Positions 1 through 64,000 of a stretch of 64,000 bases of DNA are shown here, piece after piece. Position 1 is the first letter of the stretch; each line of letters opens with the position of its first letter. This stretch comes from Gammaproteobacteria bacterium (GTDB taxonomy: Bacteria > Pseudomonadota > Gammaproteobacteria > Steroidobacterales > Steroidobacteraceae), in assembly GCA_018970145.1 (NCBI GenBank), contig JAGWWY010000001.1, positions 186,001-250,000 on the forward strand, given 5' to 3'. The notes beneath the pieces are model-generated. The model searched no databases. It saw nothing but the letters and a program-made list of their open reading frames with translations, and was not told the origin of the DNA. A program made the position numbers and the translations under genes.

Positions 1-1062
1 CGCGGCTATCCGGAAGAGTTCGTTCGCGCGCTTACAGAGGCGGGTTGGCTCGCGGCCCTGATTCCGCAAGAGTTCGGCGGGTCAGGGCTCTCGCTCGCTG
101 AAGCCTCGGTGATCATGGAAGAGATCAACCGCTCGGGCGGCAACTCCGGCGCTTGTCACGGCCAAATGTATGTCATGAACGTGCTCGTCCGGCACGGCAG
201 TGCGCAGCAGCGCGAGTTTTATCTGCCGAAGATTGCGAGCGGCGAGTTGCGCCTGCAGTCGATGGCGGTCACCGAGCCCACGACGGGCACCGACACCACG
301 AAGTTGAAGACGACCGCGGCTCGCCGGGGTGATCGCTACATCATCAACGGGCAGAAGGTGTGGACCTCGCGCGTGCGGCACTCAGAGTTGATGTTGCTGT
401 TGGCGCGCACGACACCGCTCGCGGAGGTCAAGAAGAAGTCCGACGGGCTTTCCGTGTTCATGGTCGATCTGCGCGATGCAGTCGGAAAAGGCTTGAATTT
501 ACGGCCGATCGACAACATGGTGAATCATGAAACCAACGAGCTTTTCTTTGATGAGCTCGAAGTGCCCGCCGAGAATCTGATCGGCGAAGAGGGTAAAGGT
601 TTCAAATACATTCTCGATGGGCTCAATGCCGAGCGCGTGCTGATCGCGGCCGAGTGCATCGGTGATGGGCGCTGGTTCGTCGAGCGTGCCAGTCGTTATG
701 CGAAGGATCGCGTGGTCTTCGATCGACCGATCGGCCAGAACCAGGGCGTGCAGTTCCCGCTCGCAGAGTCACACATTGAAGTGGAGGCCGCGAGCCTCAT
801 GCGCTTTCGGGCCTGCGAGCTCTACGATGCGCGCAAGCCCTGCGGTGCCGAGGCCAACATGGCCAAGTACCTCGCTGCGAAGGCCTCGTGGGAGGCGGCC
901 AATGCTTGCCTTCAGACTCACGGCGGCTTCGGCTTCGCCTGCGAGTACGACGTGGAGCGTAAGTTCCGCGAGACCCGGCTCTATCAAGTCGCTCCGATCT
1001 CGACCAACCTCATCCTGTCTTACGTGGCCGAGCACGTGCTAGGGCTGCCGAGGTCGTACTAG
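1..1062 (+). CDS. Acyl-CoA dehydrogenase, C-terminal part (gene starts before the window)
   Basis: The reading frame is open from base 1, so the N-terminus lies outside; 353 residues are visible. It would catalyse FAD-dependent alpha,beta-desaturation of an acyl-CoA in fatty or branched acid breakdown. The flavin-site motif TEPTTGTDT and the C-terminal QTHGGFGF segment are clear. The glutamate usual in the late YEGT motif is absent here (the region reads YQVAPIST), but E211 of the visible part sits in GLNAERVLIAA, the helix that carries the base in isovaleryl/long-chain acyl-CoA dehydrogenases, so the active site is plausibly of that type. Substrate is not readable. Family certain, specificity unknown. 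Confidence 0.93.
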   Translation, partial: RGYPEEFVRALTEAGWLAALIPQEFGGSGLSLAEASVIMEEINRSGGNSGACHGQMYVMNVLVRHGSAQQREFYLPKIASGELRLQSMAVTEPTTGTDTTKLKTTAARRGDRYIINGQKVWTSRVRHSELMLLLARTTPLAEVKKKSDGLSVFMVDLRDAVGKGLNLRPIDNMVNHETNELFFDELEVPAENLIGEEGKGFKYILDGLNAERVLIAAECIGDGRWFVERASRYAKDRVVFDRPIGQNQGVQFPLAESHIEVEAASLMRFRACELYDARKPCGAEANMAKYLAAKASWEAANACLQTHGGFGFACEYDVERKFRETRLYQVAPISTNLILSYVAEHVLGLPRSY

Positions 1063-1090
1063 CCGGTTCCCTCGCCTGGCCGCGGCTGTG

Positions 1091-1096
1091 TATAAT
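1091..1096 (+). promoter_or_regulatory. -10 box of tRNA-Arg(ACG)
   Basis: A perfect TATAAT lies 15 bases before the mature tRNA 5' end. No strong -35 is visible; TTCCCT at 1067-1072 (18-bp spacing) is the nearest candidate. The position matches a typical short tRNA leader. Confidence 0.6.
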
Positions 1097-1110
1097 CCGC
1101 GCCCCTCAGC

Positions 1111-1187
1111 GCGCCCGTAGCTCAGTTGGATAGAGCGCATGGCTACGAACCATGAGGTCAGGAGTTCGAATCTCTTCGGGCGCGCCA
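1111..1187 (+). tRNA. tRNA-Arg, anticodon ACG
   Basis: A full 77-nt cloverleaf can be folded: acceptor GCGCCCG with CGGGCGC, D-arm GCTC/GAGC, anticodon stem CATGG/CCATG around loop CTACGAA (anticodon ACG), T-arm AGGAG/CTCTT with TTCGAAT, discriminator G and encoded CCA. ACG (read as ICG) decodes CGU/CGC/CGA. Its last 11 bases recur at 2913-2923, marking it as the integration target of the element that follows. Confidence 0.96.
1177..1187 (+). repeat. Left att-like direct repeat (tRNA 3' end)
   Basis: CGGGCGCGCCA, the 3' acceptor strand, discriminator and CCA of tRNA-Arg(ACG), is repeated in the same orientation at 2913-2923. The first copy keeps the tRNA intact, as expected for an integration that regenerates the target. 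Confidence 0.6.
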
Positions 1188-1214
1188 GTTCTTGTAGACC
1201 AGCCGAGATTTCGC

Positions 1215-1468
1215 TTAAGACTCTGAGAAGAGGGTGCTGGCCAGCGTGAACAGCTCAGCCGAGGGCGTGAGGCGCTGAAGCCGCTCCGCAAACTCTTGCT
1301 CCACCTTGTCCTTGTTGATCGACTTGCCCTTGCTGACGCAGCCAGGCTGGCCGCACAGGTAATAGGGGTAAGCCTTGTACGCTCCCTTCGATCATTTGGC
1401 GGTCATCGGGTGGCTCCAGTCACCGCAAGCCGATCCTGAATGCGATTGTAGGTCGCCAGGCTGATCAG
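1215..1468 (-). pseudogene. Serine recombinase remnant (C-terminal zinc-ribbon region)
   Basis: Reading the minus strand, 1468-1430 gives LISLATYNRIQDRL, the element before the zinc ribbon in large serine recombinases. After a frame change, ACGDWSHPMTAK appears, then a stop codon, then an open stretch with YPYYLCGQPGC, GKSINKDKVEQEF and LTPSAELFTLA ending at 1215. This is the Zn-beta-ribbon and tail of a resolvase/invertase-type recombinase. Damage is visible: the second Cys of the CGDC pair is Trp, a Cys-Trp pair became Lys-stop, at least one frameshift is present, and the catalytic N-terminal domain is missing. Not functional. Confidence 0.75.
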
Positions 1469-1508
1469 CTGTTAACGCCGATGTAAAACTGACCCGGGCT
1501 CGCCGAAT

Positions 1509-1538
1509 CGGGTATAATTGGGTATAATCGGGTATGGA
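1509..1538 (+). promoter_or_regulatory. Three 10-bp phased repeats at the fic promoter
   Basis: CGGGTATAAT (1509-1518), TGGGTATAAT (1519-1528) and the partial CGGGTATGGA (1529-1538) repeat with an exact 10-bp period, about one helical turn. The first two contain perfect TATAAT boxes. Any transcript from them starts close to the upstream in-frame ATG at 1534, favouring translation from 1561. The array looks like an operator overlapping a promoter; the C-terminal winged helix of the Fic protein is the obvious candidate binder (inference). Confidence 0.6.
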
Positions 1539-1560
1539 ATCGGGGATAGAGGCTCCAAGT

Positions 1561-2616
1561 ATGAGGGAGCCGAAACTCATTTTAGGTCCCGACCTCGTCA
1601 AACTCATCGCTGAAATTGATGAGTTCAAGGGGAGGTGGGAGGCCCTCAAATCGTTTTCGCCGGACCGCCTGAATACCCTGCGCAAGGTGGCGACCATCGA
1701 GAGCGTCGGATCAAGCACGCGCATCGAGGGGGCAAAGCTCACGGATGCCGAGGTCGAAGACCTGCTTTCACAGGCGCTGTCGATCAAGTCCTTCAAGACC
1801 CGCGACGAGCAGGAGGTGGCTGGTTACGCCGAGGCCATGGACCTCGTGCTCGGGGCCTATGAAGACTTGCGCATCACCGAAAACCACATCCGCCAACTTC
1901 ACCAAACCGTGCTGCGCCACAGCAGCAAGGATGAGCGCCATCGCGGCTCATACAAATCGCTATCCAACAACGTTGTCGCCTTCAATGTCGACGGAGCGCA
2001 GATCGGGGCGGTGTTTGAAACAGCCACGCCTTTCGACACGCCGCGCGAAATGGAGGCGCTCGTCGCTTGGACGCGCAAGGCCATCGAGGAGGAAGCCCAT
2101 CATCCCCTGCTGATCGTCGCCGTGTTCATCGTGACGTTCCTAGCTATCCATCCGTTCCAGGACGGCAATGGGCGGCTTTCGCGTGTGCTGACGACGCTCA
2201 TGCTGCTCCGCGCGGGATACGCCTATGTGCCATACGCATCGCTAGAGCGCGTAATCGAGGACAACAAAGACCTCTACTACAAGGCGCTGCGCCGGACACA
2301 AACCACGCTCAAGGGCGATGCGCCCGACTGGGAGCCGTGGATCGGTTTCTTTCTGCGAAGCCTCAAGACGCAAAAAGACAGGCTGGCGGCTCGGCTCGAC
2401 CATGAAAGAGCCTCGCAGGCATCGGATGATTCCCTGCCTGACCTCGCGCGTGAGGTGCTCAAGGCTCTGCGCGCAAAAGAGCGGCTGACCATTGGCGAGC
2501 TTGCGGAGATCACTGGGGCAAACCGCAATACCATCAAGGTGCGGCTGCGCGAACTCGTGGCAGCAGGCCGCGTGCGCCAGCACGGCAAGGCACGCGCGAC
2601 ATGGTATTCGCTGTGA
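1561..2616 (+). CDS. Fic family protein with C-terminal winged helix
   Basis: A 351-residue Fic/DOC protein that would transfer AMP (or another NMP) from a nucleotide to a protein hydroxyl. The active motif HPFQDGNGR is at residues 197-205, with the catalytic His first. An inhibitory helix motif SSTRIEG (51-57) of the [S/T]xxxE[G/N] type lies N-terminal to the Fic core, marking a class II, self-inhibited Fic. Residues about 290-350 form a winged helix (ANRNTIKVRLRELV). I chose ATG 1561 because GAGG lies 8-11 bases upstream; ATG 1534 would add nine residues but overlaps the promoter repeats. It is the only intact gene in the tRNA-integrated element. Confidence 0.9.
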   Translation: MREPKLILGPDLVKLIAEIDEFKGRWEALKSFSPDRLNTLRKVATIESVGSSTRIEGAKLTDAEVEDLLSQALSIKSFKTRDEQEVAGYAEAMDLVLGAYEDLRITENHIRQLHQTVLRHSSKDERHRGSYKSLSNNVVAFNVDGAQIGAVFETATPFDTPREMEALVAWTRKAIEEEAHHPLLIVAVFIVTFLAIHPFQDGNGRLSRVLTTLMLLRAGYAYVPYASLERVIEDNKDLYYKALRRTQTTLKGDAPDWEPWIGFFLRSLKTQKDRLAARLDHERASQASDDSLPDLAREVLKALRAKERLTIGELAEITGANRNTIKVRLRELVAAGRVRQHGKARATWYSL

Positions 2617-2738
2617 GCACCAAAGCCTCCCAAGACACGGCGCTGCGCGACATCACGGATTTGGTAGAGCGAGGCATTCTGGTCCGCGACCCTGGCGGTG
2701 GCCGGAGCACGAGTTATTTGCTCAAGGTCATCGCCTAG
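2613..2738 (+). pseudogene. Orphan winged-helix tail of a Fic-like or similar protein
   Basis: GTG at 2613 overlaps the fic stop (GTGA) and opens 41 codons reading ALRDITDLVERGILVR then DPGGGRSTSYLL. The pattern of a recognition helix followed by a wing with GGGRS-T-Y is what closes many DUF4172-type Fic proteins and related regulators. Without an N-terminal part it is most likely the remains of a second gene brought in by, or trapped in, the element; translation as a 41-residue DNA-binding peptide coupled to fic cannot be excluded. Confidence 0.5.
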
Positions 2739-2912
2739 GGTTCACGACCAGAGTCGCTCGGAAGCGCAGGATTCTGGAAACGAGGTCGCCGCGAACGTAA
2801 TCCGGCCAGTTGATTGTCGCTAAGCAGTCTTCCCCCCAGCCAGTCGGGTGGCCTTTAGGGTGACAGCCCAATCCGCGAAAGTATTGAAGAAATTGTTCGA
2901 TCCGGCGCACGA

Positions 2913-2923
2913 CGGGCGCGCCA
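2913..2923 (+). repeat. Right att-like direct repeat
   Basis: CGGGCGCGCCA, identical to the last 11 bases of tRNA-Arg(ACG). GTTCGA at 2895-2900 also resembles the T-loop GTTCGA upstream of the left copy, but the intervening bases differ and are five longer. No other tRNA part is present, so this is a duplicated end and not a second tRNA. Confidence 0.55.
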
Positions 2924-2938
2924 TTCTACGTTTTGAAG

Positions 2939-2962
2939 AACCGCCTTCACGGCGGTTTTTTT
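2939..2962 (+). terminator. Rho-independent terminator
   Basis: Stem AACCGCC/GGCGGTT, loop TTCAC, followed by five further T residues. It points in the plus direction. No intact gene ends nearby; the nearest plus-strand transcription units are the fic remnant and, before insertion, tRNA-Arg(ACG). Its last two T residues merge into the -35 of the next promoter. Confidence 0.85.
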
Positions 2963-2989
2963 GACATCAAAGTGATATCACTTTAATAT
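2961..2989 (+). promoter_or_regulatory. Promoter with a 16-bp palindromic operator in the spacer
   Basis: TTGACA (2961-2966) is a perfect -35; TAATAT (2984-2989) is a reasonable -10 with 17-bp spacing. Between and just touching them lies AAAGTGATATCACTTT (2969-2984), a perfect palindrome. A protein bound there would block polymerase. The ribbon-helix-helix gene at 4020 in the same transcription unit is the natural candidate (inference). Confidence 0.75.
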
Positions 2990-3031
2990 CTCCGCCGTTG
3001 GGTCTCAGTCCACCCCGACGGAGGAGTGTCC

Positions 3032-4000
3032 ATGTCGAACGAACCCCGTACCGCCAGCCGCGAGCGCGAGATGCGCGTCCAGAACGGTTGGGTGATGTTG
3101 ATGCCGGTCCTGTTGGTCTTTCTCGCCGGCATGGCGGCCATCCCACTCGGTACCAATGACGATCCGCCGATTCTGATGCTGCTCGGTATTTTTCTGTTGG
3201 TGATCGCCTTCATCAGCTGCTTCGGCTTCTTCACCTTGCAACCGAACGAGTCGCGCGTGCTCGTCCTGTTCGGTGACTACAAGGGCACCGTGCGCACCGA
3301 GGGTTTTCACTGGGGGAACCCGTTCTATTCGAATGGTCCCTCGTCGACCTCACTTACCACGGTCGGCAAGGGTGAGTCGGCAGTGTCGACCACCAATAAG
3401 AAAAATCCACGTATGAAGGTCTCTCTGCGCTCGCGCAATCTCAACGGCGATCGCTTGAAGGTCAACGACAAGCTCGGCAACCCGATCGAGATCGCGGCCG
3501 TCGTGGTCTGGCGCGTGCAGGACACGGCGCAGGCGATGTTCGACGTCGAAGATTTCGAGGACTACGTGCGTGTGCAGTCCGAGTCGGCTGTTCGTCACTT
3601 GGGGAGCCAATATGCATACGATCACGGCGAGGCGCACGAGACCACGCTGCGTAGTGGTGCCGATGAAGTATCCGACGAATTGCGCAAGGAGCTGCAGAAG
3701 CGGCTCGAACGCGCGGGTGTCGTGGTCGAAGAGGCACGTCTGACGCACCTCGCATACGCCCCTGAAATCGCGCAGGCCATGCTGCGTCGCCAGCAGGCTG
3801 AGGCCGTGCTCGCCGCGCGCCACAAGATCGTGCAGGGTGCGGTCGAGATGGTGAAGATGGCGCTCGATGATCTCTCGCGACAAGGTGTGGTCGAGCTCGA
3901 TGTCGAGCGTCGCGCCGCCATGGTCAGCAACTTGATGGTCGTGCTCTGCGGTGACTCGGAGGCCAAGCCCGTCATCAATACCGGCACGCTCTACGGCTGA
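3032..4000 (+). CDS. SPFH/Band 7 domain membrane protein (slipin/stomatin-like)
   Basis: 322 residues. After a short charged N-terminus there are two hydrophobic segments (WVMLMPVLLVFLAGMAAIPL and LMLLGIFLLVIAFISCFGFF), then the Band 7 domain with LQPNESRVLVLFGDYKGT and the coiled, Ala/Glu-rich part ending with AQAMLRRQQAEAVLAARHKI. Such proteins form membrane-anchored oligomers in lipid microdomains, often guarding proteases or membrane integrity. Start ATG 3032 follows GAGGAG by five bases. The promoter at 2961-2989 serves it, and the Arc-type gene downstream is probably cotranscribed. Confidence 0.88.
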   Translation: MSNEPRTASREREMRVQNGWVMLMPVLLVFLAGMAAIPLGTNDDPPILMLLGIFLLVIAFISCFGFFTLQPNESRVLVLFGDYKGTVRTEGFHWGNPFYSNGPSSTSLTTVGKGESAVSTTNKKNPRMKVSLRSRNLNGDRLKVNDKLGNPIEIAAVVVWRVQDTAQAMFDVEDFEDYVRVQSESAVRHLGSQYAYDHGEAHETTLRSGADEVSDELRKELQKRLERAGVVVEEARLTHLAYAPEIAQAMLRRQQAEAVLAARHKIVQGAVEMVKMALDDLSRQGVVELDVERRAAMVSNLMVVLCGDSEAKPVINTGTLYG

Positions 4001-4014
4001 CGGTGACGGTCAGC
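3996..4014 (+). promoter_or_regulatory. Small hairpin at the SPFH stop / Arc start
   Basis: GCTGAC (3996-4001) and GTCAGC (4009-4014) form a 6-bp stem around a 7-base loop. It overlaps the SPFH stop codon and ends five bases before the GTG start of the next gene, so it may set the level of the repressor relative to the membrane protein. No T-run follows, so it is not a terminator. Confidence 0.35.
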
Positions 4015-4019
4015 TCTGC

Positions 4020-4232
4020 GTGAGCCGTAAAGCCTTTCTGATGCGCATCGATCCCGCCCTCCGGGCGGAGCTCGAGCGCGCTGCAGCGGCCGATCTGCGC
4101 AGTGTCAATGGCGAGATCGAGTACTTGCTGCGCGAAGCGCTGCGGCGGCGAGGGCGGGCGCTGCCGGGCGACCTGATGCCGAGCGATCGATCGACTCCAG
4201 ACGAGGGGTCGTCAAGCGACAATTCGGACTGA
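4020..4232 (+). CDS. Arc-type ribbon-helix-helix DNA-binding protein
   Basis: 70 residues from GTG 4020. The start reads SRKAFLMRIDPALRAELERAAAADLRSVNGEIEYLLREAL, the strand-helix-helix pattern of Arc/MetJ repressors, with the short beta strand KAFLMRID and the conserved RSVNGEIE turn; the acidic tail (DEGSSSDNSD) is disordered. An in-frame ATG at 3951 would place the start inside the SPFH gene and adds an unlike sequence, so GTG 4020 is preferred, though its ribosome site is weak. Likely autoregulates the SPFH-Arc pair at the palindrome 2969-2984 (inference). Confidence 0.82.
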   Translation: MSRKAFLMRIDPALRAELERAAAADLRSVNGEIEYLLREALRRRGRALPGDLMPSDRSTPDEGSSSDNSD

Positions 4233-4269
4233 AGACGCCCGAAACCGGCTTGCATCCTTGGGCTCCAGT

Positions 4270-4294
4270 ATGTATATATTTCACGTATATACAT
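4270..4294 (+). promoter_or_regulatory. vapBC operator (inverted repeat)
   Basis: ATGTATATA (4270-4278) and TATATACAT (4286-4294) are perfect inverted arms separated by seven bases, 18 bases before vapB. AT-rich repeats of this form are what VapB dimers bind to repress their own operon; the core also resembles a -10 region. Confidence 0.75.
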
Positions 4295-4312
4295 CGTTCG
4301 GGGTCGTCATAA

Positions 4313-4543
4313 ATGAAAACCACCACTGTTTTCATGTCGGGAAACTCGCAGGCTGTGCGCTTGCCGAAAGACTTCCAGGTCGACGACAACCGCTTGCAGA
4401 TTCTTCGGGTCGGCGATGACATCGTGTTGCGCCGTGTGCCCCGAAGCCTCGCCGACGTCTTTTCGGTATTGAGACAGATGCCGCCCGACTTCATGGCCGA
4501 GGGACGCGAGGATCCACTACCGGAAGAGCGAGAGAGCCTTTAA
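4313..4543 (+). CDS. vapB: Antitoxin VapB, AbrB/SpoVT (swapped-hairpin) type
   Basis: 76 residues. The N-terminal half (TTVFMSGNSQAVRLPKDFQV) is the classic AbrB-like beta DNA-binding fold of VapB antitoxins; the C-terminal half (DVFSVLRQMPPDFMAEGRED) is the toxin-wrapping tail. It binds and neutralises the neighbouring PIN-domain RNase and represses the operon with it. Its stop codon abuts the vapC start without spacing, the usual arrangement for coupled translation. Confidence 0.92.
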   Translation: MKTTTVFMSGNSQAVRLPKDFQVDDNRLQILRVGDDIVLRRVPRSLADVFSVLRQMPPDFMAEGREDPLPEERESL

Positions 4544-4951
4544 GTGGCGCTGCGCTACCTGCTCGACACCGATACCTGCATCTATCTCGCCAAGCATACG
4601 CCGCGTTCGGTTGCCACCCGCTTGGCATCGGAGCCCGCCGATGCCGCTGCGATTTCCGTCATCACTTATGGCGAGATGCGCTTTGGTGCCGAGCAGAGTT
4701 CGCAGCGTCTGCTGGCGCTTGCGACGCTCGATCACTTCGCCGGCATGCTCGAGGTATTACCTTTGCAACCTTCGGTTGCCGTCGCTTACGGAATGATTCG
4801 GGCTGAACTCAAGCGCAACGGCAAGTTGATCGGTGCCAACGATCTTTGGATCGCCTCACACGCCATGGCGATGAACCTCACGCTAGTTACCAACAACCTG
4901 CGCGAGTTTCAGCGCGTGCCGCGCTTGAGAATAGAGAACTGGGTTAACTAA
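4544..4951 (+). CDS. vapC: Toxin VapC, PIN-domain ribonuclease
   Basis: 135 residues from GTG 4544 directly after the vapB stop. Acidic metal-site residues are in place: D8 in LLDTDTC, E44 in TYGEMRFG, D100 in GANDLWIASHA, and the VTNNLREF strand where this VapC subgroup has Asn at the fourth position. VapC toxins cleave tRNA or rRNA when VapB is degraded. The gene runs tail-to-tail into yebC with no base between stop codons. Complete and probably active. Confidence 0.93.
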   Translation: MALRYLLDTDTCIYLAKHTPRSVATRLASEPADAAAISVITYGEMRFGAEQSSQRLLALATLDHFAGMLEVLPLQPSVAVAYGMIRAELKRNGKLIGANDLWIASHAMAMNLTLVTNNLREFQRVPRLRIENWVN

Positions 4952-5674
4952 CTACCCGAGCGTGTGGAACACGCTCTGCACGTCGTCGTCCTGTTCGAGT
5001 TTGTCGACGAGCGCCAACACTTCGGCCGCTTGTGCTTCGGGCAACTCGGTCGGCGCCATGGGTATGTATTCATGCTCGGCTGAGATCGGATTGATCTTGC
5101 GTTCTTCGAGTGCGAGCTGAACCTTGCCGAAATCCTCGAACGCACAGCGCACGACGAGCTGCGGCTCGCCTTTTTCGCCGGTGCTCTCACCCATCTCTTC
5201 GAGACCGTGATCGATCAGATAGAGCTCGAGATCGTCCTGATCGATACCGGCGGGGTCGAGGCGAAACACGCCCATCTTCTTGAACATGAAGCTGACGCTG
5301 CCGCTCGTGCCCAAGTTGCCGCCGTGCTTCTGGAAAACGTTGCGCACGGTGGCGACCGTACGCGTCGGATTGTCGGTGGCCGTTTCGACGAGCAGCGCGA
5401 TGCCGTGCGGCGCGTAACCCTCGTAGATCACCGTTTCGTAGTTGGTGGCATCGCGGCCGCTCGCGCGCTTGATGGCGGCCTCGACCTTGTCCTTCGGCAT
5501 GTTGACCGCCCGTGCGTTCTGCAAGATACGGCGCAACATCGGGTTGGATTGAGGATCCGACCCGCCGGATTTGACGGCCATGTTGATGTCTTTGGCGATG
5601 CGCGCGAACTGCTTGGCCATTCGGTTCCAACGCGCGAACATCGTATGTTTTCGGACTTCGAATATGCGACCCAT
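4952..5674 (-). CDS. YebC/PmpR family regulatory or translation factor
   Basis: 240 residues. The family was named as transcriptional regulators; members also assist ribosomes on difficult proline stretches. Conserved blocks are present: [59 protein letters not shown] and [13 protein letters not shown]. The N-terminus ([23 protein letters not shown]) differs from the canonical MAGHSKW type and looks like the variant common in Bacteroidetes and a few other phyla. Divergent from the methyltransferase at 5736; the 61-base gap between them must hold both promoters. Confidence 0.9.
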
Positions 5675-5735
5675 GGCGGCAATGGTAACCGGGACGCCGC
5701 AGCCCGGCTATGATCGACCGTCGCAGGAGGCACCG

Positions 5736-6860
5736 ATGACCGCGAACACCTTGAGTGATCTCTACCGCCCAAACCACGACGAAGCGGCCAAGCAACGTTT
5801 CGTCGGTGTGTTGAAGGGCTACGCCAACCAGACGCTCGAGCAGCATCTCGCCGAACATTACGCGCGCGAGCTCGAGCCGCCGTTCGTCGCCCTGCATCAC
5901 CGAGCGCCAGCCAATCGCAGCGAGGCTCGATCGTTGTTCGAAGCCGACTCGCTGTATCAGCTCTGGGGATCCATGGTCTACGCGTCGCAGTCTCTGATGT
6001 GGCAAAGCGTCGGTGACACCTGTCGACGCATCGGGCCTGCCTTCGAGGCGCGAGCGACGGCCGTGACGCGCAGGCCGCGCGGTTCGCTGCAATTGAATCC
6101 GGCGCTCGACTTACCGGAGCCCATCGCCTCCACTGAGATTCATCGCCAACCGGGTGGCTATTACCACGCCGAGCATGATCAGGATCTGCATGCGGCCTTG
6201 ATCTACTTCGGCACGCTCGAGCTGTATCGCGCCGCCAAGGGTCTGACCGCCCATGCGCCCGTCGGTGAGCCAGGGATCGGTCGTTACATTGGGAGCGTCG
6301 TGCGTCGTCGCTATCCCGATCTTCAGCCGCGGCGGATTCTCGATCTGGGCTGTGGTCCCGGCACCGACACCATCGCCTACCAGGAAGCCTTTCCAGACGC
6401 CGAGGTACATGGCCTCGATCTGTCGGCCCCGTTCGTGCGCTTCGGTCACGCGTGGGCCGAAGAGCGCGGTGTCGAGCTGCATTTTCGGCAGGCCGATGCA
6501 CGGCAAACGGGTTATCCCGATGGGTATTTCGATCTGATCGTTTCGCACATTCTGTTTCACGAAACTTGGCATGACATCACGCCAAAGATTTTTTTCGAGG
6601 CGCATCGACTGCTGGCGCCGGGCGGGGTGTTCCTCAACGCTGACGTACCGTATCAACCGGAGCGTTTGTCGATTCCGAAACAAGTCACCAACGACTGGCA
6701 GGTGCGCAATAACGGCGAACCGTTCTGGACCGGCTTTGCCGATACCGACGTTCCGGCGTTGCTGCTTGCGGCAGGGTTTATCGAGGGCAATGTCGTGGCT
6801 GATTATGAGCCGCTCGATGCCGGTCACTACTATTTCTTTGGAGGTCGCCGTGAGCACTGA
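5736..6860 (+). CDS. SAM-dependent class I methyltransferase (unknown substrate)
   Basis: 374 residues from ATG 5736, six bases after a perfect AGGAGG. Residues 1-190 form a mostly helical N-terminal region unlike common methyltransferases, with EIHRQPGGY. The SAM site is RRILDLGCGPGTD (199-211), followed by HGLDLS, FRQADA and DLIVSHILFHE. The C-terminus has VTNDWQVRNNGEPFWTGFA. A paralogue with the same layout is encoded at 51106-52212. The small gene at 6850 overlaps its end by 11 bases. No substrate can be named. Confidence 0.85.
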   Translation: MTANTLSDLYRPNHDEAAKQRFVGVLKGYANQTLEQHLAEHYARELEPPFVALHHRAPANRSEARSLFEADSLYQLWGSMVYASQSLMWQSVGDTCRRIGPAFEARATAVTRRPRGSLQLNPALDLPEPIASTEIHRQPGGYYHAEHDQDLHAALIYFGTLELYRAAKGLTAHAPVGEPGIGRYIGSVVRRRYPDLQPRRILDLGCGPGTDTIAYQEAFPDAEVHGLDLSAPFVRFGHAWAEERGVELHFRQADARQTGYPDGYFDLIVSHILFHETWHDITPKIFFEAHRLLAPGGVFLNADVPYQPERLSIPKQVTNDWQVRNNGEPFWTGFADTDVPALLLAAGFIEGNVVADYEPLDAGHYYFFGGRREH

Positions 6861-7143
6861 GTCTCGTCCGATTCACGCGCCCGCCTCGGGGCAGGATCAG
6901 CGTCTTGATCCGGCCAACATTTCGCAGCTGGTGGCGGTGTCGCTACGCCTTGCCATGGAACTCTCGGTGGTGCGTGAGCGCTTACGCACGCACGAGTTAC
7001 TGTTGCAGGAGCAGGGCGTGTTAAGTGCAGATACGGTGGATCAGTTCATGCCCGATGCTGAGGAGACGCGCCGGCGCCTATCGCACGACCGGGCGTTGAT
7101 CGAGTCGCTCGCTCGCGATCTCGGCCTTCAGGATCGCGTTTAG
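6850..7143 (+). CDS. Small hypothetical protein coupled to the methyltransferase
   Basis: 97 residues starting at GTG 6850, inside the last codons of the methyltransferase. The N-terminus is polar and disordered (STESRPIHAPASGQDQRL); the remainder (QLVAVSLRLAMELSVVRERLRTHELLL) predicts amphipathic helices typical of a small coiled-coil dimer. The overlap implies translational coupling, so it may be a partner of the enzyme. I do not recognise a family. The stop overlaps the motB stop by four bases on the opposite strand. Confidence 0.65.
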   Translation: MSTESRPIHAPASGQDQRLDPANISQLVAVSLRLAMELSVVRERLRTHELLLQEQGVLSADTVDQFMPDAEETRRRLSHDRALIESLARDLGLQDRV

Positions 7144-8078
7144 CGGGTACGCGCGGTTGCGGCCGGGGTGTCGGTTCGCAGCAGCGCATCTTCAGCGGCC
7201 TTTGTCATGACGATTACGCTGATGCGACGGTTGATCGGATTGCGCGGGTTGGCCTTATCTAGCAATACGTAAGATGACATGCCGATGACCCGGGCAACCT
7301 TGTCATAGGCGAGTCCGCCTTCGATCAAGGCGCGCCGCGCCGCATTCGCCCGCTCGGCCGAGAGTTCCCAGTTGGTGTAATTCGGACGTCGACCGGTGAA
7401 GGGCGTCTCATCGGTATGCCCCGAGATGGTGATGCGATTTGGGACCGTGTTGAGATACTTGCCCACTTCGAGTAACAGCGCCGTTGCGTAATCTTTGAGT
7501 TGTGTCCCCGCAAGGTCGAACATCGGCCGGTTTTGTGCATCGACGATCTGGATGCGCAAACCCTCGGGTGTAATATCAATCAATAACTGATCCTTGAAGG
7601 CTTCGAGCGCCTTGCTCTTCTCGATCGCCTCCTGTAACTCGGCTTTCAGTGCCTGCAGTTGATCGGCCTCATTCAGGCTGCCCGTGTTCGTTCGCAAGCG
7701 ACGCACTTGTTCGGGTTTATCGGAAATCGGAGTACCTGCGCCGGATTCGGCAATCGGCGAGGGAGCTGAGGCCGTTAGCCCGCCACGCAGCTCAATGGGA
7801 CTGGTGCTCGCGCCGCCCGGGCCGTCTTGGCCCGGTGCGGGGATCGGCGCCGCGCCTTTGGCCATGCTTGGGTTTTTGAAGTAGTCGAAGATCGCGGTTT
7901 TCTGTTGATCGTTCGCCGAAGCGACCAGCCACATGACCAGAAAGAAGGCCATCAAGGCTGTGACGAAGTCGGCATAAGCCACTTTCCATGCACCGCCGTG
8001 ATGACCGCCGGCGATGATCTTCTTGCGACGAATGATGACCGGTCGCGTTTCCTCCACTTTTTTTTGTGGTGTGCTCAT
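7140..8078 (-). CDS. motB: Flagellar motor stator protein MotB
   Basis: 312 residues. HHGGAWKVAYADFVTALMAFFLVMWLV is the single membrane helix with the proton-carrying Asp in AYADF; the C-terminal OmpA-like peptidoglycan-binding domain carries ISGHTDETPF, NWELSAERANAARRAL and NRRISVIV. MotB anchors the stator around the flagellar motor. It follows motA by 13 bases in the same operon. Together they show that the host is, or was, motile. Confidence 0.95.
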   Translation of the reverse strand: MSTPQKKVEETRPVIIRRKKIIAGGHHGGAWKVAYADFVTALMAFFLVMWLVASANDQQKTAIFDYFKNPSMAKGAAPIPAPGQDGPGGASTSPIELRGGLTASAPSPIAESGAGTPISDKPEQVRRLRTNTGSLNEADQLQALKAELQEAIEKSKALEAFKDQLLIDITPEGLRIQIVDAQNRPMFDLAGTQLKDYATALLLEVGKYLNTVPNRITISGHTDETPFTGRRPNYTNWELSAERANAARRALIEGGLAYDKVARVIGMSSYVLLDKANPRNPINRRISVIVMTKAAEDALLRTDTPAATARTR

Positions 8079-8091
8079 GGGCGGTACGCGA

Positions 8092-8955
8092 TCACACCTT
8101 GGGCTTGGATTTCAGATGCCCCTCGAGATCCCCGAAGGTGGGGCGCACCTCACTGAAGAGCAGCTTGCGCGCAAACTCGACGGCTACCTGCGGCGGATAC
8201 CCGCGGACACTTGCGACCAAGGCCATCTTCACGACCTCAAAGGCTTTACCTTCTTCGTCTGCCCGCGCCTTCATGGCCGAGGCGATTGGCCCGACGAAAC
8301 CGTACGCCACCAGGATACCGAGGAAGGTACCGACGAGGGCCGCGCCCACTTTGGCGCCGAGTTCCGCGCTTGTCGCCTCGGCAACGGCTGCCATGGTATT
8401 CACGATGCCAAGGACCGCGGCGACGATACCGAAACCCGGCAGCGCATCGGCGACTTGTTGAACCGCATGTGCTGGTTCGTGCGCTTCTTTGTGGTGGGTT
8501 TCAAGCTCGTAATCGAGCAGGGTTTCGAGTTCGTTGGGATCGAGGTTGCCACCGACCATCAGTCGCAGACAATCGGTGATGAATTCCATCATGTGATGGT
8601 CGGCCAAGATCTTCGGGTACTTAGAGAAGACGTTGCTCTTCTCGGGGTTCTCGATATCGTTTTCGATCGCGAGCAAGCCCTCTTTACGCGATTTAACCAA
8701 GAGGTCGAAGATCAGCTTCAGCAGATCGACGTAGGTCTCGCGCGTGTAACGCGAGGGCTTCATCAAGCCGATGGCGTTGGCGAAGGAGGCCTTGACAACT
8801 TTGAGAGAATTGCTCGTGATGAAGGCGCCAAGTGCCGCTCCGATGATCACGACGATTTCGGAGGGGTGCCAGAGCAGCAGCAGGTTGCCCCCGGCCATCA
8901 AAAAACCGATGACGACCGAAGCAACGACAATGACGGAACCGATCAACGCTATCAT
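8092..8955 (-). CDS. motA: Flagellar motor stator protein MotA
   Basis: 287 residues, the length and layout of enterobacterial-type MotA. Four membrane segments are visible (IALIGSVIVVASVVIGFLMA; EIVVIIGAALGAFI; LPGFGIVAAVLGIVNTMAAV; VGAALVGTFLGILVAYGFVGPI). The cytoplasmic loop holds RLMVGGNLDPNELETLLDYEL and the motif LPGFGIVAAVLGIV. It forms the proton channel with MotB. No clear sigma-28 promoter is seen upstream, but an inverted repeat at 8991-9020 lies in the leader. Confidence 0.95.
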   Translation of the reverse strand: MIALIGSVIVVASVVIGFLMAGGNLLLLWHPSEIVVIIGAALGAFITSNSLKVVKASFANAIGLMKPSRYTRETYVDLLKLIFDLLVKSRKEGLLAIENDIENPEKSNVFSKYPKILADHHMMEFITDCLRLMVGGNLDPNELETLLDYELETHHKEAHEPAHAVQQVADALPGFGIVAAVLGIVNTMAAVAEATSAELGAKVGAALVGTFLGILVAYGFVGPIASAMKARADEEGKAFEVVKMALVASVRGYPPQVAVEFARKLLFSEVRPTFGDLEGHLKSKPKV

Positions 8956-8990
8956 TGGGGTGTTCTGCGACGCTGGAGAATGGGGGTTCG

Positions 8991-9020
8991 AGAGGACATG
9001 GCATCCTAAGGTTGTCCTCT
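8991..9020. promoter_or_regulatory. Inverted repeat upstream of motA
   Basis: AGAGGACA (8991-8998) and TGTCCTCT (9013-9020) are perfect 8-bp arms around 14 bases, 35 bases before the motA start. No T-run follows on either strand. It may be a protein-binding site or an RNA hairpin in the motA leader. Confidence 0.4.
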
Positions 9021-9079
9021 TAGCGAACCACGGTCACACTGTTCCATAACGGCAGCGTTCCGAGAGGCTTGAGCGAAAT

Positions 9080-9850
9080 ATGTTCGACGCGACTTCCTGG
9101 TTTCTGGCTCTCCCTGGCCTTGCGGCCTTGGCTGTGCTCGGTTGGCTGATTTCCTTGCCGCGTCGCAATGTCGATGTGGTCGACAGTTTGTGGTCGTTGA
9201 TGTTCCTGCTGTCGGTGGTGCTCTACGCTGGTTTTCCGCCCGAGACAGAGCGCGGTCGGCTGCTGTTCGTGCTCGTGGCGGTGTGGGCGGTGCGGCTATC
9301 GGTCTTTATCACCGCGCGCAACTGGGGCCATGAAGAGGATCGTCGCTATCAAGCCATTCGTCGTCGCAACGAGCCGGGTTTTGCGTTCAGCAGCGTCTAT
9401 CGGGTCTTCATCTTCCAGGCCGTGCTCGCTTGGATCATCTCGTTACCCCTGCACGGCGCCGTCAACGGGTCAGCGGCGCTCGGCCTACTCGACTACATCG
9501 GTGTCGCGCTGTGGGTGATCGGCTTCATTTTCGAGGCCGGTGGCGATTGGCAGTTGGCGCGATTCAAGCGCGATCCTGCGAATGCGGGCAAGGTGATGGA
9601 CCAAGGGTTATGGCGATACACGCGTCACCCGAACTACTTTGGTGATGCCTGCGTTTGGTGGGGTTTCTATTGCATCGCGCTGTCGGCTGGTGCGTGGTGG
9701 AGCTTCATCGGCCCCGTGATCATGACAGTATTGTTACTGAAGATCTCGGGCGTGAAGCTGCTCGAACGCGACATCGGTGAGCGACGGCCAGATTATGCCG
9801 ATTACATCCGTCGCACAAACGCGTTCATTCCCGGGCCGCGCAAAGACTGA
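9080..9850 (+). CDS. DUF1295 membrane protein (steroid 5-alpha-reductase-like fold)
   Basis: 256 residues with about seven membrane segments. The C-terminal half has the family signature: QGLWRYTRHPNYFGDACVWWG, then LLLKISGVKLLER and RRPDYADYIRRTNAFIPG. The RHPNYFGD motif is shared with isoprenylcysteine methyltransferases and 3-oxo-5-alpha-steroid reductases, and many relatives act on lipid substrates, but the reaction of DUF1295 proteins is not established. Converges with typA with no spacer between stop codons. Confidence 0.88.
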   Translation: MFDATSWFLALPGLAALAVLGWLISLPRRNVDVVDSLWSLMFLLSVVLYAGFPPETERGRLLFVLVAVWAVRLSVFITARNWGHEEDRRYQAIRRRNEPGFAFSSVYRVFIFQAVLAWIISLPLHGAVNGSAALGLLDYIGVALWVIGFIFEAGGDWQLARFKRDPANAGKVMDQGLWRYTRHPNYFGDACVWWGFYCIALSAGAWWSFIGPVIMTVLLLKISGVKLLERDIGERRPDYADYIRRTNAFIPGPRKD

Positions 9851-11695
9851 TCAGCCGGCCTCGGCCTCGCGCGAGGCTCGTTTGCGCTCGTGCTCCTTTA
9901 AGAAGCGTTTGCGCAGGCGGATCGATTCCGGCGTGATCTCGACGAGTTCGTCCTCATTGATGAACTCCACTGCGTATTCGAGCGTGAGCGGAATCGGCGG
10001 TACAAGCAACAGGGCGTCGTCTTTGCCGGCTGCACGCACGTTCGAGAGCTTCTTTTCTTTGATCGGGTTCACGACGAGATCGTTGTCGCGGCTGTGAATG
10101 CCGATGATCATGCCTTCGTAAACCTTAGAGCCGTGATCGACAAACAGACGACCGCGCTCCTGCAGTGTGAAGAGCGAGTAAGCCACGGCCTCGCCGTTTT
10201 CGTTCGAGATCAGCACACCGTTGTGGCGCTCCGGGATGTCGCCCTTCACCACATCGTAGCCATCGAAGATGTGGCTCATGAGACCTGTGCCCCGCGTCAT
10301 CGTCAGGAACTCGCCCTGAAAGCCGATGAGACCGCGAGCCGGGATTCGATATTCGAGTCGAACTCTGCCTTGACCGCGACCGGTCGGGTCACCCTCGACC
10401 ACCATGTCGAGCAACTCTCCGCGACGCGTACCAAGCTCGGACATGATGCCGCCTTGCAAGCCCTCGTCGATGTCGATCGTGAGGGCCTCGAAGGGCTCCA
10501 TGGTCACGCCGTCGATGATTTTGCGCAGCACCTGTGGCTTGCCAACGGCGAGCTCATAGCCTTCGCGACGCATGTTCTCGATGAGGATCGTCAAGTGCAA
10601 TTCGCCACGACCCGAGACTCGAAACACATCAGCATCGGCCGTTTCTTCGACGCGCAGCGCCACGTTGCTTTGCAGCTCGCGCATCAGGCGATCGCGGATC
10701 TGACGGCTGGTGACAAACCTGCCCTCGCGCCCTGCGAGCGGCGACGTGTTGACCTGGAAGGTCATCGAAAGCGTCGGCTCATCGACCTTGATCGGCGGTA
10801 GGCCCTGGGGCGATTCAACATCGCAAAGCGTGATACCGATATTGACTTCATCGATACCGGTGACCGCGACGATATCGCCTGCCACCGCTTCATCGACCGG
10901 CACGCGTTCGAGGCCGCGGAAACTCAAGATCTGCGCGATCTTGCCGCTGCCGCGCTCTTCATCGCCCCAGCGCAAGGCCACGTTACGACCCGACTTCAGG
11001 GTCCCGCGACGAATGCGACCGATGCCGATGCGGCCGACGTAGGAGTTGTAGTCGAGCTGCGAGATCTGAAGTTGCAAGGGTGCATCGACATCGGTCGGCG
11101 GCGGCGGAACATGCTTGAGGATCGCTTGATAGAGCGCGGTCATGTCCGTCGAGGGCTTTTCGATATCCGTGGTTGCCCAGCCTTGCAACGCGGAGGCGTA
11201 CACGATCGGAAAGTCGAGCTGTTCGTCCGTCGCGCCGAGTTTGTCGAACAGTTCGAAGGTGCGATCGATCACCCAATTCGGACGTGAGCCCGGCCGATCA
11301 ACCTTGTTGATGACCACAATGGCCTTGTGACCGAGTGCGAGCGCCTTGCGGGTCACGAAGCGGGTTTGTGGCATCGGGCCCTCGACGGCATCGACCACCA
11401 ACAACACGGCGTCGACCATCGACAACACGCGCTCGACTTCACCACCGAAATCGGCGTGTCCCGGGGTGTCGACGATGTTGATGCGCGTGTCTTGGTAATC
11501 GATCGCGCAGTTCTTGGCGAGGATGGTGATGCCACGCTCGCGCTCGAGATCGTTGGAGTCCATCACGCGTTCGCCGACTCGCTCGTGGGCGGCGAAGGTA
11601 CCCGATTGCTTGAGCAAGCAGTCGACCAGCGTGGTTTTGCCATGATCGACGTGCGCGATGATGGCGATATTGCGGATCGGACGAGCGGTGGACAT
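9851..11695 (-). CDS. typA: Ribosome-associated translational GTPase TypA/BipA
   Basis: 614 residues, full length. G1 [11 protein letters not shown]2 region RGITI, G3 [15 protein letters not shown]4 NKVDRPG and the downstream EF-G-like domains are all present; the C-terminus has the BipA-specific [14 protein letters not shown] and [16 protein letters not shown]. It assists 50S assembly and growth at low temperature or stress. Single-gene unit; the start ATG has no obvious purine-rich site just upstream. Confidence 0.97.
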
Positions 11696-11823
11696 GGGAG
11701 GAACCGGGCAAAAAAGGCGGCGAAGCGTAACAGAGCGCCGCGCCGGTTGCGACCTCGGCGTGCCCTATGAGTAAATCCGTACAGTTGATCGATTCCGTCA
11801 CCCCAAGGATCAGGAGATTTCTC

Positions 11824-12276
11824 ATGCGTTCGATTTTGCGTTCGACCATCCTCGTTGCGGTTGTGGCCGCTCTGACCGTGCCGGCGTTTGCGCAGGATGC
11901 GCGCGTTGCCCAGCAGGTCAAACTGCGCCAAGCCGCATTCACGGTGCTCGGCGCCCAGATGAGCCAGATGGGCGCCATGGCGGCGGGTCGCGCGCCCTAC
12001 GACGCCAAGGCGTTTCGTCTCGCGGCCGAGCGCGCGGCCTTCATGGCCACGATTGTTCCGGATCTGTTTCCGACGGGGTCGGTAGGCGGCAAAGTCAAGG
12101 ATGAGCTGTGGCAGAACTCCGCTGACTTTCAAAAGCTGATGAGCGACATGAAGAGCAAGACAGCCGCTTTGTCGGCCGCCGCTGCCAAGGGCGAGAGTTT
12201 CGATGCGCTCAAGCCGCTCTTTGGCGCAGCGGGCGGGAGCTGCAAAGCCTGTCACGACAAATACAAAGCTGACTAA
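11824..12276 (+). CDS. Cytochrome c' (periplasmic)
   Basis: 150 residues from ATG 11824, chosen because AGGAG lies seven bases upstream and a clean signal peptide follows (LRSTILVAVVAALTVPAFA, cut before QDARV). The mature part is a four-helix bundle with the heme-binding CKACH near the C-terminus, as in class II cytochromes c'. These bind NO or CO and protect against nitrosative stress. ATG 11767, further upstream, would place extra residues before the signal peptide and lacks a ribosome site. Confidence 0.9.
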   Translation: MRSILRSTILVAVVAALTVPAFAQDARVAQQVKLRQAAFTVLGAQMSQMGAMAAGRAPYDAKAFRLAAERAAFMATIVPDLFPTGSVGGKVKDELWQNSADFQKLMSDMKSKTAALSAAAAKGESFDALKPLFGAAGGSCKACHDKYKAD

Positions 12277-12282
12277 TCTGGC

Positions 12283-12822
12283 ATGCTCAAAGGCGAGATC
12301 AGTCGGCCCACCGGGCCTGCACGCTATGCCATGTCGGGGCGCAATCACGCCCCGACTTTGGTTTTGTTGACGCCGGTCGGTCGTGGGCTCGAGCCGTGGG
12401 CGCCATTGCTGCCGCAGCTCGAGCGTTTTTTTCGGGTGCTGCGACTCGATCTGCCGGCACCTCAGAACGCTGACGACGCGCTCGCCGTGCTCGATGCGCT
12501 GGGTCTCGACCGTGCACATTGGGCGGCGCTCGGTGTCGCGACGGTGGCGCTGCGCGCTGCGGTGAGCGCACCCAAGCGAGTGCTGCGCCTGGTGCTCGTG
12601 GGTGTCGGGGCTTTGGACGACACGCTCGAGCTCGCTGGGGTCGTCGCGCCGGCGCTGCTCGTCACATCGAGCGGGTCGACGAGCGCGCCGCCCGAACACG
12701 TGGAGCAAGTCCAGCGACGCTTGGTCGGTGCTGGTCTCGTTGTCCACGATGGCGGCGAGGGATTCATCGCCGATCAGTCGGACGAGGTGGCGACCACCCT
12801 GATCGAATTTCTGCGCGATTGA
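12283..12822 (+). CDS. Alpha/beta-hydrolase-fold protein, probably non-catalytic
   Basis: 179 residues. The layout follows an alpha/beta hydrolase: a first strand LVLLTPVGRG where an oxyanion-hole loop would be, LLPQLERFFRVLRLDLP, then AHWAALGVATVALRAAV where the nucleophile elbow GxSxG belongs. The elbow reads LGVATVA, without Ser, and no catalytic His is obvious near the end (HDGGEGFIADQ). It is shorter than the family norm of about 260, with the cap missing. Either a pseudoenzyme or a strongly diverged relative. Its stop overlaps the Nudix TTG start. Confidence 0.55.
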   Translation: MLKGEISRPTGPARYAMSGRNHAPTLVLLTPVGRGLEPWAPLLPQLERFFRVLRLDLPAPQNADDALAVLDALGLDRAHWAALGVATVALRAAVSAPKRVLRLVLVGVGALDDTLELAGVVAPALLVTSSGSTSAPPEHVEQVQRRLVGAGLVVHDGGEGFIADQSDEVATTLIEFLRD

Positions 12823-13574
12823 GCCAGACGCTGTTCACCGATCTCTATTTGCCGCTGTGGATCGGCGGCGAAATCCGCGGTCGCGTACGCACCGACCTCG
12901 TGGATCGCGTCGCTGCATTCCCGGAGATGGCGACGGTCGAGTCGGGCCTACGGCTGCGTGATGACGCACTCGATACCGTCGGTCGCAGCGCGGCCTTGCA
13001 AAGCGTGGCCGTGCAGCTACGTAAACTCGGACTGATTGCCGACTGGCGCAACGAGCTTTGCGCGGTGCTCGACACCCGCGGCCGGGAACTTGCGCGTTGC
13101 GAGCGCGGTTTGTTTCGCACCCTTGGATTGCAGAACCGTGCCGTACACGTCAACGGTATTCGTACCGACGGGCGTGTCTGGGTCTCGCGTCGCAGTGCGA
13201 TCAAGCGCGCCGACCCAGGCAAGCTCGATACGCTGGCTGCCGGCGGCGTCTTGGCGGGAGAGTCGTTACGGCGCTGTGCGATCCGCGAGTTGTGGGAAGA
13301 AGCGGGCGTGATTCGAGAGCTAGCACGCGAGATCGATTTCCCCGGGGTGATCATCCATTCGCTACGAGAGGCGACTTTCGGCATTCACGATCAACAGGTC
13401 ATCGTGGCCGATCTTGTGCTCGATGAGTTCTTTGAGCCAGTCGGTCGAGATGGCGAGGTCGAAGAGTTTCTGTGCCTTGAGGCGAAGGCCGTTCGTTCCG
13501 CTCTCGACGGTGGGGAGTTTACGGTTGAGGCGGCGCTCGCAACGCGGGAATGTCTCGAGCGGCGAGGGCTTTGA
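12819..13574 (+). CDS. Nudix hydrolase with DUF4743-type N-terminal domain
   Basis: 251 residues. The Nudix box GGVLAGESLRRCAIRELWEE fits GX5EX7REUXEEXGU exactly. The N-terminal 110 residues (PLWIGGEIRGRVRTDLVDRV; VAVQLRKLGLIADWRNELCAV) match the domain found in thiamin-pyrophosphokinase-associated Nudix proteins, proposed to hydrolyse damaged thiamin diphosphate forms. TTG 12819 overlaps the previous stop as TTGA and starts the first residues typical of the family. Its 3' end overlaps the convergent acetyltransferase by 56 bases. Confidence 0.85.
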   Translation: MSQTLFTDLYLPLWIGGEIRGRVRTDLVDRVAAFPEMATVESGLRLRDDALDTVGRSAALQSVAVQLRKLGLIADWRNELCAVLDTRGRELARCERGLFRTLGLQNRAVHVNGIRTDGRVWVSRRSAIKRADPGKLDTLAAGGVLAGESLRRCAIRELWEEAGVIRELAREIDFPGVIIHSLREATFGIHDQQVIVADLVLDEFFEPVGRDGEVEEFLCLEAKAVRSALDGGEFTVEAALATRECLERRGL

Positions 13575-14028
13575 GCGCCTCGCCCGTGACGCGATGCGGC
13601 CACCATTCTTTCTTGGCTTCTGCACCGAGCGAGGCATAGAAGTCCAGAGCGGGTGTATTCCAATCGAGCACGGCCCACTCGAAACGTCCGAGATTCTCAG
13701 CGACGCAGCGTCGCGCAAGGTGCACGAGCAATGCGCTGCCGATGCCGAGACCGCGATACTCGGGTTTGACGAACAGATCTTCGAGGTAGAGGCCGTGTCG
13801 ACCGCGAAAGGTCGAGAAGTTGTAGAACCACAGCGCGAAGCCCGCGCTCTGGCCGTTCCAATCGGCGATCTCGCAAAAGACGCGTGGGTGCGACGCGAAC
13901 AGCGCCTCTTGCAGATCAACGAGCGTGGCGTCCACTTCGGGTAATAGCTTTTCGTAGTCGGCAAGACCGCGGATCAGATCTAGGACCGTCTCAAGATCGT
14001 CGCGCTCAGCGCGTCGCAAGTGCAGCAT
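13519..14028 (-). CDS. GNAT family N-acetyltransferase
   Basis: 169 residues from ATG 14028, preceded by GGAGG. It begins LHLRRAERDDLETVLDLIRGLADYEKL and has the acetyl-CoA pyrophosphate loop EYRGLGIGSALLVHLAR and the C-terminal WAVLDWNTPALDFYASLGA. This pattern is that of diamine (spermidine/spermine-like) acetyltransferases, so a polyamine or small amine substrate is likely but not shown. Divergent from the FabG-like gene 60 bases away. Confidence 0.9.
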   Translation of the reverse strand: MLHLRRAERDDLETVLDLIRGLADYEKLLPEVDATLVDLQEALFASHPRVFCEIADWNGQSAGFALWFYNFSTFRGRHGLYLEDLFVKPEYRGLGIGSALLVHLARRCVAENLGRFEWAVLDWNTPALDFYASLGAEAKKEWWPHRVTGEALKALAARDIPALRAPPQP

Positions 14029-14088
14029 GTCGCCTCCGTTATACTGGTCGCCATTATCCCCAGCTTTCGCTTTCACAGGAGACCATTG

Positions 14089-14850
14089 ATGCAGATCTCG
14101 GATAAGACAGTCGTGATCACCGGCGGTGGCCGCGGTATCGGGCGTGAGTTGGCCAAAGCTTTCGCAGCTAAGGGTGCGCGCGTTGCGGCGCTCGATCTTA
14201 ATCAGGCGGATCTCGATGAGACGGTGGTCCAGTGCAAGGCGCAGGGTGTCGAGGCACGCGGCTATGTGGCGAACGTCACGGACGAGCAGGCCGTGATCGG
14301 GGCCATGGATGCCATCGTGGGCGATTTGGGCAGCGTCGATGTGCTCATCAACAACGCCGGTATCGTCAAAGACAGCTTGTTGCTGAAGGTCAAAGACGGG
14401 GCAATCACCGGCAAGATGACGCTCGAGCAATGGCAGGCTGTGATCAACATCAACCTGACCGGCGTCTTTCTCTGTGGTCGCGAAGCCGCTGAGCGCATGG
14501 TCAAGCAGGGCCGCGGTGGCGTGATCATCAACATCTCGAGCGTCTCGCGCTATGGCAATCCCGGTCAGACGAACTACACCGCGACCAAGGCGGGCGTGGC
14601 GGCGATGGCCGAAGTGTGGGCCAAAGAATTAGCACGCTATGGCATTCGCGCCGGCTCGATTGCTCCGGGCTATACGCGAACGGACATCCTCTCGGCGATG
14701 CGTCCCGAAATTCTCGACAAGCTCACGGCACAGGTGCCGTTACGTCGCTTGGGCGAAGCGTCTGAGATCGCCTCGGCGGCGGTGTTCATTGTGGAGAACG
14801 ACTTCTTCACGGGCCGCTGCATCGATGTCGACGGCGGCATGCGCATCTAA
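14089..14850 (+). CDS. Short-chain dehydrogenase, 3-oxoacyl-ACP reductase-like
   Basis: 253 residues from ATG 14089, with AGGAG eight bases upstream. Rossmann motif TGGGRGIG (10-20 region), NNAG, and the catalytic set with Ser in ISSVSRYGN and YTATK are present. A FabG-like enzyme reducing a 3-oxoacyl thioester with NADPH is the default assignment; SDR substrates often differ from the best name. An unusual insert (KVKDGAITGKMTLEQW) follows the NNAG segment. Its stop overlaps that of the convergent phosphatase gene. Confidence 0.88.
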   Translation: MQISDKTVVITGGGRGIGRELAKAFAAKGARVAALDLNQADLDETVVQCKAQGVEARGYVANVTDEQAVIGAMDAIVGDLGSVDVLINNAGIVKDSLLLKVKDGAITGKMTLEQWQAVININLTGVFLCGREAAERMVKQGRGGVIINISSVSRYGNPGQTNYTATKAGVAAMAEVWAKELARYGIRAGSIAPGYTRTDILSAMRPEILDKLTAQVPLRRLGEASEIASAAVFIVENDFFTGRCIDVDGGMRI

Positions 14851-15509
14851 AACGAGCGGCGATGTACGCCGGCGGCGAGGGTGAGTTCGGCGGGCGTTGC
14901 AAGGCCCGCGCCGCCGGCGCTCCCATAGCCCCATTGCGCGGCAAAAAAACGCAGCGCATTCGTTTCTGCTGAACGTCGATCCTCGTCCGAGTCACCGACC
15001 ATCCATGTTTTCTCGGGTGCGAGTTCGTGCCTGTTGAGCACGGCGGTGACCAACGCGGGTTTGTGCTCGGCGGCCGGTTGCAGCGCATCGAGTGCGTAAA
15101 CCGATGCGAACCAAGTGCGCCAGCCTAAATGATCGAGAATGCGCAAGGTCGGCAAGATCCGCTTGTTCGTCACGATGTAGAGCGCGATTCCGGCCGCGTT
15201 CAAGGCTTGCAGCATGGTGGGTACGCCGTCGTAGACCTCGGTGTGCCGATAGCCGTCCGAATCGTAGTACTCGCGGAAGGCCGCCGCCAGGCGATCGATC
15301 AAAACCGCTTCGTCACTGCCGGCGAGCTTGGCGAGCGTGAGTCGCAACGGTGGTCCGATGATCGACGAATCCAGTGTGCAGCGAGGTTCGATCGAGGCGC
15401 AGGCGAGCGCGTGTCGCAACCCGGCAAGTACGCTGGTGGCCGAGTCGATCAGGGTGCCGTCGAAGTCGAAAAGAATTGCGGCGGGTTTTTGGCCGGTCGA
15501 CTCGCTCAT
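14847..15509 (-). CDS. HAD-family phosphatase, phosphoglycolate phosphatase-like
   Basis: 220 residues. HAD motif I is LFDFDGTLIDS, motif II IVTNKR, motif III HKPALV, motif IV MVGDSDEDRRSA. The alpha-helical cap between motifs I and II (GLRHALACASIEPRC...YDGVPTML) fits Gph-like phosphatases, which clear 2-phosphoglycolate formed by DNA repair or oxygenation. Its start overlaps the ABC transporter stop by four bases, so the two are cotranscribed. Confidence 0.87.
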   Translation of the reverse strand: MSESTGQKPAAILFDFDGTLIDSATSVLAGLRHALACASIEPRCTLDSSIIGPPLRLTLAKLAGSDEAVLIDRLAAAFREYYDSDGYRHTEVYDGVPTMLQALNAAGIALYIVTNKRILPTLRILDHLGWRTWFASVYALDALQPAAEHKPALVTAVLNRHELAPEKTWMVGDSDEDRRSAETNALRFFAAQWGYGSAGGAGLATPAELTLAAGVHRRSF

Positions 15510-17302
15510 GCGCCCGCACCATCGGTGAACTGCAGCGCGGCGAGCCGCGCGTAGAGCGGATTATTCGCGATGAGCTCATCGTGGCGACCACTGGCGACGA
15601 TCTTGCCTTGGTCCATCACGATGATGCGATCAGCCTTCAACACGGTCGCGAGTCGGTGCGCGATGATGATCGTCGTACGGGTATGCATCAGCGCTTCGAG
15701 TGCACCTTGCACAGCGCGCTCACTCTCGGCATCGAGCGAGCTCGTAGCTTCGTCGAGCAACAGGAGTGGTGGATTTTTGAGTATGGCCCGCGCGATCGCG
15801 ATGCGCTGGCGTTGCCCGCCCGAGAGCCGGGTTCCGCGCTCGCCCAGGAAGGTCTCGTAGCCCTCGGGGAGGGCGCGGATGAATTCGTCGGCGGCGGCTG
15901 CGCGCGCAGCGGCCTCGACTTCGGCGTCCGTCGCTGTGGGCCGACCGTAGCGAATATTTTCGCGCGCACTCGTACCGAAGAGCATGGTCTCTTGGGGCAC
16001 GAGACCGATGCGATGACGAATGTCGAGTGGGTCGGCCATCGCAAGATCGACGCCATCGAGGCGGATACAACCTTGCTTCGGATCATAAAAGCGCAGCAGT
16101 AATTGGAACGTGGTGCTTTTACCGGCGCCGGAGGGGCCGACGAATGCCACCGTTTCGCCAGGTTCAATGGCGATCGAGAAATCATTGAGCGCCGGGCTAT
16201 CGGGCCGCGAGGGGTAGTTGAAGGTGACATGCTCGAAGCTGACACGACCGGCGGCCGCGGTGCGCTCGTAGGGCGGCAAGGCCAGCGGAACGAGCGGTGC
16301 GACGATGGCGGGTTCCGCCTGATGCAGTTCGACGAGGCGTTCCATCGCGCCGGCGGCGCGCTGCACTTCGCTCCACATTTCGCTCAGTGAGGCCGCCGCA
16401 ACACCCGCGTAGACCGCGAGCAGCAGAAACTGGCCGAGCTCACCACCGGTCATGGTGCCCGCGAGCACCTGATGCGCACCAAACCATAACACCAGCGTGA
16501 TCGCGCCGAAGACCAGCATGGTCGAGAGCGCAGTGAGCCAAGCGCGCACCCGTGTGCGCCTGACGGCGACCCGAAACGAGGCTTCGACTGCATCGTCGTA
16601 ACGCTGGGCGTTGAGCGCCTCGAGGGTGAACGCCTGCACGGTCTGGATGGCGTTCAAGGTCTCGCCGGCAAGACCACTGGTGTCGGCGATCCGATCCTGC
16701 GAGGAGCGCGATAGGGTGCGCAGTTTTCGACCCAAGGCGATCACCGGCACGATCACGACCGGCATGGCGATCACGATCAAAGCGAGGAGCTTCAAGTTGG
16801 TGATAGCAAGCAGCACGAGAGAGCCCACGAGGTTGATCGAGGAGCGCAGTGCGATCGAGAGGCCGACGCCGGAAATCGACTGTACGAGGGTGGTGTCGGT
16901 GGTCAGTCGCGAGAGCACCTCACCCGTACGAGTGACCTCAAAGAATTGCGGATCCATCCGGATCACGTTGCGGTACACCGCTTCACGAAGGTCCGCCACG
17001 ACGCGCTCGCCAAGCCAAGTGACCAAGTAAAACCGCAGCGCCGCAAAGCCGCCAAAGAGCACGGCGACGCCAAGGAAGGAGATGAAGTAGATGTTGATCG
17101 CCTCGGCGCTGCCGGCGGCCATGCCTTTGTCGATCAAACCTTTGAGGGCGATCGGTAGCGCGAGCATCGCACCAGAGGCGAGCAATAGGGCCAGCATCGC
17201 TGCGCCGAGCACCTTGCGGTAGGGCCGGAGGAACGGCCATAGTGCCGCGAGTGGACGTAGTGATTTCGCCTTCGGTCGGTCGGCAAGTGCAGGATCGGTC
17301 AT
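15506..17302 (-). CDS. ABC transporter, fused permease and ATPase (MsbA/lipid or drug exporter type)
   Basis: 598 residues: six-helix exporter domain (about 30-330) then the nucleotide-binding domain with Walker A GPSGAGKST, signature LSGGQRQR, Walker B LLLLDEATSSLD and the H-loop IIAHRL. It would work as a homodimer moving a hydrophobic substrate out of the inner membrane. LTTDTTLVQSISGVGLSIALR is the coupling-helix region of MsbA-like exporters. In an operon with the downstream phosphatase; just upstream is the oxidoreductase gene. Confidence 0.93.
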   Translation of the reverse strand: MTDPALADRPKAKSLRPLAALWPFLRPYRKVLGAAMLALLLASGAMLALPIALKGLIDKGMAAGSAEAINIYFISFLGVAVLFGGFAALRFYLVTWLGERVVADLREAVYRNVIRMDPQFFEVTRTGEVLSRLTTDTTLVQSISGVGLSIALRSSINLVGSLVLLAITNLKLLALIVIAMPVVIVPVIALGRKLRTLSRSSQDRIADTSGLAGETLNAIQTVQAFTLEALNAQRYDDAVEASFRVAVRRTRVRAWLTALSTMLVFGAITLVLWFGAHQVLAGTMTGGELGQFLLLAVYAGVAAASLSEMWSEVQRAAGAMERLVELHQAEPAIVAPLVPLALPPYERTAAAGRVSFEHVTFNYPSRPDSPALNDFSIAIEPGETVAFVGPSGAGKSTTFQLLLRFYDPKQGCIRLDGVDLAMADPLDIRHRIGLVPQETMLFGTSARENIRYGRPTATDAEVEAAARAAAADEFIRALPEGYETFLGERGTRLSGGQRQRIAIARAILKNPPLLLLDEATSSLDAESERAVQGALEALMHTRTTIIIAHRLATVLKADRIIVMDQGKIVASGRHDELIANNPLYARLAALQFTDGAGA

Positions 17303-17306
17303 CGGC

Positions 17307-18410
17307 CTAGTCTACCGGCAGCTCGAGCACGACCTTGCCCGTTGTCCGCCCACCCTGTAGCAACTTCATCGCATCGATGGCTCGCTCGAACGCAAAGCGA
17401 GCGCCGATGTGCGGTGGTGAGGGGATGAGGGCTAGCGTGGCGCGCATGGATTCGGGCAGCCTCGCGGCTTGCTCCCACAGCCAAATCAGGTTGAAGGCGA
17501 GCAGGCCGCGATTGAGCGGGATCATGGCGAGCGGGTCGAGTTTCGGCCGGCGCAACCAGTTCGAGAGCAGGCGCAGTGGATTGGGTCTCGCGCCGCGACC
17601 CATGAAATCTGCCGCACCGAAGAGCACGTAGCGCCCCTCTGGCGCCAGACGATCGAAAGCCGGTTGGAAGGCATCGCCATAGACCGCGTCGAAAACGACA
17701 TCGAAGCCGCTCGCTCGGTAGTGCTGCAGTGCTGCATCGAGCTTCGCGGGATACAGTGCTTTGCGAACCACGATGGCTTCCGGCGCGAGTCCGCGTTCGG
17801 CGATCAACCATTGTCGTTTGCTTTCACTGCCCACCACGGCAATGGGTTTTGCCTCGAGGCTATGCAAGGCCTGCAACGCTTGCAGACCCACGCCGCCGGC
17901 GGCGGATTGCACGAGCACGATGGAATCTTTGCGGGCATTACCGAGACGCTCGATGCCGTACCAGGCCGTCAACGCTTGCACGGGGTAAGCAGCCGCTTGC
18001 GCGAACGACCAGTCGGATGGCATGGGCCAAAGTGTTGCCTCCGGGACATTCATCGCATCGGCATAACCGCCGAAGCGGGTGAGCACCATCACGCGCTCGC
18101 CGACGTGTCGCGTGACGACCCCGGCGCCTATGGCCTCGATCGTACCGGCCGCCTCGAGGCCCGGTACGAAAGGGCCTTTGGGCGTGGCCGAGTACAGCCC
18201 CTGGCAAGCGAAGATATCAGCGAAATTGAGACCGACCGCGTGAACGCGTACCTGCGCTTCGCCCGGCGCGGGTGGCGGCAGGGTCTCGGTGACGAGTTTG
18301 AGGTTACGGAGCGAGCCGGCGCTCGATATGCGCCAAACACGTCGTTGGCGCGCGGGTGCGCCTCGGGATCGGTCAGAGTTTGACGGCGCCGTCGGCCGGG
18401 ACTGAAGCAT
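17307..18410 (-). CDS. Zinc-free medium-chain dehydrogenase, quinone oxidoreductase-like
   Basis: 367 residues from ATG 18410. The body is a medium-chain reductase: PPAPGEAQVRVHAVGLNFADI, PGLEAAGTIEAIGAGV, then the NADPH loop AAGGVGLQALQAL. No zinc-binding Cys/His set is seen, which suits quinone/enone reductases such as the VAT-1 or synaptic vesicle protein group. The first 25 residues are unusual because the gene overlaps the end of the AraC gene by 38 bases; no start codon exists between this ATG and the conserved body. Confidence 0.8.
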   Translation of the reverse strand: MLQSRPTAPSNSDRSRGAPARQRRVWRISSAGSLRNLKLVTETLPPPAPGEAQVRVHAVGLNFADIFACQGLYSATPKGPFVPGLEAAGTIEAIGAGVVTRHVGERVMVLTRFGGYADAMNVPEATLWPMPSDWSFAQAAAYPVQALTAWYGIERLGNARKDSIVLVQSAAGGVGLQALQALHSLEAKPIAVVGSESKRQWLIAERGLAPEAIVVRKALYPAKLDAALQHYRASGFDVVFDAVYGDAFQPAFDRLAPEGRYVLFGAADFMGRGARPNPLRLLSNWLRRPKLDPLAMIPLNRGLLAFNLIWLWEQAARLPESMRATLALIPSPPHIGARFAFERAIDAMKLLQGGRTTGKVVLELPVD

Positions 18411-18819
18411 ACAACCGAGCATACTGCGACGGCAGCATGCCGGTGTAGCGGCGGAACATCCGTGCGAAATACGACCCGTCGTGAAAACCGACCGCATACG
18501 CGATCTGCGTGACCGGCATATCGGCGCGTTGGAGACGTTCGCAGGCGGCGATCACGCGGTAGCGCAGCAAATACTCGCGAAAAGTCATGCCGAAGATATG
18601 GTGAAAGCTGCGGCTGAACTGGAATCGGCTGAGCCCACAATGCGCAGCGATATCGCGCGCCGGAAATTTTTCGTGAAAGTGCGCTCGCACGTAGGCGGGC
18701 GCATTGATCACGCCGGCATGCAGCGCAGAGAGCTGGTCGAAACGCGCCTTGACGTCCTCGACGGTCGGCAAATCGATCGTCGTCGACAGACGAGTCTCCT
18801 GTCCTGAATCCGCATTCAT
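18373..18819 (-). CDS. AraC family transcriptional regulator
   Basis: 148 residues from ATG 18819, chosen because GGGGAAG lies six bases upstream. Almost the whole protein is the double helix-turn-helix: HFHEKFPARDIAAHCGLSRF with the first recognition helix, and the second with MPVTQIAYAVGFHDGSYFARMFRRYTGMLPSQYAR. The short N-terminus leaves no room for a cupin ligand domain, so it may respond to level, not ligand, or need a partner. The neighbouring oxidoreductase, overlapping by 38 bases, is its probable target (inference). Confidence 0.85.
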   Translation of the reverse strand: MNADSGQETRLSTTIDLPTVEDVKARFDQLSALHAGVINAPAYVRAHFHEKFPARDIAAHCGLSRFQFSRSFHHIFGMTFREYLLRYRVIAACERLQRADMPVTQIAYAVGFHDGSYFARMFRRYTGMLPSQYARLYASVPADGAVKL

Positions 18820-18981
18820 CAAAACTTCCCCGGAATCAATCATTCTATGTTTAGGATGACCGGATAATAGACATTGGTTGCTAGTCAAGGCCATTAAGAC
18901 GTCGTAACTAGAATAAAACTTTATTGCAGAAGTGTCGGTAATGACATAGCGAGGGTGGGGGTGCACGGCTAGAATCACAGC
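18820..18981. promoter_or_regulatory. AT-rich divergent intergenic region
   Basis: 162 bases, clearly richer in A/T than the surroundings, separate the araC-type gene from the small gene at 18982. AATAAA-AC-TTTATT (18912-18925) is a short inverted repeat. On the minus strand TTGACT and TATTAT occur but with a 13-base gap that is too short for a standard promoter. It must contain the promoters for both genes. Confidence 0.4.
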
Positions 18982-19296
18982 ATGGAAAACGAGTTTCGCG
19001 ATCCCCCTGTCAGCGGCTTCGACGCCGCGTTTACGGACGCGGTCGACCTCGGCAACAAGCTGGCAGATCGTGACCGCGAGGCCGATGTCTGGGATATCGC
19101 TGACGGTTTGCTCGCCGGCGCCATCCAGTACTGGCTTTACTCGCGCCAGCCCTGTAAGGATCCTCGCTGCACGGAGTGCTTGCCGGTTTCAACCGCCGAA
19201 GGGCGAATGGCCGAGTTGCAACGCCTGATCAAGCAACTCTCTGAAGAGAGCGAGTACTACCACAGTCCGAACGACTCGAACGTCGGACGCGCGTGA
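18982..19296 (+). CDS. Conserved-looking small hypothetical protein with a Cys cluster
   Basis: 104 residues, acidic and soluble. DVWDIADGLLAGAIQYWLYSRQPC is followed by CKDPRCTEC (C-x4-C-x2-C), which could bind a metal, then a helical tail AEGRMAELQRLIKQLSEESEYY. I do not recognise the family. It has its own ATG and is flanked by an AT-rich promoter region, and ends two bases from the convergent aminotransferase gene, which supports a real gene. Confidence 0.65.
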   Translation: MENEFRDPPVSGFDAAFTDAVDLGNKLADRDREADVWDIADGLLAGAIQYWLYSRQPCKDPRCTECLPVSTAEGRMAELQRLIKQLSEESEYYHSPNDSNVGRA

Positions 19297-19297
19297 T

Positions 19298-20581
19298 CTA
19301 GCGTCGGCTGACGTCCTCGAGCGCCGCCTCGAGTATCGCGAGGCCCTCGGCGAACACGGCATCGCTGATCGTCAACGGCATCAGGAAGCGAACCACGTTT
19401 CCATAGACGCCGCAGGAGAGCAGTACGAGACCACGTCGACCGGCCGCCTGAACGAGTGCACGGGTGAGATCTGCATCCGGCGCATCGGGGTTGCGTTGCC
19501 TCACGAGCTCCATCGCCACCATCGCACCCAAGCCGCGAATCTCGCCGATGCAGTCCCAACGGGATTGCAGATCGCGCAAGCGCGCCATGAGCGTGCTGCC
19601 GAGTTGTGCGGCGCGAGTACAAAGATTTTCTTCGTCGATCACATCGAGTACGGCAAGCCCAGCGGCGCAACCGAGCGGTGAGCCGGCGTAGGTTCCGCCA
19701 AGACCACCGCTTTGCGGCGCATCCATGATGTGAGCTCGACCGATGACCGCAGAGAGAGGAAAGCCGCCAGCGAGACTTTTGGCGACGGTCATCAAATCCG
19801 GGTCTACACCGGCATGCTCGATCGCGAACAAGCGCCCTGTTCGCGCGAACCCGGTTTGGATCTCATCGACGATCAATACGATGCCGTGCGCATCGCAGAG
19901 GCGTCGCAGTTCGCGTAAAAACTCGGGCGGTGCGATATAGAAGCCGCCCTCTCCGAGCACCGGCTCGATGATCATGGCGGCAACGCGCTGCGGATCGATA
20001 TCCGCTTTGAACAGCAACTCGAGACCGCGCAGCGCATCACGGGTCGTGACGCCGTGATATTCCATGGGGTAGGGCGCGTGGAACACCTCGGGCAGCATCG
20101 GCCCGAAACCCGCTTTGTAGAGTTGGACCTTGCCGGTGAGGCTCATGCAGCCGAGTGTGCGGCCGTGAAAGCCGCCACTAAAGGCGACGACGCCTGCACG
20201 ACCGGTGTGATAACGCGCGATCTTGATGGCGTTCTCGACTGCCTCCGCGCCGCTCGAGAGGAACAACGTCTTGTGGGGCCCAGGGCCCGGCATCGATGCG
20301 TTCAGTCGTTCGGCGAGTGCGACGTAGCTTTCGTAGGGCGTAACCTGAAAGCAGGCGTGGGAGAAGCGAGTCAGTTGGTGCTCCACCGCAGCAGCGACTT
20401 TGGCATGCAAGTGACCGGTGTTGAGCACGGCGATGCCACTAGCGAAATCGATGTAGCGACGGCCTTCGACATCCCAGATCTCGGCATTGCGGGCACGCTC
20501 GACGTACACCTGCAGCGCGTTGCCGAGACCGCGCGGTATTGCGGCTGCACGGCGTTGGGCAAGATCGGCGTTCGTGGTCAT
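19298..20581 (-). CDS. gabT: Class III aminotransferase, 4-aminobutyrate transaminase-like
   Basis: 427 residues from ATG 20581. PLP-enzyme landmarks are SSGAEAVENAIKIAR (cofactor phosphate), FHGRTLG, IIEPVLGEGGFY, VDEIQTGFARTGRLFA and the Schiff-base lysine in MTVAKSLAGGFP. Length and sequence resemble GabT (4-aminobutyrate + 2-oxoglutarate to succinate semialdehyde + glutamate), although ornithine/lysine-like substrates cannot be excluded. No succinate-semialdehyde dehydrogenase is adjacent. Divergent from the ferredoxin reductase across 80 bases. Confidence 0.82.
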   Translation of the reverse strand: MTTNADLAQRRAAAIPRGLGNALQVYVERARNAEIWDVEGRRYIDFASGIAVLNTGHLHAKVAAAVEHQLTRFSHACFQVTPYESYVALAERLNASMPGPGPHKTLFLSSGAEAVENAIKIARYHTGRAGVVAFSGGFHGRTLGCMSLTGKVQLYKAGFGPMLPEVFHAPYPMEYHGVTTRDALRGLELLFKADIDPQRVAAMIIEPVLGEGGFYIAPPEFLRELRRLCDAHGIVLIVDEIQTGFARTGRLFAIEHAGVDPDLMTVAKSLAGGFPLSAVIGRAHIMDAPQSGGLGGTYAGSPLGCAAGLAVLDVIDEENLCTRAAQLGSTLMARLRDLQSRWDCIGEIRGLGAMVAMELVRQRNPDAPDADLTRALVQAAGRRGLVLLSCGVYGNVVRFLMPLTISDAVFAEGLAILEAALEDVSRR

Positions 20582-20661
20582 GGTGTCATCGCTCGCAGGC
20601 ACGGATGGTCGGGTCTGTTAGAATTTAACCGTTTTAATCGAGGTTTTCTTCGGGAGTCGCC

Positions 20662-21690
20662 GTGACAGAGTCCATCAAGACCGAAGTCGTCATCATCGGT
20701 GCCGGTCCTTGCGGCCTGTTTCAGGTCTTCGAATTGGGCCTGCTCGGTATGCGGGCGCACATCCTCGACTCACTGGCCGCTCCCGGTGGTCAATGTACCG
20801 AGTTGTACCCCGATAAACCGATATACGACATCCCCGCCTTGCCCGTGTGCGGCGCGCAGGAGCTGGTTGATCGGTTGATGCAGCAGATCAAACCGTTCGA
20901 ACCTGTGTTCCACCTCGGAGAGGAAGTGCTCGAGGTCAAACCGCGCGACGATCGTCGCTTCGATGTCGTCACTTCTTTGGGCACGCGTTTCGATGCTGGC
21001 GCGGTCGTGATTGCGGGCGGCGTGGGTTCATTCCAGCCGCGTCGCTTCGGTGTGCCGGGTAGTGAGCACTTCGAGGGACGGCAACTGCATTATCGCGTCA
21101 AGAACGCCGACAGCTATCGGCAGCAGCGTCTGGCGATTTTCGGTGGTGGCGACTCGGCGCTAGATTGGGCGTTGGAATTTGCTCCTACGGCCGCTGCCTT
21201 GACGTTGGTGCATCGTCGCGCAGAGTTTCGCGCGGCACCGGCTTCGGTCGCTCGCATGCGCGAGCTCGAGGCAGTGGGCAAACTGCGTTTCATCGAAGGA
21301 CTAGCCGATTCCGTCATCACGAGCGAGGACCGACTGGTCGGTGTCACCATCAAGGCAGCTGATGGCCACATGCACGAGGTGCCGGTCGATCACGTGTTCG
21401 CGTTCTTCGGACTGCATCCGAAGCTCGGTCCGATTGCCGAGTGGGGCATGGAGCTTGAGCGTAAAGCGCTGAAAGTGGATACCGAAAAGTTCCAGACCAA
21501 CGTGCCTGGTATTTTTGCGGTGGGTGATATCAACACTTATCCGGGCAAGAAAAAACTGATTCTCTCGGGCTTTCACGAGGCGGCGTTGGCAGCCTTCGGG
21601 ATTCAATCCTGGCTGTACCCCGACAAGAAGCAGTTTTTGCAATACACGACGACGAGCCCGGTGATGCAAAAGCGGCTTGGCGTCGGATAG
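20662..21690 (+). CDS. Ferredoxin--NADP reductase, thioredoxin-reductase-like type
   Basis: 342 residues from GTG 20662. It carries FAD motif GAGPCGLFQ, APGGQCTELYPDKPIYDIPA, and NADPH motif IFGGGDSALDWAL; the redox Cys pair of thioredoxin reductases is missing, as expected for type 2 FNR (YumC-like). The C-terminus has FAVGDINTYPGKKKLILSGFHEAALAA. It shuttles electrons between NADPH and ferredoxin or flavodoxin. TAGAAT at 20618 may be its -10. Confidence 0.88.
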   Translation: MTESIKTEVVIIGAGPCGLFQVFELGLLGMRAHILDSLAAPGGQCTELYPDKPIYDIPALPVCGAQELVDRLMQQIKPFEPVFHLGEEVLEVKPRDDRRFDVVTSLGTRFDAGAVVIAGGVGSFQPRRFGVPGSEHFEGRQLHYRVKNADSYRQQRLAIFGGGDSALDWALEFAPTAAALTLVHRRAEFRAAPASVARMRELEAVGKLRFIEGLADSVITSEDRLVGVTIKAADGHMHEVPVDHVFAFFGLHPKLGPIAEWGMELERKALKVDTEKFQTNVPGIFAVGDINTYPGKKKLILSGFHEAALAAFGIQSWLYPDKKQFLQYTTTSPVMQKRLGVG

Positions 21691-21702
21691 GGTGAGCGAA
21701 GC

Positions 21703-22584
21703 ATGGATCGTCGTCTCGCGGATTTGCTGAAGCAGTTCGAGCTCGAGCGGCTCGAGGTCAATCTCTTTCGTGGCGAGAGTCGCGATATCGGCAGCCCGCA
21801 AGTGTACGGCGGTCAGGTGCTCGGGCAAGCACTGATGGCGGCGAGCTCGACTCTGCCGCCGGAACTCGTCGTGCATTCTTTGCATGCGTATTTCTTGCGC
21901 CGCGGTGATTTCAATCTCCCGATCGTGTACCAGGTTGATCGCAGTCGCGACGGCCACTCGTTTTCGTCACGCCGTGTGATCGCGATCCAGAACGGTCAAC
22001 AGATTTTTACGTTTTCGGCATCCTTTCAAAAGCCGGAGGCGGGCTTCGACCATCAGGTCGATATGCCGTCGGTTCCGCCGCCCGAAGACTTGCCCGACTG
22101 GGATCGTCCGACTCCGGAGGTCGCTGCGAGCTTGCCTGAGAAGACACGCCAGTACCTCGCACGCGAGAGGCCGTTTCAGATGCGTCCGGTCGAATTTTTG
22201 AGCGCGATCCATCCGGTAGCCGGCCCGCCGTTACAGCGAGTCTGGTTTCGTTTGGTGGATCGCTTGCCCGACGATGCGCGCCTGCACCGCTGTCTGCTGG
22301 CGTACATGTCGGATTTCGCTCTGCTAGGCACTTGCCTGCGTCCGCATGCCGGCGTCGTCGGCGACGGTACCTTGATGATGGCGAGTATCGATCACGCGAT
22401 GTGGTTCCACCGTGACATCCGGCTCGATGACTGGTTGTTGTACTCGCTCGAGAGTCCGAGCGCATCGGGTGCACGAGGCTTTGCGCGCGGCAGCATCTAC
22501 ACCCGCGATGGTCAGCTCGCTGCGAGCGTTGCCCAAGAGGGTTTGATTCGTTTGATCGGTAAGCAAGGAGCGACGAAAAAATGA
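21703..22584 (+). CDS. tesB: Acyl-CoA thioesterase II
   Basis: 293 residues, double hot-dog. Landmarks are NLFRGESRDIGSPQVYGGQVLGQALMAAS, LHAYFLRRGDFNLPIVYQV and a C-terminal half with MASIDHAMWFHRD, carrying the Asp of the catalytic triad. It hydrolyses medium and long acyl-CoAs. It ends in an ATGA overlap with the cytochrome c gene, so the two are probably cotranscribed, perhaps with the upstream reductase. Confidence 0.94.
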   Translation: MDRRLADLLKQFELERLEVNLFRGESRDIGSPQVYGGQVLGQALMAASSTLPPELVVHSLHAYFLRRGDFNLPIVYQVDRSRDGHSFSSRRVIAIQNGQQIFTFSASFQKPEAGFDHQVDMPSVPPPEDLPDWDRPTPEVAASLPEKTRQYLARERPFQMRPVEFLSAIHPVAGPPLQRVWFRLVDRLPDDARLHRCLLAYMSDFALLGTCLRPHAGVVGDGTLMMASIDHAMWFHRDIRLDDWLLYSLESPSASGARGFARGSIYTRDGQLAASVAQEGLIRLIGKQGATKK

Positions 22585-23024
22585 AGGGTCGCTGGCGGCT
22601 ATGGACCTCGCAGACGCTGGCAAGCGCTGCCGCCATGGCAGTTACAGTGCCGATGGCAGTGTACGCGCAAGCGCCGATTCGGAGTTCGATCGAAGTCAGT
22701 TCGGCCGAATACAAACGCGGCAAGCTGCTCTATATCCAGTGCCGCGCGTGTCACGACCTTCAGCCGTCGGAAATCGAAAAGATCGGGCCGAACCTTGCCA
22801 ATCTGATGGGTCGCAAGGCGGCTGCCGATCCCGCATTCGACTATTCACCGGCCCTGCAGGCTGCAGCGGGCAAACTCGTGTGGGACAGAGCGATGCTCGA
22901 TCGGTGGATCGAGAAACCGGCTGCGGTTGTTCCTGGCAATACGATGGCCTTCGCCGGAGTATCGAATCCGGCGGATCGAGCTGCTTTGCTTGCTTATCTC
23001 GAGGCCGAAACGGCGGCGCGTTGA
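22581..23024 (+). CDS. Small c-type cytochrome (class I, periplasmic)
   Basis: 147 residues. A signal peptide (ASAAAMAVTVPMAVYAQ) is followed by one heme motif CRACH and a distal Met in PGNTMAF, as in cytochrome c2-like carriers. GPNLANLMGRKAAADP is the usual pre-Met stretch. It would carry electrons from a membrane complex to an oxidase or a periplasmic enzyme. Its 3' end overlaps the convergent hydrolase by 31 bases. Confidence 0.9.
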   Translation: MKGRWRLWTSQTLASAAAMAVTVPMAVYAQAPIRSSIEVSSAEYKRGKLLYIQCRACHDLQPSEIEKIGPNLANLMGRKAAADPAFDYSPALQAAAGKLVWDRAMLDRWIEKPAAVVPGNTMAFAGVSNPADRAALLAYLEAETAAR

Positions 23025-23860
23025 TCGTCGAGCATCTCGCGGATGGTGTCGATCAGCACGGGGTTGAAGCGGGCCGGATTCTCCATCATCAAGAAATGCC
23101 CTTGGCCCGCTAGCGTGATCAGCCGGAACGAGGGGGCGTAGCGTTGGAGTTTCGCTTCGTCCAAGGCGACCTGATCGGAGTTGATGGTGGCGATCGGTTG
23201 TTTCAGCAGCGGTAATCGTTGAGTGCCATCCCAGTCGTTGAGTCCCTGGATCGCCGCGAGTGCGACCTTGGGGTCGGCCGATGCCATGTCGCTGGCGATT
23301 CGCTCGCGCAAGAGAGGATCCGCGTCGCTTCTGAAGAACGACTGTGAGACGAAGGCGTGGGTCGTAGTGTAGAAATCGCGTTCGAACGCAGCGAGTCGAG
23401 CTGCGCTCTCCGCTGGCGTGGGCTTGGGCAAACCGATGCTCGCGAAGGTGTCGACGCCGATGACGCCACGAACTCGCCCGCCGAGCAGCACGGCAGCTTC
23501 CACCGCGACGGGACCCCCCATCGAGTGCCCAACCAGAATGATCGATTGATCTGCCGGCAAGCGCGCCACAACTTCAGTAACGTCGCGCCCGAAAGAGACC
23601 ATTGAAAAATCGACGCGCGTTACCGGTGTTTGGCCGTGACCTGCGAGATCGACGGTGACAACTTCAAAATGTTCGCGTAACGCGGCGAGCTGAGCATTCC
23701 AGTAGCTTGAGTCGCAAGACCATCCGTGAATTAGGATCACCGTGGTTCCGGCAGCGCCGGCCGGCAACTGCGGATACCGCTCATGATGAACGGCCGCATC
23801 CGAGATGTTCGTCACCAAATAACAGGCCAACAGCAACAGGCCGGCGAACCATTTGATCAT
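22994..23860 (-). CDS. Exported alpha/beta hydrolase
   Basis: 288 residues. An N-terminal membrane/signal segment (WFAGLLLLACYLVTNISDAA) precedes the fold. VILIHGWSCDSSYW holds the oxyanion loop, VGHSMGG the nucleophile Ser, and GQGHF the catalytic His. Esterase or lactonase activity in the periplasm is likely. Starts four bases inside the VOC gene end and closes the long minus-strand unit that begins at 32024. Confidence 0.87.
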   Translation of the reverse strand: MIKWFAGLLLLACYLVTNISDAAVHHERYPQLPAGAAGTTVILIHGWSCDSSYWNAQLAALREHFEVVTVDLAGHGQTPVTRVDFSMVSFGRDVTEVVARLPADQSIILVGHSMGGPVAVEAAVLLGGRVRGVIGVDTFASIGLPKPTPAESAARLAAFERDFYTTTHAFVSQSFFRSDADPLLRERIASDMASADPKVALAAIQGLNDWDGTQRLPLLKQPIATINSDQVALDEAKLQRYAPSFRLITLAGQGHFLMMENPARFNPVLIDTIREMLDDQRAAVSASR

Positions 23861-24915
23861 CGCGATGCCTCCTTCGGTGATGCCTCTTCTGGTGATGCCT
23901 CGATCAGCATCCAGTGGTAGCCGTCCGGTGCGAAGAAGGTGAAGCTGCGCCGCTCGAACTCATCCTCAAGGATATCTGACACCGCAGTCGCTCCGGCTCG
24001 GATGACGCGCCGATGCAGCGCCTCGATCTCGAAGCTGCGCCAGCAGTACAAACTGTAGCCGAGAGCGCCGGCGCGAGAGTGTGGGCGTCGGTCTTCGATA
24101 TCGGCGTCGGCTGCAAAGCGAATACATTTGAGTTTGCCCGAACGTCGCTCGGTGAGCGACTTGCCCGAGGCCGGATCGTCAAAGTCGACCATATGAAAGC
24201 CTTCACCCGGCCGCAGCCCGAAGATACGGCGCGAGCCGGTCGCGTTTTCGTACGGGACCGTCTCCTCATGCGTTCGTCGCAGGCCGAGGACCTGCTCGTA
24301 GAAATCGAAGATGCGCGGATCGTCGCTCGCAACCATCAGACCAAAGTGCGTGTGTTGACTCGTGCGTAGCAGACTCGGGTGATTAATCTGCCCGTAAGAG
24401 GGGCTTTCGTAGCCGAAGCGTTCAAAGAAAACCTGACGATACTGCGGCTGCAGCAGGACCATTTCGCGCACCCCGACGATCGGATCGCGAAACGGGCGTG
24501 CGCTACGCGCCCCACTCACCTCGCTGATGACGGCGAGTACTGGGGGAATCAGATTGAGCGCGGCGCCTGAGGCGAGAGCGCGTTCGGTATGGTTGACGAT
24601 GTTAAGTATGCTGCTCGTCACGCGTGCGCCCCAGCGCGAGCCCACGCAACGCAGATCCTCTGTCAGACCAAGCCCCTCGTTCAGAGGCTGGTCCCACTGC
24701 ATCAGGCGGACGAGGCCGTGATCGGCATGCTGGTGCGCTAGGCGGACCGAACGAACCGCCGAGCTCACGCCATACAGTTGTTGCGCCGACTCGGCGTCGA
24801 GACGGCCTTCGAGATCAGGGTGGCAGCCGTAGGCGGCAAAATCCAACACCGCTCGATCGAGGTCGGCGACGCCGACGCAGACTTCATGCAGTCCGCCGGT
24901 GCACCGCGCGGTCAT
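23857..24915 (-). CDS. VOC (vicinal oxygen chelate) family protein
   Basis: 352 residues from ATG 24915, which overlaps the MFS stop as ATGA; the extra upstream codons do not resemble the family. Two VOC-type halves can be seen: LHEVCVGVADLDRAVLDFAAYG and THFGLMVASDDPRIFDFYEQVLGL with FFAPDGYHWMLIEA. VOC enzymes include glyoxalases, ring-cleaving dioxygenases and isomerases using a divalent metal. The neighbouring hydrolase, MFS carrier and dehydrogenase suggest a catabolic step for an oxygenated compound, but nothing identifies it. Confidence 0.75.
   Translation of the reverse strand: MTARCTGGLHEVCVGVADLDRAVLDFAAYGCHPDLEGRLDAESAQQLYGVSSAVRSVRLAHQHADHGLVRLMQWDQPLNEGLGLTEDLRCVGSRWGARVTSSILNIVNHTERALASGAALNLIPPVLAVISEVSGARSARPFRDPIVGVREMVLLQPQYRQVFFERFGYESPSYGQINHPSLLRTSQHTHFGLMVASDDPRIFDFYEQVLGLRRTHEETVPYENATGSRRIFGLRPGEGFHMVDFDDPASGKSLTERRSGKLKCIRFAADADIEDRRPHSRAGALGYSLYCWRSFEIEALHRRVIRAGATAVSDILEDEFERRSFTFFAPDGYHWMLIEASPEEASPKEASR
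23864..23893 (-). repeat. 15-bp tandem repeat at the VOC gene end
   Basis: GATGCCTCCTTCGGT and GATGCCTCTTCTGGT are adjacent 15-bp units, with a third GATGCCTC start at 23894. In the protein they give the C-terminal EASPEEASPKEAS pattern. A length-variable tail by slippage is possible. Confidence 0.6.
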
Positions 24916-26261
24916 ACGTGACGACGCTCGACGATGGCTTTGCGGAACGCCGGCATGCCCCAAGCCAACAACAGCGTGGCGAGGACTGCAGCGCCGCCCG
25001 TGACGATCGCCGTGCTTTTACCGACGGCAAGATCATCCGCAAAAACGTATTGCGTCATGACTGCCGTCAGAAACGGCGCGAGACCGATGCCGATCAAATT
25101 GACGAACAGCAGATAGATCGCCGACGCCTGCGCGCGCATGCGAGGCGGTGTGAGCACGACCACACCGGCTGACGCTGCGCCAAACGCAAAGCAGGTGAAA
25201 AAGCCGATCGGGATCAACAACACGGTCGACCACATCACATCGTTGAGCAGGGTGCACACGCTCGCCACGGGGATCAATGCAACGGCTGCCGTGAGGCCCA
25301 CGCGCATCGCGGCATCAAGATGCCCGGCCGCGCGCCACCGGTCGGTGAGCCAGCCGCCGGTGAGAATGCCCGCGGTGCCAAAAATTGCGATCGCCAGACC
25401 CATTCGGGTACCTGCTTCCCCAAGGGGTATCTCGAGCACCCGCACGAAATACTGCACGCCCCAGATTTGGTAGACGTTGATCACCATGCCGAGGATCGAG
25501 AAGCCGAGAATCAGTGAGCTGTACGCTCGCCACTGCGAGAGCATGTGGCGGATCGTATCGGGGATGGAAGCGGTATCGGTCTTCGCGGCGGCAACATCCC
25601 GGCGCTCGCGACGTACGGGTTCCGTGAGCGTCAGCACCCACAACGCGAGCACCATTCCGGGAATACCGACGAGCAGGAACGTCAATTGCCAAGAGCGAAT
25701 CGTGCCGATGATCGGCACGGTGTACTCAGGGGAACTGGCGACAAACTGGATGACGGCGCCGCCGATGATCAGCGCAAGTCCCACACCGAGCGGCAAGCCG
25801 ATGACGAACACCGAGAGCGCACGTCCCAGTTTTTTCTCTGGGAAGCTATCGCCTGCCATCGAGAAGGTTGCCGGTGACAACACGGCTTCACCGACGGCGA
25901 CGCCGATGCGAGCTAGCGCGAGTTCGATGAACCCGCGCGCCACACCACACAGAGCCGTCATCGCACTCCACACGGCGACACCGGCGGCGATGATGTTCCG
26001 CCGGTTATACCGATCGATCGCCCAGGCAATCGGTACGCCAACTCCGGTATAGAAAATAGCGAAGACGAACCCGTACAGCAGACTCATCTGCGTTTCGCTG
26101 ATACCGAGATCGGCGCGTATCGGTCCGACCAAAAGACCCAAGACCACTCGATCGATGAACGAGAGGATGTAAGCCAGCATCAGCACGACAACCATGTACC
26201 AAGCGGTCGATGCCTTGGGCCACTGGCCTTCGTCGGCCGAGGAGGGGGCGGCGTTGTTCAT
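24912..26261 (-). CDS. MFS transporter (spinster-like subgroup)
   Basis: 449 residues, about 12 membrane helices. AYILSFIDRVVLGLLVGPIR opens the first helix and loop; DRYNRRNI is the conserved loop 2-3. Such carriers take up small organic acids or export lipids. Its position between the FAD-linked dehydrogenase (18 bases upstream) and the VOC gene suggests import of the substrate of that group. A relative is encoded at 55302-56642. Confidence 0.85.
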   Translation of the reverse strand: MNNAAPSSADEGQWPKASTAWYMVVVLMLAYILSFIDRVVLGLLVGPIRADLGISETQMSLLYGFVFAIFYTGVGVPIAWAIDRYNRRNIIAAGVAVWSAMTALCGVARGFIELALARIGVAVGEAVLSPATFSMAGDSFPEKKLGRALSVFVIGLPLGVGLALIIGGAVIQFVASSPEYTVPIIGTIRSWQLTFLLVGIPGMVLALWVLTLTEPVRRERRDVAAAKTDTASIPDTIRHMLSQWRAYSSLILGFSILGMVINVYQIWGVQYFVRVLEIPLGEAGTRMGLAIAIFGTAGILTGGWLTDRWRAAGHLDAAMRVGLTAAVALIPVASVCTLLNDVMWSTVLLIPIGFFTCFAFGAASAGVVVLTPPRMRAQASAIYLLFVNLIGIGLAPFLTAVMTQYVFADDLAVGKSTAIVTGGAAVLATLLLAWGMPAFRKAIVERRHV

Positions 26262-26278
26262 ACGCCGATGATAGCCAG

Positions 26279-27709
26279 TCAGTGGCGAGGCCGCAGAACT
26301 TTGCCGGGATTCAAGATGCCGTTCGGATCGAGCAGCTGCTTGAGTTGCTGCATCAGTTGCAGTTCGACCGGATCGGCGTAGCGTTCGAGCTCGTCGACCT
26401 TATGCCGTCCGATACCGTGCTCGGCGCTGAAACTGCCCCGATACTCCTGCACCAGATCATGGATGACCCGACGGATCTCGGGCTCACGCGCAAGTAACGA
26501 TTTCTCGGCAGTCTCGCCGGACTGATTGATGTTGAAATGCAGGTTGCCGTCCCCGACATGCCCGTAGCAAACGAGCAACCCTTCGGGTACCTCGGCGGCG
26601 ACCCACTCACTGGCCCGGTCGACGAACTCAGCGAGTCTGTCGATGGGCAAGGAAACGTCGTGTTTGACACTCGGTCCATCACGCCGCTGCGCCTCGGGAA
26701 TATTCTCGCGGATGAACCAAAAGGCACTGCGCTCGCGCTCGCTTTGTGCAAGCAGTGCATCGGTAATCAACCCCTTCTCCATGGCGACTTCCAGCAAATT
26801 CGCGAGGCGCTCTTCGATTGGATCGTCGGCATCGCTGCTGCTGACCTCACAGAGGATGCACCAGGGTGAGGAGGCTGCAATATCGACTCGCGCGCCGAGG
26901 TGACGCTCCACGAGCGTGAGTGCCGCGCGCGGCAGCAGCTCGAATGAGCTCACCCGATCACCACTCCCCCCGCGCAACTCGGCGAGCAATTCCACCGCGC
27001 GGGTCACCGAGGGCACGGCGACGATCGCGGTGCCGTGGCGTTTGGGTTGCGGAAAGAGTTTCAGACTGGCGGCGGTGATGACGCCGAGCGTGCCCTCTGC
27101 GCCAATGAACCACTGCCGCAAATCGTAGCCGGTGTTGTCTTTGCGCAGGGCTGACAAGGACGAAATCACCCGGCCGTCGGCGAGGACGACTTCGAGTCCG
27201 AGCGCTAGATCGCGTGTCATGCCGTAGCGCAGTACATTCACGCCACCCGCGTTGGTCGAAAGATTGCCGCCAATCGTGCAACTGCCCTCCGAGCCGAGAC
27301 TGAGCGGAAAGTAACGATCGACAGACTCGGCTGCGAGTTGAATTTCTTTGAGGATACAACCTGCTTCGACGACGAGAGAGTTGTTGAGCGGTTCAACGCG
27401 GCGAATGCGGTTCATGCGCCGCAACGACATCACGAGCTGCGTGCCGCTGTCGTCGGGCGTACCGGCTGCGCAATACCCCGTGTTGCCGCCTTGCGGAACC
27501 ACCGGCACACGCAGTGCGTTACAGAACTTGAGAATTTCGGACACATCGCTCGTCGAGCTGGGTAAGGCGAGTGCGAGTGCTCTGCCAGGATACAGTTTTC
27601 GATGGTCAACGCTGACGCCAGCCAGCACGTCGGGCGCGGTAACGATGACCTCGCTGCCGAAACGAGACAGTAGTTGCCCGAGCGCAGACGAGGGCTCGGC
27701 GTACATCAT
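26279..27709 (-). CDS. FAD-binding oxidase, GlcD/D-2-hydroxyacid dehydrogenase-like
   Basis: 476 residues from ATG 27709, which overlaps the CFA-like gene stop as ATGA. The FAD-binding PCMH half has VVPQGGNTGYCAAGTP, GSEGSCTIGGNLSTNAGG and AEGTLGVITAASLKL; the C-terminal FAD-linked oxidase half has CYGHVGDGNLHFN and SAEHGIGRHKVDEL, whose His residues bind the metal and substrate of D-lactate/D-2-hydroxyglutarate dehydrogenases. It would oxidise a D-2-hydroxy acid. Substrate open. Confidence 0.87.
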   Translation of the reverse strand: MMYAEPSSALGQLLSRFGSEVIVTAPDVLAGVSVDHRKLYPGRALALALPSSTSDVSEILKFCNALRVPVVPQGGNTGYCAAGTPDDSGTQLVMSLRRMNRIRRVEPLNNSLVVEAGCILKEIQLAAESVDRYFPLSLGSEGSCTIGGNLSTNAGGVNVLRYGMTRDLALGLEVVLADGRVISSLSALRKDNTGYDLRQWFIGAEGTLGVITAASLKLFPQPKRHGTAIVAVPSVTRAVELLAELRGGSGDRVSSFELLPRAALTLVERHLGARVDIAASSPWCILCEVSSSDADDPIEERLANLLEVAMEKGLITDALLAQSERERSAFWFIRENIPEAQRRDGPSVKHDVSLPIDRLAEFVDRASEWVAAEVPEGLLVCYGHVGDGNLHFNINQSGETAEKSLLAREPEIRRVIHDLVQEYRGSFSAEHGIGRHKVDELERYADPVELQLMQQLKQLLDPNGILNPGKVLRPRH

Positions 27710-28965
27710 GTCAGCCGACAATCCGGCTTAGTGAGCAAAAACTGCACGTCACCCAGTTGTCGCTCGGCGAAGCCGCCCTCGCAATAGCAGAGATAAAACT
27801 CCCAAAGTCGCACGAAGCTCTCGGGATAACCCAAGGCGCGCACTTGGTCGAGGTGCGCGAAGAAGTTGTTCCGCCATTCGCGCAACGTACGCGCATAGTG
27901 GGGGCCGATATCCTCGAGATGAAAGATCTTTAGATCCGTCGCCTTGGTCAGTGTTCGGCTGATCAGTTCTATGCTCGGAATGAAGCTGCCCGGAAAGACA
28001 TAGCGTTGGATGTAATCGACCGATCGGCGTGCGCGTTGATAATACTGGTCTTGCAGCGTGATGGCTTGCAGCAACATGGCGCCGTGCGGCCGCAACAGAG
28101 CAGAGCACTTTCGCAGATAGGTTTCGAGGTAGCGCTCTCCGACGGCCTCGATCATTTCGATCGAGAAGGCCTTGTCGAACGTTCCTTTGAGATCGCGATA
28201 GTCCTCGAGTAGTAAGGTGATGCGATCTTGCAGGCCGCGCTCGGCGATCCGCTCGCGCGTGTAGTCGTGTTGCTCGCGAGAGATGGTAGTCGTGGTGACA
28301 TGGCAGCCGTATCGATCGGCTGCGTACATGGCGAGACCTCCCCAACCGGTGCCGATTTCGATCACCGAGTCATCGGGCTTCAGTTGCAGCTTGCGACAGA
28401 TGGCGTCGAATTTGGCGAGCGAGGCGTCCTCTAGGGTGCTGTTCGCATCGCGAAATATCCCGCAGGAGTACGCCATGGTCGGATCGAGCATCAACTTGTA
28501 GAGCTCGTTACCGAGATCGTAGTGCGCAGCGATGTTGCGTGCACTGCCTTGCTTGCTGTTGCGATTGAGAAAGTGCAATACGCGCATGGCAGGCTGCGTG
28601 AGGAACGACCAGCGGCCATCGAGCGAGTTCATCATCTGGCGATTCGCCACAAAGAGCTGCACGAGCGCGGTCAAATCATCGCAACGCCATAGCCCGTGGA
28701 TATACGCTTCACCTGCGCCGAGCGTGCCGCCGAAAGTCGCATCGGCGTAGAGCTGCTCATCAAGCACCTGCAAGGTGACGCTGACATCGAGTCGCGGTGT
28801 GCGTGCGCCGAAGCGCGAACGGGTACCGTCCGGATCGATCAAGATCAACTCGCCATCGCGCAACAAGCTGAGCTGCGAACGCAACAGTTTGCGCCCGAGA
28901 CGAGCCAACAAGGGCGCGGACGCACGCTTTCGATCAGGTAGCAATTCACCGGCGCGCGTGTTCAT
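27706..28965 (-). CDS. Cyclopropane-fatty-acyl-phospholipid synthase family methyltransferase
   Basis: 419 residues from ATG 28965. SAM site VIEIGTGWGGLAMYAA, YSCGIF, then FDKAFSIEMIEAVGERYLETYL and the C-terminal EFYLCYCEGGFAERQLGDVQ match CFA synthases, which methylenate cis double bonds of membrane phospholipids. Beside DUF1365 and an FAD amine-oxidase-like gene, homologues are known in clusters that modify lipids by other methyl transfers, including furan fatty acid synthesis in Rhodobacter (UfaM type), so the product may not be a cyclopropane. Confidence 0.9.
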   Translation of the reverse strand: MNTRAGELLPDRKRASAPLLARLGRKLLRSQLSLLRDGELILIDPDGTRSRFGARTPRLDVSVTLQVLDEQLYADATFGGTLGAGEAYIHGLWRCDDLTALVQLFVANRQMMNSLDGRWSFLTQPAMRVLHFLNRNSKQGSARNIAAHYDLGNELYKLMLDPTMAYSCGIFRDANSTLEDASLAKFDAICRKLQLKPDDSVIEIGTGWGGLAMYAADRYGCHVTTTTISREQHDYTRERIAERGLQDRITLLLEDYRDLKGTFDKAFSIEMIEAVGERYLETYLRKCSALLRPHGAMLLQAITLQDQYYQRARRSVDYIQRYVFPGSFIPSIELISRTLTKATDLKIFHLEDIGPHYARTLREWRNNFFAHLDQVRALGYPESFVRLWEFYLCYCEGGFAERQLGDVQFLLTKPDCRLT

Positions 28966-29729
28966 GATGCGTGTTTCTTTGGGTGAACGAAGAAAGGGAT
29001 ACGTTTCCACCACAGACGTAACGCCTGCCAGTAGATCAGCCAACCGACTTGCAGGGTCATCAGCGGGAACGAGCACAGTGCGCGAGCGAGACTGCCACTT
29101 GTCAAGGGAAGCCGACGCAAGGTGAGCGTCGAATCGAAAGCACAGTGACCCTCGCGCCAATTTTCCATGTGAACATCGAGCGACTCCCCAGGGGCGGTGA
29201 AGCGCCAGTCGTAACGCATGTCCATCGGCAGAAACGGCGATACATGAAAGCCTTTGTCGAACTGCCAGCGTAAAACTTTGGTGCCGACGCGCTCCGCATG
29301 GGTTACCGGGAGCACATATGAATGTCGCTCGTCCCACGGGGTATTGGTGATCTCGGCCACGACGGTCTCCAGTTCGCGCCCTGCGGCGTCGTAGACGTAG
29401 TAGAAACTGACCGGGTTGAAGTTATATCCGAATTGACGCAAGTGAGTCAGCAGGCGGATAGGCCCGCTCGGGCGTTGCCCCGTTTCCTGCTCCACCCGGT
29501 TGCGAACCGCCTCGGCCAGTGGGATCGCCGGATCGCCGAGATAATCTGCACGACGAAACCACGCGAGCGCCGGCCGCCGCGATGACCAAAACCAGCGATC
29601 CTTGAACAGGCTCGGTAGCTCATCGAGATCGATCAGCGTGAAATAGATGCGATAGCGAAAATCGTTGCGGCGCGGCGCGAAGCGACGATGCCGCAAGTGC
29701 CCGACGTAGAGGGCGCTCTGTCTGCTCAT
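28962..29729 (-). CDS. DUF1365 protein
   Basis: 255 residues. It starts YVGHLRHRRFAPRRNDFRYRIY, with the family's HxRxxP-type opening and FGYNFNPVSFYYVYDAAG in the middle. DUF1365 proteins almost always stand between an FAD amine oxidase and a CFA-like gene, as here, with 4-nt overlaps on both sides. The function is unknown; a lipid-modification role is inferred from context. Confidence 0.88.
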   Translation of the reverse strand: MSRQSALYVGHLRHRRFAPRRNDFRYRIYFTLIDLDELPSLFKDRWFWSSRRPALAWFRRADYLGDPAIPLAEAVRNRVEQETGQRPSGPIRLLTHLRQFGYNFNPVSFYYVYDAAGRELETVVAEITNTPWDERHSYVLPVTHAERVGTKVLRWQFDKGFHVSPFLPMDMRYDWRFTAPGESLDVHMENWREGHCAFDSTLTLRRLPLTSGSLARALCSFPLMTLQVGWLIYWQALRLWWKRIPFFVHPKKHAS

Positions 29730-31039
29730 GTGGCAGGCGAGCGACGTGGAGGTTGCAAGAGGGCCTGCGGTGGGCGTTGGCCACCGGCGACTTTGGAAAA
29801 ATCCTCAAGCGCCCACAGCGCGCTCACCACGCCGTCCTCATGAAAGCCGTAGCGCCAGTAGGCGCCGCAATAGAAGCTGCGCTGATGGCCGGACACTTCG
29901 GAGCGGCGCGCTTGAGCGCGCACGGCCGCGGGCGTGTACACGGGATGGTCGTAGGCGTAGCGGCCGATAATCTGCGCAGGATCGATATCCTCGCGATTGA
30001 GTGTCACGAGAAAGCGAGTCGATGAGTCGATGCTCTGCAGCACATTCATATCGTAGGTGAGGCAGACCCGCTCGGTATCGGGATTGCGCAAGTGATAGTT
30101 CCAAGCTGCGCGTGCCAGCGGTTTTCGCGGCAGCACGCGCACATCGGTGTGCAGGATCGCTTCATTGGGCTGGTAAGGAAAAGCGCCAAGGATCTCGCGC
30201 TCGACATCGGTTGGCGCCTCGAGCATGGCGAGCGCCTGATCGCTGTGACAAGCCATGAACACGTAATCGAAGTGATCGAGTTCGCCACCCGCATCGAGGA
30301 TGTCGACATGATCGACGTGCCGACGTATCTGCTTGACGGGCGTGCCGACTCGATGAGTGACACGTCCCTCGTTGATGAAAATCTGCGTCATCTTTCGAAC
30401 ATATTCGCGTGAACCACCGCGAACCGTTCGCCATACCGGTCGATCGTCGATGTTGAGAAAGCCGTGTCGATCAAAAAAATCAACAAAGAATCGCGCGGGA
30501 AAGTTCAGCATACCGCTGCCCGTCGCTGACCAGATGGCACGGCCCATCGGCACGATGTACTGCTCGATGAAAGCACGCGAGTATCCTTCGCGCTGCAGGT
30601 AATGACCGAGAGTGTCGGAGTGCGCCGCATCGAGCAGCAAAGATCGACAGTCACGATTGAATCGTAAGATATCGACGATCATCTGCAAAAATCTCGGATT
30701 GACGAGATTTCTTCGTTGCGCGAACAGCGAGTTGATCGAGGTTCCGTTGTATTCGAGTCCGCTGCGCTCGCAACGCAATGAAAAGCTCATGTTGGACCAC
30801 TGCCACTCGACGCCAAGCTCAGTCAGTAAGGCGATGAAGTTGGGGTAGGTCCAATCATTGAAGACGATGAAGCCGGTGTCGATGGCATACGAGCGACCGC
30901 CGATCTGTACGTCTTTGGTGGCTGTGTGACCGCCGAGATAGTCGTTGGCCTCGTAGATCACGACCTCGTGGTCATGGCGTAGGTGCCAGGCGGTGGTGAG
31001 TCCGGCGATCCCGGAGCCGACGATGGCAATTCGGCTCAT
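29726..31039 (-). CDS. FAD-dependent amine-oxidase-like protein
   Basis: 437 residues. Dinucleotide fold IAIVGSGIAGLTTAWHL at the N-terminus, then EANDYLGGHTATKDV. Despite the name the group probably acts as a lipid desaturase or dehydrogenase; the operon partner set (this, DUF1365, CFA-like) is conserved in many Proteobacteria. The C-terminus includes FYCGAYWRYGFHEDGVVSALWALE, the FAD-closing motif. Overlaps DUF1365 by four bases and lies ten bases after the desaturase. Confidence 0.9.
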   Translation of the reverse strand: MSRIAIVGSGIAGLTTAWHLRHDHEVVIYEANDYLGGHTATKDVQIGGRSYAIDTGFIVFNDWTYPNFIALLTELGVEWQWSNMSFSLRCERSGLEYNGTSINSLFAQRRNLVNPRFLQMIVDILRFNRDCRSLLLDAAHSDTLGHYLQREGYSRAFIEQYIVPMGRAIWSATGSGMLNFPARFFVDFFDRHGFLNIDDRPVWRTVRGGSREYVRKMTQIFINEGRVTHRVGTPVKQIRRHVDHVDILDAGGELDHFDYVFMACHSDQALAMLEAPTDVEREILGAFPYQPNEAILHTDVRVLPRKPLARAAWNYHLRNPDTERVCLTYDMNVLQSIDSSTRFLVTLNREDIDPAQIIGRYAYDHPVYTPAAVRAQARRSEVSGHQRSFYCGAYWRYGFHEDGVVSALWALEDFSKVAGGQRPPQALLQPPRRSPAT

Positions 31040-31049
31040 GGATCGCTAC

Positions 31050-32024
31050 TCAGCGGATACGGCGCGGAGAATGATCGCGTGCCGATGTGGGTATCGGTTT
31101 GAGATCCCAAATGATGCCGAGCCAGGATAAGACTTTGAGCACGTAATACGTGATGTCGATCTCCCACCAATAAAAGCCCTGGCGGGTCGAGCTCGGAAAA
31201 TGGTGGTGATTGTTGTGCCAGCCTTCGCCCAAGGTCACGAGCGCCAGCAGCCAGTTGTTGCGACTCGTGTCGCCGGTGCGATATCGCTGCTTACCGAACA
31301 CGTGTGAGAGCGAGTTGATCGTGTAGGTGCCGTGGTAGCAGGCTACGGTCGAGATGAAAAAGCCCCAGATCAACATCTGCCCACCGCTTGTGCCGAGTTC
31401 GGGCGCAAGTTGTTCCAGCAACACTCCCAGCCCGAACATGCCGGTTGCAAACAGCGTCGGCACGACGATATCAAACCGATCGAGCCAGCAGAGTTCAGGG
31501 AATTGCAGCAGATCGCGTACTCGTCGCAGGTCGGGCTGGAAGCCGCGCGCGGTGAGGAACCAGCCCATGTGCGAGCGCAGAAAGCCGTGTTGCGCGGGCG
31601 AGTGCACGTCTTCCGGTTTATCGGAATAGGCGTGGTGATGACGATGGTGCGCCGCCCACCAGACCGGTCCACGCTGCACGGCGGTGGCTCCGATCAGGCC
31701 AAAGATGAACTGGCCGACACGGGAGGTTTTGAATGATCGGTGCGAGAAGTAACGGTGATAGAAGCCGGTGATTGCGAACATCCGGAGCAAATACGCGGCG
31801 ATGGCCATCGCCACCGCGACCGGGCTCCAGCCCACCCAGATCACAGCAAGGCAGGCGAGGTGCATGGCGATGAACGGGAGAATACGGGCCCACTCGATAC
31901 GATCGGGAATCTCGGGCAGCGCAGAGCCGTCGGCTGGTGCAACCAACGGGCCCGTGTCGAACCAGTTGACGAAGGCGCGAACCCAGCGACGCGAGCGCGC
32001 CGGTGCAGGGGAGTCATCGATCAC
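31050..32024 (-). CDS. Membrane fatty-acid (acyl-CoA delta-9-type) desaturase
   Basis: 324 residues, four or so membrane helices. The three His boxes that hold the di-iron centre are HRYFSHRS, HHRHHH and HNNHHHFPS, in the order and spacing of stearoyl-CoA desaturases. It supplies cis double bonds, the substrate of the CFA-type enzyme three genes downstream. It is the first gene of the long minus-strand unit. Confidence 0.93.
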   Translation of the reverse strand: MIDDSPAPARSRRWVRAFVNWFDTGPLVAPADGSALPEIPDRIEWARILPFIAMHLACLAVIWVGWSPVAVAMAIAAYLLRMFAITGFYHRYFSHRSFKTSRVGQFIFGLIGATAVQRGPVWWAAHHRHHHAYSDKPEDVHSPAQHGFLRSHMGWFLTARGFQPDLRRVRDLLQFPELCWLDRFDIVVPTLFATGMFGLGVLLEQLAPELGTSGGQMLIWGFFISTVACYHGTYTINSLSHVFGKQRYRTGDTSRNNWLLALVTLGEGWHNNHHHFPSSTRQGFYWWEIDITYYVLKVLSWLGIIWDLKPIPTSARDHSPRRIR

Positions 32025-32051
32025 GAATCAGTCCTCAAAACCGTCATCCCC

Positions 32052-32092
32052 AAAATAAAAGCGCCGCGCCGAGCTTGACCTCGACGCGGCGC
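32052..32092 (-). terminator. Rho-independent terminator of htpX
   Basis: On the minus strand the stem GCGCCGCG-T-CGAG / CTCG-G-CGCGGCGC (one mismatch, 6-base loop; 32092-32061) is followed by TTTTATTTT. It lies 37 bases after the htpX stop, between it and the desaturase start, and so separates the two units. Confidence 0.85.
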
Positions 32093-32128
32093 ATTCGCTG
32101 CAAGCCAATGCCGCGCTGTGGTCGTCCT

Positions 32129-33025
32129 TTAGACGAGACCGTTCATGCGACGCAGCGCCTCGATGCGCTCCTCGAGCGGCGGGTGGCTCATGAACAAGCG
32201 CTTCAGACCGCTCGGAACGCCTGAGTTGATGCCGAAGGCGGCCATCTGCTCCGGGAGCCCCTCGGGCTGTTGGCGCTCCTGAGCGCGCTTGAGCGCTTCG
32301 AGCGCGCCGATCATGGCGGCCGGGCTTGCCAAAACGGCACCGGCGGCATCGGCACGGAACTCACGCTTACGGGAGAACCACATCACGATGGTGCTCGCCA
32401 GGATGCCGAGGAAAATCTCGGCCACGATCACCACTGCAAAGTAAGCGAGACCACCGCCGTTTTCGTTCTTGAAGACCACTTTGTCGACGAAGTTGCCGAT
32501 CACGCGGGCGAGGAAAATGACGAACGTGTTCACAACGCCCTGGATCAGCGTGAGCGTCACCATGTCGCCATTGGCAACGTGACCGATCTCGTGGCCGAGC
32601 ACCGCCTCGACCTCTTCCTTGCGCATGCTGCGCAGCAAGCCTGTGCTGACGGCGACCAGCGCCTTATTTTTGTTGGCGCCGGTGGCGAAGGCGTTCGGTT
32701 CTGGCGAATCGAAGATGCCGACTTCCGGCATACCGATACCCGCTTCTTGCGCCTGACGACGCACCGTCTCGACGATCCAACGTTCCGAGTCGTTACGCGG
32801 TTGCTCGATGAGCTGTACGCCCATCATGCGCTTGGCGCTCCACTTCGACATGGCAAGCGAGATGAAGGCGCCACCGAAGCCGAACACGGCAGCGAACACG
32901 AGCAGGCCGTACAAGCTGCCCCCTTGGGCCGCAATGTACTGATCGATGCCGAGCACCTGCATCACGACCGACAGCACGAGGACGACGGCGAGGTTGGTGG
33001 CAAGGAACAGCAGAATTCGTTTCAT
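32129..33025 (-). CDS. htpX: Membrane metalloprotease HtpX
   Basis: 298 residues from ATG 33025 (AGGAG upstream, a little far at 13 bases). Zinc site [13 protein letters not shown], two N-terminal membrane helices ([19 protein letters not shown] and [21 protein letters not shown]) and two further ones. HtpX degrades damaged membrane proteins together with FtsH. It has its own terminator and a palindrome in the upstream region, so it is likely a single-gene, stress-controlled unit. No clean sigma-32 promoter is visible. Confidence 0.96.
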
Positions 33026-33108
33026 ACGGGGCAAGCACTCCTGTGTCAGTAAGACCGACTTTTCCGGCCCTATTTTGGACTCATTCCAGCAACCGAGGTT
33101 CATTCCGC

Positions 33109-33124
33109 CGGATAAATTTATCCG
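33109..33124. promoter_or_regulatory. 16-bp palindrome upstream of htpX
   Basis: CGGATAAATTTATCCG is a perfect palindrome 84 bases before the htpX start. CCGAGGT occurs as a direct repeat on each side (33093-33099 and 33122-33128). The AT-rich centre and symmetric arms fit a dimeric regulator site. Confidence 0.5.
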
Positions 33125-33198
33125 AGGTCGCGCCGTGACCGCCAGTCGGGTTGCGACGTTCCGAATGAAATTGGGATCAGGTGAGCGAATTCAAGCGC

Positions 33199-35160
33199 TT
33201 AGGGGCTGCCTTTCCGAACGAATTCGGCTATCGCGGCGAGTTCCGCCTCGAGCAGGTAATTGAATCCCGGCATCACCTTGCCGGACACATTATCCGATTC
33301 ACCGGGTCGTCGTCCGACCCTCAGAAAGGCGGTCAGAGCGGCGGTGTCGCTGCGACGAACATAATCGGAGCCTGCCAAGCGAACGCCGAGCTCAGCGATA
33401 CCCTGCAGATTGGCGCCGTGACAGACGACGCAGTGCGTGGCGTAGAGGGTGGCGCCGTCCAGCGTGGCGGTCGACGTCGACGCTGCGACCTGCCGTGCGG
33501 TGTAGCCGAAGGCGCTCGGAGCGGCCACGGTGACCGGCTCGGCGGCGGCCGCCCCCCCAAAGGAAAGTGGGATTCCGCTTGCCGAGGCGATCACGATCAC
33601 GCCAGCTGCGACCCCCGCGAGGATGCTGCCGCCCGCGAACGCGGCGGAACGTCGACCAAGTTGTGCTTTTGGCCAGCTGTTGATGATCGAGATGGCGAGG
33701 ATGGCAACTGCGATGAGCACGCCAACGCGCATGGCGAAAAGCAGGATCTCAGGTGACCAGATGCCGCCGCCCTCGAAGAGCTCCGCGAGACCCGCCGCGG
33801 TTGCGGCATCGAGGTGCGCTGTGCTCGCGGCCGTCCAGATCTCTTCGATGTTGTCCTGGATCGCGGTGACGAGGCTCGCGATCATCGCAAAACCGGCGGC
33901 ATAACCCGATTGGCGCAGAACGCCGATCAAACCCGCCGCCGTGACCAGCGCCCGAGGCGGCACGTTGCCCATCATCAGGGCGTTGTTCGGCGCGAAGAAG
34001 AGCGCCGAGCCGATGCCAAGCAGCAGCATGGCCGGCATCAGTGCGAGCTGTCCGTTGTCGGCCGAGATCGGTAGCAGCGCCACGTAACCGACCGCCGTTA
34101 GCACGGCACCGACTACCGCAAGACGCCCAGCCCCGAATCGTGCGGCCAATTTGCCCGCAGCGGGGCTGATCAGCGTCGTCGACACGGCGATCACCGCCAG
34201 CGTCATACCGGTATCCCAAGCGCTGAACTCCATCGCGCTGATCAGCACGAGCGGTAGGACGAACAGTTGCACCGGTAGGGCTGCGAAATACGCGGTGAAA
34301 GCGATACACGCGCGGGTGAACTCGCGGCTCTCGCGGAACAATGAGAGATCAATCAAGGGTAATTTCGCGCGCCCTTCGTGGCGGATGAACAGATAGAGCG
34401 CAGCGAAACCGCCAGCGGTGACTGCCCAGACGAGCAGGTCGCGATGATTGTCCTCGACGGGCAGGCGGTTGAGACCGAACAACATGCCGAAGATCGCGAG
34501 CGTCAACAAAAAAGCGCCGGTAAGATCCCAATCGGGTTTCACCGCGCCACGCGCACGATGTTTTGTATCGGTGATCAGAAAAGAGCCGGCGATGGCGAGT
34601 AACGCCAGCGGGATGCGCGTACCGAATAGCGCGCGCCAGTCGTAGGCGTCTAGCAGCCAGCCGGCGAAGATCGGTCCGAGCACGAAGCCGACGGAGTTGC
34701 CGGCTTGCATGATGCCGAGTGCCTTGGTGCGTTCCGCGGCAGGATAGAGTTCCGCAGCCAAAGAAAAGGTGATGGGTAGAAAGAGCGCCATACCGGCGCC
34801 TTGCAAGACTCGCAGGGCGATCAGTGTTTGGATGTCTGGCGCCCAAGTGCAGGCGATCATCGCCATCGAATAAATGAATACGCCCAATTGAAAGACCCGA
34901 TCCGAACCCATGAAGGCCGATAGCCGCGACGAGAGCAGCATCAAGCCGGTGGCCGAGATCAGATAGCCGAGCGCCACCCACACAACGACGCTCGTGCTGG
35001 TGTCGAGTTTGTCGATGATGTCTGGAAAGGCGATCGGGACGAAGCTTGAATCGAGACTCGCGAGGACGGTCGCGAGCAACAACGCGCAGAGCACGAGTCG
35101 TCGCCGCCCGCGACTCAGGGGCGGCGCGGCGGGGGCTACGGAGGGTGTCTCGGCCGACAT
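33199..35160 (-). CDS. MFS transporter (DHA2-like) fused to a cytochrome c domain
   Basis: 653 residues. Residues 1-500 have 14 membrane segments of the EmrB/QacA-type (DHA2) transporter family, including the first helix VLASLDSSFVPIAFPD and RALGIMQAGNSVGFVLGPIFAG-like loop 5. A fifteenth helix (about 508-532, ILAGVAAGVIVIASASGI) follows, then a linker and a cytochrome c domain with CVVCH at 577-581 and Met ligand M630 in GKVMPG. The extra helix would put the heme domain in the periplasm. It starts seven bases after the beta-subunit gene of the molybdoenzyme. Function not described to my knowledge; see findings. Confidence 0.85.
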   Translation of the reverse strand: MSAETPSVAPAAPPLSRGRRRLVLCALLLATVLASLDSSFVPIAFPDIIDKLDTSTSVVVWVALGYLISATGLMLLSSRLSAFMGSDRVFQLGVFIYSMAMIACTWAPDIQTLIALRVLQGAGMALFLPITFSLAAELYPAAERTKALGIMQAGNSVGFVLGPIFAGWLLDAYDWRALFGTRIPLALLAIAGSFLITDTKHRARGAVKPDWDLTGAFLLTLAIFGMLFGLNRLPVEDNHRDLLVWAVTAGGFAALYLFIRHEGRAKLPLIDLSLFRESREFTRACIAFTAYFAALPVQLFVLPLVLISAMEFSAWDTGMTLAVIAVSTTLISPAAGKLAARFGAGRLAVVGAVLTAVGYVALLPISADNGQLALMPAMLLLGIGSALFFAPNNALMMGNVPPRALVTAAGLIGVLRQSGYAAGFAMIASLVTAIQDNIEEIWTAASTAHLDAATAAGLAELFEGGGIWSPEILLFAMRVGVLIAVAILAISIINSWPKAQLGRRSAAFAGGSILAGVAAGVIVIASASGIPLSFGGAAAAEPVTVAAPSAFGYTARQVAASTSTATLDGATLYATHCVVCHGANLQGIAELGVRLAGSDYVRRSDTAALTAFLRVGRRPGESDNVSGKVMPGFNYLLEAELAAIAEFVRKGSP

Positions 35161-35167
35161 GCAATCC

Positions 35168-36163
35168 TCAGGCGTACTTCACGATCGGGATGCCGAAGAG
35201 CTGTTTCCAATCTGCGGCGATCAGCAGATCCATCAACTCGGACTTTTTACCCTCTTTGCGGCGTTCCATTTCATTGAGGAGGGTGATCAAGGCCTCATCG
35301 ACCTTCTCACCGAAGAGATAGCGCAGATAGGACATCGGAATACGGGGATTTTCGGCAAAGTCACCGTTCTCGTCGAACGAGGCAGCGAGCATCGGTGGGA
35401 CATAGAACACATTCGGTTCAGTGCCGTATTCCGGATGTAACGGGAGAGCCACTTTCCATTGGTAGACGAGCTTGTGAATGGGGCCGTTCTCATCGTCGAG
35501 AAAGCCGACGAAGCGCAATCGTCCTGGGCATTGACGTGCACACGCGGGTGCGACGCCCTGTTCGATACGCGGAAAGCAGAAAATGCATTTGGTCGATTTC
35601 TTCGTGACGAAGTTGAAGTAGACCTTCTTGTACGGGCAGGCCTGATTGCACTTGCGAAAACCTTGGCATTTATCTTCATCGAGAACGACGATGCCGTCTT
35701 CCTCGCGCTTGTAGATGGCTTGGGTGGGACAGGCCTTGAGACAAGCCGGATTGGTGCAGTGGTTGCAGAGGCGCGGCAAGTAGAAGTGGTAGTTGTTGGG
35801 GTAGGTACCTGAACTCGTATCCTCGTCCCAGTTGGCGCCGTAGCCCATCTCGCCTTTTTGCTGTAAGCGATCAGACTTGCCCTCAAAATAGACCTCGTCG
35901 AAGTTCAGCGGCTTCTCACCGCCGTAATCTTTTGCATCGATCAAAGGCGGCATCTGTAGTTGCCCGTTGCGGAACCCGCCGTTCACCTGTTCCCAATTTT
36001 TAGGATAGCCAGGACCCGGTTTTGTTTCGACGTTGTTGAAGAGGATATTCTCCATCCCTTCGCCGCTGGTCCACAGTGTTTTGCATGCCACGGTACAGCT
36101 TTGGCAGCCGATGCACTTGTTCAGATCCATCACCATCGATATCTGGCGGCCCATCGCGTTCAA
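35168..36163 (-). CDS. Type II DMSO-reductase-family beta subunit (four Fe-S clusters)
   Basis: 331 residues from ATG 36163, overlapping the chaperone stop as ATGA. Cys motif I is CIGCQSCTVAC (17-27), II CNHCTNPACLKACP, III CQGFRKCNQACP, IV CIFC...CARQCPG. In motif III the second Cys position is Phe, the change that gives a [3Fe-4S] cluster in NarH, EbdB and relatives. No signal peptide, so it would be exported with alpha by the Tat pathway. Resembles the beta subunits of ethylbenzene, dimethylsulfide and chlorate/selenate enzymes. Confidence 0.93.
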   Translation of the reverse strand: MNAMGRQISMVMDLNKCIGCQSCTVACKTLWTSGEGMENILFNNVETKPGPGYPKNWEQVNGGFRNGQLQMPPLIDAKDYGGEKPLNFDEVYFEGKSDRLQQKGEMGYGANWDEDTSSGTYPNNYHFYLPRLCNHCTNPACLKACPTQAIYKREEDGIVVLDEDKCQGFRKCNQACPYKKVYFNFVTKKSTKCIFCFPRIEQGVAPACARQCPGRLRFVGFLDDENGPIHKLVYQWKVALPLHPEYGTEPNVFYVPPMLAASFDENGDFAENPRIPMSYLRYLFGEKVDEALITLLNEMERRKEGKKSELMDLLIAADWKQLFGIPIVKYA

Positions 36164-36837
36164 TCCCCCAAGCTTTGCAGTTCGACTGCAAGGAAATCTT
36201 TGGTTGCCTGCAAGGTCGCTTGTAGCAACGGATGCGCATCACGTCGACCAGCGACGCTATCGGCGAGATCATTCACCCACGAGACGAGGTGTCGCTGGCA
36301 AAAATCGCGTTGCGCCGCCCGCAGGCCGGCGACCAACGCGGCATCCAAGCTTTGCGACTCGTGCCAGCTCAAAAAGTGCATGAATTCCAGCAGTACGGAG
36401 AGGTGATCGGGTCGCCACGCATAATCGTCGCCCAGTCGATAGCCGAAGTGTTCGTAAAAGCGAACCACCTCTTCTTTGGCTGCCGCGTTGGCGCCCGGTG
36501 CCAGCTCTTCGCGGATGGCGAGCGGTGGACCGCGGTCACCGACCTCGAACAGGGCCGCGTAGCTCGCGCCAACCCAGACCGCGATGTTGTCGGCACGGTG
36601 CTCGAGATCGGCCGCTTGAGAGAGGGCGAAGAGCTCGGCAATTCGGCTACCCTCGGTAGCGAGCGCCTCATCGGCTATCAAAAGTCGCTCGATGATCGAC
36701 GCGTGCTCAAGCCAGGCCTTGGCAGTGCTTTGTTCGGGGGAGGCGAGTAGGCGCGAGAATCCCGCATACAACTGCGCGCGCGCCAAGGCGATGAGCTTGG
36801 CGTCGGTAACGGCGTCAGTCGTGCGGGCTGCGTTCAT
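36160..36837 (-). CDS. TorD/DmsD-type chaperone for the molybdoenzyme
   Basis: 225 residues, all-helical. ARAQLYAGFSRLLASPEQ at the start, YAALFEVGDRGPPLAIREEL in the middle, DHLSVLLEFMHFLSWHE with the EHxx-type helix and QRHLVSWVNDLADSV at the end follow the TorD-family pattern seen in EbdD, DdhD and SerD. It would hold the alpha subunit until the cofactor is inserted and guard its Tat signal. Lies seven bases after alpha and overlaps beta. Confidence 0.87.
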   Translation of the reverse strand: MNAARTTDAVTDAKLIALARAQLYAGFSRLLASPEQSTAKAWLEHASIIERLLIADEALATEGSRIAELFALSQAADLEHRADNIAVWVGASYAALFEVGDRGPPLAIREELAPGANAAAKEEVVRFYEHFGYRLGDDYAWRPDHLSVLLEFMHFLSWHESQSLDAALVAGLRAAQRDFCQRHLVSWVNDLADSVAGRRDAHPLLQATLQATKDFLAVELQSLGD

Positions 36838-36844
36838 CGATGGC

Positions 36845-39640
36845 TCAAGCGATACGCGCTTTGGCCGCAGTCACTTTGCCACGTGAATACAGCTTGAATT
36901 CGCAAGTGAAATCGCGATAAGTCTGATTCGGAGCGTACGCCAGCACGCGATAGCCGAGATGGCCATAGTCGCCGGCGACGGAGGTCGGTTTGACGAGTCC
37001 TGCCGTCGGAATCACCGCGGCAAAGTTTTGGCGTCCGCGGAACATGGTCGGATCCCAGCCGTGATACATGTAGAGCGTTCCGGGCATGATGCCGGCTGAC
37101 AAATGCGCCATGCAGACGAAGCCGCCAGCGTCGTTGAACACCTCGATGAGATCACCATCGCGCACCTTGCGCGCGGCGGCATCGTCCGGGTTCACGTAGA
37201 TATCTGGTTCACCGCGTTGCAGTGACACGAGGAAAGAGTCGTCGCGCCACATGCTGTGGATGCCGTGACGCGCGTGACCCATCGTCATTTGTAGCGGATA
37301 GCCCTTTTGCTTGAGCGGCGGATGGTAGACCGGTAGCGCTTCGTCAAACTTCAGGAACCACTCGTGATCGATGTAGAACTGCTGGCGACCAGTAAGTGTT
37401 TCGTAGGGGCGTTTCTCATGCACCGACTCGGCGATATCGGCATGGAACGGGCTTTCATCTGAATTCCAGACGGTGCTGTCGCGCGATTCATCGACACGTA
37501 CGATGCCCTTGGCGGCCAATTCTGCAAAGCTCATCTTCGGAATGCCGGGCGTCGCGTTGATGATGAATTGCACGATATCGCGCGAGTCGCGAATCGCGCC
37601 ATCCATCGTGTAGAGCTCGAGCGTCCGCTTGAGGTCGCGGCGGAAGGTGCGACCGTCGACATCGTCTTTGATGGCGGGGGTCGCTTTTTCTCGGGCGATC
37701 GTACTGATCGCCGCCGAAATGCGCCGTAGCGCTTCGAAGTCGTCCACGGCTTCGCCTAGGGGCTTGACCGCGGTGTCGAGCACCTGCACGTACGGGTGGC
37801 GCGACTGCAGCATGATGTCGGCGCGCTCGTAGTGGTGCGCGATCGGGAGCACGATATCGGCGTGATGCATGGTGATGCCGGCATCCGGTACCAGTGCCAC
37901 GATCATCTCGAGCTTTTCGAAGGCTTCTGTACGCCAGCGATTGCCCGAAGCGCGCCAGTTGGCGCCGTTCTCGCCCGCGAAGATGCCCATCTTCCAGCCG
38001 TTTTTGCCGTATTGCGGGAACCAGTCCTCCTTGAGGCTGTGTTGATAGTGCGAGTCGAACTCATCGGCGAGCTTCTTGCCGTAGATCTTCTCGTTGAGCT
38101 GCTTCATCTTGCCGTGGTCGTAGTCCCACAGCGTCGAGGCAACCACCCGTGAGGCAGCGCCGACACCCGCAAAGGCGAACGAGGTGATCCCGCGTGATTT
38201 GGGTCCGTTGGCCATTTGAACGCCGCCACCCTCGTGGCCCGTCGCGCCCGTCAGCGCGCACAGCAGTACCATCGAGCGTTGCAGAATATCGCCGTGCAGC
38301 CATTTGCAGGCCGAGAAGCCGGCATAGATCATGGCTCGCTGACCGGCCTTGGCGAACTCGCGCGCCACCGTGCGCATCGCCTTCGGGTTGAGGCCGGTCT
38401 CTGTCGACATCTTCTCCGGGCTGTGCTCGGTAGCGCGTTTCCTCAGTAGCGCGAACACCGTGGTCACCGTCACCTTGCCGGTGCGTGTCTCGACGGTCCA
38501 GCGACCTTCGAGCGCGGGTTCGATGTTGCCAAGCGCGATCGTCTCGAACTTGCGTCGTCGACGACCGACCGGGGCCTCAGCCGCACCCGTTCCGGGCGCT
38601 CGCACTATGCGACGGGTTTTTTGATCCCAAAGATAAAAAACGTTTTCGCGTACCGCGAGCATATCGACGAGGTTGAGGTCCTCGGCGCGCAGGAATTCGC
38701 CGTTGTCTTCGCGAACGAGGAAGGGCAGATCCGTCTGTTCGCGGATGTAGGCAGCGTCGTAGAGCTTTTCCTCGATGATGGTGTGGACCATGGCCATCGC
38801 GAGTGCCGTGTCGGTACCGGGCTTAATGTTCAACCACTTCGACGAGTGCATCGCCGTCGGGGTGAACTCCGGCGAAATCGTCACGACTTCGGTACCGTTG
38901 TATTTGGCCTCCCAAAAAAAATGCGCATCCGGAATGCGCGTGACGGCGGGATTGGCCATCCACACGAGCACGCATTTCGACTTGAACACGGCCGCCATGG
39001 TGTCGCCGAGATAGGTGAGACCGGTCGTCATGTAAAAGCCGGTCGGCAGATCGCCCACACCCGAGTAGAACTCAGGCACGGTCACACCCGTGATATTCGA
39101 GAATCGCGCGAGCGCCGAGTACGAGGCCATCTTCACCGCAAGCTGCGTACCGCTACCCAAGGTGATCGAGTCGGGTCCGTGCTTGACGGCAACGTCGATG
39201 AACTTCTCGGCGATTTCGCGCGTGGCCTGATCCCAGGAGATGCGCTGCCACTTACCTTCGCCGCGCTTGCCGACCCGTTTCATCGGATAGAGCACACGCT
39301 GTTTGCCGTACATGTAACGCGCGTGGCGCAGACCCTTGTTGCAACCGCGCGGACCGTAGTCGGGCACATCCGGTGTACCCGAGCGTTCGTACTCGGCCTG
39401 TTGCTCCTCTCGCCACACGACGCCATTACGGATGTACACGTTGAACGCGCAGGTGCCGGCGCAGTTGGTGCCGTGGGTACCGTGCGCGACCCGATCCCAA
39501 GTCCACTTTTTGCGCCAAATGTCTTCGATGCGCCGGTAGGGGCGCGTCAATGCATCTGCGAGCGCATCGCCATGCTGCAACGCGAGTGCGGCGCCTGCGA
39601 GCGCTGAGTGAGTGAGAAATTGGCGACGGCTGACTGACAT
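36845..39640 (-). CDS. Molybdopterin oxidoreductase, type II DMSO-reductase-family alpha subunit
   Basis: 931 residues. A Tat signal SRRQFLTHSALAGAALAL opens the protein. The FS0 cluster motif is H56-x3-C60-x3-C64-x35-C100, the histidine-first form diagnostic of the NarG/EbdA/DdhA/SerA group. D197 in GVGDLPTGF sits where the molybdenum-binding Asp is found in NarG (D222). C-terminal MGHARHGIHS and GHLGYRVLAYAPNQTY form the cofactor-binding domain. The family includes periplasmic hydrocarbon and steroid C25 hydroxylases as well as reductases; length and D-L-P-T-G context fit that branch, but the substrate cannot be read from sequence. Confidence 0.93.
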   Translation of the reverse strand: MSVSRRQFLTHSALAGAALALQHGDALADALTRPYRRIEDIWRKKWTWDRVAHGTHGTNCAGTCAFNVYIRNGVVWREEQQAEYERSGTPDVPDYGPRGCNKGLRHARYMYGKQRVLYPMKRVGKRGEGKWQRISWDQATREIAEKFIDVAVKHGPDSITLGSGTQLAVKMASYSALARFSNITGVTVPEFYSGVGDLPTGFYMTTGLTYLGDTMAAVFKSKCVLVWMANPAVTRIPDAHFFWEAKYNGTEVVTISPEFTPTAMHSSKWLNIKPGTDTALAMAMVHTIIEEKLYDAAYIREQTDLPFLVREDNGEFLRAEDLNLVDMLAVRENVFYLWDQKTRRIVRAPGTGAAEAPVGRRRRKFETIALGNIEPALEGRWTVETRTGKVTVTTVFALLRKRATEHSPEKMSTETGLNPKAMRTVAREFAKAGQRAMIYAGFSACKWLHGDILQRSMVLLCALTGATGHEGGGVQMANGPKSRGITSFAFAGVGAASRVVASTLWDYDHGKMKQLNEKIYGKKLADEFDSHYQHSLKEDWFPQYGKNGWKMGIFAGENGANWRASGNRWRTEAFEKLEMIVALVPDAGITMHHADIVLPIAHHYERADIMLQSRHPYVQVLDTAVKPLGEAVDDFEALRRISAAISTIAREKATPAIKDDVDGRTFRRDLKRTLELYTMDGAIRDSRDIVQFIINATPGIPKMSFAELAAKGIVRVDESRDSTVWNSDESPFHADIAESVHEKRPYETLTGRQQFYIDHEWFLKFDEALPVYHPPLKQKGYPLQMTMGHARHGIHSMWRDDSFLVSLQRGEPDIYVNPDDAAARKVRDGDLIEVFNDAGGFVCMAHLSAGIMPGTLYMYHGWDPTMFRGRQNFAAVIPTAGLVKPTSVAGDYGHLGYRVLAYAPNQTYRDFTCEFKLYSRGKVTAAKARIA

Positions 39641-39718
39641 GCGACCCCCAACCGAAGGCTAGTGCAGGGGTGTCGTCGGGTTGAAGATGTGGGCTAGCGC
39701 AGGCCGCAGCGCGGTCAT

Positions 39719-40765
39719 TTAGGCGAGAGCGACTCCGAGCCAGCTGCCGACCAACCAAGCGATGACGCCAGCACCACCACCGATCGCTACCATCCGAGCG
39801 GCACCGAGCCAGGCGTTACGACCGGTAAAGAGACTGATCAAGAGGCCGACCGCTGCAAGCGCGACGGCCGTAATGCCAATCGTCCAACCCATGACCGACG
39901 GCGCCGGTAGTCCGATGAGAAAGGGCAGCAAAGGAATCACGGCGCCTAACGCGAAAGCGAGAAATGACGATGACGCAGCGCCGAGCGGTGAGCCGAGATC
40001 ATCTGGGTTGAGGCCCAATTCCTCACGGGCCAATACATCGAGCGCGTGGTCGGGATTGCCAAGCAGCGCGCGAGCGAAGGCGCGCGCTTGCTCGAGATCC
40101 ATGCCGCGAGCTTGGTAGATCAAGGCAAGTTCTTCTGCCTCTTCTTCGGGATATTCGGCGAGTTCTTCCTTCTCTAGTGCGATCTGGTACTCGTACATGT
40201 CGCGTTGCGAGCGAACCGAAACGTATTCGCCAGCCGCCATCGACAGCGCGCCCGCGAGCAAACCGGCTGCGCCGGTCATCAAGACGATCGAGGGCGCCGC
40301 ACCCGAGCCCGCCACACCCATGACGAGCGCGGCATTCGATACCAAGCCGTCGTTGATCCCGAAGACCGTCGCGCGCAGATTGCCGCCCGAGACACCACCC
40401 CGATGCCGCTCGCCCACCTGCGAGACCGACGTCGGCATCACATGACCCGGCGCACTGGGGACGGGTGCGGACGTCGCGGTGTAAACCGACAAGCCGCGCA
40501 GCTTCATTGCGGCCAGCACGTTGCGGGCGGCGCGAGGCCCAATTTGTCCGACGAGACCTGCAACGACGCGTGCACGCATCGACGGGCGAAACTCGAATTG
40601 GCGTTGCGGCTGCAAAGACTCCCACTTGCGGGCTTGGTCCTCGGCAGCCTCACCCAGTTTGCGAAACAGCTGGCTCTTCAGTGGGTCGGATTCCCGATCC
40701 GCCACTCGCCGATAGAGCCACGCCGACTCTTTTTCGTGGTACCAGCTGTCGAGGCCGTCACTCAC
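39719..40765 (-). CDS. VIT1/CCC1 family metal transporter with ferritin-like N-terminus
   Basis: 348 residues. Residues 1-140 form a helical, rubrerythrin-like region (WYHEKESAWLYRRVADRESDPL...LFRKLGEAAEDQARKWE), in which E, H and E residues could bind iron. The membrane part has the CCC1 signature LRATVFGINDGLVSNAALVMGVAG and GALSMAAGEYVSVRSQRD, followed by two more helix pairs. Relatives move Fe2+ or Mn2+ into or out of the cytoplasm. It is 78 bases upstream of the molybdoenzyme alpha gene on the same strand; co-expression is possible. Confidence 0.88.
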   Translation of the reverse strand: MSDGLDSWYHEKESAWLYRRVADRESDPLKSQLFRKLGEAAEDQARKWESLQPQRQFEFRPSMRARVVAGLVGQIGPRAARNVLAAMKLRGLSVYTATSAPVPSAPGHVMPTSVSQVGERHRGGVSGGNLRATVFGINDGLVSNAALVMGVAGSGAAPSIVLMTGAAGLLAGALSMAAGEYVSVRSQRDMYEYQIALEKEELAEYPEEEAEELALIYQARGMDLEQARAFARALLGNPDHALDVLAREELGLNPDDLGSPLGAASSSFLAFALGAVIPLLPFLIGLPAPSVMGWTIGITAVALAAVGLLISLFTGRNAWLGAARMVAIGGGAGVIAWLVGSWLGVALA

Positions 40766-40774
40766 GACAGAGGA

Positions 40775-41113
40775 TCACCGTTCACGACCGTCGTCGTCTT
40801 CCCAGTCTCCAGCGTCGTCTTCGTCCTCGTCCCAGTCGTCATCCTCGTCTTCGTCCTCGTCTTCCTCTTCTTCTTCTTCCTCTTCGTCCCAGTCTTCGTC
40901 GTCCTCGTCTTCATCCGACCAGCCTTCCGGCTCCTCGATCAGTTCGAGGTCGAGCTCATGCCACTCTTCGAGATCGAGCTCCTCGATCTCGCCGTCGAGA
41001 TATTCAATCTCGACGATCTCGGCATCTTCATCGACGGACAGGACACGAAAGGTCTCTTCCTCTTCGACGTTCTCGTACCACTGGCCCTTGACGGGTTCGT
41101 TGTCTCTGCTCAC
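40775..41113 (-). CDS. Very acidic small protein
   Basis: 112 residues from GTG 41113, preceded by GAGGTG seven bases upstream. The first 60 residues form a small beta-rich domain ([38 protein letters not shown]) seen in short gammaproteobacterial proteins; the last 45 are almost only Asp/Glu. A TTG start at 41173 would add 20 residues but runs into the proB promoter area. It ends ten bases before the VIT1 gene, so metal buffering is conceivable (inference). Confidence 0.75.
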
Positions 41114-41174
41114 GGCAATCACCTCGGCGCGGAGGAAGTGGATCTGGTTTGCGGATTTTACTTCGAGTCTCAAC

Positions 41175-41180
41175 TATAGT
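41175..41180 (+). promoter_or_regulatory. Possible -10 of proBA
   Basis: TATAGT lies 22 bases before the proB start. The sequence at 41149-41154 (TTGCGG) would be the -35 but with a 20-base gap, longer than usual, so the call is tentative. Confidence 0.35.
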
Positions 41181-41202
41181 GCCACGCGATCAGGAGCCCC
41201 TC

Positions 41203-42345
41203 ATGGCCGTTCGTTCCCAAAACGCACCGTCCACTTCGCCCTTGACGCGCGCTCGCCGTGTGGTCATCAAGGTCGGTTCGGCGTTGCTGGTCGACGCGGC
41301 GACGGGGCGCCTCAACCGCGCCTGGCTTGAGACGCTGGTCGCCGACGTCGTGCGGCTGCGCAAACAAGGGAAGCAGGTTGTGCTCGTATCCTCCGGAGCC
41401 ATCGCCCTCGGGCGTCGGCATCTCGGGCTCCCAAAGGGTTCCCTGCGACTCGAGGAAAGTCAGGCTGCCGCTGCCGTTGGGCAGATTCGTCTTGCGCATG
41501 CCTACAAGGAGTTGCTGGAGCAGTCGGATCTGCCGGTCGCACAAATTCTGCTGACCTTGGAGGATAGCGAGCAACGTCGTCGTTATCTCAACGCTCGAGC
41601 GACGCTGAACACGCTGCTCGAGCGCGGTGCCGTCCCGGTCATCAACGAGAACGACACGGTTGCCACCGCGGAAATTCGCTATGGCGATAATGATCGGTTG
41701 GCTGCGCGCGTGGCACAAATGATCAGTGCCGATTGCGTGCTGTTGTTGTCGGATATCGATGGTCTTTACACCGCCGATCCGAATCGCGATCCTGCTGCGC
41801 AGTTCATTCCATTGGTGCGCCGGATCACACCTGCCATCGAGTCGATGGCGGGCGGTTCGGCATCGGAGGTTGGCACCGGGGGCATGACGACCAAGATTCT
41901 CGCAGCGAAGATTGCCGTGGCAGCCGGTGCGAATTTTTGCATTGCCGCCGGGGCACCTCGACATCCGGTGCGCCGTATCGAACAGGGTGTCCGTTGCACG
42001 TGGTTTCGGCCCTCTGCGACGCCGGTCGCTGCACGCAAGCAATGGATCGCCGGTGCCTTGAAACCGGTCGGTGCCTTGGTGATCGACTCGGGTGCCGAGC
42101 GCGCCTTGCGCTCGGGCAAGAGCTTGCTCCCGGCTGGCGTGACCGCGCTGCGTGGCCGCTTCGAGCGTGGTGATACGGTGAGTGTGCAAAACAGCGACGA
42201 TCGTGAAGTCGCGCGCGGTATCGTCGCCTACTCGGACGCCGACGCTGCGCGCATCATCGGCCGACGCAGTGCCGACATCCCCGCGATCCTCGGCTTCACC
42301 GGTCGCGACGAATTGATCCACCGCGATGATTTGGTGTTGCCATGA
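41203..42345 (+). CDS. proB: Glutamate 5-kinase
   Basis: 380 residues from ATG 41203, six bases after AGGAG. The kinase half begins [12 protein letters not shown] and has [22 protein letters not shown] and [10 protein letters not shown]; the C-terminal PUA domain spans about 280-370 ([19 protein letters not shown]). It phosphorylates glutamate as the first step to proline. Overlaps proA by four bases. Confidence 0.97.
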
Positions 42346-43637
42346 GCGAGACGACGAACCCTGCGACGTTGACGCCGGTTGCGCTTGCATCGTTGATGAA
42401 GCGTCTAGGTGAGGCCGCGCTGGCGGCTCAGCCTGTGCTCGCCGCGGCAACGCGCGAGCAGAAGGATACGGCGCTACTCGCCGCAGCGGCAGCGTTGCGC
42501 GGGCAGGTCGCGGTGATACTCGCGGCGAATGCCATCGACATGCAGGCTGCCGAGCAGAAGAATCTCAGCGCCGCGATGCTCGATCGACTACGGCTCGATA
42601 CTGCACGAGTCGAGGCGATGGCCCGAGGACTCGAAGATATCGCGCGGCTGCCAGACCCGGTTGGTCGAGTGTTGGCCGAGTGGGATCGGCCGAACGGTCT
42701 GCTCATCTCGCGTGTTGCCGTACCGCTCGGTGTGATCGGCATCATCTACGAGAGCAGACCCAACGTGACCGCCGATGCGGGAGCTTTGTGTTTGAAATCC
42801 GGCAACGCGGTGATCTTGCGAGGTGGCTCGGAGAGCACCCACTCGAGCGCCGCGATTCATGCAGCTTTGGTGGTCGGCTTGCAGGCAGCGCAGTTACCGG
42901 AGGCGGCGATTCAGCTCGTGCCGACTACAGATCGCGCAGCGGTGGGGTATCTGCTGTCCGAGATGACCGACTACATCGACGTCGTCGTGCCGCGCGGCGG
43001 TAAGAGTCTCGTTGCGCGAGTCCAGCAGGAGGCGCGAGTGCCCGTGATCGGCCATCTCGATGGCATCTGTCATGTCTATGTAGATCGGGATGCCGACCTG
43101 CCGATGGCTATCGCGATTACTTTGAACGCCAAACTGCGCCGTACCGGTGTTTGCGGTTCAGCCGAGACCTTGCTGGTCGATGCTGGCGCAGCCGAGTCTC
43201 ACCTTGCACCGCTCGTGACAGCGCTGCTCGACGCCGGCTGTGAGGTACGCGGTGACGAGCGGGTGCAGCGCGTCGATCCGCGTGTAACACCAGCTACGGA
43301 GCAGGATTGGTATACCGAATATCTCGATGCGATCATTGCAGTGCGGGTAGTCGACGGTGTCGATGCAGCAATGGCGCACATCGCGCGATACGGCTCTTCG
43401 CACACTGAGTCCATCATTACCGCGAACTCGAAAACGGCTGAACGATTTTTGTCGGGCGTCGATAGCGCGATCGTTTTGCACAACGCTTCGACACAGTTCG
43501 CCGATGGTGGCGAGTTTGGTATGGGCGCGGAGATCGGCATTTCCACCGATCGCTTCCATGCGCGAGGCCCGGTGGGGGTGGAGCAGTTGACCAGCTACAA
43601 ATACGTCTTGCGAGGCTCCGGTCAACTTCGGCCCTAG
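42342..43637 (+). CDS. proA: Gamma-glutamyl phosphate reductase
   Basis: 431 residues. [36 protein letters not shown], the active Cys in [12 protein letters not shown], and [21 protein letters not shown] are all in place. It reduces gamma-glutamyl phosphate to glutamate semialdehyde, completing the proBA unit. Its stop overlaps that of the convergent moaE-moeB gene by four bases. No proC is near. Confidence 0.97.
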
Positions 43638-45241
43638 GCGTCGGCGCGGCCCTGAACGTTCGCAAGCGCTTGAGCGCCGCCGCTGAGCGAGTACACATCA
43701 CGCACGCCGCGTTCGCGCAGTGTGAGACAAGTCGCCAGACTGCGTTTGCCGCGACTGCAGATCAACAGATAACGTCCGTCGTTCGGCAAATTACGGCCAT
43801 TCAAAATTTCTTGCATCGGAATCGCGAGCGACTTGGTCATCGACAGAGCAGCGATCGGTAACGGCTCACGTCGGATTTCGTCGGCATCACGGATATCGAT
43901 GATGACGAGTCGATCCGAAAGTGCCGATTGAAGGTCGGGATACTCAAGTGAGTCGGCCGATGCTGGTGATGGTTCCTGTGCCTGCGTCGGTAGACGCGCG
44001 CAAGCGGGCTGACACTCCGGTGTGCGCTTCGCTTTGATGCGGCGTACGGCGAGCGTCAGCAGATCGATCAAAATTACTTCATCGTGCAAACGACCGGGAA
44101 GTTCGAGCACATATTTGAGTGCCTCGAGAGCCTGCAAGCTACCGAGCACGCCCGGCACCGGCCCGAGCACGCCCGCTTCGGCGCAGTTGCCAACCAATCC
44201 ATCGCGCGTGGCCTCCGGCCACACGCAGCGCAGACAACTTGTTCCGTGTGCAGGGTCGATCAACTGCAACTGACCCTCGTACTGGTGCACGCTGGCGAGA
44301 ATCACCGGTTTGGCTAGGCGATGCGCAAGATCGCTCAGTAAAAACTTGCTGGCGAAGTTATCAGTGCAATCGAGGATCAAATCGCAGCGCTGAAGTATCG
44401 ACTCGGCTGACGCGGTGGTCAGGCGCTCGGCGTGGACGGTGGTCTTGACGGTGGGGTTCAAGGCTTGCACGCGACGCGCGGCGAGAGTGGCTTTCATCTG
44501 GCCGCAATCGGCCAGGGCGTACCAGGTTTGTCGATGCAGGTTTGAGGCTTCGAGGCGATCACCATCCACGATGATGAGCTCACCGATCCCGGCGCCGGCT
44601 AAATATTGTAGCACCGGCACGCCGAGGCCCCCGGCGCCGATCACCGCCACTTTGGCCAACTGCAGGCGCTGCTGTCCGTCGGCACCGACCTCGGGCAAAG
44701 CCATTTGGCGCGAGTAGTCAGGGTTCCAGGATGTGTCTGGTGGAGCGTGTTGCTGCGCGTGTTGATGGTGGTGCTCGTGGTGATGCTGTGGATGGCTCGT
44801 AGCAGTCGTTACGTCCGCTGCGCAGCGTTCGCAGTTCACCCAACCTGAATCGCCATCGACGTAATGTTCCTTCTTCCAGATGGGAACGCGGTGTTTCACT
44901 TCGTCGATGATGTACCGGCAGGCTCGAAAGGCTTCGTCACGATGTGGCGCACTGACCCCGACCCAAACGGCGATTTCACCGAGTGGCAGATCACCCACAC
45001 GATGAACGCAACGCGCATGAGTGACACCGAACTTGACGCGCGCTTCTTCGATGATGCGCTCGCCTTCGCGCACCGCCAACGATTCAAAGGCTTCGTATTC
45101 GAGACGTCGTACTTCACGCCCCTCGTTGAGATTACGCACCCAACCCTCGAAGGCGACATAGCCACCGCAGACGGGGTCCTCCAGTGATCGCCGCAAGACG
45201 AGGGCGTCGAGATTGCTGGAGCTAAACTTGAAGTTTGCCAT
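43634..45241 (-). CDS. Three-domain fusion: MoaE - MoeB/ThiF - rhodanese
   Basis: 535 residues from ATG 45241. Residues 1-140 are molybdopterin synthase large subunit MoaE, with the catalytic lysines K116 and K123 ([13 protein letters not shown]). Residues 148-166 are a His-rich linker with nine His. Residues about 180-400 are a MoeB/ThiF adenylyltransferase with GAGGLG (202-207), and CLRC plus CQPAC as Cys pairs for zinc. Residues about 430-535 are a rhodanese domain with active C495 in CSRGKRS. Together they would adenylate MoaD, load sulfur on it and use it to make molybdopterin. Confidence 0.9.
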
Positions 45242-45248
45242 CGGCTCA

Positions 45249-46094
45249 TCAGCCTCCGGCAACCGGCGGGATGAACACCACCGAGTCACCGGCGAGCAGT
45301 GGCTGCTCCCACGAGCCGAATTCGTCATTGACGGCGACCCGCAGCGAGGCGCGATCGAGTGTGAAACCGTGGCGGATGCGTAGCTCATCATAGAGCGCCG
45401 CCGGAGTCCGTGCGCTCGTGTGGAGTTGCTCTTCGCGCAGACCCGACTGTTCGCGCAGGATGGCGAAGTATTGAACACGCACGTCGCGCCGTTGCTGAGC
45501 GTTTTCGGGGGCGAGTTGATCCATGGTTTGCCAGTATTCCGCGCCGGAGTTGACGTTGTCGAGAGCGTTGCGGTGGGCGAGATCAAACAGAGCCACGTCA
45601 TTCTTCAACAAGAACTTCCGCGGGCAGCGACCTCCGCTAGCGGCATAGTTGGCGAGGACGGGTGCGGAGGCGGGCTCGTAGAGAGCGCAGAGCGGCTCGG
45701 GCAACCCGTCGCGGCTGGATCGGAATGCCGTCGCGAGCCGGCGAGTGTCGCGCTGTGTGACGAGCTGACTCAAGGTGACCACGTCCAATCGCGGTAAATC
45801 ACAAGCGACGACGAGCCACGCGGCCGTCGGTACCTCGGCTTGCGCGGCCAAGATGCCTGCGAGGGGACCAAGACCCGGGTCGCGATCGGTGATCTGCGCG
45901 TAGCGCGCGCGCAGCGGATCGGTGGTTTGATCAGGCCGCACCGACACGAAACGCTTGCTGCAAAACGGCTCGAGCAGATCCATGGTCCGATCGAGTTGAT
46001 TGCGTCCCTCGTAGGCGAGAGTGGCCTTGTCGCGGTTCATTCGCGAACTGCGCCCGCCGGTCAGCACGAGACCCAAAATGGGCGGAGAACTCAT
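45249..46094 (-). CDS. MobA - MoaD fusion
   Basis: 281 residues. The first about 195 are the molybdenum cofactor guanylyltransferase MobA, with [16 protein letters not shown] and [12 protein letters not shown]. The last about 85 are the small sulfur carrier MoaD, starting [15 protein letters not shown] and ending with VAGG, the C-terminal Gly-Gly needed for thiocarboxylation. The fusion links sulfur carrier and guanylylating enzyme. It begins inside the last codons of moaC (4-nt overlap) and stops seven bases before the moaE fusion. Confidence 0.88.
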
Positions 46095-46606
46095 CGGCGG
46101 CGAAAGTCGCGTTTACCGCCGCGCTTGTTGAGCAGTCGGATGGGTCCGATACGAATATCGTGCGAGAGTGCTTTGCACATGTCGTATACGGTGAGTGCGG
46201 CGACCGTGGCACCGGTCAAGGCCTCCATCTCGACCCCGGTCCGGTGCAGCGTGCGTACCGTGCAGCGAATTCGAACGAGGCCCGTCTTGGCGGAGTCGAT
46301 ATCCACGTCGCAGTGATCGATGGGTAGCGGGTGACAGAACGGGATGAGCTCGTGGGTGCGTTTCACGGCTTGGACGGCCGCGATAATGGCGGTATCGAAA
46401 ACGGGGCCCTTGTGCGTTCGGTGGCCGCTCGCCGCGAGCGCGTTCGCCACGGCCCCGGGCAGCGTCACGACGGCTTCGGCGGTGGCCTCTCGCGTGGCAG
46501 TGTCTTTGTCACTGATATCGACCATGCGCGGTCGCTCATCGGTATCGAGATGCGTGAGACCGCTGCGAGAGCTTTTTTTCTTGGTATGTCGAATAGCCAT
46601 GTTCAT
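46091..46606 (-). CDS. moaC: Cyclic pyranopterin monophosphate synthase accessory protein MoaC
   Basis: 171 residues. [17 protein letters not shown] opens the family core; [28 protein letters not shown] is the active segment and [24 protein letters not shown] the second. It converts the MoaA product into cPMP. The start region is duplicated (46601-46628), giving a five-codon upstream frame that ends on the moaC ATG. Confidence 0.96.
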
Positions 46607-46628
46607 CTCACCGTGTTCATCTCACCGT
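46601..46628 (-). repeat. 14-bp tandem duplication of the moaC start region
   Basis: On the minus strand ACGGTGAGATGAAC occurs twice in a row, so both the GGTGAG ribosome site and the ATGAAC start are doubled. The upstream ATG (46620) opens M-N-T-V-R then TGA, and that TGA overlaps the moaC ATG at 46606. The arrangement gives a mini reading frame coupled to moaC. Confidence 0.8.
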
Positions 46629-46630
46629 AT

Positions 46631-47662
46631 TCAGCCGCCTACGTGGAACATCTCTACCTTGTGCTCGGGTCGAGACCGCAATTCGGCTCGCTGCTCACTG
46701 TACCGATCCCGACGATGCTCCCAAATCCCGCGTAACCGTGCCGCGATCTCATCGTCGCTCGCTCCTTGGCGTAGAGGAGTTCTCAGATCGGCGCCGACGC
46801 TCGCGAACAAGCAGGTATACAACTTGCCGTCCGATGCGAGGCGCGCACGCGAGCAGGACCCACAAAAGGGTTGCGAGACCGAAGAAATAAAACCGATCTC
46901 ACCAGCACCATCGGCAAAAGCACGACGCTCGGCCACTTCGCCCGAATAGTTGGCCGGCAGCGGTGTGAGCGGCCAGCGCGCATGGATGCGGGCGGCAAGC
47001 TCAGCCGATGGAACGACCAGCGATGCATCCCATTGATTGCGATTTCCGACATCCATAAACTCGATCAGACGAACGATGACGTCTGTGCCTCGAAATCGCT
47101 CGATCAGATCGAGCACAGAATGGTCGTTGACGCCACGCTGCACCACCGTGTTGATTTTGATCGGGGTGAGCCCGACTGCACGCGCGGCGTCTATTCCCTC
47201 CAATACTTGCGCTACACCGCCAAAGCCGCCACTCATCGCGGCAAAGATATCGGGATCGAGACTGTCGAGACTCACCGTGATACGGGAGAGACCCGAAGCT
47301 TTCAGTTCGGTGGCGTACTTGGCGAGCAGGATGCCGTTGGTGGTTAGGGCGATATCGTCGATACCCTCGATCGCGCCGAGATCGCCGATCAAATCGGCGA
47401 GGTTGGGTCGGAGCAGTGGCTCGCCGCCCGTGATACGAATCTTGCGCAACCCCAGACCCGCCGCAATTCGAGTGATGCGTAGGATCTCATCGAAAGAGAG
47501 GCGCTCTTTCGAGCCGAGAAAGCGATACCCATCGTGAAAGACACTTTGCGGCATGCAATAAGGACAACGGAAATTGCACCGATCCATCACGGAGATACGC
47601 AGATCCCGTAGCGGCCTTCGCAATTGATCACGTGGTTCGGTGTTGTTCATCAGTGTCATCAT
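46631..47662 (-). CDS. moaA: GTP 3',8-cyclase MoaA (radical SAM)
   Basis: 343 residues. Radical SAM motif CNFRCPYC in the N-terminus, C-terminal cluster motif CGSCSRARLASDGKLYTC, and the terminal Gly-Gly (HVGG) are all present. It turns GTP into the cyclic intermediate of cofactor synthesis. Lies six bases after moeA. Confidence 0.96.
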   Translation of the reverse strand: MMTLMNNTEPRDQLRRPLRDLRISVMDRCNFRCPYCMPQSVFHDGYRFLGSKERLSFDEILRITRIAAGLGLRKIRITGGEPLLRPNLADLIGDLGAIEGIDDIALTTNGILLAKYATELKASGLSRITVSLDSLDPDIFAAMSGGFGGVAQVLEGIDAARAVGLTPIKINTVVQRGVNDHSVLDLIERFRGTDVIVRLIEFMDVGNRNQWDASLVVPSAELAARIHARWPLTPLPANYSGEVAERRAFADGAGEIGFISSVSQPFCGSCSRARLASDGKLYTCLFASVGADLRTPLRQGASDDEIAARLRGIWEHRRDRYSEQRAELRSRPEHKVEMFHVGG

Positions 47663-47668
47663 CGGCCG

Positions 47669-48868
47669 TCACCAACGATAAACCCGAGTGACGAAACCTT
47701 TTGGATACTCATTCGGTCCCGGCGGTAACTCGACGAACCCGTCGGTGCCGCTGAGTGCGGCGTAGTCACCCGAGCCGTTGGTCGGGTGGGGCGCGGCCCA
47801 AGGGCGACCCCACTCGTCGATGCGGATCGAGACAGGCATGAAGTAGGTCAGTGCCGGTGTGACTTTGACGCTCTCGGCGAGCGCAATTTTTTCGACGGTT
47901 CGGGACGTCTCGCCCATGGCGGTGTAAAGACCTGGTATGACGTAGCGCGCAAGACAGACCAGCGTCGAGACTGGATTGCCGGGTAACGCAAAGACGGCAG
48001 TGCCCGAGGGCGCGATCCCGAACCACATCGGCTTGCCTGGACGTTGCGAAATTTTGTGGAAGACTTCGCGTACACCAAGTTCGGCGAGAGCTTGCGGTAC
48101 GAGATCGAACTTGCCCATCGACACGCCGCCCGAGAGAATCACGAGGTCATGCGTGTCGAGATGCACGCGCAGCCGTCGTCGTAGCGCATCGAGCGCGTCG
48201 GGCAAATGGTCATCTGCGATTCGCTGGAAGCCGCGGCGTCGCAATGCGGCGACGATACCGTAGACGTTCGATCGTCTTATCTGGTGTGGTTCGATGGGAT
48301 CGCCGGGCTCGATCAGCTCGTTGCCGGTCGAAATCACGCTGATGGTGGGCTCGGCGCTGACGCGGATACGCGCCATGCCCGCCCCGGCGGCGATCGCGAT
48401 CTCGGGTGCGCCGAGTCGGATGCCCGCCTGCAACAATGCGCTACCTTGCAAACAGTCCGAACCTCGAGCGTGCACATTGGCACGCGGCAAGACTTTGAAC
48501 TCTTCGAGTAGCGTGGCCCGCCCGTCACGCAGACTCAGGTGTTCCACCGGGACAACCGCATCGCAATGGTGCGGCAACACGGCGCCCGTCATGATTTCGA
48601 TCGCGTGCTGTGCGCTTTGGAGTGTGAGCGGCGGATCGCCGGCCGCTTGCACGCCTTGAATGACGAACTCGCGCTGGCCCGTTGCCACCGAGCGACTGTC
48701 GATTGCGATCCCGTCCATGGAGACACGATCGAAAGGCGGGTGATCGCGCTCGGCATAAATGTTTTCGCGCAGCACGGCTCCCACGCATTGCACGAGCGGC
48801 AACGATTCGATCGGCAGACAGGTCAACTGCTGCTCGATTGAACGCTCGGCTTGGGAAGGAGAGATCAT
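47669..48868 (-). CDS. moeA: Molybdopterin molybdenumtransferase
   Basis: 399 residues from ATG 48868. VSMDGIAIDSRS, HGSDCLQG-type loop RGSDCLQGSALLQAG, ISTGNELIEPGDPI and SGGVSMGKFDLV (the MPT/molybdate site) and PGKPMWFG follow the family. It inserts molybdate into adenylylated molybdopterin. A hairpin occupies the place of the ribosome site (48869-48887); GTG 48907 is an alternative start 13 codons upstream. First gene of the cofactor operon; MogA/MoaB is not in the window. Confidence 0.95.
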   Translation of the reverse strand: MISPSQAERSIEQQLTCLPIESLPLVQCVGAVLRENIYAERDHPPFDRVSMDGIAIDSRSVATGQREFVIQGVQAAGDPPLTLQSAQHAIEIMTGAVLPHHCDAVVPVEHLSLRDGRATLLEEFKVLPRANVHARGSDCLQGSALLQAGIRLGAPEIAIAAGAGMARIRVSAEPTISVISTGNELIEPGDPIEPHQIRRSNVYGIVAALRRRGFQRIADDHLPDALDALRRRLRVHLDTHDLVILSGGVSMGKFDLVPQALAELGVREVFHKISQRPGKPMWFGIAPSGTAVFALPGNPVSTLVCLARYVIPGLYTAMGETSRTVEKIALAESVKVTPALTYFMPVSIRIDEWGRPWAAPHPTNGSGDYAALSGTDGFVELPPGPNEYPKGFVTRVYRW

Positions 48869-48887
48869 GCCGGGAGTGTATCCCGGC
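48869..48887 (-). promoter_or_regulatory. Hairpin directly before the moeA start
   Basis: GCCGGGA (48887-48881 on the minus strand) pairs with TCCCGGC (48875-48869) around five bases. The stem ends at the base before ATG 48868, so it covers the ribosome-binding zone. It could damp translation of the first gene in the operon. It is far smaller than the known Moco riboswitch. Confidence 0.4.
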
Positions 48888-48923
48888 ACGTATCCACGGC
48901 AATCCACCCTGTGGCGGAGGCCG

Positions 48924-49289
48924 TTACTTCTTGGCGTTCTTTTCCTTGTAAACGCGGATCTGCGCGTTCAGACGATCAGCCCAAGACTGAGCATCATCGA
49001 CCGCCGCGTTCTGCTTTTGCGCCAAAATTTTCAGACGCTCGTTCTTCTGCTCATCGGTCAACTCCGGGTTCGCAGCGACGGCGGCGTTGTGCTCCGTCTC
49101 GAGGCAGCTCTGGTAAGCCGTGATTTCGGCGTCGAACGCTTTGACGCCCTTTTGGGCGGCGAGCATCTCTTCCAGCTTGGCAGCGCCACCATCGGGAATG
49201 GCAGCGGGTGCTTTCGGATAGGTGCAAGCAGCATAGGCGGGAGCCACCGACAAAGCGGCAGCGATAGCGAGCGAAACGATACTCTTCAT
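48924..49289 (-). CDS. Small exported helical protein, unknown function
   Basis: 121 residues. Signal peptide KSIVSLAIAAALSVAPAYA with a cut before ACTYPKAP. The mature part is highly charged and helical (AKLEEMLAAQKGVKAFDAEITAYQSCLETEHN), with two Cys that may form a disulfide. GAGG precedes the ATG by eleven bases. Short periplasmic proteins of this kind are common in gammaproteobacteria; I cannot assign a function. Confidence 0.8.
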   Translation of the reverse strand: MKSIVSLAIAAALSVAPAYAACTYPKAPAAIPDGGAAKLEEMLAAQKGVKAFDAEITAYQSCLETEHNAAVAANPELTDEQKNERLKILAQKQNAAVDDAQSWADRLNAQIRVYKEKNAKK

Positions 49290-49369
49290 ATGTAAGACCC
49301 CTCGGCGACCGCGCGCCGGACCCGATCGATTTTAAGGACTCGGCGCTACAGGTGCTAGACTTCACGCAC

Positions 49370-49446
49370 GCGCCCGTAGCTCAGCTGGATAGAGCATCAG
49401 GCTTCGAACCTGAGGGTCGGGAGTTCGAATCTCTCCGGGCGCGCCA
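49370..49446 (+). tRNA. tRNA-Arg, anticodon TCG
   Basis: 77 nt: acceptor GCGCCCG/CGGGCGC, D-arm GCTC/GAGC, anticodon stem TCAGG/CCTGA with loop CTTCGAA (anticodon TCG), T-arm with TTCGAAT, discriminator G, CCA encoded. Reads CGA and CGG codons. TAGACT at 49356-49361 may be the -10 box. Nearly identical acceptor and D-arm to tRNA-Arg(ACG) at 1111, but no integration scar follows. Confidence 0.96.
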
Positions 49447-49479
49447 TTTTCCTGCCAGGGTGCATGCTCCGGGAGACGC

Positions 49480-51090
49480 ATGGGACGGTTCATCCGTCAT
49501 CAATTGGTCTTTTTCTGGTTGGGTCTAGCCTTGCTGGCTGGCGCGTCGTTCCCCGTTGTCGTGGCGGCCGCCGAGCGTACCCTGCACCGTGTCGGCACCG
49601 ACGATCCGGCCACGGTCGACCCCCACAAAGTCTCGCTGCCGGGCGAGCAGTTAATCGTGCTCGACCTTTTTATGGGATTGACGACCCCGGGCATGAATGG
49701 TCGACCGATGCCGGGTAGCGCCGAGTCTTGGACTGTGAGCGCCGACGGCAAAACCTACACTTTCAAACTCCGCCCGAACTCGCGTTGGTCTGATGGTCGA
49801 CCGTTGACCGCGACGGACTGGGTGTGGTCCTTCCAGCGTATGCTCGATCCGAAGACCGCCTTTCCGTTGGCGTCTCGTCTGTTTCCGATCAAGCATGCGC
49901 GCGCCATCGCCACGGGGGCCATGCCGATCGAACGCTTGGCTGTTCGTGCGATCGGCACCGATACGCTGGTGGTCGAGCTCGAGAACCCGACGCCGTATTT
50001 CACCGATGTGATCATGTCCTCGGCCATGCCAGCGCCGCGACATGCGATCGAAAAACACGGCACAGCTTGGTTGCGTCCCGCCAATTTCGTCGGCAATGGT
50101 GCATTCGTGCTCAAAGACTGGCGACCGAATGCGCATGTCGAGCTGGTGCGCAACCCAAATTTCTGGAGTGCCTCGAAGGTGCGTTTGGATGGTGTGTTTC
50201 ACTATCCGCTCGGTAACCCCGCCACCTTGGTGCGACGGTTCGACGCAGGCGAGCTCGATCTCATTCTCGTCGTTCCGCCCGAGCGTACTGCGGAGCTGCG
50301 AGAGCGGCACGGAGAGTCCCTGCGTCTCGGTCGCGGTATCGCCAACGAGGTCGTCGTGTTCAATGTGAAGCGAGGTCCTACCGCGGATGTGCGTGTACGG
50401 CGCGCACTGGCCATGCTGATCGAACGCGAGGTCATCGCCCGCAATGTCATCGGCTTCCCGGGTGTGGAGGCCTACTCGTTCGTGCCGCCGGGCGTACTCA
50501 ACTATAGCGCTGCCGCAGTACCGGACTTTGCTAAGTGGCCGGCAACGCGTCGAGTTGCCGAAGCGCGCAAGCTCTTGACAGCGGCGGGCTATGGCGCAGA
50601 CAACCCGTTGAGTTTGCGGCTCGCCTTTCCGAGCACGGACCTGAACCGCAAAGTGGCGGTCGCTATCGGCGCGATGTGGTCGCGTGCCGGTGTGAGAGTC
50701 GACTTGCAGTCCAAAGAAACCAAAGCGTTGTTCGCGGATGTCGGTGTCGGTGATTTCGACAGTACTCGTTCGGTTTGGTTGGCAGCTGCCAGTGACCCTT
50801 ACGCCTATTTGGAGCGGCTGTTGTCGGCAGGGTCGGCGGTCGGCGTAAATACCTCAGGTTATGGCAATCCCGCCTTCGATGGGTTGTTGGCTGCGGCTGC
50901 GGCTGAGGTGGATGTCGCGCGACGCGCGGCGAAGCTGCGCGAGGCGGAGGCGTTGGCGCTCGCCGATATGCCCGTCGCGCCCGTGTACTATCTCGTGGGA
51001 CGTCGTCTCGTCGCCAAGCGCGTGCAGGGCTTCGGTGACAACCCGCGCGGTCTGTATCCGAGCTGGTTGATGACGGTCACACCCCGCTGA
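49480..51090 (+). CDS. OppA-like ABC substrate-binding protein
   Basis: 536 residues. A signal peptide (FFWLGLALLAGASFPVVVAAA) precedes a class C (SBP_bac_5) fold: RVGTDDPATVDPHKVSLPGEQ, LRPNSRWSDGRPLTATDWVWSFQRML and VGNGAFVLKDWRPN. Such proteins bind oligopeptides or similar ligands in the periplasm. No permease or ATPase genes are nearby; a second binding protein is at 58270. The gene starts 34 bases after the tRNA. Confidence 0.9.
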   Translation: MGRFIRHQLVFFWLGLALLAGASFPVVVAAAERTLHRVGTDDPATVDPHKVSLPGEQLIVLDLFMGLTTPGMNGRPMPGSAESWTVSADGKTYTFKLRPNSRWSDGRPLTATDWVWSFQRMLDPKTAFPLASRLFPIKHARAIATGAMPIERLAVRAIGTDTLVVELENPTPYFTDVIMSSAMPAPRHAIEKHGTAWLRPANFVGNGAFVLKDWRPNAHVELVRNPNFWSASKVRLDGVFHYPLGNPATLVRRFDAGELDLILVVPPERTAELRERHGESLRLGRGIANEVVVFNVKRGPTADVRVRRALAMLIEREVIARNVIGFPGVEAYSFVPPGVLNYSAAAVPDFAKWPATRRVAEARKLLTAAGYGADNPLSLRLAFPSTDLNRKVAVAIGAMWSRAGVRVDLQSKETKALFADVGVGDFDSTRSVWLAAASDPYAYLERLLSAGSAVGVNTSGYGNPAFDGLLAAAAAEVDVARRAAKLREAEALALADMPVAPVYYLVGRRLVAKRVQGFGDNPRGLYPSWLMTVTPR

Positions 51091-51105
51091 CGGAGTAAGC
51101 CTGAC

Positions 51106-52212
51106 GTGACTACGCAAACTTTGTATACCCCGAATCGTGATGAGCTGGCGCGGCAGCAGTTCGTGCTCAGTCTCAAGTTGCTTGCCAACGGTCGGGCGCA
51201 GCAACGAGTGCGCGACTCATACCGAGCCGAGGTGCTGCCGGCGATTCTCTCGAGTCAGGGCGCAGCGCCGACGCATCGGCGTGAAGTCGCGACGGCCCTT
51301 TCACAGCGCAATGAATTCAAGCTGTGGGCGGTCTTGACCCATCATTCGCAGACGATGATGTGGGACTCGATCGAGCGCACGGTGGCGCGGGTGTTACCCG
51401 ACGTCGAGCATCGTTACGCTGTACTTCAGTCGGCGGAGAAGCGAGTCGGTTCGCTGACGCTCAATCCCGAGTTGGCCGTGCCGCCGCCGATCGGTAACAC
51501 CGAGATCCATCGTCAGCCGGGCGGTTTCGTGGGTCGCCGCGATGTCGAGGACGTCGCACCGGGTCTACGCTACTTCGGTGCCTCCGCGATCTATGCTGTC
51601 GGCAAGGGTCAAAAAAATGCGACCGGGGATGGACGGGCAGCGCCCTTGCTCAATCAATTATCGGCGCGGTTCGGTGCTTTGGCGCCGCGCCGAATTCTCG
51701 ATCTCGGGTGTGGGATCGGTGTGCATGCGCAGGCGATCGCCCGCGCTTTTCCGCAAGCTGAGTATCACGCGATCGATGTCGCCGCGGGTTTGCTGCGCGT
51801 TGGACATCTCATGGCTGAGGATCGGGGTGTGCCGATCCATTTCCATCAGCAGGATGCGGCCAAGACGTCTTTCGAGTCGGGCAGTTTCGATCTTGTATTA
51901 TCGAACATTCTGTTCCACGAGACCAATTCGGCGCGACTGCCGCAAATTCTGCGCGAGTGCCGGCGCCTACTGCGACCGGGCGGTGTGATGCTGCACCTCG
52001 ATGTGCCGACGCAGGTCACTCGCGTCGGCTTGGATGATCAAGTGATGAACGACTGGCAGGTCCGTTGGAATGGCGAGCCGTTCTGGAGCGGTTTCGCCGA
52101 GCGGGACATGCTCGAAGAAATCATCGCCGCGGGTTTCGAGCGCGAGCGCAGTTTCGCGACGCACGTGAGCGCCAACGGCAGCACCGTCTACGTGTTTGGC
52201 TCGAGCGTCTGA
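51106..52212 (+). CDS. SAM-dependent methyltransferase, paralogue of 5736-6860
   Basis: 368 residues from GTG 51106. It has the same layout as the earlier gene: helical N-terminus, EIHRQPGGF, RYFGASAIYAVGKG, SAM motif RRILDLGCGIGVHAQA, SNILFHET, and the tail VMNDWQVRWNGEPFWSGFAERD. Substrate unknown. It begins 15 bases after the oligopeptide-binding protein and is probably cotranscribed with it. Confidence 0.85.
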   Translation: MTTQTLYTPNRDELARQQFVLSLKLLANGRAQQRVRDSYRAEVLPAILSSQGAAPTHRREVATALSQRNEFKLWAVLTHHSQTMMWDSIERTVARVLPDVEHRYAVLQSAEKRVGSLTLNPELAVPPPIGNTEIHRQPGGFVGRRDVEDVAPGLRYFGASAIYAVGKGQKNATGDGRAAPLLNQLSARFGALAPRRILDLGCGIGVHAQAIARAFPQAEYHAIDVAAGLLRVGHLMAEDRGVPIHFHQQDAAKTSFESGSFDLVLSNILFHETNSARLPQILRECRRLLRPGGVMLHLDVPTQVTRVGLDDQVMNDWQVRWNGEPFWSGFAERDMLEEIIAAGFERERSFATHVSANGSTVYVFGSSV

Positions 52213-52229
52213 GTCGTCATTACGCGTCG

Positions 52230-53231
52230 CTAGCGCGCTGCTGTCACGCCTGTTTCGATCAACTCGATCAATTCACCCGCCGGACCCCGCAGCGTGCCCG
52301 CGCGTTGGCCTCGATACGCCAAGCCCTCATGGCGAGTCGGTGGTGCAATCCAATCGACGTTCAGTGCATCGAGGTCTGCGACGGCAAAAGTGGTCGAGAC
52401 GATACCCGGTGGCAACTGCCCAGGCTCGAACGGACGCGCGCGGGTACGCTTTGAGTAGCCGTCGAACTCGATCAGATTGCCGCGTTCGGCAAGGCGTGCG
52501 GTGGCCAGCGGAGTGAGTTCGCCCTCGGCCAAGCCTTGCGCGCGTTTGATGACACCGACCGCGAGCATGCGCGCCGGGTTACGCACGAAGTTGAAGCGAC
52601 TCGAATAGAAATCAAGCAGCGTGTCGATGTCAGGGCCGCCAACGACCATGATGAAGATGCGACCCACGGGACCACCCGGTGGTGGCAGGATGGATTTGCT
52701 GCGATCGCCGGTCTCGGCGGTCAAGTACAACACCTCTCCGCTCGGCCCCACCACTTGGAAGGCCTTGATGGTGGGAAATGCGCCAAGCGGTGCGGGTTCG
52801 CCGATCACCCGGAAGGGCGACTCACGCAATTGCTCTCGTAAGGCAACCGGATCATCAACGATGATTTCGATGCCATTCCAACCCCAGGTTGTTAGCGGTA
52901 GCCAGTCCGCCGGCGCCACTTCGCTTTCGATGACTCGAACGAACACTTCTGGTGAAGGTTCTGAACTCAACAACAGATAGCGCTTGCCTGCAGCACCGGA
53001 GGCTCCCCAGGCCTCGGCGAGCTCAGCGCTCACGACACCGCGTTCGCGCACGTGATAACCCAGCCAGCGCGAATAGTCTCGCGCGACACCGGCCAAGTCT
53101 GCGGAAGTGAATGTGGCCATCGTGATCCGCTGCAACGCAGGACCATCCGCCAGCGCAGCTGCGGCATTGAAATAGAACATCGCCATCATCACGGCGAGCG
53201 CGCTTCGGAAAATCGACCGACGGGTGTTCAT
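52230..53231 (-). CDS. Exported VOC/glyoxalase-like protein
   Basis: 333 residues from ATG 53231; the signal peptide RRSIFRSALAVMMAMFYFNAAAALADG makes this start much more likely than the upstream in-frame ones. Two glyoxalase-like halves follow: ITMATFTSADLAGVARDYSRWLGY and GRIFIMVVGGPDIDTLLDFYSSRF. Export of a VOC protein is less usual. Divergent from the flavoenzyme at 53317. Confidence 0.72.
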   Translation of the reverse strand: MNTRRSIFRSALAVMMAMFYFNAAAALADGPALQRITMATFTSADLAGVARDYSRWLGYHVRERGVVSAELAEAWGASGAAGKRYLLLSSEPSPEVFVRVIESEVAPADWLPLTTWGWNGIEIIVDDPVALREQLRESPFRVIGEPAPLGAFPTIKAFQVVGPSGEVLYLTAETGDRSKSILPPPGGPVGRIFIMVVGGPDIDTLLDFYSSRFNFVRNPARMLAVGVIKRAQGLAEGELTPLATARLAERGNLIEFDGYSKRTRARPFEPGQLPPGIVSTTFAVADLDALNVDWIAPPTRHEGLAYRGQRAGTLRGPAGELIELIETGVTAAR

Positions 53232-53316
53232 AATCTCACGCGAGTTGTCCTGCCAATGGCATCCTACCAACACGACGCTATGATGAGCAGCGTTTGCGGC
53301 TAACATCGAGTCACGC

Positions 53317-55296
53317 GTGTCCACTCCTTACCCCAACTTGTTTTCGCCGCTACGTTTGCGGCATCTGACGTTACGTAACCGGCTGGTGCATGCATCGATG
53401 TCCACCCGCTACGTGGCGGGCGGGAAGGTCACCGACCGGCTTGTCGCCTACCATGCCAATCGCGCGCGCGGTGGCGCGGCGATGCTCGTCACCGAGCCAC
53501 TGAATTTGTTACCGCGTCAGCGCAATCTGCAAAAGGTGATGGTGTGCGATCCGGATAATCGTTCGGGTCTCGCACGTTGGGCTGCCGCAGTGCGCAAGCA
53601 GGATTCGCACTTGCTGGCCCAGATCCAAGATCCGGGTCGCGGACGGCATCAACCGGGGCGATCTCATGATGCGATCGGGCCTTCGGCCCTACCCGATGAT
53701 CTGAGTTGGACCGTGCCGCATGCGCTCGAGACGCAGGAAGTCGAAGCGTTGATTCGGGATTTTGCGGATGCGGCACTCATCTTGCGTGATGCGGGATTCT
53801 CGGGGGTCGAGATCTCCGCAGGTCACGGTCATCTGTTCCATCAGTTTCTTGCAGCGCGTTCGAACATTCGTCGCGATCGATTCGGTGGGGATCTCGAGGC
53901 GCGAGCGCGGCTGCTGACCGAGCTTTGCTTGGCATTGCGCGCGCGTTGCGGCGAAGAATTTTTGATTGGTGTGAAGTTACCGGGCGAGGATGGGATGCAG
54001 GACGGCATCGACCTCGAGACGGCAGCCGCGGTCACGCGCCTGATCCACGCGACGGGTGTCGCCGACTATCTCACGTGGTGTTGGGGCGCACACTCGAACA
54101 CACTCGACTGGCACTTGCCGGATCTTCACGGACCTCGCTCGCCGTACATCGACAAAATCGCGATGCTCGCGAGGGAAGCCCCGGGAGTGGCGATCGGTGC
54201 GCTCGGGCTCATTACCGATCCGAATGAAGGCGAGCGATTTGTACGAGACGGGCTGGCTGATCTCGTCATGCTCGGCAGACCGCTCGTCACTGACGCGGCG
54301 TGGGGCATCAAGGCCGAGCAGGGACGCGAGGCGCAGATCCGATATTGTGTCTCTTGCAACACGTGTTGGGGCGCAATCGTCGGTGGCAGCACGATCTCCT
54401 GCGATAACAACCCGCGCGTCGGTGCCGACGACGAGGCGGATTGGCAACCGACACGAGCGGTCAAGTCGCGGCGCATCGTCGTGGTGGGAGCAGGTCCGGC
54501 GGGGCTCGAGGCTGCGTGGGTCGCAGCGGCGCGAGGGCATGACGTATCGGTGTTTGCAGCGAGTTCCGATGTCGGTGGCAAAACGCGTTTGCACTCGTTG
54601 CTGCCGGGAGCGGAGAACCTCAGTAGCGTCTACGACTACCAGCGGCTCCGTGCCGATGAGTTTGGCGTGACGTTCCATTTTGATCATCGTGCCAGTGCCG
54701 ACGAGGTGCTCGCCTTGCGACCGGATGCCGTGATCTTGGCGTGTGGTTCAACACCGGCTTGGCCGCATTGGTTGCCGGCCGACTATCGCGACGCGCAGTT
54801 CTTCCCTGACGTGCGTGCGGTGGCCGAGCGATTCTCGGCCCGTCGCGCCCGCGAAGCGGGCACAGCGGTGATTTACGATCAGGATCACACCGCCTTCACG
54901 TACGCGACGGCACAGTTACTCGCGCAGCGATATGAGCGAGTCGTCATCGTGACACCGCGCGAGGGCGTCGCTGCAGAGGAGCCGCTCGTGAATCGGCAGG
55001 GAATACACCGACGATTATCAGCGCTCGGCATCGAAGTGCAAAACTGGTGTGAGCCTGTTTTCGATGAGGGTCTGTTCGAGGGGCGTATGACTCTACGACC
55101 CGTGAACGCAGGTCCGATGCGCGTTATCGACGAGGTTGCATTGGTGACGCATGCGACGCCGCGCGTGCCGAATGATGAGTTGGTTGCGCCGCTGCGAGCA
55201 GCCGCCATCGAGTTGTTGCAGGTGGGTGATTGTCACGCACCGCGTTCCTTGTTGATTGCGACGGGCGAGGGTTACCGCGCCGGTATGGGGGTTTGA
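53317..55296 (+). CDS. Old-yellow-enzyme/FAD-NAD(P) fusion oxidoreductase
   Basis: 659 residues from GTG 53317. Residues 1-330 are the FMN TIM barrel (LFSPLRLRHLTLRNRLVHA, AADLILR-type helix ADAALILRDAGFSGVEI, LGRPLV). The Fe-S motif C-x2-C-x2-C-x11-C follows (CVSCNTCWG...C). Residues about 390-659 hold the FAD fold VVVGAGPAGLEAAWVAAARGH. This is the layout of 2,4-dienoyl-CoA reductase and trimethylamine dehydrogenase. The substrate is open. Confidence 0.88.
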   Translation: MSTPYPNLFSPLRLRHLTLRNRLVHASMSTRYVAGGKVTDRLVAYHANRARGGAAMLVTEPLNLLPRQRNLQKVMVCDPDNRSGLARWAAAVRKQDSHLLAQIQDPGRGRHQPGRSHDAIGPSALPDDLSWTVPHALETQEVEALIRDFADAALILRDAGFSGVEISAGHGHLFHQFLAARSNIRRDRFGGDLEARARLLTELCLALRARCGEEFLIGVKLPGEDGMQDGIDLETAAAVTRLIHATGVADYLTWCWGAHSNTLDWHLPDLHGPRSPYIDKIAMLAREAPGVAIGALGLITDPNEGERFVRDGLADLVMLGRPLVTDAAWGIKAEQGREAQIRYCVSCNTCWGAIVGGSTISCDNNPRVGADDEADWQPTRAVKSRRIVVVGAGPAGLEAAWVAAARGHDVSVFAASSDVGGKTRLHSLLPGAENLSSVYDYQRLRADEFGVTFHFDHRASADEVLALRPDAVILACGSTPAWPHWLPADYRDAQFFPDVRAVAERFSARRAREAGTAVIYDQDHTAFTYATAQLLAQRYERVVIVTPREGVAAEEPLVNRQGIHRRLSALGIEVQNWCEPVFDEGLFEGRMTLRPVNAGPMRVIDEVALVTHATPRVPNDELVAPLRAAAIELLQVGDCHAPRSLLIATGEGYRAGMGV

Positions 55297-55301
55297 AGAG
55301 T

Positions 55302-56642
55302 ATGAGTACGGAAGCTGAAAAACCGTGGCCGAATCGCATCTATGCGTGGTACGTCGTCGCGCTGTTGGTCCTGTCTTACGCTAGCGGTGTCGTCGATCGC
55401 ATCGTGATTGGTTTGCTGGTCAAGCCGATCAAAGAAGATCTGAACTTGAGTGACACGGAGATCGGTATCATTCAGGGGCTCGCCTTTGCGCTCTTCTACA
55501 GTCTGTTCACACTGCCCATCGGTTTCCTCGTGGATCGTTGGAGCCGCAAGGCGGTCGTGTGGGGCGGATCGTTCGTTTGGTCTTGCGGCACAATCGCCGG
55601 CGGCCTCTCGAACTCGTTCTGGTCGTTATTCGGCTCGCGCGTCGTTATGGGCGCAGGTGAGGCAACGATCACACCGGGTTCCTCATCACTGATCGCCGAT
55701 TATTTCCCACCCAAGGATCGACCGCGCGCCTACGGCGTCTTTGCGATGGGCGGCTCCATCGGCATCGGTATCGCCTATTTGTTGGGTGGTGTCGCGATCG
55801 GCTTTGCCGATACGGTCCGAAATTGGATGCCCGCGTTACTCGGCGGATTTGCCGATTGGCACATCGTCTTCTTCATCGTGGGCGTACCGGGGCTGCTGCT
55901 CGCGATCCTGATGGCGTTGACGATTCGCGAGCCTGAGCGTCGCGGCGGGTATACGCCACAGGGAACCAAGATTTCTTTGATGCCGCTGTGGCGTGAATTG
56001 TCCACGAATCGAATCGCGCTGATGGCCGTGATGATGGGTACGATCATGAACGTCATGATCGTGAATGCACAGTTGGCGTGGTTCCCGACCTTGTTCGTGC
56101 GTGTACACGAGTGGGAGCCGACGCGAATCGCAATGGCGCTAGCTTTGGTGGGAGTGCCTTTCGGCATCATCAGTGCCATCACGGCGGGTTGGTCGCTCAC
56201 GTGGCTCGCCAAGCGTGGTCGAACGGACGGCCCGATCCTCGTGATGATGTTGCAGTGCACAGCGTGGGCGGTGTTTGGCACAGCCAAGTGCTTGGTGCCG
56301 ACGCCGGAGCTGGCGCTGATCGGTCACGTTTGTACCTCGCTCTTTGCCACCTGGGCGATCACCGCTGCGTTGACCGCGCTCAATCAGGTGACGCCGAACC
56401 AGCTGCGCGGGCAGGTGGTTGCGGTCTATACGCTGTTGACCGGCCTCGTGGGTATCGCCGTCGGCTCGGGAGCCGTGGGTTTGCTCTCGGATTACGTCTT
56501 CAATTATCCGACCGGGATCGCGCCGGCGCTCGCGCTCGTCTGTCTGACCGGCGGCCTCGCGGGCATTGCGATGTTGGCCTACGGCCGCAACAGCTATAGG
56601 GTGGCTGTCCAACGAGCTGCCAACTGGGGCGAAGGGACCTGA
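55302..56642 (+). CDS. MFS transporter (spinster-like subgroup)
   Basis: 446 residues from ATG 55302, six bases after the flavoenzyme stop. About 12 membrane helices; YASGVVDRIVIGLLVKPIKED and VDRWSRKAVV are the helix 1 and loop 2-3 signatures shared with the MFS protein at 24912. Likely carries the substrate or product of the upstream flavoenzyme (inference). Confidence 0.88.
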   Translation: MSTEAEKPWPNRIYAWYVVALLVLSYASGVVDRIVIGLLVKPIKEDLNLSDTEIGIIQGLAFALFYSLFTLPIGFLVDRWSRKAVVWGGSFVWSCGTIAGGLSNSFWSLFGSRVVMGAGEATITPGSSSLIADYFPPKDRPRAYGVFAMGGSIGIGIAYLLGGVAIGFADTVRNWMPALLGGFADWHIVFFIVGVPGLLLAILMALTIREPERRGGYTPQGTKISLMPLWRELSTNRIALMAVMMGTIMNVMIVNAQLAWFPTLFVRVHEWEPTRIAMALALVGVPFGIISAITAGWSLTWLAKRGRTDGPILVMMLQCTAWAVFGTAKCLVPTPELALIGHVCTSLFATWAITAALTALNQVTPNQLRGQVVAVYTLLTGLVGIAVGSGAVGLLSDYVFNYPTGIAPALALVCLTGGLAGIAMLAYGRNSYRVAVQRAANWGEGT

Positions 56643-56645
56643 TTT

Positions 56646-57035
56646 GTGCGCACTAAACCCTGTCTCACCCACGAGGATGTTCGTCGTATCGCCGAAGCAG
56701 CCCGAAATGCCGCACTCGCTGAAACGGTCGCGATGAGCATCGCCATTGTCGACGATGGCGGACATCTGCTTTGGTTCGAGCGTCTCGATGCGCGCGCTAG
56801 CACCGTCACGGTCGCGATCGGCAAGGCGCGAACCTCGGCGCTGATGCGCGGACCGAGTGGTGCGCTTGAGGGGCGTATCGCAACTCAGCCTGCCTTGCTC
56901 GCACTCGACGCGATGCCTTTGCAAGGGGGTCTGCCGCTGGTGGTGGCGGGGGATTGTGTCGGTGCGATCGGGGTATCCGGCGGCACCGGCGAGCAAGATG
57001 AACGCGTCGCCTCGGCCGGATGTCGCGCTCTGTGA
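56646..57035 (+). CDS. HbpS/GlcG-like heme-binding-family protein
   Basis: 129 residues, no signal peptide. AEAARNAALAETVAMSIAIVDDGGHLLWFERLDARA is the family core; GGLPLVVAGDCVGAIGVSGGTGEQDERVA is its glycine-rich end. Streptomyces HbpS senses heme/redox; many proteobacterial relatives, encoded in catabolic clusters next to flavoenzymes or MFS genes, have unknown roles. Its end overlaps the next MFS gene. Confidence 0.85.
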   Translation: MRTKPCLTHEDVRRIAEAARNAALAETVAMSIAIVDDGGHLLWFERLDARASTVTVAIGKARTSALMRGPSGALEGRIATQPALLALDAMPLQGGLPLVVAGDCVGAIGVSGGTGEQDERVASAGCRAL

Positions 57036-58237
57036 AAAAACTCGGCGTCCTGTGGCTCGTCGTTTTTATCAGCCTCGCAGGTTTTGGAATTACGACGATT
57101 CCCTTTCCGCTGGTCGCCGAGTCGATGGGAGCGTCTGATTTTTGGAAGACTTTCGGTGGCTCGGGTATCTTTTCTTTGTTCCAATTGGTAGCGACGCCGA
57201 TCTGGGGACGCTTCAGTGATGCTTACGGACGCAAGCCGATTCTGATCATCAGTTCCGCCGGTACCGTTTTGTCCTTCGTTTGGCTTGCGTACGCGCCGAC
57301 CTTAGAGTCGATGTTGCTCGCGCGGGCCTTCGGCGGTATCACTTCGGGCAATCTCGCTGCTGCCTTCGCTTACGCCACAGACGTCACGGACCCGAAGGAT
57401 CGTGCCAAGGGCTTGGGCATCGTGGCCAGTGCATTCGGCGTCGGTTTCGCGGTGGGCCCGCCCTTGGGTGGCGTTTTGGGCTCGCTCGACGGCGTACCGA
57501 GTATGTATTGGGCCGGGCTCGCGTCGGCGGCCTTATCTTTGATCGCCTTCCTCGGCACCGTGCTTCTCTTGCCTGAGAGTCTCCCGATGGAGTCTCGTAA
57601 ACCGTTGCGACAAGTCGTCATCGAGGGGAAAGCGCGCTCGCGCTCGGTTTCCTTGCTCGACTCGCTGCGTGCCCGACCGGTGTTGCTCGGGTTGATGATG
57701 GCATCGCTGCTCGTCGGCGTTGCAGGCGCGGCGATGCAGTCGGTGTTCCAGTTTTGGGGGCGCGACTTGTTCGACTATTCCTTGCGCGATGTCGGCCTGC
57801 ACTTTGCCGCCTTTGCGCTCTTGTCGGCAGTCGGGCAGGCAGGGCTCGTTGGTCCGTTGGCGCAACGCTTCGGCGAGAAACAGGTCGCCCTCGGTTCCAT
57901 CATCGGCGTGACCATCGGACTGGGCTTGTTTGCGGTTGCGCAGACTGATGCCATGGTATGGGTTGCGATTTCCGTCTTCGGACTCGCCAACGGTTTGTTT
58001 CTGCCATCGATCAGTAGTCTCGTGTCCTTCGAGACCGATGCGGGTTCGCGCGGTGCGGTGATGGGTATCTTTAACGCCTCGAGCAGTGCGGGGCGGATCT
58101 TGGGACCGGCAATCTCGGGTCCTCTATATTTCAAACTCGGTCCGGCAGCGCCGTTCGTTTTTTCCGCTGTCTCGACGGCGCTCGGCGCGCTCATGCTCAG
58201 TCGTGCTCGCGCGCGTCGAGCCGACGAGGCAAACTGA
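57020..58237 (+). CDS. MFS transporter (drug efflux TetA-like)
   Basis: 405 residues from ATG 57020; GTG 57032 would give a 4-nt GTGA overlap with the previous stop and is equally good. Twelve membrane helices; GRFSDAYGRKPILIIS is the loop 2-3 motif and LGIVASAFGVGFAVGPPLGGVLG the motif-C of drug/H+ antiporters. Likely an export pump. Part of the same unit as the upstream HbpS-like and MFS genes. Confidence 0.85.
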   Translation: MSRSVKKLGVLWLVVFISLAGFGITTIPFPLVAESMGASDFWKTFGGSGIFSLFQLVATPIWGRFSDAYGRKPILIISSAGTVLSFVWLAYAPTLESMLLARAFGGITSGNLAAAFAYATDVTDPKDRAKGLGIVASAFGVGFAVGPPLGGVLGSLDGVPSMYWAGLASAALSLIAFLGTVLLLPESLPMESRKPLRQVVIEGKARSRSVSLLDSLRARPVLLGLMMASLLVGVAGAAMQSVFQFWGRDLFDYSLRDVGLHFAAFALLSAVGQAGLVGPLAQRFGEKQVALGSIIGVTIGLGLFAVAQTDAMVWVAISVFGLANGLFLPSISSLVSFETDAGSRGAVMGIFNASSSAGRILGPAISGPLYFKLGPAAPFVFSAVSTALGALMLSRARARRADEAN

Positions 58238-58269
58238 TCGCTCGCTGAGAGCGTCGATTTGAGGTCGTG

Positions 58270-59898
58270 ATGCAGCGGCGCCAGTTTTTATCCCGGACCT
58301 TCGCCACTTCGTTGACGCTCGCGAGCTCCGCCGCGAGCTTCCCGGGTTCGCTGTGGGCCGCGAATCCTGGGACCCTGGATGTTTTGCGTCGCTCACGCGG
58401 CGGTAACCTCACGACACTCGATCCGCATCGCGCCTTGTCATCGGTCGATCTCGAGGTGGCAGCCGAGTGTTTCACCGCTCTAACTCGCGTCGATGCCGAC
58501 GGTGCGATCGTACCGGCTTGCGCGAGTCGCTGGCAGATATCCGCGGATGGCAAGCTTTACGAGTTTGTTTTACGTGGCGGTTTACGCTGGTCGAACGGCG
58601 CGCCGATCGAGGCGGCCGATGTTGTGGCGAGTATTCGTCGGCTCCTGCAACCGGAGACGGGCGCATTACTCGCTTATCGCTATGACGCCATCAAAGGCGC
58701 AGCCGTCTACCGCCTCGGCAAGACGACCGGAGCGACACTCGGTGTGTCAGCACCGGCACGTGATCGAGTGACGATCGAGCTTGGGCATCCGGACACCGAT
58801 TTGCTGAAGTTGCTCGCTTTGGCGTACATCGTTCCGACCCGACTCATCACCCTGCGTGGTACCGATTGGTCGAAGCCACCGTCGATCGTCGTAAGTGGCG
58901 CTTATCTGCCGATGTCTTGGACGCCGAACGGCAGCCTCGTTCTGGAGCGACAGCCGCATGTACAGCGTGCGGTTCACGGCGCTACGGCGATTCGTCGGGT
59001 CGAATGGCTGATGGGTGTCGATGACACGACGCGATGGCGCTTGTTCAAATCGGGCGAGCTGGATCTGGCGCAGATCGGCGAACCATCGGTGTTGACGACG
59101 GCGCGACGCGAGTTGCCGACGGCGCTGCGCAGCACGCCTTTTTACGGTGGGGGCTGGGTGGGTCTCAATTTGCGCAAGCCATCGATTCGTGATTTGGCGT
59201 TTCGACGGATGCTGGCGCTGTCGGTCGATCGGCCAGCGCTGGTCGAGAAAGTTCGAGGTCTCGGTGAGCGCGCGAGTGAGAGCCTCGTGCCCGAGGCGGT
59301 GCAAGACTATCCCGACCGTGCGCGGCCTGTGTACGCGGGTTGGTCCCTGTCGCGTCGGATGGCTGAAGCCAAGGCGTTGGCGGAGTCGCTAGGCTTGTCG
59401 CGCGCTCGACCACGGCGACTGACGGCGATTTTTTCCTCCAATAATCTCACTCAGCGAACCTTCGTTGCGCTCGATGCGATGTGGGCACCGCTCGGTGTTC
59501 GGCTCGACCTGCGGGGATTGGAGTCACAAGCGTACAGTCTTGCGCTGAATCACGGCGATTTCGACTTGATGGACTATGCGCCATTCTCCGCGGTACAAAG
59601 TGCTGCGAGCTTCATCGGACGATTCCAGAGCGCATCGTTTCTCAACTATTCCGGCTATTCCAGTACTGAGGTGGATCGTCTGATCGCGCTGGCCGAACAG
59701 CAGCAGGCGCCGACGGAGCGGGCACGCTACTATCGTGACGCCGAGGCACTTCTGTTGCGTGATCTGCCCGTGATCCCGCTTTACTCGGGTATCACGCATC
59801 GCTTGATCGGAACGCGTGTGCGAGGTTCGACGGCAAGCGCGGCATTGGCGTTGCCCTCGGCGTATTTGTCTATCGCTCAAGGTGGGAGAACAACATGA
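58270..59898 (+). CDS. Second OppA-like ABC substrate-binding protein, Tat-exported
   Basis: 542 residues from ATG 58270. The N-terminus RRQFLSRTFATSLTLASSAAS is a twin-arginine signal, unlike the Sec signal of the protein at 49480. SBP_bac_5 landmarks: GGNLTTLDPHRALSSVD, LRGGLRWSNGAPIEAADVVASIRRLL. No permease near. It overlaps the glutathione peroxidase gene by four bases (ATGA), so the downstream genes share its transcript. Confidence 0.87.
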   Translation: MQRRQFLSRTFATSLTLASSAASFPGSLWAANPGTLDVLRRSRGGNLTTLDPHRALSSVDLEVAAECFTALTRVDADGAIVPACASRWQISADGKLYEFVLRGGLRWSNGAPIEAADVVASIRRLLQPETGALLAYRYDAIKGAAVYRLGKTTGATLGVSAPARDRVTIELGHPDTDLLKLLALAYIVPTRLITLRGTDWSKPPSIVVSGAYLPMSWTPNGSLVLERQPHVQRAVHGATAIRRVEWLMGVDDTTRWRLFKSGELDLAQIGEPSVLTTARRELPTALRSTPFYGGGWVGLNLRKPSIRDLAFRRMLALSVDRPALVEKVRGLGERASESLVPEAVQDYPDRARPVYAGWSLSRRMAEAKALAESLGLSRARPRRLTAIFSSNNLTQRTFVALDAMWAPLGVRLDLRGLESQAYSLALNHGDFDLMDYAPFSAVQSAASFIGRFQSASFLNYSGYSSTEVDRLIALAEQQQAPTERARYYRDAEALLLRDLPVIPLYSGITHRLIGTRVRGSTASAALALPSAYLSIAQGGRTT

Positions 59899-60371
59899 CG
59901 ATACTCGATGTGTCGGCGAAAACACTCGAAGGTGAGGAGCGTTCGCTCAAAGATTGGCAGGGTAAGGTTTTGCTGATCGTCAACGTCGCTAGCCGCTGTG
60001 GTTTTACGCCGCAATACACAGGTCTCGAGGCGATTTATCGTCGTTATCGGGACCGCGGCTTTGAGGTGTTGGGATTTCCGTGCGACCAGTTCGGTCATCA
60101 GGAGCCGGGCGATGCCGAGGAGATTCGGCAGTTTTGCGCCACGCAGTATGACGTGAGCTTCCCGATGTTCGCGAAGATCGAAGTCAACGGCGATCACACG
60201 CACCCACTTTATGCGCAGCTCAAGACTGATGCCAAGGGGCTGCTCGGCTCCGAGTCGATCAAATGGAATTTCACCAAGTTCCTCGTTGATCGTGACGGAC
60301 GCGTCGTCAAGCGGTATGCGCCGCAAGACAAGCCGGAGAGTCTCGCCGCCGACATCGAGGCCTTGTTGTGA
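59895..60371 (+). CDS. Glutathione peroxidase
   Basis: 158 residues. NVASRCGFTPQYTGLE holds the active Cys (in place of the animal selenocysteine), FPCDQFGHQEPG the Gln and second Cys, and WNFTKFLVD the Trp/Asn of the tetrad. It reduces peroxides with glutathione or thioredoxin. It sits between a peptide-binding protein and gamma-glutamyltransferase, so glutathione turnover may link the set. Confidence 0.95.
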   Translation: MTILDVSAKTLEGEERSLKDWQGKVLLIVNVASRCGFTPQYTGLEAIYRRYRDRGFEVLGFPCDQFGHQEPGDAEEIRQFCATQYDVSFPMFAKIEVNGDHTHPLYAQLKTDAKGLLGSESIKWNFTKFLVDRDGRVVKRYAPQDKPESLAADIEALL

Positions 60372-62164
60372 TCGACGGCGATGCGCGCCGCATGATCGTC
60401 ACGCGGCAATGGTGGCGCCAAACAGCTTGGGTCGTGGGTGTCGTTTGGATTGCCGGTTGTTCGGCGCCGCTCGATCGCCCGACCCCGCGGTCATCCCCGG
60501 TCGCGCTCTCGGCGACCATCGAAGCGAAGCCCTATGTGGGTTCCGCCTCCGGAGCCTTAGTCGCCGCTGCCAATCCGCTCGCCGTCGATGCGGGCATCGA
60601 AGTGATCGCGGCGGGGGGCTCTGCTGTGGATGCTGCGATCGCCGTGCAAGCCGTGCTCGGGCTCGTAGAGCCGCAATCCTCCGGCTTGGGCGGAGGGGCC
60701 TTTCTTGTGCACTATGACGCCGCCACCGGTGATGTCGTCACCTACGACGGCCGAGAGATTGCGCCGCGTGGGGCGACACCCGATCTGTTTCTAGATGCCG
60801 ACGGCCGTCCGCTCGATTACACGACGGCCATTCGCTCCGGTCGTTCAGTTGGCGTGCCGGGTGCGGTGGCGATGCTCGAGATGGCACATCGCGACCATGG
60901 ACGTCTGCCGTGGCGCGAGCCTTGGCAGCGCGCTGCCACGATTGCAAGCGAAGGTTTTGCAGTCTCGCCGCGCCTGCATCAAATTATTGGTGCGGCGCTC
61001 GAGCGAGGTCCGCTACCGCCGCAGGCGAGTCGTTACCTCACAGTCGATGGTGTGAGTCCGTTGCCGATCGGTGCGCGTCTCGTCAATCCCGCCTACGCGA
61101 AGACCGTGAGTGCGATTGCCGATGAGGGTGCCAAGACCTTCTACACCGGCGAGATCGCCAAAGAAATCGTGGCGGCTGTCGGTGAGGGTGCAATACCGGG
61201 TAGTCTCGATGCCGAGGATTTGCGCGCCTATCGTCCGCACAAGCTCGAGCCGATCTGCGGCGAATACCGGGTATATCTCGTCTGTGGCATGCGACCGCCC
61301 TCATCGGGTGGCGTCGCGGTGTTGTCGGTGCTCGGCACGCTCGAGAATTTCGATATGGCCGCCATGGGCGTAACCACCCAAGGCTGGCACCACTTCATCG
61401 AAGCGCAGCGCTTGGCTTACGCCGATCGCGACATGTACGTGGCCGATGATCGCTTTGAAGCAGTCCCGCTCGCCGGCTTGATCGACAAAGACTATCTGCG
61501 TTCGCGTGCCGCGCTGATTTCCGGCGACAAGGCCATGGCACGGGTGGAAGCGGGCGATCCGCCGGGCTCCAAGCGTCGCGGCAAGGATGCAACGGGCGCC
61601 GTCACGGGTACGAGTCATTTCGTCGTGGTGGATCGTCGCGGCAATGTCGTCTCGATGACGACCACGGTCGAGAGTCTGTTCGGTTCTTTGCGCATGGCGG
61701 GTGGTTTCTTTCTCAACAACCAGCTGACCGACTTCAGCTTCAAGCCGGTCGATGATCGGGGCATACCGATCGCTAATGCCGTCGCGCCAGGCAAGAAGCC
61801 GCGATCCTCGATGACGCCGACGATCGTGTTTCGAGACGGGCAGTTTGAACTCGCGGTCGGCTCACCCGGTGGTAACAACATCATTGCGTACGTCAGCAAA
61901 AGCATCATCGCGATGCTCGATTGGAATTTATCGCCGCAAGCGGCCATCGATTTGCCCAACATGATCGCGCGGGGAAACCTCGTCGTGGAGCGTGGTCGTG
62001 CCGATCCGCAATGGCTCGCCGGTCTAACGGCGTTGGGGCACGACACCAGCCGCAGTCGCGGTGGTGAAGGTTCCGGTCTGCACGCGGTGCGGCGCTTGTC
62101 CGACGGTCGGTTGGTTGGGGCGGCTGATACGCGCCGCGAAGGCAAGGTGGGCATGATTCCGTAG
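60368..62164 (+). CDS. ggt: Gamma-glutamyltransferase, lipoprotein-type
   Basis: 598 residues. GVVWIAGCSA is a lipobox with Cys, preceded by an R-rich membrane segment, so the enzyme is probably anchored outside the inner membrane. SGLGGGAFLVHYD and the autocleavage site GTSHFVVVD, in which the Thr becomes the N-terminal nucleophile of the small subunit, and GSPGGNNI are in place. It splits glutathione and other gamma-glutamyl compounds. ATGA overlap with the peroxidase gene. Confidence 0.93.
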   Translation: MIDGDARRMIVTRQWWRQTAWVVGVVWIAGCSAPLDRPTPRSSPVALSATIEAKPYVGSASGALVAAANPLAVDAGIEVIAAGGSAVDAAIAVQAVLGLVEPQSSGLGGGAFLVHYDAATGDVVTYDGREIAPRGATPDLFLDADGRPLDYTTAIRSGRSVGVPGAVAMLEMAHRDHGRLPWREPWQRAATIASEGFAVSPRLHQIIGAALERGPLPPQASRYLTVDGVSPLPIGARLVNPAYAKTVSAIADEGAKTFYTGEIAKEIVAAVGEGAIPGSLDAEDLRAYRPHKLEPICGEYRVYLVCGMRPPSSGGVAVLSVLGTLENFDMAAMGVTTQGWHHFIEAQRLAYADRDMYVADDRFEAVPLAGLIDKDYLRSRAALISGDKAMARVEAGDPPGSKRRGKDATGAVTGTSHFVVVDRRGNVVSMTTTVESLFGSLRMAGGFFLNNQLTDFSFKPVDDRGIPIANAVAPGKKPRSSMTPTIVFRDGQFELAVGSPGGNNIIAYVSKSIIAMLDWNLSPQAAIDLPNMIARGNLVVERGRADPQWLAGLTALGHDTSRSRGGEGSGLHAVRRLSDGRLVGAADTRREGKVGMIP

Positions 62165-62201
62165 ATTGTTTTTTGATCATGCAGTCAACGGGGGTTCGCG
62201 C

Positions 62202-63086
62202 ATGAGTTCTGCTCTCTACCGCAAGCCGGTCGTCGGTTTGCTCGGGCTGATGGTCGGTTTTCTGACGCAGCCACTCGGGCACACCGTCTACAAAGTGATG
62301 GAGGCCGTCTTCACGGAGGGCGTATACGTCGCCGCGGTCCTCGTCGGCATCGTAGGTTTCGTACTCGTTTGGCTCGGTCTAAAACAGGATGAGCTGCCGG
62401 CGACGTGGATGGGCATGCTGGGCGGCTGGCTAATCTGGATTGGTTGGTTCGAATACGCCTTCAAGTATTTTTCGGTGCTCTATGCGGTGCCCGCTTTTCC
62501 CGTGGAAGTCGACGGCTATGCGGCCGCGCCGCAGGCCAACATGTTGCAGGCCACGGTGACCATCATGTTCGCGATCTTGCTGCTTTACGGCGTGTTCAAC
62601 CTGCAAACGAAGTGTAACTTCATGCGCTTCTTCCATCGTAATTTGCGTTTTTCACCGGGCATGCCGACGCCGAATAATCAGAGGAGCTTTGCGCGCATCA
62701 CGGCGATGGAAGTCATCTTCGTCACCTGGTTCTGTTATCAGTTCTGGCTCTATGTCATTTATTTCGGCACACGCGGCACGGGTGTCCAGATCGTGATGGC
62801 GACCTATGTACTTTGGAGCATTTGGGCGGCATACCTCGTCTACAAGGCGGCGCAGCAAGTGCGCATGGCACCGGCCTTGCGCTACGGGGTGGGAGCGGGA
62901 ATCGTGTTGTGGGGCTCGGCTGAAATGCCCGCACACTTCGGCGCCTATCGCGAGTATTGGCTCTATCCGCTCGAGTATCCGATTTTCAACGCGATGCTGA
63001 GCACCATCTTCGTGGCAGGGATCATCGCGATCGCGCGCCGTCCGTTGCCTCAGTCGACAGCCAAGTCGGCGGGTCTCAAGACTTGA
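62202..63086 (+). CDS. Integral membrane protein, unrecognised family
   Basis: 294 residues from ATG 62202; ATG 62166 is upstream and in frame but without a ribosome site. About eight helices can be drawn, e.g. VYVAAVLVGIVGFVLVWLGL, MLQATVTIMFAILLLYGVF and VQIVMATYVLWSIWAAYLVY. Polar residues in helices (WFEYAFKYF, SAEMPAHFGAY) suggest a substrate path or metal/heme site. I do not recognise it. Its end overlaps the SDR gene on the other strand by 37 bases. Confidence 0.72.
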   Translation: MSSALYRKPVVGLLGLMVGFLTQPLGHTVYKVMEAVFTEGVYVAAVLVGIVGFVLVWLGLKQDELPATWMGMLGGWLIWIGWFEYAFKYFSVLYAVPAFPVEVDGYAAAPQANMLQATVTIMFAILLLYGVFNLQTKCNFMRFFHRNLRFSPGMPTPNNQRSFARITAMEVIFVTWFCYQFWLYVIYFGTRGTGVQIVMATYVLWSIWAAYLVYKAAQQVRMAPALRYGVGAGIVLWGSAEMPAHFGAYREYWLYPLEYPIFNAMLSTIFVAGIIAIARRPLPQSTAKSAGLKT

Positions 63087-63877
63087 CGTCGGCGGAATAG
63101 CGATCCGAGGAAGCGGCGGGCGGCTTTGCCGCTCGTTAGCCAAGCGATACGGGCGCCGTTAACCGGCATGCGCAAGATTTGCTCCACCAGCCATGGCGAG
63201 ACGGTCTCGACACGATCGGCCAAGATTTCATAGATCTTGCGAGTCCGCTCGAACTCGGTCGATCCTGCAACCCCCATGTCGCGCTTGAGCAAGTCCGTGA
63301 TGACGATGCCCGGGCTCAGATAGCACACTTTGACTGGGCTCGATGGCATTTCCTTGAGCAGTGCTTGGTTGAAGTAGGTCAGCGCAAACTTGCTGGCACC
63401 GTAGAGTGACATCCCAGGTCGTGACATCCCGTTGGATCCGAAGCCTTCCATGTTGTAGATCGTGCCGCCTTCTGCCTGTTGCGACATACCGTTCAGTGCC
63501 ACTTGAGTGGCCTGCATAACGCCGGTGAGATTGGTCTGCTGCACGGCGACGATATCCCGGGAGTGGAGATCGCCGGCTCGCTGGCGCGGATGTGATATGC
63601 CGGCGTTGTTGATCCAGATATCGACTTTGCCGAAGCGGTCGACGCTACGCTGCCACAACGCCTCGATGTCGCCACGACAAGCGACATCGCAGCCCACGCC
63701 GACGAGGCGGCTTTCCCCGCTGGCGGATCGCTGTAACTCGCGAGCTACCGTCTCGGCAACCTCGTGCGAGCGGCCTGAGATGACGACATGGTGACCGCGT
63801 TGGGCGAATTCGAGCGCCATGCCTTTGCCGATGCCGCGAGTGCTGCCGGTGATGACGATCACGAGAGGTTTTGTCAT
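63050..63877 (-). CDS. Short-chain dehydrogenase/reductase
   Basis: 275 residues from ATG 63877. Cofactor loop TGSTRGIGKGM, NNAGIS, and YGASKFALTYF with the catalytic Tyr and Lys. The Ser usual 13 positions before Tyr is not at its normal site; NMEGFGSNG lies there, resembling the NMDG-type loop of chlorophyll-b-reductase-like SDRs. GTG 63901 is an alternative start. Substrate unknown. Confidence 0.85.
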   Translation of the reverse strand: MTKPLVIVITGSTRGIGKGMALEFAQRGHHVVISGRSHEVAETVARELQRSASGESRLVGVGCDVACRGDIEALWQRSVDRFGKVDIWINNAGISHPRQRAGDLHSRDIVAVQQTNLTGVMQATQVALNGMSQQAEGGTIYNMEGFGSNGMSRPGMSLYGASKFALTYFNQALLKEMPSSPVKVCYLSPGIVITDLLKRDMGVAGSTEFERTRKIYEILADRVETVSPWLVEQILRMPVNGARIAWLTSGKAARRFLGSLFRRRQVLRPADLAVD

Positions 63878-64000
63878 AACGAGACAAGCTGCCTTCGCCA
63901 CGTCGGGGCGCCAAGCGGCGCGCTGTTTGCGTCCAAGGCGTGGTCAGCCTCGGGGCGTTCCGGTATCGCGTGGCGCGCACCAGTATTCTTTGCGTATGTC
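63878..64000. other. Unassigned end of window
   Basis: 123 bases upstream of the short-chain dehydrogenase. I see no gene, strong promoter or repeat; it is probably the leader of that gene or the end of a gene beyond the window. Confidence 0.4.

Follow-up and report, generated by a model that had tools for sequence, protein, structure and literature searches.

A type II molybdoenzyme operon with a carrier–cytochrome c fusion as its probable membrane partner

Hydrocarbon hydroxylation, sulfur-compound oxidation and oxyanion reduction are all catalysed by molybdoenzymes of the type II DMSO reductase family, and what such an enzyme can do depends on its electron partner. In the ethylbenzene, dimethylsulfide and selenate enzymes and in the chlorate reductase ClrABDC, the alpha and beta subunits and a TorD-type chaperone are accompanied by a heme-b gamma subunit, and the chlorate reductase locus holds a separate small cytochrome c as well. 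NarG is cytoplasmic and NarI is its heme-b quinol subunit; the E. coli order narK–narGHJI sets a type II molybdoenzyme beside an MFS carrier, NarK, which is a separate protein of another MFS family; in this familiar example the carrier serves the type II enzyme. To our knowledge, PcrC of perchlorate reductase is not fused to a transporter, no molybdoenzyme goes with the carrier–redox fusion MamZ of magnetotactic bacteria, and the carriers QacA, EmrB, Rv1410/MHAS2168 and EfpA lack a haem domain. PcrC is a tetraheme c-type cytochrome and ethylbenzene dehydrogenase uses cytochrome c as its acceptor (both PMC5845722, PMC8840923), and MamZ, which combines an MFS with a ferric-reductase domain, is a precedent for joining a carrier to a redox module (PMC3905215).

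The locus described here lies on a 64,000-nucleotide stretch of a Steroidobacteraceae contig (JAGWWY010000001.1, positions 186,001–250,000), referred to as the window and numbered from its first base. On its minus strand, four adjacent genes occupy 33199–39640 in the order alpha, delta chaperone, beta, MFS–cytochrome c, with spacings of 7, −4 and 7 bases. An initial annotation had described this set as an alpha subunit with a Tat signal and a His-first FS0 motif, a TorD-type chaperone, a four-cluster beta subunit and an MFS carrier with a C-terminal CxxCH domain; the positions of the open reading frames bear out the arrangement, and profiles and residues bear out the parts. G+C is even across the window, and a foreign origin of the locus by composition was rejected. 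The features are as follows (the A-type is defined with the genome comparison below).

36845–39640, minus strand: alpha subunit, A-type, 931 aa (profile matches, comparison with solved structures, tree, FS0 and Mo-ligand residues)
39557–39640, minus strand: alpha residues 1 to about 28, Tat signal region, end estimated (TIGR01409; SRRQFL at residue 4)
36160–36837, minus strand: TorD/NarJ-type chaperone (delta), 225 aa (PF02613 over its cut-off, TIGR03482 below)
35168–36163, minus strand: beta subunit, 331 aa, 15 Cys, four cluster motifs (TIGR03478; PcrB/EbdB alignment; Cys positions)
33199–35160, minus strand: MFS–cytochrome c fusion, 653 aa (Pfam MFS_1 and Cytochrom_C; predicted structure; fold matches)
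33676–35160, minus strand: DHA2-type 14-helix MFS domain, fusion residues 1–495 (profile, model, fold, dN/dS 0.03–0.15)
33577–33654, minus strand: predicted 15th transmembrane helix, fusion residues 503–528, leading the chain to the periplasm (model and positive-inside count)
33202–33462, minus strand: class I cytochrome c domain, fusion residues 567–653, CVVCH at 577–581 and presumed axial Met 630 (Pfam; ligands invariant in 29/29)
24912–26261, minus strand: second MFS carrier, a possible accessory of uncertain membership, 7 kb downstream (41–42% identical to carriers adjoining the same system in families f13 and f15)

The assignment of the enzyme to the type II alpha/beta class was upheld by profiles and ligand residues. 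The TIGR01409 score of alpha (19.6 bits) exceeds the cut-off of 16.7. Against TIGR03479, the model of type II alpha subunits, it scored 851 bits over residues 17–913, under the curated cut-off of 985, with the next family at 433 bits. Alignment with NarG, PcrA and ClrA gave H56, C60, C64 and C100 as the FS0 set, the His and three Cys of a type II alpha, and placed D197 at the position of the Asp Mo ligand. Judged by these sequence features, alpha is a divergent member of the type II family. The chaperone matched TIGR03482 with 79.7 bits, under the cut-off of 152.3, and Nitrate_red_del (PF02613) over its cut-off. Beta scored 497.8 bits against TIGR03478 (cut-off 480.7), and its 15 cysteine residues form a 4+4+3+4 pattern in which Phe replaces one Cys of the third motif, a pattern that would fit, as expected for a type II beta, three [4Fe-4S] clusters and one [3Fe-4S] cluster.

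Among solved structures, the nearest to alpha is that of PcrA with 552 bits; EbdA (403) and NarG (281) come next. At the positions aligned with the PcrA aromatics, which we take to be F164/Y165/W461, the readable A-type rows have F, then Y or F, then W; PcrA and NarG agree with this and ClrA does not. PcrABC of Azospira thus resembles the present system in its alpha and beta subunits, in the Asp-ligated Mo, in these aligned aromatics and in having a c-type third subunit. It differs in the tetraheme nature of PcrC, in the position of PcrA outside the A-type clade and in chlorite dismutase, which we did not find in the present genome.

The claim that a heme-b gamma subunit is replaced by the fusion was examined by profile search. 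No EB_dh-type gamma (PF09459) was found in the window's own genome, which is 94.65% complete, whereas the same Pfam model detected ClrC as a positive control, and a hidden heme-b gamma subunit was therefore rejected. The locus departs in this from the Ebd/Ddh/Ser/Clr heterotrimers; ClrC-like genes adjoin other type II alphas of the same family, 32–37% identical to the present one (L068, L071–L074), but none adjoins the present alpha. The claim that gamma is lacking is supported to this extent. A c-type partner in place of a heme-b one is not new in itself, because perchlorate reductase uses PcrC, and electron exchange with cytochrome c is a likeness between ethylbenzene dehydrogenase and the scheme proposed below. 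The new part is the transporter joined to a c-type partner, a combination of which we recognised no description in our searches of the open-access PMC literature. Unlike the separate cytochrome c of the chlorate reductase locus, the cytochrome here is fused, and homology to the Ideonella clr cytochrome was rejected, since tblastn gave no match at E 1e-8 to the window or to the loci of the relatives.

In the fusion, MFS_1 (residues 27–423) and Cytochrom_C (568–650) both scored over their cut-offs, and CVVCH at 577 and MPGF at 630 supply the CxxCH and distal Met of a class I cytochrome c, which sets it apart from MamZ, whose redox domain is YedZ/ferric-reductase-like and whose role lies in magnetosome iron. 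The TIGR00711 score, 221 bits, is slightly under the cut-off of 230. An AlphaFold2 model built on an alignment of 29 fusions (pLDDT 79, pTM 0.72) has 14 DHA2 helices, an extra helix at 503–528, a low-confidence linker at 533–564 and a small helical domain, the helices being counted from the secondary structure of the model rather than from coordinates. Foldseek matched QacA, EmrB, MHAS2168 and EfpA, and together with the helix count this places the carrier part in the 14-helix EmrB/QacA-type (DHA2) fold; QacA, EmrB, Rv1410/MHAS2168 and EfpA share both fold and sequence family with it. With helix ends placed by hand from the model, Lys and Arg make up 10 of 71 residues in the short loops assigned to the cytoplasm and 2 of 81 in those assigned to the periplasm. 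Fifteen helices and an N-terminus inside put the haem domain, by prediction, in the periplasm, the side on which a Tat-exported alpha/beta pair works.

Residues C577, C580, H581 and M630 are invariant in all 29 aligned fusions, as are D37, R117, G158, G162 and P163 of the carrier part, which we assume to belong to MFS motifs B, C and D1; motif A looks degenerate in the own genus. Three within-genus comparisons gave dN/dS values of 0.044, 0.149 and 0.031 for the MFS domain and 0.353, 0.138 and 0.067 for the haem domain, and two gave 0.044 and 0.074 for alpha. The MFS domain is constrained like alpha in one of the two pairs comparable for both; in the other, the G014 pair, in which synonymous sites are near saturation, it is twice as loose (0.149 vs 0.074). 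In one of the three comparisons (G006, dN/dS 0.35), conservation is lowest in the fused cytochrome domain. The low values suggest that the carrier probably matters, since such constraint is needless for a mere anchor.

A scan of GTDB genomes with the fusion alignment, which used two peptide patterns and reaches only relatives keeping them, returned 44 loci: the fusion is present at 34, and the remaining 10 are actinobacterial carriers that lack a matching haem domain. Contig ends truncate two of the 34 (L113, L114), and L130 is a broken copy. The 34 belong to the own genus (with one record titled Steroidobacteraceae), to a second family of the order, f13, and to records bearing the titles Alphaproteobacteria, Rhodospirillaceae and Marinimicrobia; a record titled Bacteroidetes groups with Marinimicrobia. 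The order alpha, delta, beta, MFS is present at 22 of the 34 loci, some cut at contig ends, and so the search proposed by the initial annotation for other genomes with this order was successful, in f13, alphaproteobacterial and Marinimicrobia records. In same-order loci of other families and another phylum, alpha is about 64–68% identical to that of the window, and the recurrence of the order there argues that the neighbourhood is not due to chance. In the f1, f13, alphaproteobacterial and Marinimicrobia loci, the fusion directly follows beta wherever both are present. The description of the fusion as the fourth gene of the operon holds in part: at 28 of the 34 loci at least one enzyme gene lies in the fetched stretch, and at the other six none does. 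A search for the fusion in a phylum sample of 398 genomes found only the window's own genome at E 1e-75; the fusion is rare.

Both genes were searched over the same 296 genomes of the order, with a best-candidates pre-screen that scored three to four candidates per genome, so that a weak second copy could escape these counts. The alpha matches fell into two groups with a gap between them, the A-type at 64–100% identity (21 genomes) and the B-type at 49–58%. The fusion, at E 1e-90 or better, was found in 21 of the 296 genomes, exactly those with the A-type and with none discordant, and in 0 of the 31 genomes having the B-type alpha only. One genome, G128, shows a TAA inside the matched range of each of its two matches. 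The Fisher p of about 1e-32 would apply if the genomes were independent, which they are not; joint presence and absence within a genus is the better argument. Genus g40 has both genes in six genomes and neither in four, and genus g42 both in two and neither in six, the genomes with neither being those with a sister alpha. Among 24 genomes of the own genus, alpha was found in six and the fusion in six, five of them shared, and both discordant genomes trace to broken contigs, one ending within beta (G016) and one cutting the fusion itself at its edge (G021).

Eight of the 21 genomes belong to family f15, in which the alpha and fusion loci are not adjacent: G064, G104 and G145 have both on a single contig, separated by 86–132 kb, and the remaining five genomes have them on separate contigs. 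The six fusions lacking an enzyme gene in the fetched stretch touch on the concern that the gene might be widespread away from molybdoenzymes, and each of their genomes holds an alpha 66–68% identical elsewhere; these six are among the eight f15 genomes and add nothing to the count of 21. Alpha and fusion distances correlate with r = 0.99 over 20 loci, mostly through shared ancestry. The MFS–cytochrome gene is thus tied to this enzyme type across the same 21 of 296 genomes, and since the two occur together in the genomes compared, the A-type enzyme and the fusion probably work as one unit. We conclude that the fusion is a dedicated membrane partner of one type II subfamily, and the two co-occur even where their genes are far apart.

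The alpha phylogeny points in the same direction. With a quick method, long branches flagged, and alphas shorter than 500 aa and duplicate contigs left out, all 22 fusion-adjacent alphas fell into one clade of 26 (SH-aLRT 97), which also holds four f15 alphas, and the B-type formed its sister group. The placement against characterised enzymes that had been called for was obtained for PcrA, ClrA and NarG, which lie outside the A-type clade; EbdA, DdhA and SerA were left out of the tree. Azospira PcrA itself grouped with alphas of two f15 genomes (L075, 6374–9169, and L076, 6137–8932; SH-aLRT 100) and not with the window alpha. In the MFS tree, rooted at the midpoint only, the six enzyme-distant fusions formed one clade (100/100) inside the rest. 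Directly upstream of the B-type operons (alpha, for example, at L055 5161–7908, L056 9283–12075 and L065 10487–13270), a nitrilase-family gene is present at 15 of 18 loci, and contig ends cut off the remaining three; all 15 readable rows have Arg where the FS0 His would stand, and the fetched stretches of the 18 loci gave no match to the chaperone. Two alphaproteobacterial A-type operons lack beta in the usual place, between alpha (or delta) and the fusion (L131, 4133–9594, and L099, 3–4783). Their genomes have beta genes elsewhere: on the two contigs examined (L159, L160) beta adjoins a sister-type alpha, and the genome of L099 also has one next to a second fusion (L115). The beta found elsewhere in the L131 genome sits in a B-type operon, so that its A-type and B-type enzymes may share it.

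Several loci carry free cytochromes that bear on the role of the fused one. In L079 the gene directly after beta encodes a free cytochrome c of 108 aa that shares 51% identity with the fused domain, and a similar protein occurs in L157; no free cytochrome beside beta was found in the other A-type f15 loci read (L064, L069, L086, L153–L156). A membrane-anchored cytochrome c stands behind a B-type beta in L055; in G050, the cytochrome c directly after a sister-type beta has a single predicted membrane helix. Because a homologous free cytochrome follows beta and type II enzymes use c-type cytochromes, the fused cytochrome is probably an electron partner of the enzyme. It need not be the sole one, because two of the f15 genomes with separated loci, G129 and G145, have a stand-alone cytochrome c beside beta as well. 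In all six of the enzyme-distant f15 loci examined, a gene for a six-helix protein lies directly upstream of the fusion (L097 8329–8988, L101 8366–9025, L107 8287–8943, L108 8290–8949, L109 4375–5034, L111 8262–8924). The protein, of about 220 aa, has conserved His residues 12, 102 and 105 in four aligned copies, and weaker relatives of it lie near the enzyme in L155 and L156. Two copies had no Pfam match and one had no PHROGs match; a model reached pLDDT 64, with the best PDB match at E 0.07. Our guess is a membrane haem or quinone protein, which could be the real redox partner of the fusion.

The reading that we find probable is a periplasmic type II molybdoenzyme with a dedicated DHA2 carrier–cytochrome c membrane partner, in which the carrier would move the substrate or product and the haem would take the electrons. 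That a mere efflux gene happens to follow an alpha–delta–beta operon is extremely improbable: weakly similar MFS carriers are common in these genomes, but exact co-occurrence in 21 of 296 genomes and the same order in records of two phyla speak against it. The fusion might act in the same pathway by transporting substrate or product without being the electron partner of beta, its haem being fed by the six-helix protein or a bc complex and sensing or gating transport. The separated loci of the eight f15 genomes, the six-helix gene upstream in six of six such loci and the free cytochrome c beside beta in two genomes would fit this. We nevertheless consider it unlikely, as the fusion directly follows beta in the f1, f13, alphaproteobacterial and Marinimicrobia loci having both, no further CxxCH protein is listed in the f1 and f13 stretches, and the fused domain has a homologue in the free cytochrome next to beta. 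Somewhat less likely still is an MFS part that transports nothing and serves as a large membrane anchor holding the cytochrome c near the enzyme, as electron partner only. The single-helix cytochrome c of G050 suggests that a plain anchored cytochrome may do the job elsewhere, and the apparently degenerate motif A in the own genus agrees with it; strong purifying selection on the 14-helix domain in three comparisons (dN/dS 0.03–0.15) and the retention of the five presumed MFS motif residues in 29 of 29 rows argue the other way.

A further alternative overlaps with the carrier–cytochrome partnership and reverses its direction: a periplasmic oxyanion reductase, for nitrate, chlorate or the like, fed by the tethered cytochrome c. 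The rank of PcrA among the solved relatives and the aromatics shared with PcrA and NarG but not with ClrA speak for it. Yet no chlorite dismutase was found in the own genome and the PcrA branch is a different clade, on which grounds perchlorate or chlorate respiration was rejected, and in relatives the neighbouring genes encode MFS carriers, TonB receptors and C-N hydrolases. Behind the f13 operon come an MFS carrier that best fits the D-galactonate transporter family, though with a score below cut-off, an isochorismatase-family hydrolase, a deacetylase that resembles PuuE (again below the cut-off) and a GSDH-domain protein. At no fewer than three of the eight f15 loci (L064, L079, L157), the operon is followed by a related carrier together with a TonB receptor, and Marinimicrobia L112 has a TonB receptor and a cytochrome downstream and a MarR regulator upstream. 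Carriers, receptors and hydrolases of this kind suggest uptake and breakdown of an organic compound, a reading opposed by the aligned aromatics of PcrA and NarG. The balance leans towards an enzyme that oxidises an organic compound, and we regard the oxyanion reductase as possible while doubting it.

Returning to the carrier–cytochrome partnership, the genomic case, made from sequence comparison, appears strong, and the mechanism is a proposal. Most likely, the fusion is the electron partner of the enzyme and also carries its substrate or product; for transport, substrate and redox direction we rely on inference. Alpha and beta would be matured by the delta chaperone and exported by Tat to the periplasm, where the cytochrome c, a mono-haem domain, would hang from the DHA2-type carrier by the 15th helix. 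Electrons may travel between beta, at its [3Fe-4S] cluster, and the tethered haem, and onward to the respiratory chain, the own genome having two COX1-family genes. The MFS domain may move alpha's substrate or product through the inner membrane, which would unite reaction, electron exit and transport at one place. A mechanical coupling of haem and carrier, in which electron flow through the tethered cytochrome gates or drives transport and channels substrate or product, seems to us quite unlikely; if true, it would mean a redox-controlled MFS carrier serving a molybdoenzyme at the membrane surface. With a transporter–cytochrome chimera as partner, it becomes directly testable whether a transporter can belong to a respiratory enzyme complex, and A-type alpha plus fusion could serve as a marker for a step of carbon or nitrogen turnover.

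Some of the relatives are of interest in their own right. A record titled Klebsiella pneumoniae (L118, CAMCBU010000005.1) holds the own-genus operon at 85–99% protein identity, and its name looks wrong. Woeseia sp. CM1_200m has a fusion copy split over several frames beside a partial beta (L130, 344–2803) and an intact operon as well (L094). At the Marinimicrobia locus L112 (11127–18858), the operon and its TonB receptor and cytochrome c are followed by genes for a DUF3386 protein, a Rieske protein and a cytochrome b–cytochrome c fusion.
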